This document shows positions 1 to 64,000 of a stretch of DNA of 64,000 nucleotides, one piece after another. This DNA comes from Halichondria panicea (Eukaryota > Porifera > Demospongiae > Suberitida > Halichondriidae). Every line of letters starts with the position of its first letter. Position 1 is the stretch's first letter. The notes under the pieces are model-generated. The model was not told the DNA's origin and made no database searches. It worked only from the letters and a program-made list of their open reading frames with translations. Made by a program: the position numbers and the translations under genes. Location of the stretch: positions 8,090,339-8,154,338 of the forward strand of contig NC_087379.1 of NCBI RefSeq assembly GCF_963675165.1, given 5' to 3'.

Positions 1-975
1 TAGTGGCAGTCAAGCACTAGTAACCACAACAAGATTGCTTCCAAGATACATAATTTGTACCAGACAATGGCCTAAAGGGACGCCTGGGTAGTGTTAGTAA
101 AGAGACAGACCTTGAAACACAGGTCCCAGGAGAGGAGCATGAAAAGCATGAGAGGGTAGAAGAGGAGGACATTCCTGAGGATAAAGGCTGCCAGTGTGAG
201 GAGAGCTCTGAGGGGCAGGCTAAACTCTGACAGTGTACCACCGAGCAACCATTTCATGAAGCTGATGAACTGCAGGCATGCAGGGAAGGGGGGTATTAAC
301 ATGCAGCTGTGTACATGTTAGGGGGGGTAGGGGGTAGGGGGGTAGGGGGGGGGGGTTAACATACAGCTGTACATGTTAGGGCTTGCAACAAATAACAGGA
401 CAATAGCCTCCTAGTGACAGATTAGGTTACCAGGGAGGCAGTACATCAATGAAATACTTCTAAGTGGAGGGGGGGCAGTTAGAAGCCAATGATACTCATA
501 ATTCTAATGTGATTATCTTGAGACTGCACGTACACTCCTCTCAGCAAACAGCAGCATGAACTCCAGTGAGAAGCACAGAGCGTAGCCCGGCCATACGCCA
601 TGCCACAGGGAGACAAAGGTGAGGGAGATGAGAAGAGAGAGAGTCTTGCTTCCCAGAAACCTGAGTCGCTTGAAGACGTACCTGTATAGTGGGCGTGGAG
701 TGTGTGGTGTGTGGAGTGGGTGTGGAGTGGGTGGGCTTACAGTGCAATCCATTTGTTGGTGTTGATATTAAACGACTCAACGATTCCCTGTAGCAGATAG
801 TGAAAATAAGTGTACATAGCAATGAACGCTAGTAACACAGTTTACATGTAGTGTGATGGAGGTCTCTGCTTTGAGCAGGTGAATATTGGAGAGGCCGTAC
901 CAGTCCACAGAACCAGATTTGTCCACACCATTGTACATATACCGGTGAGTATACACGAGCCCTCCTGCAGTCGAA
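1..975 (-). pseudogene. Partial second copy of LPCAT3-like MBOAT gene (3' exons only)
   Basis: Four exons match the 3' half of the complete LPCAT3-like gene at 3650-8613: 964-846 (or 975-846), 787-741, 681-534 and 269-111. They keep the MBOAT core, including the WHGVWPGY histidine motif and the KWIA segment. The 5' exons are missing and the last exon would lie off the left edge. Within the first exon this copy lacks one base (119 nt against 120), which breaks the frame if the original acceptor is used; an alternative acceptor ending at 976 restores it. The donor at 110 reads gtctgt instead of gtacgt. Similarity to the intact gene stops just upstream of 975. It is probably a tandem-duplication remnant, but see the finding on a possible chimeric gene. 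Confidence 0.75.
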
Positions 976-1127
976 CTGTGCATGTGTGTAAGGCGGAGGA
1001 GGGTACTATAAAATGACCTCTTGTAATTAATACACAATTTCCATATAGAAGGATAAACGATTACTACTCTTGACGACATATTAAGCCCTCAAAGGTAACC
1101 GGTACGTGCGTGTAGGCAATGACTCAC

Positions 1128-2091
1128 TCATTGATATCCTTGATTGCCCCTAGGTTATCACCAGCCACCTCTACGTACGGCTCCACCGCCTGCAGGGGGT
1201 ACATTTACATGTATTAACGCTGACTGTGGGGGGTAACAATACTGCCAGTACTTACTGTGTGTCGGAGCAAAGGCAGCTCCTTCTGACAGCGCTGCACCAC
1301 TCTTGAGAGATACTCAACCTGTGAACAGAATAATGGCTGCATGAAACTGGTCAGAGGGTATATAGCTCTTACATTTTCAGAAAACCAGTTCTTGACTCTA
1401 ATTTCGAGGTTAGACCCAGCGAAGGATTACTCGGAGGCTAGGGAATGGTTTAGGAACATTAACTTACTTATAATTAGAGAGTGTGTCTTACCAGTTCTCG
1501 TAGCAGAGGGTGAAGAGATTTGCAGTATTTATCCAGCTCAGTTCGAAACATACATGTATGCATCAGTTAAGGACGCATACAACCTGTGATACTTCTTACC
1601 CCTCACACAGTTACTCCACCTCCACCACCCCACCACCCACACAGTTACTCCACCCCCACCACCCCACCACCCACACAGTTACTCCACCTCCACCACCCCA
1701 CCACCCACACAGTTACTCCACCCCCACCACACACACACATAGGATACAGGTCGAGTCCTTGCTTCCCTATGGACATAAACGAGAGAAGATAGAGAGTTTC
1801 TTCTTCGTTTTTTTCATCAAGGCTGACCTCCACCAAACAGTGGTAGCTTTATGAGGAGGGAGGGAACAGTCTGAGGAGAAAGCATCGTATCAGTGACTCG
1901 TAACATTCATACGTACGAGGTAAAACTTCTACTGTACCCTCGCGATCCCCTATTAAGTCTAAAGTTATTGCAGAAAAGGGTGTGCGTATTTTCGTGAGGG
2001 TACGTTACATTTCAGGAGTTCGTAGTGTATTCCAAATATTGAGGCCAGCTGTGGGTTGACCTCGAGAACAAGCCGCTCGATGGTATCGAGG
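1128..2091 (-). CDS. Unidentified three-exon fragment with matching splice phases
   Basis: Three consecutive open exons with good splice sites can be joined: 2091-2004 (contains IERLVLEVNPQLASIFG), 1318-1256 (VEYLSRVVQRCQKELPLL) and 1189-1128 (AVEPYVEVAGDNLGAIKDIN). Phases agree across both junctions and the sequence is helix-like and not low complexity. I do not recognise the family. No start codon or upstream exons were found with confidence, and the third exon ends after two bases of a codon, so it needs a further downstream exon. The only exons downstream in this direction are those of the partial LPCAT3 copy. It could be the remnant of another gene or the 5' part of a fusion. Confidence 0.4.
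1613..1735. repeat. Minisatellite, C/A-rich
   Basis: About four head-to-tail copies of a roughly 30-bp unit with the core cacacagttactccacc. It lies in the intron between the first two unidentified exons. Open frames across it on both strands are simple-repeat artefacts. Confidence 0.85.
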
Positions 2092-2099
2092 CTAACACA

Positions 2100-3649
2100 A
2101 AAGCGCTGTATCTCTGCACAAAATTGGCGAAAAGAAAATTTGACCCCCTCTGCAAAATAACGTTTTATCTTAGTCTGTAAGAGACGTTTGGAAAAATAGC
2201 GACCTTAATTAGCAAAGGTCAAGTGGTTCTAGCCTCTTCTGGGATCCAGGACGCGACAATAAAAATCAACGTTAACTCACTTTCTGCTGATTTCTGATAC
2301 ACCTCCGTTGACCCCCTAGCAGGCAACCATGAACCCCAGAACTTAACCCCCCCAGACCTTGAACCTTGAGGGGGCGCTCACTGAGAACTGACACCATGTA
2401 CCAGTCAGCCACACACACAATAGAGAGCTAGAGGGGGTACAGGTAACTATACATTGTACTCTATAACTTAATACCAGCCTAATACAGTTACCTTGGATTA
2501 GGCCTCTTCTCTGTTTGCTGTATTATTTCACTCTTTCGATCGTAGCACTTTACCTGATACCCAACCAAGTACGTTATAATCAGTTTTTTCTGTGTCTCTT
2601 CCTCAGCTCAGAGAGCTACTATTTAATATATACTACAGCTATAGTATAGTACTAGGCCTCATCTTCAGTGCGGCCTGAGATCGAGGCTAAAAGATCCCCT
2701 TCCTCCTACGTTTTTGACTTGTTGCAGTTCACCCATGTAGCGTGTGGGTTATAAACCGGGGCTCCGGAGCTGTAGTGCATGGTCGGGAAACTGGTCATCC
2801 ACTTCCTACTGTCTTTCATTGTGATAGTCAGCAGGAGATCCTACTACCTTTCATTAGGTGGTAGCCCTACTGCCTTTCATTAGGTGGTAGCCCTACTGTC
2901 TTTCATTTGAAAGTCAGCAGCCCTACTACACTGTGGTAGTAGTTCCTTAGTTGCTACTGGCCAGTAGTTTTTTTTTTATACTTCGAGTAATACTACTATA
3001 ATTATTATCAGGAGTGGATCTCCTGTTATTATTATTATTAAAATCTAGTGCACTATGTATATTAGCGCAGCATTGAGAGCTTTGTAGGTGGGTGGCCGGG
3101 AAACTGGTGCAGATCAAGCCTTTGATTGAGCAATAATTATCTGCCCACGTCATACGTTTTTGCTGAGAGTTACTTTAGCTGCACCGCGCCTGTCGTACCT
3201 CCTCTGTTAATGATCTGTTTTAAGTGTGTTGAAACATCGTTGTTAGCATGAGTGGTTGGTTGGGCTATTAAATCTATTCGATCGGGTGGTCGATTTAAGT
3301 TATTAATTAGATCGAAAGCTTCGATCCATGCCCACAATAATTATCTCATTAAAAATCCGTATGTTTGACTTAATTTATTATAAGTAGTTTTATATAATTT
3401 TTTCTGTGTTTCTACATTCTCATTTCTTGTTTCTCACACATCAATCAACTCACAAATTATTATTTAATTGATTCAATTTGCCACGAAAAATGATAGTATT
3501 GAAAGCATGCTGCAGACAAGAAACATGTAGGTAGGTAACCATAACAACGAACATAATTATGTTAGAAGCCATACGAAAGCAAAACAATATATAAATATTG
3601 GTGCACGAAAAATAGTCACGATCGAGTATTCAATATTACTTTATTCTTA
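2100..3649. other. Intergenic stretch, no gene recognised
   Basis: AT-rich sequence between the unidentified exons and the 3' end of the LPCAT3-like gene. A small imperfect tandem repeat (unit like ggtggtagccctactgcctttcat) sits near 2790-2940. No open frame here shows family features or splice-consistent exons. Confidence 0.5.
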
Positions 3650-8613
<4,964 letters not shown>

Positions 8614-8810
8614 CTCTGACTGACAGTCTAGAACTAGAAGGCTGCAAACAGATCCTCTATCTCTGCAGAAACTTGACTGCTCTAAATGCAGGCTAAAGTA
8701 ATATTGAGGTGAAGCCACGTGGAGTTAGACCATAGACCACACCTGAGTATCTAACAGCTCTAGCTCTGTAGCTACAGTGTCTGTGTGTGTACTGCCATCA
8801 AGAGCCAGCC
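8614..8810. promoter_or_regulatory. Probable shared bidirectional promoter of LPCAT3-like and FARSB
   Basis: The two start codons face apart and are only 197 bp apart, so both 5' UTRs and core promoters must lie here or overlap the first exons. No TATA box was recognised. The role is inferred from position. Confidence 0.6.
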
Positions 8811-9253
8811 ATGCCTACCATCAGTGTGGAGAAGGACCTCCTGTTCAAGACACTGGGAAAGACATACAGTGAGTAGCTATAAACAATGTATCATTCACCA
8901 CTGGACGATATTAGATTAGACGTAACAACAACTGTAAGATATTATTTACGTCGACAATCCTCTATAAAAATGGCATACAAAAAATCCATCAGTATACGAT
9001 AAGCTAAGATATACAACCATTTTGTGATGGGGGAATCCCTAGCTGAGGTGTGACGTGTAGTTGTACGATGTCTTGTACTTGGTACGAGCGCTAGCTTGTA
9101 TAAATGCTTGCAGTGGGGAAATCCCTATGTACTTGTGTTTCAACAACCTCTCTTTTTCTGCAGCTGATGAAGAATTTGATGAGCTCTGCTTTGAGTTTGG
9201 CATAGAGTTGGATGAAGTGGTGAGTCCATTACTCCCCTCACACATCACACACA

Positions 9254-9304
<51 letters not shown>

Positions 9305-12300
9305 ACATCAGAGAAGCAGATGCTCTCAAAGGAGCAGGGCGAGGGCAGAGCTGCTGATGCTTCTGATAAAATCATCTACAGAGTTGAAGTCCCCGCCAAC
9401 AGGTGATGAGTGTACTCAAGTGCAGCGTTACCTTACAGCTGTCCTCCCACACCACACCACACACATCCACACACACACCCACACACAGGTATGACCTACT
9501 GTGTATGGAGGGGCTCACTAGAGGACTGCTGGTGTTCCTGAACAAGTGAGTAGTGTACTTGTTATATTAGTCCCTAGCAACAGTACGTATATCAAGGCAA
9601 AGTTGTATAGTACCCTAGTCACGGCTTGCATGTCTGAATGAAGGTCTGGTGTCCATGGGGACAATTCTACAGGAAATTTGTTTGCAAGATGGTGTATACT
9701 TGTACGCAAAACAGATAAATTATAGTTATTATTTGCAGAATGGATGCCCCGCGGTACAAGGCCGTCAAGCCAAGCTCTGGGAGTGTTCAGAGGATGATAG
9801 TCAAACCAGAGGTGAGCTTGTTACAAGTGCTGGTACTTATAATTATTATTGAATTGTCCTCTTTCGTTCCATCGCAGACTGCTCAAGTGCGACCGTATGG
9901 ACTGGCAGCTGTGCTTAGGAACGTCACCTTCACCAAGGTATGCACTGTACACTGTGTATAGGTTACATGTGCAACACTGTTGTATATCCCCTCAGGCTAG
10001 CTACGATAGCTTCATTGATTTGCAAGACAAACTTCACCAGAACATTGGAAGGTACGTTTAAGCGTTTCAGCAACTCTGCAATTAAGTCGATGATTTACTG
10101 TTACTTTTAAATATTGCTGCCACAGGAGGAGGAGTTTGGTTGCCATAGGAACCCACGACCTGGACACTGTTGAGGGGCCGTTCACGTACGAAGCCCTACC
10201 CCCAGAGCAGATTAAATTCAAACCCCTCAACCAGGTACTCCCCAACCCCCAACCCCCCAGTGTGCACACGTGACCATATCTTTCTTCTATAGACTCGAGA
10301 GTACACAGCCGTTGAAATGATGGAGCTCTACTCAGTAAGTAGTTGAGTTGATCTGATTTCTAGTGACCTTCCAAACCTATAGCCTGTTGATCTACTTTCT
10401 GTAGTTGATATTAAATAACTCTTTTTTTGTTCAGAAAGACAGTCACCTGCGACACTATCTGCCCATCATACGAGACAAACCTGTTTATCCGGTTATCTAC
10501 GACAAGAACAGAGTGGTTCTCTCCATGCCTCCCATTATCAATGGTAAGCCATCCATCACCCAGCTGTAGAGGAGTTGTGTCACTAACTAGTACTGTACAC
10601 ACAGGGAACCATACTCGTATTTCCTTGGATACCAAGAATGTGTTTATTGACATCACGGCCACTGACCTTACCAAGGTACTGCAGTAATTAGCCCTCCATT
10701 AGCCAGGGGCAGCCTCTTTATCTCTCAATCAATCCCCCTCAGGCTAAGATAGTCCTGGATACCTTGGTGACAATGTTCAGTGTGTACTGCAAGGAACCGT
10801 TCATGTAAGTACATGTAACAACACTGCCCACCACGCCCACACACACAAACCCGCCCCCACACGCACAGTGTGGAGTACGCTGAGATTGAAAGACCTGATG
10901 GATCTATACAACTGTACCCTGTAAGTGTAACTTTTCTCCTATGTAGCATTAAATGTTGTGTTTTGAAACAGAATTTAATGTATTACTTGCTACATTCATT
11001 ACAGGAGCTCCAGTCTCGTACTGAGGTGGTCCCTGTGAGCCTGATCAACCGGAACGTTGGTATACAGCTGTCGGCAGAGAAGGTGGCCTCACTACTCACA
11101 CGGATGTGCCTCCGGAGTGTGGTGTGTGAGGGTGGGAAGAGTGTGAGCATCGAGGTCCCACCCACACGAGCAGGTAAGCCGTTTTCAGATCGTACATGTT
11201 TTAGAAATTTGATTTTAAGAGAACAGGTTCAATGAATTGTCTTGATTATGATTGGCTAATTTAATAACATATATTTTGTTGCACAGATATTTTACATCCT
11301 TGTGATATCGTTGAGGATGTTGCCATAGCGTTTGGTTTCAACAACATCAAGATGACCTTCCCCAACACTAACTGTATTGCCCACGAGGTGAGTGACCAGC
11401 CACCAGCCTTAACTAGAGACAATATCAACCCTGCTTCTCCCCTACCTGTAGCTACCAGTGAACAAACTGACTGACCAGCTGAGGCTAGGAGTGTCCCAGG
11501 CAGGCTTCACTGAGGCCCTCACCTTCGCCCTGGTCAGCTACTTTATAAATTTAATGTCATATAGAAGGTTGCCTGCTCACAGCTACACACACTAGCTTAG
11601 TGTAGTTAGGCCCAATAGCCTGACAGCTTTTAGTGAAGATTAGTCATAGCTGCTTAGAAATGTATTCACTGTTAGTCTGACATAACTGTATTTAATGGCT
11701 GGAGATTATCATTGAGTGTTTCTCCTCCTCCCCCACTCCAGTGCTCCAGGGATGATATATCCATGAGGTTGAGGAAGGACATTAAAGACATACCTGCTGT
11801 GCATATCAGCAACCCAAAGACTCTAGAGTTTCAGGTATAAGAGCAAATACTGTACTGAGTTATTATACCTCTTGTTGAAACTTCTGGTTCAAGAATTTTA
11901 GCCCCCCTCCCCTCCTAATAGGTGGCCCGGACTACCCTACTCTCTGGACTACTCAAGACTGTGGCAGCCAACAAGAAGATGCCTCTGCCCATGAAGATCT
12001 TTGAGATCTCCGACATTGTGCTGAAGGACACAGAGAAAGGTACGACCGTGGGAGAAGCTACATGCAAGTATTGGAGTAGGAATGAATAATTTAATAGCTA
12101 AAAGATATTTAGTAGCTGTTTAGTAGACAATGGGTAGTGCTATAATATGGTGCTTAGATCAGCGATTGCTTTCGGGCCCAAATCTTCTGTTTTCTGGGGG
12201 AAAGCGTGGGTGTTTTTTCAGAATCCTGCCTGTTTTCAGAGCTATCTTTCAGCTGCCATAACTTGAATTCCGTGGATCCAAGTTCAATGATTTTTTGATT

Positions 12301-13237
12301 TTCCGAAAGCTTACAAAGAGACCTTTCAAATGGTGTAATCAAAGTTCATATTCCAGCAATAAAACTATTTGCCAATTTGGCCATACCATGAATGGTCCAA
12401 GGCCGAAAAATGACAAATTAGGGCCCCAACGAAATTTTGGATTGAAACACACCATTTGAAAGGTCTCTTTCCAAGCTTTCAGAAAATCATAAAATTTTTG
12501 AAATTGGATCAACGATACTAAAGTTAATGTCTGTTAAAAAAATCAGGTCTGCTATCTATCTTTCAGAGGCCATAACTTTGTGTTAGGGAACATCCTATTT
12601 CAAAAACTCAATGACGCATGCTGGTAGCTCTGAGACAGCACTATAAATTGTATATGATTATAGCGATGATTATAGCGCAGTGCCAAAGCTCACTAATTAA
12701 TTTATTACTGCAGATGTGGGAACACGGAACCATCGTCGGTTGTGTGCAGTGTATTATAGTCGTACCCCCGGGTTTGAAGTGATCCATGGACTACTGGACC
12801 GTGTCATGCAGCTGCTGGAGGTGTCCTTCACCAAAGATGGCAGTGGATACTTCCTCAAGGCAGCTGAAGGTGAGGGTTGCATAAGCACAGCTGTAAAAAT
12901 GTGTGTTAGGGACTGAAGGACTCTGTTAGTTTAGTCCAGTTTGTTGGAAATTGGTTTTTTTTAAGTGTATGTCCACTGGAAGCTTATTTTGTCAAAAATT
13001 TATTCCTACAACTACACTTGCTCACTGCCCACATTTCTGCACTGCTTGTGTTTACCGCCCCCTCCCCTGCACACACACTTCACAGACTCTACCTATTTCC
13101 CGGGCCGTTGTGCGGAGGTGTGTGTACGTGGGAAGGTGATCGGGAAACTGGGCGTGCTCCATCCCGGTGTGTTGACGACCTTTGACCTCAACATGCCCAC
13201 CTCTGCTTTAGAAATTGACATTGAACCTTTCCTCTGA
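8811..13237 (+). CDS. FARSB: Phenylalanyl-tRNA synthetase beta subunit (cytosolic)
   Basis: Twenty exons join in frame to 590 aa, about the length of animal FARSB: 8811-8868, 9164-9219, 9305-9402, 9489-9545, 9739-9811, 9878-9937, 9996-10051, 10126-10234, 10293-10334, 10435-10543, 10605-10675, 10743-10804, 10869-10920, 11005-11173, 11287-11387, 11452-11532, 11742-11834, 11922-12039, 12714-12869 and 13086-13237. The protein pairs with FARSA as an alpha2-beta2 enzyme charging tRNA-Phe in the cytosol. Recognised segments include the N-terminal [36 protein letters not shown] (B3/4 region), [27 protein letters not shown] (B5 region), FTEALTFAL and FPGRCAEV near the C-terminus. No residue loss or frameshift was seen. 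Intron 18 carries a fold-back element; intron 2 carries a CA tract. Confidence 0.98.
9244..9300. repeat. (CA)n microsatellite in FARSB intron 2
   Basis: A run of CA dinucleotides ends at the acceptor of FARSB exon 3, so the polypyrimidine tract of this intron is essentially the repeat. Confidence 0.9.
12246..12530 (-). mobile_element. Fold-back (long inverted repeat) element, single copy
   Basis: About 285 bp in FARSB intron 18. Its two ends are imperfect inverted repeats of about 90 bp, with the marks ccataactt, gaaagctt and acctttcaaatggtgt. The centre contains gggccc and ttggccata. It matches, in reverse orientation, the paired elements at 34393-35018 and 61933-62583. No open frame, so it would be non-autonomous. 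Confidence 0.7.
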
Positions 13238-13414
13238 ACAAAAATTATTGAATGGCATTTTTGAGTGTATAATTTGCAATATTTGGTAATGAGCGTCAAC
13301 ACTACGGGTGTGTCTCAGCTCTGGCTTAACCTCGGGGTTAAACCGCGGATTGCAAAATGATGGAGCAGAGCTAAGCTATCTGAGATACTGTATATCAAGC
13401 CTCCTGTGTGTGTT

Positions 13415-15087
13415 ATGGGCCGTACATCCAAGGACAAGCGAGACATATATTACCGCCTTGCTAAAGAGGAGGGCTGGAGAGCAAGGAGTGCTTACAAGCT
13501 GCTACAGATCAACGAGGAGCATGATATTCTATCAGGTAGTAATACCATAGCCACGTGGTTGAGATAGCTACTACCGGTAGCTATGTCCCTGCAGGAGTGA
13601 GGCGGGTGGTGGACTTGTGTGCTGCTCCTGGTAGCTGGAGCCAAGTGCTCAGCAGGCAACTCAAGTGAGCAAATAATTTTTATTTATTTTTATTTATTTT
13701 TATATTAAAGTACAGCGTTTAATTAAATTCAGATGTTTACAATTTTAATATTGACAATCAAGGCATAATTAGTTGTCCTACTACCTAAGTTATTTCTCTT
13801 GTTCTAGACCAACAGAAGATGAAGGTAAAGATGTCAAGATAGTAGCCGTTGACCTACAACTGATGGCTCCTATACCAGGTGTCGTGCAGATCCATGGAGA
13901 CATTACCAAGGTGACTGACGCATAATCTGCTACCAACCTTTCAAATGATGTATTTAAACCAAAATTTCAACGGTACTGTAAATTGTCATTTTTCGAACCT
14001 AATTCATTATTGTTTTGACAGGAGGCAACAGCTCTTGAGATAGTCGGCCATTTTGAGGGTGGCAAGGCTGACCTTGTGGTGTGTGACGGTGCCCCGGATG
14101 TGACTGGTCTCCATGACATGGACGAATATGTGCAAGCTCAGCTATTATTAGCAGTAAGTACAGGAGATTTATGATCACATGATTATCTTCCTCACTATCC
14201 CCCACCATATTATTGTTATTATTGACCAGAAGTGTCATTGGTACCCTCCCATGAATGTACGATACACTAGGTTATCTATATTTTTTCTTGTACTGTACAG
14301 GCTCTCAACATCACCACACACGTGCTGAAGGATGGAGGTAACTTTGTAGCCAAAATCTTCCGTGGGAAAGACGTGCAACTACTCTACTCTCAGCTACAGC
14401 TGTTCTTTGAAACCGTCACCTGCTGCAAACCACGGAGCAGCAGAAATTCAAGCATTGGTAAGAAAAGAATAACTTGACTCTGTATTTAATTTGATTCTTT
14501 CTGTAGAAGCGTTTGTGGTATGCCAGAACTACCGACCTCCTCCTGGTTATGTCCCCAACATGGCCAATCCTCTCTTAGACCACAGCTATGGTAGGTCTCA
14601 CATGGTGTTGCCCAGCTACTCGCTATGCTAGTGTGTCATGCCTCTTCTCCCAGGGGATCTGACTCCATTGGTAGGGGTCAACAAGGTCATAGTGCCCTTC
14701 CTCGCCTGTGGGGACCTCAGTGGCTTTGACTCGGACAAGAGCTACCCTACACAAGTGAGTACTGCTATAGTCCTTCTTAGTGCTCTGTGTGTAACAATGC
14801 CGTGTGCATATACATGTGATGTTGTAGTGTGCTGTGGGCCTTTGTTTTGACTGCGCTAGCTATTGATAAGTAGTATTAATAATATTTATTGTTTATGCAA
14901 TGTCGAACTTGCTTTTATTTCCCCTGTACAGAGTGCAGAGGATGGTTGCTATGAGCCCCTGGCTCCTAATCAGTCCCCAATCAACCCTCCCTACAAGACT
15001 GCCTGTGAGCTCAAGAAAGGAAGCCATGTCTCTCAGCCAGGGACTACCGCCATTATGAACTCTGATCCTAAGCTACTGGAACTATAG
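13415..15087 (+). CDS. FTSJ1: FTSJ1-type tRNA 2'-O-methyltransferase (Trm7 family)
   Basis: Eight exons join to 307 aa: 13415-13535, 13595-13664, 13808-13910, 14022-14153, 14301-14457, 14507-14590, 14654-14754 and 14932-15087. The enzyme methylates the 2'-OH of anticodon-loop positions 32/34 in certain tRNAs using S-adenosylmethionine. The N-terminus [20 protein letters not shown] is the family signature. The RrmJ/FtsJ catalytic lysine is K28. The SAM-binding loop is [13 protein letters not shown], the catalytic aspartate lies in [12 protein letters not shown] and a second lysine in FVAKIFRG. The start lies 177 bp after the FARSB stop on the same strand. The last exon is duplicated at 28974-29135. 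Confidence 0.97.
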
Positions 15088-15267
15088 TACCTAAGTATGC
15101 GTGGACACTCAAACTGATTGTAGTTGAATTGTTTGTTTTTTGGACATTTGTAAAGAAGGATCGTCTATGCTTGTGATTGCTCCTACAACTTTTGATTTGT
15201 CTCAATATAATATTAGTGTGTACACAGACGATTTTATGAGTTGTTGGATGCACATATTGTACATTAT

Positions 15268-15478
15268 CAAGGGCGTATAAAAAAAGAGAGGGCATGCAAC
15301 TCCACTATCAGTACACGTAGCTAGCAGAGTTCAAACGTGGGCGGAGGAATGTGTGCATTTGCATGAAGTGCTAAAAATAGAAATTTCATTTCATGCACAG
15401 TCATGCACATTCATCCGCCCACGTTTGAACTCTGCTCATATAGGAGTTGCATGCCCTCTCTTCTTTTATACGCCCTTG
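15268..15478. mobile_element. MITE with 7-bp target duplication, copy 1
   Basis: 211 bp bounded by terminal inverted repeats starting CAAGGGCGTATAAAA. It is flanked on both sides by the direct repeat acattat (15261-15267 and 15479-15485). The interior is itself largely palindromic. The same element, also 211 bp, lies at 36430-36640 with a different 7-bp duplication; a 180-bp relative lies at 21504-21683. Confidence 0.9.
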
Positions 15479-15728
15479 ACATTATGTCATTCACAGCACT
15501 TTATAATTATTGGCACAATCAGCACATGGATACTGTCTAATATAAACAAGATAAGTTCGAGAATTGTGATCAATTCAAAAAAGAAAAAAATGGATCAATT
15601 TAATGATTATGTTGAAGTTTAGAGATATGTGGATATATTCATAATGTTCTTGCTTTACATAAAAGTAATTTATTCAAACTTGTGTACGCAGCATGCTAAT
15701 CTGTTATCGAATGCTTTGTATCCATGTT

Positions 15729-18644
15729 TCAAGGTATGATTTTGGGCAAGTCCATGGTTTCAACCACCACCCTCACGTAGATAGCATCGTCCTTGACAAA
15801 TCCACCATTGAGGAGATGATCAATCCTGATAAACCTCGGACACCCTGAGGCAATGTTCATTTCCCTCCGGCCAGGCTTTTGGAAACTGCTTGAATAAGGG
15901 TCAGGCCTGAAACTGTCACTGATGTGCTTCTTCCCGTTTTGATTGATCAGAGAAAGCGTGACTTTCTGTTTGAAGGGCCACTGAAACGAAGCGTCAAAAG
16001 GTCCCCTCATTATGACAAAGAAGAAGCTCAGATGAGAGCCTTTACCCATTCCATCGCCGTTTAGGTAGACTCGAGCACACATCTTGTAGCCATGGCGACT
16101 CGTATAAAAGGGGGTAGAATAAAGAGACAAAGTAACTCCATCTACAGCCTCACGTCTTCGACGATCAAATTCATCGATTTTCCAAAGCAGCACGCCGTTG
16201 TAAGTGGCACGTTCCAGCAATTGTATCCGAAGCTCTTGATCAAGACAGCTACTAAGAGCCCTGTCGACACTATGCTCCAGCTCAACCACTCTTGTGTGTA
16301 GGGCCTCTACACGCTGGGGTGGAACATTTGCTTCACCAAATCCCTGAAAATTAGGAGTACTAGGGACTTCTGAGTGGCCGAATGCAGTACTGCCGATATT
16401 GTACCCAGAGGTTAGGCCTATACCACCCTTGACTTCCATATCAGTAATTCTCTTATCGATCATGGTGAGCAAACTAGTGTTTTGTGTAGCCTGATCTTCG
16501 AGACGCTCAATCTTAACGTCATTTTGAACAGCATGCCTATCTCTACGATCATCCAGAAATTCGATCCTTTGTTCTAGAGCGTCTTGAAGTCGTTCCAAAG
16601 CAGTACTACCGGTATTGTATCCAGAGGTTAGGCGTGCACCAGCCCCACTTCGATCGATCTCAGTCACAGTATCACCAAACACAGTCAGTATGCTTGTATT
16701 GTATGTAGCTTGTTCTTCAATACCAACACCTGCATGTCTGTCTCTACGATCGTCCAGGAATTCGATTTGTTCCAGAGTGTCTTGAAGACGTTCCAAAGCA
16801 TTTGATCGTGTTTCTTGAACTCGTTCCCTGGATTGTCTCTCTCGAAGATGATCGAACAACAGATTGATCTTGGTCATTAATTGTCGAACCTCATCAAAAC
16901 TCTCGGCTTGGACTTGAGCATGATAAACACGATACTGGTCCAAGTGGGTGCTGATGTTTTGCCGAAGGGACTGTAGAAAAACAATACACATATAAAATGG
17001 GTATTTTAAATAATCTTTTGCTCTAACTTACAATGAATGAGCATCCATATTGTCCATAAGGACAGGCCACCTCAGAGAGTGGGCAGGTTCCCTTCTTTAG
17101 GTCAGTGTGCTCCTCAAGCTGTTTGTGTGTGTGTGTGTGTGTTGTGGCATGCAATGATACCATGTCTGTTTGTTGTGACAACCAATATAGGTACAATTCA
17201 AATGATTACACGGCATTGTTATGCTTATTTGGCCTCAGTTTTGCGTATCACTGGCCACTCACGAGTGGCCAGTGATACGCAAAACTGAGGCCACTCAAAT
17301 CCACCATTCTGAATTCAAATGGTGAATAATAATGCCGTGTAATCATAATTTTAATGCACAACCAGGTACAACTAGAGCACTAAAGTGCAAACCCTCGGCA
17401 TGTAGCATGTATGACTAGCACAGCAACTCAAGAGCAAACTAACAACGTACATGCATGAGATATGCACTGTGGATTGGGGATCACAACAAAGAAGCCTGGA
17501 GTCTTAGACTTAGACTCCTGCCAGGCTGGAGTATAGGGTCCAGAGTCAGTCAACAACCCACCCAGTTACAATTCTACTTTGACCCTATTCAATTGTTCCT
17601 GGTACGAATCACTTCAGCTGAAGAAAAGGCTATCACAAACAAACAAACAAACAGACTACTATACCCGTGGCCGCCCACGCGCGCATCGGGTAATTACAGC
17701 CTCAGGACTGATGCCGGTAAGTATAGGCACAAGCCTTGTGATACTCACAAGTGATGCCAAATCAACACAATGTGTACATGGTGACTGATACAGCAGCTAG
17801 TTACTGAGTAGCTATCTACACACACCTCCTGAAGGTTCATCTTGAGGGATGGGTCACACTCGTTGGGACAGCCTCGCGTTATCTTAGTGCAGAGCTTGTC
17901 GAAGTGGGTCTGTTGGAGTAGACAATACATTTTTGTGAATAGCTATACAAGCTTAAATTATGTGCAGTACGTGTAACATAATACCATTTATGAACATGCA
18001 CATGCACTTAAAGCAACACTGACTTGTAGTTGCTGTGTTGGTACATCTTTGCTGCAGTGAGGGCAAGTGGTGGGTCTCATTGCACAGAGCTCCTTCTGGT
18101 GGGCCTCCATGTCCAGCTGCTGGATGTACTGTCCACACTGGGTGCATTGTACATCTCTGTAGTCACAGTTGCACAAGTGGCCCTGTATGCAAAATGAATG
18201 GGGAAAGGAAAGTGGGAATGGCTATGAATTTCATTTAGGAACAAAAACAATACGATGATCAAATGCTGCCGTTTATTCATGGCTCAAATAGACACTTTAA
18301 TAGACAGCTTAGATGCAGTTGAATACCCTCACACAATTTACTGCAGTACATACCTCCAGATCTTTGAGAGCTCCAATCCAAGGGCAGTTTTGAAAGTTGC
18401 AAAACACCTGCAGTTTCAGAATCTCCCTCCTGCAAGCATTATCAGGGAATGTCCCCTCCTGAGTGATTTCTTCTTTATCGAGGGGGCAAACTGGATGGCA
18501 TCGTTTTAAAACAGGTTCCAAACAATCACGACAGAACAGATGACCGCACTCAGTTTGTACAGGGTGACGCATCGCGAAGAGACATATCGGACACTCATGC
18601 CGCTTGAGGAGAGGATGTTTAAAGTTGGCTTCAAAGCCGGGCAT
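15729..18644 (-). CDS. TRAF-family RING E3 ubiquitin ligase, copy A
   Basis: Five exons join to 620 aa: 18644-18354 (RING), 18182-18024, 17909-17826, 17118-17032 (TRAF zinc fingers) and 16970-15729 (coiled coil plus MATH). The RING ligands C18, C21, C33, H35, C38, C41, C53 and D56 are visible, in the TRAF6-like pattern ending CPLD. The C-terminal MATH/TRAF-C domain has LLWKIDEF, FYTSRHGYKMC and MNIASGCP. TRAFs trimerise, bind receptors or adaptors through MATH and make K63-type ubiquitin chains. Compared with copy B at 43548-46070, this protein has 69 extra residues from an in-frame tandem duplication in the linker (the ALERLQD...LTSGYN segment occurs twice). A minus-strand AATAAA lies about 55 nt after the stop. 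The exact vertebrate orthologue is unclear. Confidence 0.92.
17202..17346. mobile_element. Palindromic short inverted-repeat element in TRAF A intron
   Basis: 145 bp with perfect 16-bp terminal inverted repeats (ATGATTACACGGCATT). The core at 17230-17293 is a near-perfect palindrome with 31-nt arms around a 2-nt centre. The corresponding TRAF B intron has only one arm, inverted (near 44808-44845). A neighbouring R4 repeat fragment lies at 17360-17700. Confidence 0.85.
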
Positions 18645-18989
18645 TCCAGCACGTCAAGTTAGTTTCCAGTTCAATGAGAATAAACTTAAGAACTGCATAA
18701 GGAAGGATTCTCAGCTTGCTTCTTGCATGATCTTGGAGCTTTTATACTGAATACACCAGCAATACTCATAATTAATTATTACCATTTACGGCAATGTTCC
18801 ATACCCATACCTAGCCTCGAGACCAGCCGTTGGTTATCTGAAAGAACGCCTGGTCAAGTTCCAATGTTGCACTCGTTCTAGCTGAGTCAGCGTTTATAGC
18901 ATCATAATGATATTCATGGGTAATACACCTTGGGCGGACCTTTGCGGGCAATTAATACCTAGACCTCTGAATGACATGAAGCTGAGGAG

Positions 18990-20638
18990 GAGCATGGACA
19001 TGACCAGTGCTGAATGTGAGTATCCCCTCTCATTGGACAACACCCCCCCTCCTTGTCCATCCCCATCAGACCATGAAGACCAGTCAGAGCAGCCCATCTA
19101 TGAGAATGTGGTATCAAGCAATGGACAGCTTCTCCCAATTGCTGATGGCTCTGATAGTGGCTATTCCGAAGTCGAACATGATGCCCGCATCAGAATACAC
19201 AGTAAGAAAAAGGAACGCCCACACAATGGTAGTGTGTGCTGGAAAATACCATATAGATCTAGCGCTTTATTTTCAGACACTTTCTCGGGTTTTCGTGGAT
19301 TGATCTTGAACCCGAAAATTTGGAATTATTGTTAATGTAAAAACGTCTCTACTGTAGGGGTGTGGTCATTTGAACCTATCCTCGAAAATAAAATCTGTGA
19401 AATTTCGAATGAAGTGCTATTATTATGTATACACACTAAACACATAATTAACTTAATAAGCTTCTTTACTTTTTACCCACGCAGACTATACAGGACCTAC
19501 TCAAGTACACTGCACACAACCATCCCGATAGGATCACTCTTCAGATGTCCCTCGTCAGATTTGAGTGGATGTAGCGCAAAGTATACAGTGCAGTTGAAAG
19601 CTTGCTTAAGAGTGAGGCTGCTCTGCTCAGCTCCTTGCACATTGCAATCCAGGTACATTATTAGTGCTACTTGTTTATATAAGGCCTTTGATTTTGAGAC
19701 ATGCTGATCTGATCTGTAGTGCTATATGCGAGCATAAAATATTGTGTTTTGGCCAATTTTAAGGCTACGAAAAGGATAAGCGATTTTTATGTATGCAATG
19801 GTGATTGTACAGGCCTCGAATAAAGGTCAAAATTGTGCAGTACAAATTTATGCATCAGTTTGTAGCACTACGGTACCTAGAGCATGACCATAGTGTATAC
19901 TCATCACTTAGCCTCCTTTACAGGCTGCGGCCTGTGATCGAGGCTAAAACATGTTTTTTCATTTCTGCTATTTCCGGTGAAGTTATGCTTTCATTGGAAA
20001 ATGCACAAACGCTATGAATATCATTAATTTCTATCACATTATAAACTTCCCTGCGAAAATATGGTACTTCAATTGCACCTCTACAGGTATACATGAGACC
20101 ATTGAAGGAGCTCTCCCTCGGCCCTAGCCCCATCCTCAGCAAGCAGCAGGTGGCCACATTGTTCGGGCCCATAGAGCAGATCTTGTCTGCACAAGAGTTG
20201 TTCTATTCTGCTCTCACCTCTCGGACACTGGCATGGAACACGGAGCAGAAGATTGGAGATGTCTTTCTATCATCTGTTAGTGTAACATGCAGGCATGTCA
20301 ATGTTTTCGGTGACTTTAACATAAATATAGTATTCCCAAGAACATAGCCTGATTACAAGTGTTTATGTTGGCAACTCAGCAATTGATTGATAAATGATTA
20401 TTATCACTTCTTTAGATCAGCTCATATGATTTTGCAGCTGACCACGATTCGTAGCTACTCCACGTATGCCAATAACTTCACGGCGGCCATTAGCGTGCTG
20501 GAACAAGGACTCAAGAAGAAGGTCAAGTTCATCTCCTTCCTCAAGGAGAAGTACAAACAGAGCAACACTACCCTGAGTCTACAGGGACTACTACTGAAAC
20601 CCATCCAGAGGTTTCCTCAATACATACTGTTCATTCAG
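18990..20638 (+). pseudogene. Scrambled partial copy of the ARHGEF10-like gene, 5' part
   Basis: Exon-sized blocks match the intact gene at 47449-58102 but in the wrong order: part of exon 1 (18990-19233), the start of exon 6 (about 19490-19562) fused to exon 3 (about 19573-19651), then exon 4 (20089-20277) and exon 5 (20438-20638). A TAG stop lies at the exon 6/exon 3 junction. The PH and most propeller exons are absent. The DH exons themselves remain nearly identical to the intact gene, so the copy is recent. It starts divergently from TRAF A, as the intact gene does from TRAF B. It is almost certainly non-functional as a RhoGEF. Confidence 0.85.
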
Positions 20639-21503
20639 GTACACTTATGTGAATAGTATAGTACATAACCTTGTTGTGATGACACGTTACATGCGTATGT
20701 GGGTGTTTGGTTAACTTGTCATTCTTGCTTAATTATCTACCTACCCGTCTACGTATAATTAATTGGTTGTGTGTGCTTTTAAATTGTGTAGAGGGAGATT
20801 TATGTCTTCCCCATGTTAACCACTAGAAAGTTTAGGGCACTTGAGATAAGTGTTACACAGTAACAGTTTACATAAGTAAACCACAATACTATAGAGCAAG
20901 GAACAAAATTTTAGAACAGAAGATTCTATAGACCAGATCTTTATGTTTTGTTTTGTAGTTTTGGCTTTAGTTTTTCACGCTATTTGATGTAGCTCACGTT
21001 AGCTCACGTGACATTTTGGCAAATAGTAAAATGCAAAAAAACCACTTGAGATAAGTGTTAGTACAGTTTACCTGATGCTGAACCAGTCTCCAATTCTCTG
21101 CCACATAACTCCTGATCCTCTTGATAAGGATTACTTTTTCCTGTTTACCCAACTAGTAGTTTATTGAATACACTCTATACATGTATATCCACATAAAAGA
21201 TCTGTTCCAAAATTTAAACTTTGTCCCTTGTTCTATGGTATTGTCTGTTACATGCTAATAGTAACACTAGAGATAATAATATTATTGTCCATGGCCTGTG
21301 TGTGGAAAGACATTAATTATATTTATGCATCACTCCGCAGTTTACAGTAGTTGACCTTATTGTGATTCTATATAGCCATGGATTGCGGTCTTGTCATGTA
21401 GGTATAGGTATTCAATGTTGCATATGGAATGCTTTAATTGTCTTCCATATAAGGAACCTTGACCCACGCTTTTCGTTGATGTTGCAAAGATTCTGCATAA
21501 CAC

Positions 21504-21683
21504 CAAGGGCATATAAAAAGAGAGAGGGTGTGCAACAGCTTAAAAACTAAAGGGGGCAGTAGAAAAGTAAAGTAATATCTCGATTTGTGTGTACAGTATA
21601 GTATATCCGGTCTGTGGCTTTGGTTTTTGCTCGCACATAAGATTGATAGTCAGTTGCATGCCCTCTCTTTTTATACACCCTTG
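21504..21683. mobile_element. MITE with 7-bp target duplication, copy 3 (diverged interior)
   Basis: 180 bp with terminal repeats like CAAGGGCATATAAAA and flanking direct repeats ataacac (21497-21503 and 21684-21690). Its ends match the 211-bp elements at 15268 and 36430, but its interior differs. Confidence 0.85.
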
Positions 21684-22064
21684 ATAACACTGAATACATA
21701 CCTACATATACAAGATACACTAGGGGAAGTTGTTAGAACAATCAATTATGTTCAGAAACTTACTACACATACAACATATCTGCAGCCTGCCATAATTATT
21801 GTAATCCCTCCAAATATCAGCTGTTCTTAATTTTGTCATCATAGTTATAAAACCATAATTCAGGCACATAACTTCCCCCCCCCCCCTCTCAATAGTAATC
21901 CTGTGAGCAAGAGGAGTTGATACACATGTGGTGGAACAAACACTTGGAGGCCTGATTCATGCACAGTCAAATTTCTTAGTGAATTCTTTTTGAGATACTC
22001 TCTCCTTACTCCCTTCTCCCTTGTTTACTCCCAGAAAACTCGGGCCACCTGCATCCTGGGTAAC

Positions 22065-22397
22065 TACCGTATAGCGGGTATATTTCGAGGGTATAAATTT
22101 CCGCGGATGGACCATTACAAAGGATTTCGCGGATTTTATTTTCGTGGTCTGAGTGCCAGCCTTTTGGCGCATGCGCACATCAACATGCAGCTGTACCTCC
22201 ACACCGTTAGCCTCGAATCCAGGCCTAGCCTATACGGTGAGGCACCTCTTATTGTCGATAGGTGTGGTCAATAATACTGAACACGCCTACTATTCAATAA
22301 AGATATAAATTTTTGTGGGTATAAATTTTCGCGGTACAGGCTCAATCCGCGAAAACCGCGAACATTTATACCCTCGAAATATACCCGCTATACGGTA
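22065..22397. mobile_element. Inverted-repeat element of the TACCGTATAGCGGG family
   Basis: The left end TACCGTATAGCGGGTATA is mirrored by the right end TATACCCGCTATACGGTA; inner arms (tttcgagggtataaat) extend the inverted repeat. A second well-defined copy is at 39411-39648, and decayed relatives are at 51380-51560, 35263-35410 and 55975-56165. It is non-coding. Confidence 0.8.
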
Positions 22398-22794
22398 TCA
22401 GTATTGACATCCTGGGTGATATTGTTATTACCATATATATCCAGGCATGTACAACACATTATTGCTCATGTGGTCAGACATCAAAGGATTGTACTATTGT
22501 TGTAAATACAGTACATGCCTGTGTGATCAATATACGTGGTGTTTGGTTAGATACTGCTTAGCAGTCTATGGGTTTCAGCATGTAATCAGCCATGAAATGG
22601 GCTGTAAGCAGTCTGAGCACGGCCTGTAAGCAGCCCTATGTTCTCAGTTAGTTCCGGTTTACTTTTATACAGCATGAATAATTTACCACAGACCAGCCAC
22701 GTCCCCAGACAGTAGTTAAGTTTGTTATAATTATTATGAAGCTTACCTGCCAAATTAAACATTGACTATTCAATTAAGGCTCTGCATTAGTGGC

Positions 22795-23203
22795 TTACCT
22801 GAGCATGCTCTGTACAGCCAGCCTCCTCTTCTCTATTGCAGGGACACTTGGAGATGAGTAGTGACAGTCAGGTGGTGGTGAGCAGGATGGTGTGCTGGGG
22901 GGAGGGGGTCTATTTGCTGTTTCCATGCCCCAATGCACCAGTGTGATACTATACATTCCAATAATACCATACAATTCAAGAGCTAACAAAAGAAATTTTG
23001 ATTGAATTATGTTTATTAAATATCTATCTTCATAGAAACCATACTTATGCCCCTCTCCCTCTCTCCCTGCAGACCGGAGCAACAAGAATGCCTGGGTGAC
23101 CTCAGAGGATACCAATGATGAGGACTTCTTTGACCTCTCCCACAAGCTGCCCCTCCTAGTGGAGTCCTACCGCCTCAGCATGCTGCACACACTCAACTCT
23201 GTG
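22795..23203 (+). pseudogene. Scrambled ARHGEF10-like fragments: exon 18 then exon 12
   Basis: 22840-22905 matches exon 18 of the intact gene with its intron flank, and 23073-23201 matches exon 12. In the intact gene exon 12 comes first, so the order here is reversed without strand change. The exon 12 copy keeps an open frame and both splice sites; the exon 18 copy diverges after WGEGV and soon meets a stop. Confidence 0.85.
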
Positions 23204-23231
23204 AGTCACCCAATGCATTACTAAATAATAG

Positions 23232-23504
23232 TTAGACACAGTTTTGGAGGTGTCTATGGGATTTAGAAGCCCAAGCGAGGGTACTAAATTGGCTGAGGGC
23301 TTCTAAATCACATGGACACCGACAAAACAGTGTCTAACTCATTTAGATACTAGTGCGCATGCGCAAACCGCTTGACTACAATACAATTACTTGACAACGG
23401 AATACTAGGTATACTAAGTAAAGTACAGGTATTCTAAGTCCCATACCTGCTCTGAGGCACTTTCCCATGTACTTCCCATGTAGATCTTATCAACTAGTGT
23501 CTAA
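23232..23504. mobile_element. Inverted-repeat element R5 (TTAGACAC ends)
   Basis: Ends TTAGACAC and GTGTCTAA are inverted. The body contains ggaggtgtctatgggattta and ttcccatgtagatctt. A full-length relative in the opposite orientation is at 41848-42145, followed by a partial one to about 42600. An R4 repeat fragment follows at 23985-24330. Confidence 0.75.
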
Positions 23505-24414
23505 TACTTGAACGTACCAGGTTGAATGTGGTTTCATTAATTACATCGTTATACCCAATGCATAGGTCTCTGAACTTATAGGGTTGGTTAAATGTGGTTC
23601 CATTAATTAAGGGTCTCAAGTCCCAACAGAGGTCACTCTACCTGTCACATGACTGCTTCATTACTGTATGTAAATGTGTGGTAATTACCAGAACTATTGA
23701 GTGCATGCTATTCATATCAATATTCTGCTACACTCCACAGCTCTTATTATCAGCTGTACCATTGTGTCGAGAGTTTGAGCTCTTATGTGGGTATTTATCT
23801 GTCGTCACTAGGTTACGAGGCTATTCTGAAGTTCACTGACCCCCTTCAATTCTGGACCCCCGCCAAGGCAGATCCTAGCCCCATTTGATTGTGCATTTCA
23901 AGCAGAATAAAAGTGAGTAAGAAGCTTAAACTTGCACGTTGGGTTACATGGCCTCTAGCTACAGGCGTCCTTTATTTGAGGCGTGTATTAATTTACAGCT
24001 GAAGTGATCCTGTACCAGGAACAATAGAAAAGGGTCACTAAAGTAGAAAGCTAGAAATGATTAGTGTTGTTGCTTCTTTGCTTATCCTAGCCCCAGAAAA
24101 TACCAGCTAGAGTCTAGACTTCTTTGCTGTGATCCTAGTCCACAGTGCATGTCTCCTGTCTCATCTATACTCAGTAAGCTCCATTCTCAAAAGTTTCAGC
24201 ATGCCTCTGGGGTTTATAGAATTTCATGTTCAAGTTACTTTCTTCTTCCATACTTCATACATACTCTACTGTATTCATGTCAACTACTACTGCTGTATTC
24301 AACAGCCGAGGGTTAGCACTTTCAGTGCTATAGTTAATTTTTGTGGAGTGTTGATATATAATTTGGTTGCCCTGATTACTGCACACTTGACTACAGCTGC
24401 TTGTATACACACAG

Positions 24415-24544
24415 GTTAGTGTTGAGTGGACCTACTACCAACCAAGTGGTGAGCAAGGCGGTGGAGGGAGGCACTGTGGGCACTGTCACTGACATCAAGA
24501 TTCAAGATTGAAAACTTTGATATTGCATTTGGATTTGGAAACCA
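24415..24544 (+). pseudogene. Duplicated ABCF3 exon 5, copy 1 (broken)
   Basis: Matches ABCF3 exon 5 (30542-30658) including the upstream intron and acceptor, but is 130 nt instead of 117. Two small direct duplications (attcaag and atttgg) add bases and create an in-frame stop. It is separated from the next exon 6 copy by Death-TM-MATH gene 1, just as in ABCF3. Confidence 0.9.
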
Positions 24545-24573
24545 GTAAGTCTATCTAAACACAAAAGAAAGAT

Positions 24574-25587
24574 TCATTCAATACTACACTTGTATATCTG
24601 AAACAGAAGTGTGTTGTCTAACAAATAGTTGGGTTTTAGTTCTGATTGCTTGATGAACTTATATATTCCCCAACCCAATTCTGCCCTATCTCTGTCAGTT
24701 ACTCTGTCATCAGTCTTGCTATCCGTCCAGTAATTATATGGAAGTGTACGCTCCCAATGATCTTCTCCATGGAGCTGATCTATTAGTCTGATATATATAG
24801 CGCCTCGAAACGGCCATATTAAAGAATCGTCAAACTCTCCTCTCATGAAGTGCACAAACACAGAGATGTGTGTTCTTTCACCAGTGCGCCAGCCGCTAGC
24901 ACGCACACCGAGACAGATCTTGTAGCCGTGATGGTGGGTGTAGACTGGAGGGGACCACCATTTAGTATAATTAGCCTTGTACTGCTTAAAGTCGATCATT
25001 TTGAGAACTGGTAATCCTTTAAAAGTATAATTCTCCTTGTACTGATCATTGGTTATTTTGAGGTTAGGGGTTGGTACTCTATATGGAGGTACTGTATATG
25101 GAGGTACTGTATATGGAATTGATTGATCTTCATTGCACGGTATCCAATAAACGATGCCAATGGCTAGTATGACTACTAATATGACTGCAACCGCTGAAAT
25201 GAAATAGTAGCTTTGTTTTTCTTTTCTCTCCTCCGGCCTTGGTGGTCTGTTGGCAACATAATGGGCCACCTCTCTAGCAATTTTTTCTTTCCTAATCTTC
25301 AATAAGATGACGAGAAGGTTCTTGAATGTAGCCTCATGCCGGCATTTCTTTATCCATTTTCTTAGAGCTTCTTTATTTGCTGCTTCTGTACCTTCGAAGT
25401 TCCGTGTTCTTCTAACATCTTCCTTATCTGCATTAGAGAGCTCAAACTGGTCACAAAGATCATCTATACAGTTGAATATATCGGCTATTCCAGGAAAATC
25501 AGTCGTAACAATTTTTTGATCCACTTGCTTGTCTGTTAGTCCTGTGTTTATCATCAGTGTGTCCATAGTTAGTTGTCTGTGTGCCAT
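24574..25587 (-). CDS. Death-TM-MATH protein 1 (intronless)
   Basis: One uninterrupted 337-aa frame. Residues about 20-112 form a Death-fold domain (IDDLCDQFELS, ALRKWIKKC, ATFKNLLVILL). A basic stretch (PRPEERKEK) precedes one membrane helix at about 127-149. A stalk repeats VPPYT and VPPYR. Residues about 193-335 resemble the TRAF-C/MATH beta-sandwich ([48 protein letters not shown]). No signal peptide is seen; with the Death domain in the cytosol the MATH-like part would be outside or luminal, in line with the NYT sequons at N186 and N206. I know of no named protein with this order. Function is inferred to be receptor or adaptor signalling. The stop lies 30 bp from the copied ABCF3 exon 5. 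Confidence 0.88.
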   Translation of the reverse strand: MAHRQLTMDTLMINTGLTDKQVDQKIVTTDFPGIADIFNCIDDLCDQFELSNADKEDVRRTRNFEGTEAANKEALRKWIKKCRHEATFKNLLVILLKIRKEKIAREVAHYVANRPPRPEERKEKQSYYFISAVAVILVVILAIGIVYWIPCNEDQSIPYTVPPYTVPPYRVPTPNLKITNDQYKENYTFKGLPVLKMIDFKQYKANYTKWWSPPVYTHHHGYKICLGVRASGWRTGERTHISVFVHFMRGEFDDSLIWPFRGAIYIRLIDQLHGEDHWERTLPYNYWTDSKTDDRVTDRDRAELGWGIYKFIKQSELKPNYLLDNTLLFQIYKCSIE

Positions 25588-25751
25588 CTCTGGCTCTCAA
25601 GTTAGGATCTAGTAATTGTGGGTGGGTGGGTTGAATTGTTGTTATGTTTAAAATACCGGTCACATCTCCTACATTTGCTTTCAATGAAATTCATAGGGAG
25701 AGATGACACGCCTCTGTATTATTGTTATGTCCTCCTCTCTCTCCAATATAG

Positions 25752-25814
25752 TGTTGTCCAATGCCAACCTGACTCTGGCTAGAGGAAGGAGGTACGGATT
25801 AGTAGGACGAAATG
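25752..25814 (+). pseudogene. Duplicated ABCF3 exon 6, copy 1 (5-nt deletion)
   Basis: Matches ABCF3 exon 6 (31927-31994), the exon leading into the first Walker A loop ([10 protein letters not shown]), with flanking intron on both sides. It lacks five nucleotides near its start and is therefore out of frame with exon 5. Confidence 0.9.
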
Positions 25815-25878
25815 GTGAGGGGTTGTCTCCATGGTAATGAATACTGTTACTATACTAAATGTGAATTTATTATTTCAA

Positions 25879-26814
25879 TCACGCAACACTACAGTTATGT
25901 ATCTGAAACAAAAGTGTGTTGTCTAATAAATAGTTGGGTTTTAGTTCAGAGTGCTTGATGAACATCCGTTTTCCCTCACCCCATTCTGCCAAATCTCCCT
26001 TAGTCACTCTGGCACAAGCCTTGCTGTCTGTCATGTCATCATATACAGCTGTATACTCCACATGATCTTCTCCATGGAGGTGATCTATTAGTCTGAAATG
26101 TATGGTGCCTTGAAACGGCCATTTCAAAGAATCGTCAAACTCTCCTCTCATGAAGTGCACGTACACAGAGATGTGTGTTCCTTTTGCAGTGCCATAGCCG
26201 TTAGCGTGCACTCTGAGACAAATCTTGTAGCCCTGATGGTGGGTGTAGACTGGAGGGGAGAACCAATGAATATTATTTTTCCTGTACTGCTCAAAGTCGG
26301 TCATTGTGAGAACTGGTAATCTATCTTGATCTTGACTATACAGTGCCATTGACAAAAGAACTGTACCTACGGCTAATTGGACTAACATGAAACTGCAGAC
26401 TTGCCTCCCTGTCTCCTCTTCCAGCCTTGGTTGGTTATTCGTTTTTTTTTGTTGAGGTCTGTTGGAAATGTAATGGGCCACGTCTTTAGCCACATCTCCT
26501 TTCTTATTGTCCAATAAGATGGTGAGAAGGTTCTTGAATGTAGCGTTATAAGGGTCTTGTTCTCTCCATATTTTTAGAGATTTTTTATTCGATTCTTTTG
26601 TACCTTTAGAATGTCGCAATCTATCGACATCTGCTTTTTCTTCAGCAGAGAGCCCAAACTGCTCACAAAGGTCATCTATACAGTAGAATAGATGGGCTAT
26701 TTTAGGCAAATCTATCTCAGCAATTTCTTGGTTCACTTGCTCATCTGTTAGTCTTGTGTGTATCATCAGTACCTCGATTGTTAGTGGTCCATTTTCTTTT
26801 TGTGGTACTGACAT
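25879..26814 (-). CDS. Death-TM-MATH protein 2 (intronless)
   Basis: A 311-aa single frame of the same family and more diverged. The Death domain spans about 22-116 ([28 protein letters not shown]). The membrane helix lies at about 140-160 (FMLVQLAVGTVLLSMALY). The MATH-like region spans about 167-309 (PVYTHHQGYKICLRV, HISVYVHFMRGEFDD, LLDNTLLFQI). The VPPYT stalk repeat is absent, giving a much shorter stalk. One NCS sequon lies at the very C-terminus. Unlike genes 1 and 3 it has ABCF3 exon 6 copies on both sides and no exon 5 copy, so one duplication joint lies within this interval. Confidence 0.87.
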   Translation of the reverse strand: MSVPQKENGPLTIEVLMIHTRLTDEQVNQEIAEIDLPKIAHLFYCIDDLCEQFGLSAEEKADVDRLRHSKGTKESNKKSLKIWREQDPYNATFKNLLTILLDNKKGDVAKDVAHYISNRPQQKKTNNQPRLEEETGRQVCSFMLVQLAVGTVLLSMALYSQDQDRLPVLTMTDFEQYRKNNIHWFSPPVYTHHQGYKICLRVHANGYGTAKGTHISVYVHFMRGEFDDSLKWPFQGTIHFRLIDHLHGEDHVEYTAVYDDMTDSKACARVTKGDLAEWGEGKRMFIKHSELKPNYLLDNTLLFQIHNCSVA

Positions 26815-26937
26815 ATCTGGCCCTCTACATTTCTTGTGTGGGCGATTAGCACATGGCTAAGTGGTTTTGTGCAATGAATTTAATTGGGAGCACATGATAC
26901 TACCTAACAGTATGTCCCCTCTCTCCACTATATATAG

Positions 26938-27005
26938 TGTCCTGTTGTCCAATGCCAACCTGACTCTGGCTAGAGGAAGGAGGTACGGATTAGTAGGACG
27001 AAATG
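26938..27005 (+). pseudogene. Duplicated ABCF3 exon 6, copy 2
   Basis: Full-length 68-nt match to ABCF3 exon 6 with intact acceptor and donor, next to the 5' end of Death-TM-MATH gene 2. It has no promoter or flanking ABCF3 exons, so it is not a gene on its own. Confidence 0.9.
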
Positions 27006-27193
27006 GTGAGGGGTTGTCTCCATGGTAATGAATACTAGCTGTTACTAAATGTAAATTCCAAATCTCATTTTGCTATCTAGCCAGTTTTTACATTGTAGTT
27101 ATGGCCACCATTATTTTGGTGAATATATAGTGTAATAACATGGTTGCCCTGATTATACTGCACACTTGACTACAGCTGCTTGTATACACACAG

Positions 27194-27291
27194 GTTAGTG
27201 TTGAATGGACCTACTACCAACCAAGTGGTGAGCAAGGCGGTGGAAGGAGGTACTGGCACTGACATAAGATTGATATTGCATTTGGAAACCA
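27194..27291 (+). pseudogene. Duplicated ABCF3 exon 5, copy 2 (deleted)
   Basis: Matches ABCF3 exon 5 but is 98 nt instead of 117. Small deletions remove part of the [15 protein letters not shown] region and shift the frame. The splice sites persist. Confidence 0.9.
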
Positions 27292-27321
27292 GTAAGATCT
27301 ATCTAAACACAAAAGAAAGAT

Positions 27322-28350
27322 TCATTCAATGCTACACTTGTGTATCTGAAACAGAAGTGTGTTGTCTAACAAATAGTTGGGTTTTAGTTCAGATTGCTTG
27401 ATGAACTTATATATTCCCCAACCCAATTCTGCCCTATCTCTGTCAGTTACTCTGTCATCAGTCTTGCTATCCGTCCAGTAATTGTAATCAATTATTTGAT
27501 CCCAGTGATCTTCTCCACGGAGCTGATCTATTAGTCTGACGGATATATTGCCTCGAAACGGCCAATTCAAAGAATCGTCAAACTCTCCTCTCATGAAGTG
27601 CACAAACACAGAGATGTGTGTTCTTTCACCAGTGCGCCAGCCGCTAGCACGCACACCGAGACAGATCTTGTAGCCGTGATGGTGGGTGTAGACTGGAGGG
27701 GACCACCATTTAGTATAATTAGCCTTGTACTGCTTAAAGTCGATCATTTTGAGAACTGGTAATCCTTTAAAAGTATAATTCTCCTTGTACTGATCATTGG
27801 TTATTTTGAGGTTAGGGGTTGGTACTCTATATGGAGGTACTGTATATGGAGGTACTGTATATGGAATCGATTGATCTTCATTGCACGGTATCCAATAAAC
27901 GATGCCAATGGCTAGTGTGACTACTAATATGACTGCAACCGTTGAAATGAAATAGTAGCTTTGTTTTTCTTTTCTCTCCTCTGGCCTTGGTGGTCTGTTG
28001 GCAACATAATGGGCCACCTTTCTAGTAATTTCTTCTCTCCTAAGCTTCAATAAGATAATGAGAAGGTTCTTGAATGTAGCCTCATGTCGGCATTTCTTTA
28101 TCCATTTTCTTAGAGCTTCTTTATTTGCTGCTTCTGTACTTTCGAAATTCCGTAATCTTCTGACATCTTCCTTATCTGCATTAGAGAGCTCAAACTGGTC
28201 ACAAAGATCATCTATACAGTTGAATAGATGGGCTATTCCAGGAAAATCAGTCTCAACAATTTCTTGGTTGACTTGCTTGTATGTTAGTCCTGTATTTATC
28301 ATCAGTGTGTCCATAGTTAGTTGTCCATTTCCTCTTTGTTGTCCTGACAT
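27322..28350 (-). CDS. Death-TM-MATH protein 3 (intronless)
   Basis: A 342-aa single frame, near-identical to gene 1 over most of its length. The Death domain is at about 22-116, the membrane helix at about 132-154, then the same VPPYTVPPYRVP stalk and a MATH-like domain to the end. The N-terminus (MSGQQRGNGQLTMDTL) is a few residues longer than in gene 1. Differences from gene 1 cluster in the Death domain (ESTEAANKEAL, LKLRREEITRK) and in the loop after LIDQLRGEDHW. Both frames are intact despite many substitutions, which argues for selection. It is flanked by ABCF3 exon 5 and exon 6 copies. Confidence 0.88.
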   Translation of the reverse strand: MSGQQRGNGQLTMDTLMINTGLTYKQVNQEIVETDFPGIAHLFNCIDDLCDQFELSNADKEDVRRLRNFESTEAANKEALRKWIKKCRHEATFKNLLIILLKLRREEITRKVAHYVANRPPRPEERKEKQSYYFISTVAVILVVTLAIGIVYWIPCNEDQSIPYTVPPYTVPPYRVPTPNLKITNDQYKENYTFKGLPVLKMIDFKQYKANYTKWWSPPVYTHHHGYKICLGVRASGWRTGERTHISVFVHFMRGEFDDSLNWPFRGNISVRLIDQLRGEDHWDQIIDYNYWTDSKTDDRVTDRDRAELGWGIYKFIKQSELKPNYLLDNTLLFQIHKCSIE

Positions 28351-28622
28351 CTCTGACCCTCAAGTTAGGAACTAGCTACATGTATAGCTAGTACTAAAAC
28401 TAATGCTTTCTTGTGTGGGTGAGTCACACAGGTATGTGTTGACTAAGTGGTATTTGTGTCTTATGTTACTTTAGAACTACTAGGATGTATAGGGCTGCAT
28501 GGATCAGATGGAAAAGAAAAATGTAGGGGAGGCAAAGCCCCTGCCGCGTATGCATATATAAACTAGGGGTGACATGCTCCCCCAGAAAAGTTGTAACAGT
28601 ATGTCCTTTCTCTCCACTATAG

Positions 28623-28690
28623 TGTCCTGTTGTCCAATGCCAACCTGACTCTGGCTAGAGGGAGGAGGTACGGATTAGTAGGACGAAATG
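28623..28690 (+). pseudogene. Duplicated ABCF3 exon 6, copy 3
   Basis: Full-length 68-nt match to ABCF3 exon 6 with both splice sites kept; a single a-to-g change is visible in the RRYG region. It lies upstream of the 5' end of Death-TM-MATH gene 3. Confidence 0.9.
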
Positions 28691-28806
28691 GTGAGGGGTT
28701 GTCTCCATGGTAATGAATACTATAAGCAAATGGAAGCCTGGCTGCACTAAATTCCAAATCTCAATTTTGTTATCCAGCCAGTTATGACCACCATGTGAAT
28801 ACTGCC

Positions 28807-28814
<8 letters not shown>

Positions 28815-28863
<49 letters not shown>

Positions 28864-28882
28864 TGTGTGTGTGTGTGTGTGT
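28815..28882. repeat. (TG)n microsatellite
   Basis: A run of TG dinucleotides with one interruption, between the last ABCF3 exon 6 copy and the duplicated FTSJ1 exon. Confidence 0.95.
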
Positions 28883-28973
28883 GCATCCTTTGTGCTTCAA
28901 GTGTAGAACCATTTCCATGTACTTGATCTCATGCAGTACACAATGTAACTTTAGTTTTATTTCCCCTGTACAG

Positions 28974-29135
28974 AGTGCAGAGGATGGTTGCTATGAGCCC
29001 CTGGCTCCTAATCAGTCCCCAATCAACCCTCCCTACAAGACTGCCTGTGAGCTCAAGAAAGGAAGCCATGTCTCTCAGCCAGGGAGGACTACCGCCATTA
29101 TGAACTCTGATCCTACACCTGTAGCACGCCTATAA
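28974..29135 (+). pseudogene. Duplicated last exon of FTSJ1
   Basis: Matches FTSJ1 exon 8 (14932-15087) with its upstream intron end and about 25 bp of 3' UTR (overall about 28938-29161). The frame is open but has one extra codon (QPGRTTAIM) and a changed tail ending PVARL before TAA. No other FTSJ1 exon is nearby, so it is an orphan exon. It sits 270 bp upstream of the ABCF3 start. Confidence 0.92.
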
Positions 29136-29405
29136 GTATGTGTGGACACTCAAACTGATTTGTATAATAATACCTGGTACTGTATCTGTTGTTGTTTCAT
29201 TGACGTCCAAAACATGCCTACAAAAAGAATCGATGGCCGTGAAACAATCTGCTCTGTTTGATGCATTAATAATTATTGGCTCCTACTAGTTGGCATTGTT
29301 GTCCTCTGGTTCCATGGTTGCTTAGTGGTGGAGGATGGTCTATAGAGACTAGTGCATGCAACGACCCGCTCCCAGTCCCCACGAGATTAGAACAGCTAGC
29401 TATAC

Positions 29406-32400
29406 ATGATGAGTAGCACTGTAGGATCATTCCTGAGGAGAGAGTGCCCCGGGCTAGAAGATGAAATATTCCAGTATATATGTGGTGAGGCATATTCATG
29501 AGAGATGAGACCATGATGTTATTCATTGCTCTGATATAAACAGGAGTACTAGACAGTCCGGATGATTTCCAGAGTGTTGATGATGTTCACGAAGCCGTGG
29601 GTGAGGTATTATCTGAGTCGACCAATGGGGACGGAGCACACACACTCTGCTCTCGGCTTTACTCCATTCTGATTGGTCAACACAAGCCGAGTGACAAACG
29701 GGTGACGATGACATCGACAGTTGATAGAGGAAAGAAATTATTGGAAGCTCCTGTAAACTTGTCCACAAAGTTGAAGGATCAAGGTGTGTGTGCGTGGCTA
29801 ACTCGTGTAGTAGTCTGGCTGCCACACCGTTGTTAATGTATATGGGTGGTCTCTGTTATTGGTATGTAGGGTAACTCGGGTGTGTATGCTAGACTAACGA
29901 TGCGTTCACTTGCAGGTGATGAGGTCTCTGCAATGAACTCCATTTGGATGATGCCAGATAATGGCAGAGCTGTGAGTGAATTACTGTACATTGTCAATTT
30001 TTCTGCTAATTTGGCTCATTTTCAAAGGTTTTTACCAGCAATATTTTCTAGTAATACGGTATATACAGACCTCACTGTATGTATCTGTGTACTAGCCTCC
30101 GTGTTGCTATGGTGAACTACAGGTATGTTTCTTCATTGCAGGCAGTGAATCAGAAGAAACTGGAGAAAGTCGACGCTAAACTGAAAGTGAAATTGGAAAA
30201 GAAGGCACAGAAAGATCAACTCTCGTCAGCAGCTGCTGCTGAAAAAGGGTGAGCCAGGATCATTGTAACTATGGACCATTATCTGGTGGGCATTTGCAGT
30301 CACACTGGTCGGTGGTGGTTGGTACTAACCACCTCTAGACTACATGTAGACAAAAAATAACCACCTCTTAGGCAGGCTTAGTTTACTACATAAAAGAGGC
30401 AACTTTGTGTACTGAATTGTGATAGAGGATTGAAAATTGCCATCACTTCACGAATAGTCTGAGCTCATCACTGTACACAGTGTAATAACACGGTTGCCCT
30501 GATTACTGCACACTTGACTACAGCTGCTTGTATACACACAGGTTAGTGTTGAGTGGACCTACTACCAACCAAGTGGTGAGCAAGGCGGTGGAGGGAGGCA
30601 CTGGGGGCACTGTCACTGACATCAAGATTGAAAACTTTGATATTGCATTTGGAAACCAGTAAGTTCTATCTAAGTACAAAAGAATAATTATGTCATACAC
30701 TATACTTACTATACTAGTACGAAGTTATGTATCTGAAACTTGAGTGTGTTGTCTAATAAACTAACTAGACCAGTAAGTTCACAAAAGAAAGATTCATAAT
30801 TTTATCATTCAATACTATACTTGTGTATCTGAAACAGAAGCGTGTTGTATAACAAATAGTTGGGTTTTAGTTCAGAATGCTTGATCAAAATTGGGTTTCC
30901 CAGTCCAAGTGTGGCCTCTTCTTCCTCAACCACTCTGTCAGAGTACATACTTTCAACCGTGTTATTATATATAACTGTATGCTCCACATGATCTTCTCCA
31001 TGGAGCTGATCTATTAGTCTGAAATGTATAGTTCCTCGAAACGGCCATTTTAAAGAATCATCAAACTCTCCTCTAATGAAGAATATACCCGCTCCAACGT
31101 GTCTTCCTTTGCCTGGATATCCATTGGGATACACACCCAAAATTATCTTGTAGCCCCTGTGATGGGTGTAGACTGGAGGGGAGCGCCATACAGTGTCATT
31201 CTCCTTGTACTGCTCAAACTTGGTCATCTTGAAAATTGGGGTTGGTAGTCTAATTGAGTGGTCTTCAATGCACGGAGCCAGTACCCAAAGAGCCAGACCT
31301 GTGGCTAGTATGACAACACCTGCTGAAATGAAATACTGGTAATAGCAAAAATCCTTCTTCTCCTCCTTCGGCCTTGGTTGCTCATTTGTTGCTCCTCTGT
31401 TGGAAATGTATTCAGCCACGTCTTTAGCCACACCTCCTTTCTTAATGTCCAATAATATGATAAGCAGGTTCTTGAATGTAGCCATATAAGGGAATCGATT
31501 TCTCCAGTATTCTAGAGCTTTTTTAGTCGAATTTTTTGTACTTCTATGCTGTAGTCTTTTGACATCTGTTTTTTCTGGAGGAGAGAGCCCAAACTGCTCA
31601 CAAAGGTCGTCTATATTGTCAAATAGGTCGGCTATTTTAGACAAATCCTTCTCAGCAATTTCTTGGTTCACTTGCTCGTCTGTTAGTCCTGTATTTGTCA
31701 TCAGTTTGTCGATTGTTAGTTCTCCATATTCTTTTTGTTCTGACATATCTGGCCCTCAAGTTAGGAACTAGCTACATGTACTAAATGCTTTCTTGTGGGG
31801 GGGTCTGACAAAGTGGGTGTTTTTGTTATTGTGAATTCATTGGGAGCACATGAGAGACAGTAACAGTACATGTTCAATATTCATGATGTACCCACTAACA
31901 GTATGTCCTCCCTCTCTCCACTATAGTGTCCTGTTGTCCAATGCCAACCTGACTCTGGCTAGAGGAAGGAGGTACGGATTAGTAGGACGAAATGGTGAGG
32001 GGCTGTCTCCATAGTCTATAAGCAACTATTTTTATAGTGTCATACTTTCCAGAACAAAATAACCATGAGGCTAGCATACCTGTAGTGTTACATGTGTGTC
32101 TCTCCCCTGCCCTAACCACACCCCTCACACACGTGCAGGTGTTGGCAAGTCCACCCTCCTCCGCTCTATGGCGTGTCGTGAGCTGCGTCTACCAGCTGGT
32201 GTGAGTGTACTACACGTGGAGCAAGAGGTCACCGGGGACAACACACTAGCACTGGATAGTGTACTCGAGTGTGACACTGAGAGAGTGCAGCTGCTCGCTA
32301 GAGAGGGGGAGCTACTGGCCTCAGGGGACAAGGACACAGCAGCAGGCAGGTCTGTGTACCCCAGGGAGGGGGGTGTTTTAAGTATAGTAATCCACACACA

Positions 32401-35400
32401 ATAATGAAAAAAAAATTGATAGTTCCAGTGTTTAGCTTAGTGTGTACTGTACTGTGTGTTTGACTGCTAGTGAGCATTCGTATGATTATGGTTTGTGTGT
32501 ATATTTTCAGTACTTTCATCTGCCCCTCCCTCTGTATGTGTAGCGCTTCTGATGAGCTGGCTGAGGTATACCTTCGACTACAGGAGATAGACGCTGACAA
32601 AGCACCAGCAAGGTAACTGTACCCAGTAGATCAAGTACCATCTTACACACTGTGCTCACTCACTCACAGAGCTGGCTGTATTCTGGCTGGTCTGGGGTTC
32701 ACTCCGGAGATGCAAGGAATGCAGACAAGGTGAGGGGGAGTGGCTAGTGGGTGTGGTCATTATGTGAGCTGGCCCCACCCATTTTATACAGAGAGTTTTC
32801 CGGAGGATGGAGAATGAGATTAGCACTGGCTAGGACACTGTTTGCAAGGTAAGCAGTTTTTGAGAGACGAAAGTGCTGAAATTTATTGGTAATTTGTGTT
32901 TCTGCAGACCTGACGTTCTTCTGCTCGATGGTAAGATACTTTATCAGCACTAGAGTTATTGACTATTCACTGTCTCTCTTGATACAGAGCCTACTAACAT
33001 GTTGGACATCAAGGCCATCATGTGGCTGCAAGACTTCCTCCAGGTGAGCTAGTTCCAGCGGGGGGGGGGGCTGTTATCCCGTCCATGTTGTTCACGGTTC
33101 ACTATGCCCACCCACACACCCATTCATGTCCAATCATGTCCAACAACACCATCGTAATATATTTATATAGTGTACATACATATGAACTACTATACCCCCC
33201 TACTATACCCCCCTACTATACCCCCCTACTATCCTCCGCTACTATACCCCCCTACTATCCTCCGCTACTATCCTCCGCTACTATCCTCCGCTACTATCCT
33301 CCCCTACTATCCTCCGCTACTATACCCCCCTACTATCCTCCGCTACTATACCCCCCTACTATCCTCTCCTACTATACCCCCCTACTATACCCCCCCTACT
33401 ATACCCCCCTACTATACCCCCCTACTATACCCCCCTACTATCCTCTCCTACTATACCCCCCTACTATACCCCCCCTACTATACCCCCCTACTATACCCCC
33501 CTACTATCCTCTGCTACTATACCCCCCCCTACTATACCCCCCTACTATCCTCCGCTACAATCCTCCGCTACTATGTTCCCCCTCACAGACGTGGCCGTCC
33601 ACCCTCCTGACAGTGTCCCATGACCGAGTGTTTCTGACTGACGTGTGCACTGACATCATCCACCTCCACTCCAGGGCTCTCACCTACTACAAAGGAAACT
33701 ATGAGGTGGGGTGTGGTCTATGGTGTGTGGGTGTGGTCTATGAGGTGGAGGGTCTGTCATTCATTATGGGAGATATTTTTGAACATGTGTTTGTGCTAAC
33801 TGTTCTGTGCGTGCTTAGAAAGATCCCAAAACGATTTGATCTCAGACGCACTGGCTGACCATACCATATGCTATATGCTCCGCCACTTGTGTTAATTGCA
33901 TAGAAGTTGGAGTGGACAGCTGTTATTAATTAGTTCACACATGTGTGCTTTAGCGTACTATGGTTTGTAACAGCTGATTGTTGTGGTTCCACAGGTGTTC
34001 ATGTCTACAAAGACAGAGCGACTAAAGAACCAGCAACGAGAATATGAATCACAAATGCAGTATCGGCAACATCTACAGGTACGCCCCCACACACACACCA
34101 CACACTCCTCACACCCCTCACACACCTCACAGGAGTTCATTGACCGCTGGAGATACAACGCCAAGAGATCCAGTCAAGCTCAGATGAGAATAAAGATACT
34201 AGAGAAGCTACCAATCCTCACTCCAGTGGTTGGAGATGGAGAGGTGGTCTTACGCTTCCCTGACGTTGACAAACTGTCCCCTCCCATACTACAACTCACT
34301 GAGGTGTGAAACTGCTACTAAAATGTTGTCCAACTACTCGCATTCATTATTAATTTATACGCACATACATCATACACGTTTGTAATGAACATCTTTCAGC
34401 AGCCATAACTGATAATCCAATTTCAAAAATGTTATGATTTTCTGAAAGCTTACGAAAATACCTTTCAAATGGTGTGTTTCAATTCAAAATTTCGTTGGGG
34501 CCCTAATTTGTCATTTTTCGGCTTTGGACCATGGGCTATTTATTATCCATGGTATGGCCAAATTGACATCGCTCGAATATTAACTTTAATGACACCATTT
34601 GAAAGGTCTCTTTTTAAGCTTTCGGAAAATCAATTGCAATTGGATCTACGGAAGTCAAGTTATGGCAGCTGAAAAAGTGTCCAAACCATTGATTTAACGG
34701 CCGTTGATGGTGATATAACTGAAGATCTTTCAGCAGCCACAACTTTTGTTCTGATGATCCAATTTCAAAAATGTTATGATTTTCTGAAAGCTTACGAAAA
34801 TACCTTTCAAATGGTGTGTTTCAATCAAAAATTTCGTTGGGGCCCTAATTTGTCATTTTTCGGCCTTGGACCATGGGCTATTATTCATTGTATGGCCAAA
34901 TTGACATCGCTCGAATATTAACTTTAATGACACCATTTGAAAGGTCTCTTTTTAAGCTTTCGGAAAATCAAAAAATTATTGCAATTGGATCTACGGAAGT
35001 CAAGTTATGGCAGCTGAATGAGTCTCCAAACCATTGTTAGTGGTGGTGTAGTTGAAGATCTTTCAGCAGCCATAATTTAGTCACCCTTTGTGCAAGTTGC
35101 AGTGTGCCTTCAGCCCCTCCCCCTCCCCGTCTCTTTAGGTTGTGTTCGGCTACTCCAGTGACCGTGTGTTGTTCAAGCAGCTCAATATCAACGCAGACAT
35201 GGAGTCACGTATAGCAATGGTAGGTCTGTAGTGTGTGTGTGGGTGTGTGTGTGTGTGTAGGTATCGGAAAAACAAATAATTTCCCAGGGGCCAATGTTTT
35301 CGCGGATTTCACCAAGCTGCAAAAATATGATTCTATATACAAGTCCGCTAAAAAACGTACACACAAAATTGGCCATTTTTTCTAGACCTTCGAAAATTAC

Positions 35401-38400
35401 CCACTATATACAGTATATTCCATTCAGCATGGTGGTGCATGTGATTACATTGGTTCTCTGCATATGACACAGGTTGGTGAGAACGGAGCTGGTAAGTCAA
35501 CTCTTGTCAAGCTACTCACTGGTGAACTAAGTCCACAAGATGGCTACAGAAGTGCGCACAGGTTAGTCTGTGTTGTGCAGCTTGATGAGTTGTTGTTCAT
35601 CACGTGTCTTCTCTCCCAGAAACCTGAAGATAGCTTACTTTAGTCAGCATCACGTTGACCAGCTTGTGATGGAGTCCACACCACTGCATTTCATACAGGC
35701 AAAGTTCCCAGGTACGTATATACGTACATAATTATAACACACACGATATTGCAATAATTATTCATTGTTGGTCTCCCTTGCAGGCATGAAGGATGAAGAG
35801 TATCGATCGTACCTTGGCTCATTCGGAGTGACGGGAGAGCTAGCATTGAGACCCATAGCCTCACTATCTGGAGGACAGAAGAGCAGACTAGCCTTCGCCC
35901 TCATGGCCATGCCGAGGTATAGTACTTCATTTATCCTTAGATATATGTTGGTCTAGTGGCTAACTTTGAGAGGCCATAACTTATGTTAGAACGTTCCATT
36001 TCAAAACTAAAAGATGTATTTAGAAGCTGTTTGGTGGTTCTATACAATAATTATGGTGCGCTTGATCAACAATTATTTCGGGCCTAAATTGTCCATGCGT
36101 GCGTAGGCTATGTGAGTTTTCCAAATCAGGCCTTTTTTCTTAGCTAAGTTTGAGAGACCATAACTTGTGTTGCAAACGTCTGATTTCCAATTGGATTTAG
36201 TAGCTCGATCTTTAGTGCTAAAATATAGTGTGCTTAGATTAGTATTTGCTTTCGCGCGCCCACATATTCTGTTTTTTAGAAAAATGCGTAATACAATCTA
36301 ATAGATGTGGGATCGTCTTTTTCTTTCCATGCAGACCCAATTTCTTGATAATGGACGAGCCTACTAACCACCTCGATATGGAGACAGTGGACGCACTCGC
36401 TAAAGCCTTGGAGAGATTCAAGGTAATTGCAAGGGCGTATAAAAGAAGAGAGGGCATGCAACTCCACTATCAGTACACGTAGCTAGCAGAGTTCAAACGT
36501 GGGCGAAGGAATGTGTGCATTTGCATGAAGTGCTAAAAATAGAAATTTCATTTCATGCACTGTCATGCACATTCATCCGCCCACGTTTGAACTCTGCTCA
36601 TATAGGAGTTGCATGCCCTCTCTTCTTTTATACGCCCTTGGTAATTGTAATTGTATGTGCTAGTGCTAGACCCTTGCTGTGTACAGGAGCCCATAAATAA
36701 GAGGAAGAGCGGCTAACCTCAACGTATACTCGGGGATCATGTTTCGTAATTGCCTGTTTCCTTTTATGGAAGCAACTAAGTGCTTGCAAACCGCAGCCCT
36801 GTATTTGGTTTGCATAGTAAAACCACAATTATTCAGTCAGCATGGATATCGTATATCATAACTAAGAGGCTCTGGCTAACTTCTTTCAGACTTCAGCTTG
36901 TATCAATTCTTTCCCTGTAACTACTGTTGTCCATAACAACAAGTACAGAGCCAAGGATTGATACAATAACCTAGAGCACTGAAGTGCTAACCCTCAGCTG
37001 TTGACATGAATAAATAGATCTATAAAAACCAGAGTAGTAAAGAAGCAACAAAACTTACAATTATACTTTTAATAGAGACCGGTAAAGGATCACTTCACCT
37101 GCAAATAATTATGTAGATCTACTACCTCGAATGAAGGTCGCGTGTAGAGCATAAGCAACGTACAAGTTTAAGCTTTTTACTCGCTTTTATACGACAACGA
37201 AGCTTTAACATTGAAATCTGCCACTATTTAAACTACTGTGTGAAAGCTATCCATACTATAAACGCAGTGCTATAATGGCACCCAGGTGAATAGATCGCAA
37301 ATTACAAACGAACAAACAGGACAAACCAACCGACTACTATACCCGTAGCCGCCCACGTACCTCGGGTAATTATAACCCAAGTACTTGTATGAAATAAGTC
37401 AGCCTACTAGTTAGCATGCATACAGAGGATTTCAAGTTGGTTGGCAGAAGTTAAAAGTTGTACATGTAGTGCATGACCGCACACTCTTCCTACTAATGCA
37501 ATTAGTGGTCATGGTTGACTGCACTTCAACTTTTAACTTCTGCAAACCTGAAATCTTCTGTGTAATGAACTCATAACTGACTACCGTAAAAGTGGTTTTG
37601 TTATGTTTCTGGACAACTGTTGTGCAAACCACTGTACGTGTATGGATTCAACCACTTAGTGAATTAAATGGTCATAAACCACATACAAAACGTGATCCCC
37701 GTAGTCAGCCGTTCCTTCTCATATTTATGGGCTCCTGCTGTTTATATTATGTGTGTGTGAGTGGTTAATAGGGGCTTTGGTGTACAATATTCGTTATGCA
37801 CAATTACCTAACTGGGTAGCTACCGCACCTGCATTGATCAAAGGATTCCTCCAGTGCATGGAAGCATACAAGAGTTCATAAATACATAACCATGGCAACA
37901 ACATTATATTGCATTATAATCACTGGTTTCCATGGTTATGCAGGATACAAATATCTAATCTTTGCCTGGTAGACTACTGGCATACTACATCAAAGGCTTT
38001 ATGGAGTATGATATTTCCAGTGTATACGTGCAGTTGATAGCTGATATGATAGCTGATAGCTGATTGATAGCTGATATCCGTATCATACGTGTGTGGTGCT
38101 TTAGATAAACTCTTGGATGTCACCCAAGAGTTTATCTAAAGCACCACCCACACCCTTGGATTTGCATCTAGGCCTTGCCCAATTATGCTAGCATAATTTT
38201 GAGACTAATAGGTAACCCAGCCTGGAGCATTGAGCATTATGCCAGCCTAATAGCATAATAGGCAGCTAACAGTTGACCTTTAAACTTTATTCTGTGATCT
38301 TTAATGAATACCAATATAGTTCCTTAGAAGACTATATAGAAGCTTCTGTATAATGTTGCAATAATGATTAATAAAGAACCTGTGTGAATCTAATATGACA

Positions 38401-39300
38401 AGGAGAAACATGAGCATTGAAAAATAGCTGAATAGGCAGGCAAGGGACTACTTACATCCCTTTTATAAAGTTATTTGCTGCATAGCAAATTAGTACTGAT
38501 GAATATCATTAATGTGGTCTTACTAAGGAACGCGGAAAGAATAAATCTCAGTATAACTGCGGCTATAATAGTATGTCAGTTTTAATTTTCCTTTGGTATA
38601 TCATTGCTATTGAATCTAATTACAGCTGTGCTTTCGTTTAGGCCGGTGATATGCATATGAAAAGTTATAAATCATTGCTCAGCTGTACAGCCCTCAGGCA
38701 TAAGTAATAATGTATATACATACAGCAAGTACTACCTTGCATGTTACTATGCAGGTGCACTGCACATGTGCATCTGTGGGCATATATTATAATGCATAGC
38801 TTGTACAATTATTGTTTACATTGTATAATTAAGTATTATTGTATTCATGTATGGCTAGCTTACACACCCCCTTTCAATCAACTGTGTGACAGTGATGTTC
38901 GAGGTTACTATAGCCCCGTTTACACGAGGCCTTTAATCCTGATTGGAATCTGGATTAAAGGCCTAGCTCGTGTTAAACAGGGTTTATGATAGCATATACC
39001 TAGTTTCTCCTCTTGACAACGATAGTTTTTTGGCACCCAACGCCTCTCAAAGACCTTATTGCTCTTGTGGTATCGATTTAGTTTAACAATTTTTGTAGTT
39101 CATCCTCTATTGGAGAACATTGCTGTTTATTTCTTGTAATTAACTGTCCCTTGTAGGGTGGTGTGGTGTTAGTGTCTCATGACCAGCATCTCATTGAGGC
39201 GTGTGCTACTGAGGTGTGGTTGTGTAAGGAAGGGACCGTCAAGAGACTCAATGGTGGTCTCAAAGAATACAGAGATGAGATTCAGGCTGAAATGTCTTGA
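29406..39300 (+). CDS. ABCF3: ATP-binding cassette protein subfamily F member 3
   Basis: Twenty-one exons join to 713 aa: 29406-29484, 29544-29783, 29916-29971, 30142-30248, 30542-30658, 31927-31994, 32139-32349, 32544-32612, 32670-32729, 32792-32848, 32908-32930, 32988-33043, 33589-33705, 33995-34078, 34133-34303, 35139-35219, 35473-35561, 35620-35711, 35784-35916, 36335-36422 and 39157-39300. ABCF3 is a soluble twin-ATPase linked to translation and antiviral defence. First ABC: Walker A GRNGVGKST (about 219-226), signature FSGGWRMRL, Walker B LLLDEPTNMLD. Second: GENGAGKST (about 534-542), LSGGQKSR (about 620), [10 protein letters not shown]. The N-terminal helical region ([25 protein letters not shown]) is typical. 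Two start ATGs are adjacent (29406 and 29409). Intron 5 contains Death-TM-MATH gene 4 antisense; the exon 20 donor coincides with a MITE target duplication. Confidence 0.97.
30805..31746 (-). CDS. Death-TM-MATH protein 4, nested in ABCF3 intron 5
   Basis: A 313-aa single frame antisense within ABCF3 intron 5 (30659-31926). The Death domain spans about 22-114 ([31 protein letters not shown]). The membrane helix is at about 136-159 ([19 protein letters not shown]). The stalk is short and the MATH-like domain covers about 171-311 ([45 protein letters not shown]). An NDT sequon follows the helix. This is probably the founding locus, because the flanking ABCF3 exons here are functional whereas those beside genes 1-3 are broken or orphan copies. 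Transcription here could interfere with ABCF3 splicing or expression. Confidence 0.88.
   Translation of the reverse strand: MSEQKEYGELTIDKLMTNTGLTDEQVNQEIAEKDLSKIADLFDNIDDLCEQFGLSPPEKTDVKRLQHRSTKNSTKKALEYWRNRFPYMATFKNLLIILLDIKKGGVAKDVAEYISNRGATNEQPRPKEEKKDFCYYQYFISAGVVILATGLALWVLAPCIEDHSIRLPTPIFKMTKFEQYKENDTVWRSPPVYTHHRGYKIILGVYPNGYPGKGRHVGAGIFFIRGEFDDSLKWPFRGTIHFRLIDQLHGEDHVEHTVIYNNTVESMYSDRVVEEEEATLGLGNPILIKHSELKPNYLLYNTLLFQIHKYSIE
33182..33575. repeat. Minisatellite in ABCF3 intron 12
   Basis: About 390 bp of short units built on ctactatacccccc and ctactatcctccg. The long tyrosine/proline-rich open frames across it are repeat artefacts. Confidence 0.95.
34393..35018 (+). mobile_element. 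Head-to-tail pair of fold-back elements
   Basis: Two units (34393-34674 and 34727-35018), each with imperfect terminal inverted repeats of about 90 bp; a third start is seen near 35054. They lie in ABCF3 intron 15. The shared centre contains gggccctaatttgtcattt and ttggaccatgggctatt. The same unit is single in FARSB intron 18 and paired in the RhoGEF gene at 61933-62583. A weaker relative lies at about 35960-36290. Confidence 0.8.
36430..36640. mobile_element. MITE with 7-bp target duplication, copy 2, at ABCF3 exon 20 donor
   Basis: 211 bp, near-identical to the element at 15268. Flanking direct repeats are gtaattg at 36423-36429 and 36641-36647. The left repeat begins with the GT splice donor of ABCF3 exon 20, so the insertion duplicated the donor. 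Confidence 0.92.
36965..37380. repeat. R4 dispersed repeat in ABCF3 intron 20
   Basis: Starts gagcactgaagtgctaaccc and ends near gactactatacccgtagccg, as in the copy at 3800-4660. It is followed at about 37444-37550 by a short element with inverted ends cagaagttaaaagttg and caacttttaacttctg. Confidence 0.7.
38093..38147. repeat. Perfect hairpin palindrome
   Basis: Two 24-nt arms (GTGGTGCTTTAGATAAACTC and four more bases) are perfectly inverted around a short loop in ABCF3 intron 20. A second small inverted repeat (gaggcctttaatcc against ggattaaaggcctagctc) lies at about 38914-38982. Confidence 0.85.
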
Positions 39301-39410
39301 GCCTTTCAAGAATCAGTGACTTATTAACTACAATTATTTATGCATCATGCTGTGTCATAATCATTTTTTGATGGAATTAATATTGGAGCATTTACATGCA
39401 CTGTTAGTAT

Positions 39411-39648
39411 TACCGTATAGCGGGAAATTTTCGAGGCACTTATATTTCGTGGATTGGCCTCTAAAAGCCATTTCGTTGCACAATGTTCGCGGAATGACTG
39501 CTTACCGGAAGCCACGCCTTTAAATATTTGCATGATAGCAGGTAATTCTAATTAAAGAACAATTTTCGTAGACTTAATTTTCGTGTAGAATTCTAACCCA
39601 CGAAATCCGCGAAAATTAAGCCCCTCGAACATTTCGCGCTATACGGTA
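39411..39648. mobile_element. Inverted-repeat element of the TACCGTATAGCGGG family
   Basis: Starts TACCGTATAGCGGGAAATTT and ends with the inverted CGCGCTATACGGTA, about 110 bp after the ABCF3 stop. Flanks are compatible with a TA target duplication. Interior arms ttcgaggcac and gcccctcgaa are also inverted. Confidence 0.8.
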
Positions 39649-41847
39649 TATCCCTTATGGAGCTGTATACGAATATCTGTTTCTCACCAGGGCAACACTA
39701 TTATCGTACACATTAGGTTGTATGCTTTAAAACATAATTATACATGTATATATGCGCATTCAGTTAGTAAGCCCGGATTAACTGCAACTTCTGCATTTTA
39801 ATCAATCACGCTGAATGCTGCAGTGTAGAGACCCACAGAGCAAGGCAATTTTATGGCATACTGTAATGCCTGCATGCTATGCTCCATTGATCATTGGTGC
39901 AGTTATTCCCAGGCAGTGCATGTGCATTTCTCATTGACAACAGTGTGTATAATTATATGCATGGTATAGGTCCACTTTGTCTAGCTATAGAAAATCAATT
40001 TAATGCACATGATTAAGTGCAGCATATGCATGGAATGCATATATTCTTATATGGGTAAGTACCCAGTTCTGGCAATAGTCTTGTGCTGATCATGATTTGG
40101 CTACATTAATATTACTAATAATAATAAAATTGGTATCCTTCGTATGAATATACATGTATAAAAATGTGTATGCAGGCATGGTGAGAGGAGTGGAGAGGTC
40201 AAGGGGAGTATAGCACCATTCAGCAACAACAGGAATGACCACTATACATGTAGTAAACGTAGAGTATACGTACATAAAATTGGTATCCTTTGTATGACTA
40301 AACATGTGTCTGCAGGCATGGTGAGAGGAGTGGACTTATACACTATAATTATATGCATCATGCAGTTGTGTTATAAATGGAGCATTTTACTATGTCCCTT
40401 GGTGCATGTTAATCTGTATACGAGTATCACCAGCTCAACACTATTATATTATAAAGGGCACCATACACCAGGCAACTTTCAGGCAATTCGTTGCTTACAA
40501 CCAAATTGCCTGCAAATTTGTAGCAATTAACCCGCAAGCAACTTGTATATAGAAAGGCAATTTTATGGCATACTGTAATGCCTGCATGCTATGCTCCATT
40601 GATCACTGGTGCATGCAGTTATTCCCAGGCAGTGCATGTGCATTTCTCATTGATGATAGTTAATTATATGTACGGATCAAGCTTTTATTCATTATGGACA
40701 AGGTACTATTTTGGTGTTGATTACTATAAATGAATAAAAATTGATATCCTTTGCAATTATGAATATAGACATGGTCTGGTGAGGGGAGTATAGAGAGGTC
40801 AAGAGGTAAAGGGGGGAGTAGCACCATGCAGCATCAACAGGAATAGCCATGCATGTGCACTAGTGCAGTAAACGTACGAGTATATACATTGTAGCCTGTG
40901 ACAGGCTATACCTTATATATGCATGTACGTACTTACTCATGATGTGCTATAATTATCATTTCATGATCATATTGTGCAATTATTGTGCATACCCATCGTG
41001 TTTGGTATTATGTGAATGTGATTATACCAAGCATGGTCACAGGTCACAACCAGACACAATCCTGCCATTGCATATTTGCACTAGTGCATTGTCAATTAAG
41101 AGTTACGAGTAAGATCTTGAACTGCTGATCTACTCTTGGTGTGTCTATTGTTTATTATAGGCTTTGTCTATATTTTAGGGAAGCCCTAAGTTGGTGACAG
41201 CTTGCATATGGACTCCACAGGGAAGCCCATGAAATTTGTAAAGACTGGCTCCCACTTAAAGGAAAGGTTGTTTACCACAATGATCCCTAGATTGGTAAAT
41301 AGAAGCCAAAGTTCAGCACTGTCAGCCAAGCCATAGTCTGCTCTTTTGATGAGGTATCTGATCATGTCATAATGTATCATCATGCATGCACAGACAAGAT
41401 AGTGAATGCTCATGACAGTTTAAAGTTTAAAGTGCAGGCAACCAGATTCCCTTAATTATACTGCTCTTCAACCAATACCTGAAATGGCTATACATACTAT
41501 GTACCACTCGCATGAACAGTGACACCAAAGTGTTGTGGTCAGCGGGTGGTTGACTAGTGTGCCAAAGATTAAAAAGTGTTTTGTTGACTAGCTATAGTGT
41601 GCCAAAGACTTTTACAAGGAAAATGCTAACTTTTAGCAACAACTAACCTTAAATAGGCATCCAAACAGTTGCAATTGCTGTTGCTGCCAAAGTAATTAAG
41701 GCTTGGAAAAGTCCCTGGCAAATTATGCTCCTTTTTCCCCTTACAACTATCCTGTTGTTGAGCACTGCCACATTAATTAAAGTCATAATATTTTGTTTGT
41801 ATACAAACTCTTGAAGATTCTAGTGATCCTTGTTGAGATAATTATAA

Positions 41848-42145
41848 TTAGACACTAGTCTACATGGGAAGTACATGGGAAAAGTGCCTCAGAGCAGGTA
41901 TACTATGGGACTTAGTATACCTGCAAATTTACTTAGTATACCTAGTATTCCGTTGTCAAGTAATTGTATTGTAGTCAAGAAGTTTGCGCATGCGCACTAG
42001 TATCTAAATGAGTTAGACACTGTTTTGTCGGTGTCCATGTGATTTAGAAACCCTCAGCCGCTTTAGTACCCTCGCTACGCTCGGGATACTAAATCAGTGC
42101 CTTTGGGCTTCTAAATCCCATAGACACCTCCAAAACAGTGTCTAA
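41848..42145. mobile_element. Inverted-repeat element R5 (TTAGACAC ends), full copy
   Basis: Ends TTAGACACT and AGTGTCTAA are inverted. A second, right-truncated copy starts about 10 bp later (42156) and runs to about 42600. It shares with 23232-23504 the segments agtgcctcagagcaggta and ggtgtccatgtgattta. Confidence 0.75.
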
Positions 42146-43547
42146 CTATTATTTAATTAGACACTAGATCTAATGCATGGGAAGTACATGGGAAAAGTGC
42201 CTCAGAGCAGGTATACTATATGGGACTTAGTATACCTGCAACTTACTTAGTATACCTAGTATTTTGTTGTCAAGTAATTGTATTGTAGTCAAGCATCAAG
42301 GGCAAGGTTGCGCATGTGCACTACAGTGGAACCCCTCCATAACCTTTGGGGAACAATGTTTTGGCCTTTATACAGAGGTGGCCTTTGTTGAGAGGTTGTT
42401 TTGTACACAAACTGCTCATTTGGGACATGCATGGCCGTTATTCAGAGGTTCCACTGTAGTATCTAAATTATAGAGGGGTTCCACTGTACTACAACGGGAT
42501 ACTAGGTATAATACCAAGTAAACATACTTAGGTATACTAACTCCCATAGTATACCGGTACCTGCTCTGAGGCACTTTTCCCATGTAGATCTTATCAACTA
42601 AATTCTAAAAGCTGTTTGTCATGCTGTGGGCCATTAATAATTATGTCTAGCGTCCACCCCTTTTTTCGTCAGCCCTCAATAATAACATGCATGCAGCCTC
42701 TTCTTTGTTACTGCATAAATTATCCCTGCATGCTTTTTTGCCATTCATGCAGGGGTGGGTAACATCAGGAACAACAGGTATAGGCTTTTTAAAGTATAGG
42801 TATTGGGTGCAATAAAAAATTAATAACAAACTTAATGTCAATGTAAGATATGAATAGATTGGGATCAGTTGGCATTTGCGATCAATGCAAAGTCTTGTTG
42901 TGTGTATATTTAATGAACTTCTTGTCAATGCTTCCTTCGTGTAAATGTTTCTTGTGAGGATGCAGATGTCAAAAATGTGATGTGAGGCACTCCAAAAAGA
43001 TAATCCGTAATCAATTTTGTCACGCTAATTTGCTCAAATTTGTGTGCTCTGTGTTACATAATTGTGTATACAAGTGTTTTAGCATTTCTACACAGAGAGT
43101 GGGCGGGCGGGCAGTCATGCATTAACTTACTTATGTGTAAAGCGTAAATATACTACAGTGGGTTACCCCTTTTTGTCCTAACTCTGCTACATGTACAGAT
43201 TCCATCCCCTGGGATGCATGTGCCTTTTTGTGCTTTTTTCTTTAAAATAATTTTTGCTTTTTCTTTTTCTTTTCTTTTCTGCTTTCTTCAATCAAAATTG
43301 CTTCTTGCTGCATATATTATAATAATTATGTTTTTTTGTTTTGTTTTCTTGTGTGCTTTTTCTTTGCTCAAAAATGTTTCTTTGCTAGGATGTGGTTATA
43401 TCTGGATCAAATCATAATGTTATTGCTCGTATATGTAAACGACTTGCACACTCCAATATAAATGTGTTGCTTGTTCAAAACTTCGGCTTTACTTTTTTCC
43501 TTTTGCTTTGTGCCTGTATCAATTTAAGTGCTAGCAATTCCAAATAC

Positions 43548-46070
43548 TCAAGGTATGATTTTGGGCAAGTCCATGGTTTCAACTACCACCCTCACGTAGA
43601 TAGCATCATCCTTCACAAATCCACCATTGAGTAGATGATCAATCCTGATAAACATCGGACACCCTGAGGCAATGTTCATCTCCCTCCGGCCAGGCTTTTG
43701 AAAACTGCTTGAATGAGGGTCAGGCCTGAAACTATCGCTGATGTGCTTCTTCGCGTTTTGATTGATCAGAGAAAGCGTGACTTTCTGTTTAAATGGCCAC
43801 TGAAGCAAAGCGTCAAAAGGTCCCCTCATTATGACAAAGAAGAAGCTCAGATGAGAGCCTTTACCCATTCCATCGCCATTTAGGTAGACTCGAGCACACA
43901 TCTTGTATCCATGGCGACTTGTATAAAAAGGGGTGGAATAAAGAGATAAAGTAACTCCATCCACAGCTTCACGTCGCCGACGATCAAATTCATCGATTTT
44001 CCAAAGCAGCACGCCGTTATAAGTGGCACGTTCCAGCAATTGGATCCGAAGCTCTTGATCTAGACAGCTACTAAGAGCCCTGTCAACACTATGCTCCAGT
44101 TCAACCACTCTTGTGTGTAGAGCCTCTACACGCTGGGGTGGAACATTCGCTTCACCAAATCCTTGATAGTTGGGAGTAATGGGGACTTCTGAGTGGCCAA
44201 ATGCAGTGCTGCCGGTATTGTACCCAGAGGTTAGGCCTGTACCACCCTTGACTTCAATCTCAGTAACTCTCTTATCGATCACTGTGAGCAAACTAGTATT
44301 TTGTGTCGTTTGTTCCTCAAGGCGCTCAATTTTAACTTCATTTTGATCGGCGTGTCGATCTCTGCGATCGTCAAGGAATTCAATTCTTTGTTCCAGAGCG
44401 TCTTGCAGACGTTCTAAAGCATTGGATCGTGTTTCCAGGCTACCAACCCTCTCAAGAAGATGATCAAACGACAGATTAAGCTTGGTAATCAATTGTCGAA
44501 TCTCATCGAAACTCTCGGCCTGGACTTGCGCGTGATAAACGCGATACTGGTCCAAGTGGGTGCTGATGTTTTGCCGAAGGGACTGTAGAAAAAAACGGGT
44601 ACTTTTAATAATAATTTTTCCTTTGCACTTACAATGAATGAGCATCCATATTGTCCATAAGGACAGGCCACCTCAGAGAGTGGACAGGTTCCCTTCTTTA
44701 GGTCAGTGTGCTTCTCAAGCTGTTTGTGTGTTTGTGGCATGCAGTGATACCATATCTGTTTGTTGCAACAACCAATGCCAGGTACAGTTTAATATTATAA
44801 ATTTGAGTAGCCAGTGATACGCAAAACTGAGGCCAAATAAGCACAACACTGAATGCAAAACATGGTGACTAGATAACAGCAGCTAGTCATGCAGCTACAC
44901 ACACCTCCTGAAGGTTCATCTTGAGGGATGGGTCACACTCGTTGGGACAGCCTCGCGTTATCTTAGTGCAGAGCTTGTCGAAGTGGGTCTGTTATGTGTT
45001 TGCAATTAACATCAAAGAAGTGATACTGAAAGTCTTTCTTGTAGATAAACAATACGTAAATGCTATAGCTACAAGGATAACATTATTATGTACAAGAATA
45101 ACAGCATATGCACTTAAGAAACCATCACTGACTTGTAGTTGCTGTGTTGGAACATCTTTGCTGCAGTGAGGGCAAGTGGTGGGTCTCATTGCACAGAGCT
45201 CCTTCTGGTGGGCCTCCATGTCCAGCTGCTGGATGTACTGTCCACACTGGGTGCATTGTACATCTCTGTAGTCACAGTTGCCCAAGTGGGCCTGCATTGA
45301 GTGGGAGGGTAGAGAGAGAATGTGGTGGGAGTTGTGTTAATTGAATAATGAATCTCATTATATTCTGTACCCTCCTCAACCTCAACACCATGCCAGTAAT
45401 TGTTTTCCTAGTTCTTTGTTTACATGTATATGTATACCTTTTGGATGATCTCATTATTATAGCAAGTATAAAGCAGCCCACCACCCTTCATTAAACCATT
45501 AGTCAAAAAATAAGCAAACAAAAAATTACTATCAAGAAACAATCAATTGTGTCTCCACGTCCACAGCTATACAAAGGTAAGTATTGTGCTTTATAGCTTA
45601 CTTAGAATTTTGAGTATGATAAATTGCAAAAAATTACCTGAGATAACTGTAAACTTTTATGGAGTGTTGTCATGGTCTCAGTTAGATTTATCTCAAGTGG
45701 ATTTTTTTTGCAATTTACCATTAATTTTTGCCCCTAATCTCTAAGTGAGCTCTGCAAAGTATTAATGTATTGCAAATACCTCCAGATCTTTAAGAGCTCC
45801 AATCCAAGGACAGTTTTGGAAGTTGCAAAACACTTGCAGTTTCAGAATCTCCCTCCTGCAAGCATTGTCAGGGAATGTCCCCTCCTGAGTGATTTCTTCT
45901 TTATCAAGGGGACAAATTGGATGGCGTCGTTTTAAAACAGGCTCCAAACAATCACGGCAGAACAGATGACCGCACTCTGTTTGTACCGGGTGACGCATCG
46001 CAAAGAGACATATTGGACACTCGTGTCGCTTAAGTAAAGGGTGTTTAAATTTGGCTTCAAAGCCAGGCAT
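43548..46070 (-). CDS. TRAF-family RING E3 ubiquitin ligase, copy B
   Basis: Five exons join to 551 aa: 46070-45780, 45291-45133, 44988-44905, 44719-44633 and 44582-43548. The architecture matches copy A: RING (C18, C21, C33, H35, C38, C41, C53, D56), three exons of TRAF-type zinc fingers (CDYRDVQCTQCG, CPHCSKDV, CPYGQYGC), a coiled-coil linker and a C-terminal MATH domain (YNGVLLWKIDEF, HGYKMCARVYLNGDG, MNIASGCPMF). It has a single copy of the linker segment that copy A has twice, so it probably represents the ancestral form. It is transcribed divergently from the intact ARHGEF10-like gene. Confidence 0.93.
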
Positions 46071-46672
46071 TTCAAACGTCAAGTTATCAGTTCAATAAGA
46101 ATTAGAACTTGAGGAACACACGTTGCATACGAACTGCAAGGAGGAAGGAAGGAAGACATGTTAAAATGAGCAAATTCAATGCACAAAAGATGCAAACTAC
46201 TTAGTTTGCATGCATGCAACTAACTTGCAGCTTACCAATTTCCATGCAAACTATAATAGACTATACTGCAACTATAATTATACATGCAAACTAAACTGCA
46301 TGCAGATTCCTAGATGTAGAGCATGTAATAGTCTGTACAGTAGTAAACTGCACTGCTAGGAATAGTAGAGAGTCACTCCAAAGTCTAGTCAGGTCCTCAA
46401 TACTAACTATAAAAGTATACCAAATCTTACATATTAGAAGCAGGAAATAGCAATAACAGAGCCGAAGAGAGCAGATAGCTCTTTTCACCTCCAGAAGATT
46501 CTTTTGCAGCACTCTGTTTGTATTATCTACCCCCAAATAAAATTGTATAAAACACCCGAGTCTCTATCCCTAGGCTATCCAATACCGGGGTAGCTAGCTA
46601 ATCCCTACCCCAATGCCCCGGAGTAGGCTATCCCAAAAGAAGGGCGGCTGATTTATGAGACTAGGCCGGCTA

Positions 46673-47413
46673 GCCACTCCCTTTTCTCTGATTGGACGGG
46701 GGCGGGAGAAAAGGGACTGGTGACTCTGGGCTACAGCTTGTGTAAATCAGGAATGCTATTAAATATTAATGTCACGTGCAAATTATCCAATTTATTCTGA
46801 TGCGTCAAAAGCTAAAGACACACAGAAGACAAGTATACAGATCTATCTAGCCAGCCTTTTGATTTTATAGATCCTTGTACCAGTGTCTGTTGTGCCACAA
46901 CTTGTGGATTAGCATGGAACAGCTGATGAACGTAGAAATCTTGGCAGTCCTTCTTTGAACTGAGGAGTGGCAGGGATTTAAGACAGCTTGTACAAGTCTG
47001 ACTACTCTCAATTCAACTGCTGCCGTCTGCCATTATCTGTCTTGTATTGTACAGGTTATTAAAAGCTTTAGGCAACCAATGACTTTCGGCTGCCAGTTCT
47101 CATCACGTAAAACTAAAACAAGCTAATCTCTGCTGGTGTCTTAGATGACTATATCCTAGCTGAATGCCTGATGATGTTATTACTCCATCATCTTCTCTTT
47201 TCTAGCACTAGCATCCATTCTTAAACTGTTGCTAAGAAGCCCGCGATCACTTTTGCAGGCTACGCAATTCTACTTAACCTCACGCAATTTTTGGATCACG
47301 TGGAAAAATCAATGAATAATCTCTACCCAAATTCTGGTAGAGACACAAAATGTGTCCCAGAGTCACCAGTCCCTTTTCTCCCGCCCCCGTCCAATCAGAG
47401 AAAAGGGAGTGGC
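46673..47413. promoter_or_regulatory. 58-bp perfect inverted repeat with CCAAT and GC boxes between divergent genes
   Basis: Arms 46673-46730 and 47356-47413 are perfect reverse complements over 58 bp, 625 bp apart. Each arm contains a CCAAT box (ccaatcagag, reading outward toward the nearer gene) and a GC box (cccgcccccg). The right arm ends 36 bp before the ATG at 47449. It may be a duplicated promoter module serving TRAF B and the ARHGEF10-like gene, or the ends of a mobile element. The TRAF A region has no such repeat. Confidence 0.6.
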
Positions 47414-47448
47414 TTGCGAGTCTAGCTAGTACTGTTGTTGACAATGCA

Positions 47449-50400
47449 ATGAGCAAGGCACCAAATGCAATGTCTGAAGGACAATACCCAGACTATCAGT
47501 ATCTCTCAGAAATCCAGACGAGCATGGACATGACCAGTGCTGAATATGAGTATCCCCTCTCATTGGACAACACACCCCCTCCTTGTCCATCCCCACCAGA
47601 CCATGAAGACCAGCCTGGTGGCAGCCAGTCAGAGCAGCCTATCTATGAGAATGTGGCCTCAAGCAATGGACACCTTCCCCCAATTGCTGATGACTCCGAT
47701 ATCGATAGTGATTATTCCGAAGTCGAACATGATGCCCGCATCAGAATACACAGCAAGAAAAAGGAACGCCCACACAATGGTAGTGAGTTAGAGAACAGTA
47801 GCAAGATATATGTCCAGGGACATTTGCCTGATTATCACTCCTCTATTGACGCTCGTCTTCGAAGTGTGTCTCAACTGAACGAACTTGTGAGTAGTCTATC
47901 AGAGCAGGGAATTTATCAGGGGTTGGCTATGACCGACCAAGACAAGGAGGAGATCGGAATAATGCCTGAATGTGTGTACATGACAACTAATCTGCTGGAG
48001 AATCTTGGAGAGCAGCTAAACGTTGTTGAGGAGATGGAGACATTGGCCTCAGGCGAGGAGGACGTTAGAGGTAAACTGGGGAGTAAGACTGACCCCAATG
48101 TGTTCAAACCTAAGATCAGGAGACAACTACAGCACAGAGCCAGTGAGTGGTCTGAACAATTAGATACTCCATTGAGGATTGTCCGAGGTCCTCTCATTGT
48201 ATCCCTTCCCCATGGAGTGTCTATCAATGGGTCACATTGTGGAAGTTGCTAGGCATTTATCAGGCAATCCCTTAATTGTTACAAGACTTTCATTATTTAT
48301 TGTGCTCATACTACGTGTACCAACTTCTCCTAGTAACTTAGTCATGTGCTCACTATCACTATTGTGAATACTAGTGTGTACATTGTCCTCTAAATATGGT
48401 TGAGTATTATTCTATCTTATAATAATTCTTAGGTGCTCCCACCTCCGCCCAACTACCCACCTCCCCTCGAGCTGTGGTGGTTCCTCGCTATCGTAACTAC
48501 CTCATCCGACCACCTCCCCTACCTCCCATCTCACAGCAGGCCACTCTGGCTGAGGTAACCTAAGCTGACACTTGAAAATAATCTAGTCTGGTTAATTATT
48601 TTTTTTAAATATTAAATTTGTGTCTGTGTCTTTAAAACTGTATCTTGTTTCCTCCCATGCAGCGCAAAGCATACAGTGCAGTTGAAAGCTTGCTCAAGAG
48701 TGAGGCTGCTCTGCTCAGCTCCTTGCACATTGCAATCCAGGTACATTATTAGTGCTACTTGTTCATACAAGGCCTTTGATTTTGGGACATGCTGATCTGA
48801 TCTGTAGTTCTAGAAATAATTATAATATTAATATTATGCGAGTATAAAATATTACGTTACAAAAATGATACGCGGGTTGTATGATGCAATGGGGATTGTA
48901 CATTATTCGAGGCCTGTACAATCCCCATTCACAAAAATGATACGCTGGTTGTATGATGCATCATACAACCAGCATATCATTTTTGGTCAAGCGGTGCAAA
49001 TTTATGCAATTCGATAGGCGCTCAGCATAAATAGCATCAGTTTGTAGCACTACGGTATCTAGATGACCATAGTGTATACTCACCACTTAACCTCCTTCAC
49101 AGTGCGGCCTGGGTTAGAGGCTAACTGTGGCAGTAAACATGTTTTTTAAGGGCTGGAAAATTCCCACAAACGCTATGAATATCATTAATTTCTATACATT
49201 ATAAACTTCTTGTGCACATCTACCATGGTACTTCAATTGCACCCCCACCTTCACAACTGTACCCCCCTACCTTCACAACTGTACCCCCCACCTCCACAAC
49301 TGTACCCCCCTACCTTCACAACTGTACCCCCCCTACCTTCACAACTGTACCCCCCCTACCTTCACAACTGTACCCCACCACCTCCACAACTGTACCCCCC
49401 CACCTTCACAACGGTACCCCCCCTACCTTCACAACTGTACCCCACCACCTCCACAACTGTACCCCCCCCACCTTCACAACTGTACCCCCCCTACCTTCAC
49501 AACTGTACCCCACCACCTCCACAATTAATTGTACCCCCCCCACAGGTATACATGAGACCATTGAAGGAGCTCTCCCTCGGCCCTAGCCCCATCCTCAGCA
49601 AGCAGCAGGTGGCCACATTGTTCGGGCCCATAGAGCAGATCTTGTCTGCCCAAGAGTTGTTCTATTCTGCTCTCACCTCTCGGACACTGGCATGGAACAC
49701 AGAGCAGAAGATTGGTGACGTCTTCCTATCATCTGTTAGTTGTTTAAAATTTGGGAATATTTTGTCAATGTTTTTGTTTTTCCCTTGTTAAAATAGCTGT
49801 CAATCATCTTGTTATGCATCAATCAGCAGATTTTAATGTGCAACAATAAATTCTAAGTAATTTTTCTTTCAGATCAGGTTGCTAGTGATGTAATGTTAGA
49901 TAGATACATTACACTAGCAACCTGATCATAATTCATATTTTTTTGCAGCTGGCCACCAAAGAAGTGATTCGTAGCTACTCCACGTATGTCAATAACTTCA
50001 CTGCGGCCATTAGCGTGCTGGAACAAGGACTTAAGAAAAAGGTTAAGTTCATCTCCTTCCTCAAGGAGAAGTACAAACAGAGCAACACTAGCCTGAGTCT
50101 ACAGGGGCTACTACTGAAGCCCATCCAGAGGTTTCCTCAATATATAATGTTCATTCAGGTAATTGTATGTGAATAGCATACGTAGGTGTTCAGTACAAAC
50201 CTTGTTGCCATGACAAAACGTTGGTGTTGTTCAGGCACATTTGCCAAACATTTCACACAGTTATACCAGTAGAGCATAGATACCAGTAACCCCCTTGCTC
50301 ATAACTGTGTGCGCTGGTAAAAATGTAATGGTTTGCATTCTTGCTTTTACTACTACCTACCAGTGTATATAATTACTAATTATTTAAAAGTACCTACACA

Positions 50401-53400
50401 TTGCCAAGATTCTACAATACTTATCTCTCACGTACACTACAGGACCTACTCAAGTACACCGCACACAACCATCCCGATAGGATCACTCTTCAGATGTCCC
50501 TCGCTAGATTTGAGGGAATTGCTGACTACCTCAACGAGTCCAAGAGGGCCACCGAGCAGAAGAGTATTGTCGAGTATCTGAACACTCGAGTATCCAAGCT
50601 ACCATTCCGCCTGACTGACTCTAGGAGTAGATGGCTACACAGGCAGGACGTAGTCACCCGGCTGGTGGGTGGGAGTGGTCTTGTAGACTAAGTAACTAGT
50701 GTGTATGGCATGTAGGGTGTTTAAATTACAGTACCTAAAAGTTGCTAGCCATAATACGTTTGTACGGGTAGTTTTCTGCATTTTACTATTGGGTCTAATT
50801 TCCATGCCCTGCCCAATTCTTGAGACTAAATTCAATCTGCTATTAATAATTTATTTCTTACAGTTTGCGAATGGATCAAGTGTGAAGAAGAAGAAGCGCT
50901 ACCTCCTGCTATTCAACAACATTATCCTGTGTGCTGCCCCCAACAGGAAGACACAGCGTCAGGAGGAAATGGAGGGAACCACCGGGTCCAAGTGAGTGTG
51001 TGCGTGGGAGGGGTGTGGTTGAAAGTTGAGTTTGTGTTTGGCTCGGTTTATGTACATTATACATTTCAATGTAAACTGTTACGTGTACTAAGGTTAGTGA
51101 TTGGTGATTGGTGATTGGTGATCAGTAGATACACACACCTAATTATGCTATTTTAATACGTCACAGGTTATTTCGAGCTGTTGATGGGACTTACCGGTGC
51201 AAGTGGCATGTTCCAGTGGACAGTCTGGAAGTGTTGGAGCCAGATTATCAGAATGACATCTGGGACTACTTTGTTGACTCAGAATCAGGTACTAGTACAT
51301 ACGTACATGTACGTGGACAGTGTATTTATTTGTCAGTGTACATGATCCATTATACCTAATCACTAATCACTGCAACTCAGTAGCGGGTAATTTTCGGGGG
51401 ACAGTGGTTAAGCAGTATTTAGTCATTTCGTGGATATTATTTTCGTGGTTGCTGCTTACACAGGTAAAGGTAGGCAAGGTCGCTTCATTCGTGGTAAAAT
51501 ATTCGTGGTCAGATCTTCAACCACGAAAACCACGAATATGTTGCCCCCACAAAAATTACCCGCTATTTATAGTAGTCAATATTTCCTGTATACACAGTGT
51601 AAGATGTGTCTGCCTTCAGTTTCACATTACAGTTAATTACAGTGGGTAATAGTACATACACGTTAGATATGGAGCATTAGTGCAAACACTACACACACAC
51701 ATGAATCATGTCGTTGGCTCAAGGTTTGGCCTCAACCAATGTTGATGATTACAAGCAAGCCAAGTCAAGCACTCAGAAGTTGGAGCATGACTTCACTGTC
51801 ATGGTGAAGATAGCCTCATCCATTGCAAAGCTACATCACGACTACGAGGCAAGGCCACATAATAGCTGCTGTATGGTTACATGCATACAGTTAACTGTAA
51901 GAAGCTCCTCAGTGTAGATACCATATAGATACCATATAGATACCATATACTAAATATACTTTTATTTTAACCCCCCCCCCTATATCCTATTTCTTTCCCA
52001 CTACCCCCCCTCTTCCTATACATGTAACTAATTAAAGTGGGACACTCCCCTGGTCCTACATAAAATTATTACCAAAGCTTTTGCTAAGTTATAATACAGT
52101 CACGCTATCACTTACTGTACAGGGCTTGACCACCACGGATGTGAACACCCATATTAGAGTGCTCCAGAGGAAGCTAGCCAGAGTTAAGGAACAGATAGAG
52201 TCCCATCAGGCTGGAAGATTGGACATATCCATCCCAACCAAGTAATTATTATAATTATAGGGCAATTTCACTATGCATAAATTTTATGCTCTATATCAAA
52301 GGCCCAATTTTGCTCAGAACACACCAGTAAATCTCAGCAGCTATGTATGTTTTTATTATTACTCCCCCTCTCGCTCTCTTCCTTTCTCTGCAGAGATGGC
52401 ACTAGGAGGGTGACCCATACCTACGTGTTCCCCAACAAGAGAGTCAAGGACAGCTGGATCAATACACTCAGATTCACAAAGCTCAAACTTAGTAAGTACC
52501 AATTTAGTAACAGTATTTACTAGCTGAAGGTTGACCTTTAATCCTTACCCTATAAAAACTGAATACCTGCAAGACCAATATTGAGGGAGATGTATTGACA
52601 GATGTTGTTCCTTGGGTTACTCTTACAACTTCCCCTAAACCTGTGGTGATACCTACAATTCAGAGCTAACAAAAAGAAATGCCAGCTATTGTTAACCCTA
52701 GAAACCATACTTATGCCCCTCTCCTCTCTCCCTCTCCCCCTGCAGACAGGAGCAACAAGAATGCCTGGGTGACCTCAGAGGATACCAATGATGAGGACTT
52801 CTTTGACCTCTCCCACAAGCTGCCCCTCCTAGTGGAGTCATACCGCCTCAGCATGCTGCACACACTCAACTCTGTGAGCTAACAAATTTGCACTGCACTC
52901 TTAATTCTTTTTATTTCAATTTAATTATTATTCATAATGTAATGTAATATTATAGTATATCCGCCAGGCCAGCCGAGCTGACTGCCTTCAACTGTGGGAC
53001 TCTCCCTGTGTCTATTCAGAAGTCCCTGGCTAGTTCTTTACTCAGCTTTTTCTTATCATTCCAATTGTGCCATTAACACTTACTCAGCTACTACTAATCT
53101 CTTCCCTCACTGGCAGGTTTAACCACTGACTCCCCCCTGCACACACCACACATGCAACAGATCAACTGTGGTGCTAGGGTTGGGGACAACAGTGCATGGC
53201 TGGCCAGTGGGAGCCAAAAGACAGCACAGATCACCATAGTTGAGTGTGTCACCCCAGCCCCCCTGGTCCTGGAGAGCTTCAATGTGGAGTCTAGCCGGGT
53301 CATGGCCATAGTGTACGTGCCCCCAGCTACGCACTGTGATGCTACACTGACGGCTACCATGAAGAGAGTATCACTAAGAGACACACTCAAGAACATGGGC

Positions 53401-56400
53401 ACACTGACTAACCTGCCTCCTCACTTGCCCACTGTATGGATGGGGGCAGAATGTGGGAAGTAAGTTTATAGACTAGCCTGCTGCTATCAAAATTAATCAT
53501 CAGGGACTACATAGATGATTGTTCTGATTCAATGCACAACCTTGTAATCAAACAAGTCAAGTCCTGTGTAACTAGTCACAGGATCTAGGAATACATACAT
53601 GCTCACACTTAGAGGGGTTCTGTAGTAGTTTTTTCCCTGGGAGATCCCCTGGAACACAAGGAGAAGTGCTACTTGTACAGACACTTGTTAACACCTCCCT
53701 CAGTTATTCATGTGATAATGCATCCCAGAACTCTGATCCTATAGCTGCATTACCCACCTACCCTAGACCTCTCTGCTAACCCCCTCCCTCCATATTGCTA
53801 ACACAGTGTTTCTCTCTCAACAGGCTCTTAGTCTACAGCTCAGACAGTATTGAGGATGGTACTAAGAGGTGTCTGTCATCTATCAAGTTCAACGATGCCA
53901 TTACCTCGCTACAGTGAGTCTACCAATCACATTACAGCTCTGTATATAGTAGTATAATTATACAGCTTTACTTTATGCGTTGAGTTTGCCCGGAAGTTAT
54001 GTGGTCAATCATGACAAATATACCTGGGACTTCTACATGGAAAATGCTAACTTTTAGCTGGTTGGAGCTTACCAGCTCTACAGCATATAGATAGAAGCGC
54101 CTTTTAACAAGAAATCCAATGATATATGAAACTTTGAATTTCAGTGAAGTATGAAAGTTATGACAACATTATGAAGGTCAACCTCAACACAAATAGACTT
54201 TAGTCTTTAGTCTACATTCTGGCCTGTGTAATCGTGTTACATGGGAACAGTTATGTTGTGTTGTTGCAATTGGCATATGTACATCCCACAGTAATGTAAC
54301 TAGGGTTAGGATTACACTTCTCAGCATCCTTCAACCTACCTGAAAACCTCTGCATGTTTGTAGCTGGATGGCTGACCTACTGCACTTTTCCCTAGACCAT
54401 CAGTTACCCAATGTGCCAGTACCTGTTTACCGTGTTTTTGTGTGCTCTACTGCGCTACATTTACCCCCCCCCCCTCCACAGATATTACAATGATAAGGTC
54501 ATCATTAGCACGGCTGAGGGAAGCGTCACTATCTTCCAAAGAAACATGAGTAAGTGCAGTGCGTTAGTCACCCGAAAAAACAAACAAATTCCCCTTACAG
54601 CTAGTACATATTATATAACAGGTATTACGTTAATTTTTTGATTTTCTTCTCAGTGGGCTGGAATCTGGGTCAAAAGACGACCATTTCCGTGCTGGAGGGC
54701 GTCATACGCTGCACCTGTCTAGTCAAGAGCAGACTCTGGGTGGGGGCCGCTAACATCTGCTACTTTGTCAACTTGCAGACACGGAAAGTTGAGGTGAGAA
54801 ATTCTCTGACATGTCAGAATTTTTCACCATTACCACTCTAAGTGTCGAATACTAAGCCATTGCAATACTAGTTACAGCAAATACCATAATTATAGCGCAA
54901 CATTTTTGAGGAGATTAATTTTCACTGTTTTCATGGGTTAGCAAGCCTCCACGAAAAACTTATATCTAACAGAAGATACAACATTATTTGACCAATATAA
55001 TTATTAAATTAAGGCTCTGCTGTAATTAGTGGCTTACCTAATGAGCATGCTCTGTACAGCCAGCCTCCTCTTCTCTATTGCAGGGACACTTGGAGATGAG
55101 TAGTGATAGCCAGGTGGTGGTGAGCAGGATGGTCTGCTGGGGGGAGGGGATCTGGGTCAGCTACAAGGGCAGTTCAACACTCGAACTATTCCACACTGTC
55201 ACAAAAACTTCTCTTCAGAGCATCGATGTGAAGTCAACTCTACACTCAACAATGAAGAGTATGTAAAGAACACTAGACAGACATAACACGCCTACTACAC
55301 ATTGTAGCTCACACTTCCAATGTGGTGTGTGCAAAAATGCTCACTTCTTTCATAAACTCGTTACTACTCTCTGAGGTCATACTCTATTGTTATGTTGTCT
55401 TGCCCCCAGGACGGGACTTGTTGGATCGGTACCCAGTCTCTGATCGTGTCCATGTGACCGCTCTCCTCGTCTCCCCGGGTTACTTCTGGATTGGAACGTC
55501 CGTGGGAATCATCATGGTGTACCGGATCCCTCTAATTGAAGGTGTGCCCCTCATCACGGCCAAACCCTATCTGGCTATGGACGGCCACAAGGGACAGGTA
55601 CAATCACTCTCCATGTGTTCTAATGGTTGTGCAATTATAACTGTACGTATATGGAGCTATGTATATTATGTGTGCCAACTTTATTGCATGATTTGTGGAT
55701 TTTCGTCATTTAACGCTGTCTTTAATTTCGTACTACGCAATGTAGCTACCGTATTACTAGCAGGTGAAAAACCTTTGTGAATGAGCCAAATCAGCAGAAA
55801 ATTTGACCCTTTCCGATCTAACTATTGCGTTCTGGCAAGGATCGTGTGTATTTACTAGTAATAATTTAGGTTTTGCGGATTTTATTGTTGCGAATTGATC
55901 GACCATCGCAAAGTTCGCAAATGTTTGATGCTCGTAAAACATTCTAGTAATACGATACCATATTATATAATAGCATCTGCAGGTATATTTCGAGTGTATA
56001 AATGTTCGCAGTTAATTTTGAATTGTTGATTAATTTATACCCATGAATTTATAATATCGCGTGCATGCACTGCAAAATTCTATTCAGCAAAAATTAAATC
56101 CTTCTAACGGTATTTCCGGGAAGTTTATATAATTATATCCTAGAAATATAGCTATACGGTATAAAAAGCGCATTATATCAGGGTTAACAATTTATCAGTC
56201 CTTTCTGCATGTGTGCGAGGAATAAAAACAACCTTATTTTTATGGTAAAGGAGGGTGCATGAAAAAGACTGAGTCTTTATCTTTTGTGTAGGTGAGAGTG
56301 ATTCTGACGGTGAAGACACAAGCCACTGTCTCCAGTCTTAGAGTAAACCAGTTCCTGAAGGCTGAGCAACGACAGAGGTACTCGACTAACCTGGAGGAGG

Positions 56401-57772
56401 AGGAACACGCACAAGCCTTGAGGGCAATGGAGGCCACTGATGGGGAAACCCCCTCACCAGAAAGTACTTTCCCAGCATCCATCAGAGAGGAGGACTTGCT
56501 CGAGACGTTATCTGAAAGCGGTGGATTTGACGAACGTGATGAAGACGATGATGATTTTAACGAAGAGGACAACCATACTTTGGTGAGATCGGCCACACCC
56601 AGTTTGCCGCACCCCTCTACTCTGGAGTTCAGTGTCGACAGTACTATGGAACAGTCAATGACACCCGCAATGGAGGCAAGCTATGACGAGTTTGATGGTT
56701 TAGAATCGAATGATACATCACAAATGCCCCTCGAAAACCAAACTCCTGCTAAAACTCCCCGTGGCTATACAATTGATGATAGACCTAGGTTAGACACTCC
56801 TGATGGACAGCCCATGCCTGGCCTGACAACACACGAGGTCGAGCTACAGGACATTACTACTCTGCGACCAATTTCAGAAATAGAAACGATTGGAGTTGAA
56901 GATATCCTCGCTAATCGGGCCGCCAGTGATTTCACGGACTCTAAAGACTTCGACATGTCACTACCTAATCTTGAATTGATCCCTTCTACTGGAGTGGAGC
57001 AATCGCTTGATTTCCTTGCGACCCCTTCAAACAAGCTAACCCTCCATCATCCTAGCTCTACTGCCCACGAGGCAAGTACTGGAGACCAGACGAAGGCTGC
57101 ATCTGATCAACCTGTAGTACACCACGTCCAAGACTTGCAAGAAATCGAGGACACAGATTTGTACGCACCAATTTGCAAAGAGACACTTCTGAGCAACCAG
57201 AAGAAAGTACAGCGAATAGACACGATAACGGCTGTTGAAAAACACCGTTGCGATAAGGGCATCTACTTGTTGGCTGATGATTCACTTGATGGCTACCATG
57301 ACCCGGTGGAATTAGACTCTGTGACTAAGCGTGTCCTCTCTGATGAGCTGTCAGGTAGCGAGGGTGAGAGCAATCTCGATAATGTGGTACTGCGGAGGAA
57401 GAGGGGGGAGGAAACGCTACCCACACCCTACGAGGACCCGGTAGTGCTGGACAGAGCAGGTGTGCTGTTGTGTTGCTAGATAATGTACTGATGTACTGAT
57501 GTACTGATGTACTGATGTAAGTAGAGGGGAAATATTTATTTATTATACACAATAATTATTATGGTCAAAGCTGTATAGATGCCTTCCTGCTTCTTTGTTT
57601 CCCAGGAAGAGACTGCCTTTATAGTGTTTTATTAGTAGGCTGCATGTACTGTGTGTAGTAAACATTGCGTGGTAATTGGATTGCAAGTAATGTCTTTCAT
57701 CTCTGATTTTCACAAGAAAATGGTATAGTAATTAACCAAGCAATTAGTGTGTACAACTAAAAACCACTGTAT

Positions 57773-57851
<79 letters not shown>

Positions 57852-58102
57852 ATCCTTTAGGTCCCAACTCTGCCAGCAAAGTCTTCACCTCCACTTTAGT
57901 GAGAGACTCTCAACCAACTGTACCTGGTCGACCCAAAGGCTCTAAAGAAGGTGCCATCTTTGTGCTGACTTGTGGAAGAGGACTCATTGATCTGCGTTAT
58001 GGAGCAAAGACTAATGTTTTGTTTCCAATGGCCAAGGACTCCGTGTCTCAAGAGGACAGGCAGACGGAAGGATGCATGCTGGCATACGAGATTGAACAAT
58101 AG
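47449..58102 (+). CDS. ARHGEF10: ARHGEF10-like Rho guanine nucleotide exchange factor
   Basis: Twenty-one exons join to about 1581 aa: 47449-48187, 48433-48554, 48663-48740, 49546-49734, 49949-50158, 50443-50664, 50864-50991, 51167-51288, 51724-51848, 52123-52241, 52394-52491, 52746-52873, 52956-53007, 53117-53459, 53824-53913, 54482-54549, 54654-54793, 55084-55258, 55410-55597, 56292-57459 and 57861-58102. It would activate Rho GTPases. An acidic N-terminus is followed by a DH domain (about 288-490; LLLKPIQRFPQYIMF is the family motif), a PH region (about 520-605) and a WD-like beta-propeller. Exon 20 inserts about 390 acidic, low-complexity residues before the last strand (GAIFVLTCGRGLIDLR). 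The exon 9 donor is GC. Exon 1 and exon 13 donors are the least certain. An in-frame ATG at 47350 lies in the inverted repeat; a partial scrambled copy lies at 18990-23203. Confidence 0.9.
48889..48985. repeat. Nested palindromes in ARHGEF10-like intron 3
   Basis: An inner near-perfect palindrome (48932-48985; arms aaaaatgatacgctggttgt and its complement) follows an inverted pair aatggggattgtaca / tgtacaatccccatt at 48889-48930. Another hairpin with arms gatcaggttgctagtg lies at 49872-49927 in intron 4. Neither is present in the scrambled copy at the same place. Confidence 0.8.
49241..49540. repeat. Minisatellite in ARHGEF10-like intron 3
   Basis: About 300 bp of a roughly 20-bp unit (ccttcacaactgtacccccc), running up to the acceptor of exon 4. 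The scrambled copy has ordinary sequence at this point, so the array expanded after duplication or was lost there. Confidence 0.95.
57774..57850. repeat. (CA)n microsatellite
   Basis: A run of CA dinucleotides just before the acceptor of the last ARHGEF10-like exon. A small tandem array of atgtactg lies at about 57483-57520 in the same intron. Confidence 0.95.
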
Positions 58103-58476
58103 AATGTTTGAATGAATTTTTTAACAATAATAGAGTTTCAATTATAGCTAGCACAGGTATAATTTTGTTAGTATGTGATTTTTATTTTAATCAGCTAAGC
58201 TGCAGCCAATCATTTTATTTATGTGTGTGTGCGCGTGACCACAGGTTTTAACAATCTTGTATCTTAATTTCCAATTTTATAAGTGACTGACAATTCTTAA
58301 TAATAACTTTTTTTATTGTGTGCTTGTGGAATTTTTTTATGAAATAATTATTATTATAAATACAACACAGTCATGATAACATAGAAGAATGAACATTATG
58401 ATAACACATGTACAGCACTATATTACAGAGGAACACAAAACAATTAAGAGAAAGAGAGCTGTGATTTCTATAGGAT

Positions 58477-61400
58477 TTAGTTGTGTGATATTCTAGTCTG
58501 CAATGATTCAGTTAAGTCTCTTAGCCGATGTGTCTCTCTGAGGTTGCGTGCTCTCGTGTGCTCGTTCTGGACCTCCACACAGAAGTTGGACGGGAACCAG
58601 CCTTTGCGTAGATCACGCAGCTTCTCTCCCTCGTACCAACCTGGGGTGGGTGGGACAGGGGGAGGAGTCAATTAGCGTACATATGAAATAATTATTGAAT
58701 TATTATCTCAGTTGGGTAAAGATTATCAATACAAAAAACTGAAATACAAACTTTAATACTTACCATCTGCCATTTTCCTGTACACCTTCACGACATCTCC
58801 TCTCTGGAGGTCCAGCTCGTCCGGCTGTGTCCCACGATAGTCAAAGATGGCCTGTACCTGGGGACAGTCTGCACGTGGGGAGAGGGTAATCACGTATAGT
58901 CAGGGTCAAAGCATTACTAAAAACTGAGCTAGATAATTATTTTATGATCGAAACAACAATTTACTTTTTACTGTAACAGTGAAATTCAATTTTAAGACGA
59001 TAATTATTTTTTGTGGTGCTTGGCTACTTAGAATGCTTATGTATAAGCTTCTTCTCAGCTTCACTAAAGAAACTACAGATGCTTCACTAAAGCACTATAA
59101 TGTGTGCGTGATGGCTGCTCTCTAAACATTAAAAGCTGTTCAACGGATATATATAGAGCTACTCATGCCTAATGGAGTCTCTCACCCCACATCTCGTAGA
59201 TCTTCTCCTCGTCTTTTTGCCCGTCCTGCCTCTCCATCGACTCCATCCACCGAGTCTTGTCAGTGCTGAGAGAGAGAGAGAGTGTGTGTGAGGTGTGAGG
59301 AGTGAGTGAGGGGGTGGGTGTGAGGAGTGTGAGGTGTGGGTAATAAGGAGCACTAGAGATCTTAACTACCAAATGTACTCCCCTGTTGTCTCTATGAGAG
59401 TGTACTGTACATGTAATCCAACAAACAAACAAGAGGGGCTTAAACTCAACAAGCAGGTTTAACAAGAGGGGCTTAAACTCAACAAGCAGGTCTAACAAGA
59501 TGGGCTTATACTCAACAAGCAGGTTTAACAAGAGGGGCTTATACTCAACAAGCAGGTTTAACAAGATGGGCTTATACTCAACAAGCAGGTTTAACGAGAA
59601 CTAGAGACTTACTCGTTCTGTGCTATGAAGAGATACTTGGCGCACTGGTTGTAGGCATTGGACAGTAAGATCACGAGGAAGGCATGTTTCTCCACTGCCT
59701 GAGATACTGCCCACGTTGCCCTGGAAACAGACTCGGCTTCTTTGAACATACTTTTCTCGAAATTGACACTGCGATGAGACTCAATCCACTCGACCTCCAC
59801 CAGAGCTCTGGAGGCGTGGTCAATCACCTTGTAGGAGAAGTCACCTTTGGGACTGAGGGGCGGGGGAAGATGGTTGTCATGATACTGTATAGCGTGTATA
59901 GTTCCAGACTATAAAATGTTTGTGGTTTTCGCTGATTTTCGCTGATAAGCATCTACCGGGAACATCTATACTCATGAATTTAATATCTGCTGTAGAAAGG
60001 CTGCTATTCAGCACGAAAATTAAATCCGAAAACCTTTCTAACAGCCAATCCACCAAAGCGAACTATACTAGATACAGAGATAATTGACAACAGTGGCATG
60101 TACCACTAACTGCAACACCAGCATAAACAATGGGCTGTACTAGACAGCAAGTAACCCTCACTACAAGCACTACATACACTATGTACAACTATCTAACCAC
60201 TTTAGTATCTACCATCACTACAGTCTGCTACACTACACTATGACCACCACAGACTGCAACTGTAAAACCCGCAAACAAATCTACCTGTGAAAATGTGTCA
60301 CCTTAAGGTATATGGTAATGGCTCCTATACATGCAATACTATATGAAAAAGTATCGGATCTAAAAGGATAAGAATATTAGTTGCTGTTGATTACAGGGGC
60401 ACAGGGAACTCACTCTTTTTTCTTCTTGGTAATGATGACATAGTCAGTGAATACGAAAACGTAGAGAGATGTCTTCTTGACCTTGATCTTGCCGAGTAGC
60501 TTCTGCTCCACCTGCAGTTCCACCAGGTTCCCCTTCCTCTCAAGCTGGCGGGAGGCAGACACCAGAGGGAACGGCTTCAGTTTACCAAAGTCCAATCGTT
60601 GGTGGATCTCGACCAGCTGTTCAGTACGTTCCATTTTACGAGCCCCGTCATTGCATGATGTCACCAACTACAGGGAAGGGGGTAGTCAGTATATGGACCA
60701 ACTCAACTACAGGGGAGGGGGGTAGTCACTATATGGACCAACTCAACTACAGGGGAGAGGGGTAGTCAGTATATGGACCAACTCAACTACAGGGAGGGGG
60801 GTAGTCAGTATATGGACCAACTCAACTACAGGGAGGGGGGTAGTCAGTATATGGACCAACTCAACTACAGGGGAGGGTAGGTAGTCAGTATATGGACCAA
60901 CTCAACTACAGGGGAGGGTAGGTGGACCAACTCAACTACAGGGAGGGGGGTAGTCAGTAGAGGGTAGGTAGTCAGTATATGGACCAACTCAACTACAGGG
61001 GAGGGTAGGTAGTCAGTATATGGACCAACTCAACTACAGGGAGGGGGGTAGTCAGTATATGGACCAACTCAACTACAGGGAGGGGGGTAGTCAGTATATG
61101 AACCAACTCAACTACAGGGGAGGGTAGGTAGTCAGTATATGAACCAACTCAACTACAGGGGAGGGTAGGTAGTCAGTATATGGACCAACTCAACTACAGG
61201 GGAGAGGGGTAGTCCTACAACATGTACTGTAAGCTAAGCATTGTGGTTGTTGAGAGGCTAGAGTAGGCAGTCTAAGAAATCATCTAGCCAATAGTCAGCT
61301 GTGCATGGGATGCAATTAGAAAATTATACATCGTGTGAAGTAGTGACTTTGGTTGGTAAAGGCATCCCAGTAATAGCTGTACTCTCACCTTCTGTACTGT

Positions 61401-63633
61401 TCTGAGTGTTCTCTCTATGACATGATGGTCTGGGTGGTCCAGGGGGGTGCGATTTAGGATGGCCAGCACTAGTAGAGGCAGTCGCGTGATCCGCTGCATC
61501 GGGAGGAGTAGGAATGATTGCACGTTGAGGGCCTGACAGATCTTGTCCCTCTCTAACCGGCGGAGATAGTCCCGGAACATCATGTTGTTCTCACTGTACG
61601 AGGACAGGACAGACATGAGTTATAGTGCTTGTGAAATGTTGTACAAGTCACTGCTCTTACAGCTACAGATAAGGTTTTCTATACAAGATTATGTCTTCAC
61701 TAGCTTGAGAAAGTGTCTGGATCAGATAGGCAGCTATCACAGATTGTTGCTACTACTGGAGTTACTCACAGGCACTCCTGCATCTCCCTGGTCTGGTACA
61801 CTTGGTTGGTGCAGTACTTGACATAGCATTCAAAATAGTTGCCAGCCTGTGGAGACAGTGATGGCATTACCATATACATGTAGCACAGTAGTCATGGGGA
61901 TACAGAGGAGGGGGGGATGTTGAATATAATTATTTCAGCAGCCATAACTTTAAATTAGTACCTTTGATCTAATTTCAAAAATTTTCTGATTTTCTGAAAG
62001 CTTAGAGAAAGACCTTTTAGATGATGTGTTTCAATCCAAAATTTCATCGGGGCCATAATTTGTCATTTTTCGGCCTTGGACCATGGGCTATTATTCATGG
62101 TATGGCCACAATTGGTAAATACTTTTATCGCTCAATATGAACTTTGATTACGTCATTTGAAAAGTATTTTTCTAAGCTTTCAGAAAATCAAAAAATTATT
62201 GAAATTGGATCCACGGACTTCAAGTTATGGCAGCTGGAAGAGTCCCCAAACCAAAGATCGTACTGGGAGGAAGTTGAACATCTTTCAACAGCCATAATTT
62301 GAGTACCGTTGATCCAATGTCAAAAATGTTATGATTTTCTGGAAGCTTAGAAAAAAACCTTTCAAATGATGTGTTTCAATCCAAATTTTCATCGGAGCCA
62401 TAATTTGTCATTTTTGGCCTCGGACCATGGGCTATAATCCATGGTACGGCTAAATTGGCAAATACTTTTATCTCTCAAATATAAACTTTGATGACACCAT
62501 TTGAAAGGTCTGCTTCTAAGCTTTCCGAAAATCATAAAATCGTTGAAATTGGAATCACGGACTTTAAGTTATGGCAGCTAAAACAGTCTCCATGGAATTT
62601 GGCAGAAATACCCGGTCACTTACAAATTCTAGGATGATGTCAGAGATGTTTCGCACGACTGCACTCTCTCTCTGTCGTCGTTGCAGCTTCTCCAGGAATC
62701 GTGCACTCACCTCTCGTACCTAAAGAGGGTAGGGCAAGGGGGCGGAGTCAGAATGGTAGAGACATACACAGACTAGGGCTTGCAAAACTACAGATTTTGG
62801 TTTTGTTGAGATTGCTAGATTTCGACCAATGACAGAATTTGTATCTACATGTAAGCACACCATTGAAAGTTAGTTTAAAAACTGGGACAATCTGAACACA
62901 AATTACGAGCTCTCAAAGATAGCTAACCGCAGCTGCTGCATATATACGTACCTCTCTGACATTGGAGAAGATGACGTGATGTTGTCGCTTGTCCAACACG
63001 CGTCTGCCCTCAGGAAGGTTAGGGTTCATCCCGGGGTCATCCATGAAGTGGTTGATGAGCACGTCCAGACTACGCAGGTAAGTAGCCTCCGATGTGATCA
63101 CCTCGTATATGGCCTGGAGGGAAATATGAAGAATATAAAAAATACATTATCTAGGTGCTGTCCACAGAGCCGGAGAAGAGACGTCCTCCTATTTTTAATT
63201 GCTAAAAACAACTTCAACTCTAGACTAATGTTACACTTACATTCACACGTATAAAAAGCTACACAGTGGTGCCAAACCTACCGGTTTTAACAACTCTTAA
63301 GCAAACAGACACCTCACTAAACAACTGCAAGTTAATGATGCATATAGCTGCTATAAAACCCCGCTCTCACGGTTAGCTCAGCAACCCACCTCCTGCAACT
63401 TCCTCTCTTCATCGCTGAGTAACTTGAGTACCCCACTGCTGATCACCTCAGGCTGCTCACACCAGAGTCTACGCTGGGACAGATGCCGTGCCACATCCAG
63501 CTGGTTACGTTTCCGTCCAATTGCATAGCCGTTACTCTGTTCCTTCTCCGAGGCAGTGGGTGGGGCTTCTCTGAGGAACTCTGCTGTGTTGATGTACTGG
63601 TAGAGCGGCTCTGCGTCCGGGTTCCTTTCATCG

Positions 63634-63685
<52 letters not shown>

Positions 63686-64000
63686 ATGTGTGCGTGTGTG
63701 TGTGTGGGGGGGGGGGGGGGGGTAACAGTTAGTTGTAGCAAACTATGTACAGTCTGGATGAGGGCTACAAACGAAAAAAGTTTTCTATCTAGACTGACTT
63801 GAATATCTTCGATGCATTTAAGAGTCCACATGCAGTGACAATAATGCTTTCACTACTTGTGTATTGTACTGCACTGCACTGTACTGCACTGCACTGTACT
63901 GCACTGTACTGTACTCTACCTTATCTTGCTTTTCTTTCTGTGTGTTGGTCTTCGAAGGACTGTACAGATCGTCTCTACTGGGCACCTTGGGCAGCCCTGA
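58477..64000 (-). CDS. Ephexin-type RhoGEF (DH-PH-SH3), 5' end off the window
   Basis: Eleven exons join to 569 aa: 64000-63920, 63635-63390, 63113-62952, 62719-62624, 61846-61770, 61593-61389, 60667-60414, 59852-59613, 59265-59186, 58868-58764 and 58640-58477. The DH domain starts with KLQEAIYEVITSEATYLRSL and includes LLPMQRITRLPLL. The PH domain covers VYVFVFTDYVII-type strands to KTRWMESM. The SH3 domain is AIFDYRGTQPDELDLQRGD through KGWFPSNF. This order matches the ARHGEF5/16/19/26/NGEF (ephexin) group, which activates Rho-family GTPases downstream of receptor tyrosine kinases. Which member it is cannot be decided. It ends tail to tail with the ARHGEF10-like gene, 374 bp apart. Introns hold minisatellites and a fold-back pair. 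Confidence 0.93.
59430..59592. repeat. 33-bp tandem repeat in RhoGEF intron
   Basis: About five copies of a 33-bp unit (aacaagcaggtttaacaaga followed by ggggcttatactc). Confidence 0.9.
60664..61215. repeat. About 41-bp minisatellite in RhoGEF intron
   Basis: About 13 copies of a unit containing gtagtcagtatatggaccaa and ctcaactacagggga. The array starts at the acceptor of the PH exon. Confidence 0.95.
61933..62583 (+). mobile_element. Second head-to-tail pair of fold-back elements
   Basis: Units 61933-62237 and 62282-62583 match those at 34393-35018 in sequence, orientation relative to each other and spacing (about 45-50 bp between units). They lie in an intron between DH exons of the RhoGEF gene. 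Confidence 0.8.
63638..63722. repeat. (TG)n tract with terminal G-run
   Basis: TG dinucleotides end in a long run of G, directly next to the acceptor of the second visible RhoGEF exon. A short 10-bp repeat (gcactgtact) lies at 63875-63915. Confidence 0.95.

Follow-up and report, generated by a model that had tools for sequence, protein, structure and literature searches.

Separate adaptors normally bring Death and TRAF-C domains together, and the locus described here, part of a 64-kb stretch of the Halichondria panicea genome (the window, i.e. the whole of the DNA analysed), raises the question of whether four genes indeed carry both modules in one membrane-anchored chain and, if so, what such a chain might do. 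Reading of the open frames recovered all four genes of the preliminary description, each a single-exon frame on the minus strand: c1 (24574..25587, 337 aa; Death 25234-25587, membrane helix 25147-25209, TRAF-C 24577-25017), c2 (25879..26814, 311 aa; Death 26446-26814, helix 26341-26403, TRAF-C 25882-26322), c3 (27322..28350, 342 aa; Death 27982-28350, helix 27895-27957, TRAF-C 27325-27765) and c4 (30805..31746, 313 aa; Death 31384-31746, helix 31273-31335, TRAF-C 30808-31248). These features were delimited by open reading frame, Pfam and a transmembrane scan, supplemented by AlphaFold and fold matching for c2 and by genomic position for c4. The observation itself, namely the order Death, helix, TRAF-C and the union of two signalling modules within a single polypeptide (Pfam in c1-c4; AlphaFold with fold matching in c2), was confirmed, while the interpretation placed upon it was supported in part. 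In c1, c3 and c4 the start codon is preceded by a CTAAC...CAG stretch, and these copies may have an extra exon farther upstream.

Identity of the two domains and relation to known proteins

A TRAF/meprin MATH domain was detected well over the Pfam cut-off in all four window copies (matching PF21355), and comparison of c2 with solved PDB sequences returned 28 matches at E <=0.001, all of them to TRAF domains; the TRAF-C domain is therefore present in the family. The Death domain scored 17.1-22.3 bits in c1-c4, which is below the Pfam cut-off of 22.6, and was unlisted at E <=1 for the three contig-12 proteins introduced below. Fold matching of the AlphaFold model of c2 recovered a Death fold, for which RAIDD was the best match, as well as a TRAF-C fold, so that the structure prediction proposed as a check on the preliminary description returned both folds and a Death fold can, on this modelling, be ascribed to the family. 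The AlphaFold model of a contig-12 member comprises a helix bundle, a long helix (103-154), a further helix (156-179) and then TRAF-C, the long helix preceding the membrane helix; the matches listed in the fold search with this model were TRAF, meprin and SPOP chains, and they cover the TRAF-C part only.

TRAF-C is common to the sponge chains and TRAF1-6, both by sequence and by fold, but the sponge chains possess a hydrophobic helix instead of a RING and zinc fingers (no Pfam family for either the RING or TRAF-type zinc fingers at E <=1 in any of the four window copies), and on this account they fall outside the TRAF family proper. By contrast, a RING-type paralogue (L006) matched zf-TRAF over its Pfam cut-off, with RING models under theirs. 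The predicted Death fold is shared with RAIDD, FADD, TRADD, RIPK1, Fas and TNFR1; however, the sponge chains differ from these adaptors and receptors in being without TNFR repeats (no Pfam match to the cysteine-rich repeats at E <=1, 4/4 window copies) and without a kinase domain (none found by Pfam in the window chains). Similarly, they differ from meprins in combining a TRAF-type MATH domain, as judged by sequence, with a Death domain and in having no protease domain (no Pfam match to astacin at E <=1, 4/4 window copies). The proteins thus represent known domains in a new combination, and the order Death-helix-TRAF-C is unnamed in the titles and abstract openings of the open-access literature matches listed, which constitutes weak evidence.

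The family of related intact copies was enlarged from four to eight in this genome. A fifth full-length copy (c5), 96% identical to c1, is located 7.3 Mb away on contig 3 (C3:781362-782357), while contig 12 carries three intact frames (340, 327 and 360 aa; C12:3866900-3873700) that are approximately 33% identical to c1 and retain the domain order and the helix. These eight copies (five on contig 3, three on contig 12) were counted because they are intact, and decayed relatives stand outside the count.

Both domains have numerous relatives. With c1 as query, a genome search that scored 119 of 809 candidates gave at least 123 matches, almost every one of which fell in TRAF-C. This part belongs to an expanded single-exon RING-zinc finger-coiled-coil family clustered at C3:7.30-7.42 Mb. 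For the Death part of c2, 150 of 567 candidates were scored and at least 150 places matched, the majority being frames of approximately 110-250 aa; single-exon Death domains similar to it are numerous in the genome, and some of them are positioned upstream of NACHT (NLR) exons. A NACHT-type P-loop frame lies downstream in five of the 24 Death loci whose surroundings were read, with NACHT confirmed by Pfam (E 2.4e-20) for the one frame tested among those five; among the other neighbours are a frame for a kinase and a weak match to COR-B. A related Death exon is accordingly shared with the sponge NLRs (Death/CARD-NACHT-LRR), from which the fused chains differ in lacking NACHT (no Pfam match at E <=1, 4/4 window copies). 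As to whether the contig-3 and contig-12 fusions arose once or twice, a single clade gave a p-AU of 0.023 in a Death tree of 44 rows where L033 is counted as an outsider, but L033 itself clusters with the contig-3 copies (UFBoot 100); the eight fusions come together at 49/54 upon removal of L033 and at 87/67 upon removal of L033, L115 and L121 (L037, L048 and L116, rows with a stop, were left out of the Death trees). For TRAF-C, one clade was unrejected (p-AU 0.147; 39 rows, 16 of the 20 zinc-finger-type rows having been dropped), and the contig-12 TRAF-C domains group with a RING-TRAF at C3:8.286 Mb (UFBoot 98).

The membrane helix and the proposed topology

One hydrophobic helix per chain, as previously described, was evident from hydropathy in all eight Death-TRAF proteins, the best KD19 value being 2.03-3.12 and the next segment of each protein reaching 1.34 at most. 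The helix is absent from 30 of 31 RING or zinc-finger TRAF loci: KD19 is <=1.13 in 24 of 25 RING-type loci (several of the 25 being partial frames) and <=1.34 in 6/6 zinc-finger-type loci, and the exception, L012, reaches 1.99 where its zinc-finger region is read in a shifted frame. Lysine and arginine residues number 5/0, 5/2, 5/0, 4/3, 5/1, 4/3, 5/2 and 4/2 in the 20 residues before/after the helix, an excess on the N side in every protein, although in c4 and one of the contig-12 copies it amounts to a single residue. This bias favours a topology in which Death is inside and TRAF-C outside or lumenal. Of the two roles originally suggested, it therefore makes a receptor more probable than a simple decoy of the cytosolic TRAF pathway, and a membrane receptor also seems likelier than a cytosolic adaptor. 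Sequons and cysteines failed to separate the membrane proteins from RING-TRAF paralogues, and no sequon enrichment was found. Elsewhere TRAF-C mostly works in the cytosol, which speaks against an exposed TRAF-C, meprin being an extracellular MATH exception; death receptors such as Fas and TNFR1 are type I, an orientation opposite to that predicted for the sponge proteins.

Our leading, though tentative, proposal is that these are type II single-pass membrane proteins whose Death domain is cytosolic and whose exposed TRAF-C head binds a ligand, and that they act in Death signalling. The chain would be inserted N-in/C-out, placing the Death domain in the cytosol and TRAF-C either extracellularly or within the lumen of an intracellular compartment; ligand bound through the TRAF-C groove would cluster the chains and bring their Death domains together, and the ensuing assembly would start as with Fas, TNFR1 or RAIDD, with cell death or NF-kB-type signalling as its output. 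A membrane helix joining the two domains would give an early animal lineage a short circuit that leads from binding straight to death or NF-kB signalling. We regard as rather unlikely the alternative that the chain is a RING-less, membrane-tethered TRAF regulator with both domains cytosolic and the helix serving as a re-entrant or surface anchor, in which case it might bridge Death-domain complexes to TRAF partners or act as a dominant negative against RING-TRAFs. Such a role would be compatible with the other TRAF-C family members that were read being RING-zinc finger-coiled-coil TRAFs without a strong hydrophobic helix, with the absence of RING and zinc fingers from the window copies and with the unenriched sequons; however, one strong helix with N-side positive charge in all eight proteins predicts that the domains are on opposite sides, and the residues that bind PxQE-type peptides are mostly absent (none of five copies retains more than two of the 12 groove positions, where the alignment of the 453-456 loop is uncertain and differs between runs). 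The anatomy of the favoured type II receptor would equally suit a type II protein that resides not at the surface but in an internal membrane (ER, endosome or phagosome), where a lumenal TRAF-C would sense ingested material while the cytosolic Death domain signals. Excerpts of one report describe the uptake of microbes from water by sponges (PMC11229196), which counts towards an internal location, but the sequence bears no evident internal-membrane mark and we consider this location improbable.

Variation of the TRAF-C groove

Residues were compared at 12 groove positions, among which D399 and S467 of TRAF2 are additional positions that we take to belong to the groove, and entropy was calculated over ten hot-spot columns. 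The TRAF2 hot-spot residues, as given in excerpts of one report, are F410, L432, F447, F456 and C469, S453-S455, and R393 and Y395 (PMC6125299). Two canonical TRAF genes in the window, identified by Pfam and groove residues, served as an internal control with a conserved groove: the last exon of one multi-exon TRAF-like gene (15729..17027, minus strand; RING exon 18309-18653) and that of a second (43548..44672, minus strand; zf-TRAF exon 44992-45336) carry the TRAF5 residue at 11 of 12 groove positions and the TRAF2 residue at the twelfth. The hot-spot residues of the sponge Death-TRAF copies are mostly unlike those of TRAF1/2/3/5.

Across 30 TRAF-C sequences (5 Death-TRAF and 25 RING-type), groove entropy was 2.29 versus 0.91 overall, a value reached by 0/20000 random sets. 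The same was observed for 22 RING-type sequences, three near-identical rows having been dropped (2.11 versus 0.71; 0/20000), and for 40 further sequences of the contig-12/8 type, the N-terminal zinc fingers of which were read for three (1.97 versus 1.13; 19/20000). When entropy was controlled by residue class, though without direct control of surface exposure, the groove excess persisted, being matched in 106 (RING-type) and 71 (contig-12 type) of 20000 sets for polar residues and in 0 and 391, respectively, for hydrophobic ones. The differing alignment of the 453-456 loop between runs qualifies these groove comparisons as well. Within c1-c4 (c5 dropped), the ten-column mean was 1.12 versus 0.56, and 26/20000 random sets were as high. 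The pN/pS ratio in the 22 RING-type rows was 0.95 at the groove (bootstrap 0.57-1.66) versus 0.56 elsewhere (0.43-0.72), and 0.78 versus 0.45 in the 40 zinc-finger-type rows; in c1-c4 it was 0.79 versus 0.72, with no sign of groove-focused selection. Positive selection at the groove was considered and is unsupported, as pN and pS are both high at these positions and all pN/pS point estimates are below 1.

Within the wider TRAF family the binding pocket thus appears to be the most variable part, pointing to a putative receptor-like role, and the concentration of this variation at the groove suggests a diversification of TRAF-C for recognition in sponges. This would parallel reports for nematode MATH proteins: in the excerpts consulted, the MATH and F-box ubiquitin-ligase adaptors of C. 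elegans are described as a large lineage-specific expansion that is induced by infection and in which the substrate-binding domains contain positively selected sites (PMC5392922). The sponge expansion differs in that its members are TRAFs of RING or zinc-finger type together with a Death-helix branch, and its groove pN/pS estimates are below 1. With low confidence, we extend the type II receptor model to propose that TRAF-C is a diversified recognition module (>100 loci), most variable where vertebrate TRAFs grip their bound peptide, whose Death-helix-TRAF-C branch couples a variable head across the membrane to Death signalling; if true, this would constitute an animal receptor class that uses none of the LRR, Ig or lectin ectodomains. 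The family makes innate recognition in sponges concretely testable.

Constraint on the copies and their genomic setting

The preliminary description held that the copies diverge under selection and had named in advance a dN/dS near 1 as speaking against this. Across the five contig-3 copies, the codon model gave an omega of 0.873, indistinguishable from 1 (lnL -3112.70 versus -3113.31 with omega fixed at 1), and this is the result most against the claim; by part, omega was 1.01 for Death, 0.69 for linker and helix and 0.77 for TRAF-C. The portion of the claim that stands is that the frames are open and that the recent pair c1-c5 has an NG86 omega of 0.23, the lowest of whole-frame values that extend to 0.97 (c1-c2). 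An explanation that we deem improbable is that domain shuffling produced the fusions incidentally and that they are weakly constrained, with little or no transcription and with frames that have yet to decay. The near-neutral omega, particularly that of Death, is in keeping with this, as is the fact that copies were selected for being intact. Additionally, there is a frame without a Death start at C12:3827823-3828743, and a degenerate relative at C3:8254000-8262500, a mosaic open frame of 1284 residues in which RING/zinc-finger-like, Death-like and reverse-transcriptase sequence was recognised by eye; broken exon copies of a neighbouring gene also lie between the Death-TRAF genes. Against this, neutral drift to 0.3 substitutions per site would introduce 8.6 stops per frame on average, although, as the copies were picked as intact, the stop count shows retention of these frames and not of every relative. 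Taken together, the open frames, the low omega of c1-c5 and the architecture maintained across contigs at approximately 33% identity argue that protein is made.

The neighbouring gene, which from its motifs we take to be ABCF-like, begins at approximately 29409 and was traced by self-comparison and tblastn; exon A (30543..30659) and exon B (31913..31996) of the intact gene are on the plus strand, and c4 lies between them in antisense. Frame-broken copies of exon A occur at 24416-24533 and 27195-27292, and further copies of exon B at 25745-25816, 26924-27007 and 28609-28692. The tandem unit is consequently exon A, Death-TRAF gene, exon B, with c2 being without an adjoining exon A. Conserved blocks beside the genes were considered as promoters, an idea that was dropped because the blocks are ABCF-like exon copies on the other strand. 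No Rfam family was found at gathering scores in the 64-kb window. Separately, three clustered silicatein-type motifs, which point to a siliceous sponge, were observed in the genome, and the one that was tested had silicatein alpha as its best solved match.

ABCF-like exon copies and Death-TRAF frames

Copies of exons of the plus-strand ABCF-like gene are interspersed with the Death-TRAF genes in the region spanning window positions 24340–32030, where the exon B copies share 93–96% identity (98–100% in their core) and the exon A copies, two of which are frame-broken, share 87–90%. The adjoining Death-TRAF frames, in contrast, display 23–27% difference, with only c1 (24574–25587) and c3 (27322–28350) being as close as 5%. 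Such a pattern, with closely similar exon copies beside diverged frames, would be expected if the exons served as anchors for gene conversion or unequal exchange. Directly 5' of the ATG of the minus-strand genes c1, c3 and c4 (upstream of 25587, 28350 and 31746, respectively), a CTAAC...CAG motif resembles a 3' splice site, which makes an additional upstream exon possible for each of these genes.

Proline-rich repeats

Two proline-rich repeats of the window, at 33160–33860 (with a 13-nt period) and 49180–49790, are open in several frames and are probably non-coding.

Death and TRAF sequences elsewhere in the genome

Single-exon Death domains are greatly expanded on contigs C7, C6, C5, C13 and C3, and part of them adjoin NACHT, COR-like or kinase frames. 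When two relatives of the Death part encoded in the window were analysed with Pfam, one fell under the Death cut-off and the other had no Death match. At C3:8254000–8262500, an open frame of 1284 residues adjoins a RING-TRAF gene and, as judged by eye, combines RING/zinc-finger-like, Death-like and endonuclease/reverse-transcriptase sequence. Two arrays of zinc-finger-type TRAF genes on contig C12 (6.25–6.51 Mb and 0.53–0.57 Mb) are both highly variable at the TRAF groove positions, i.e. the columns matching the receptor-peptide hot spots of TRAF2.
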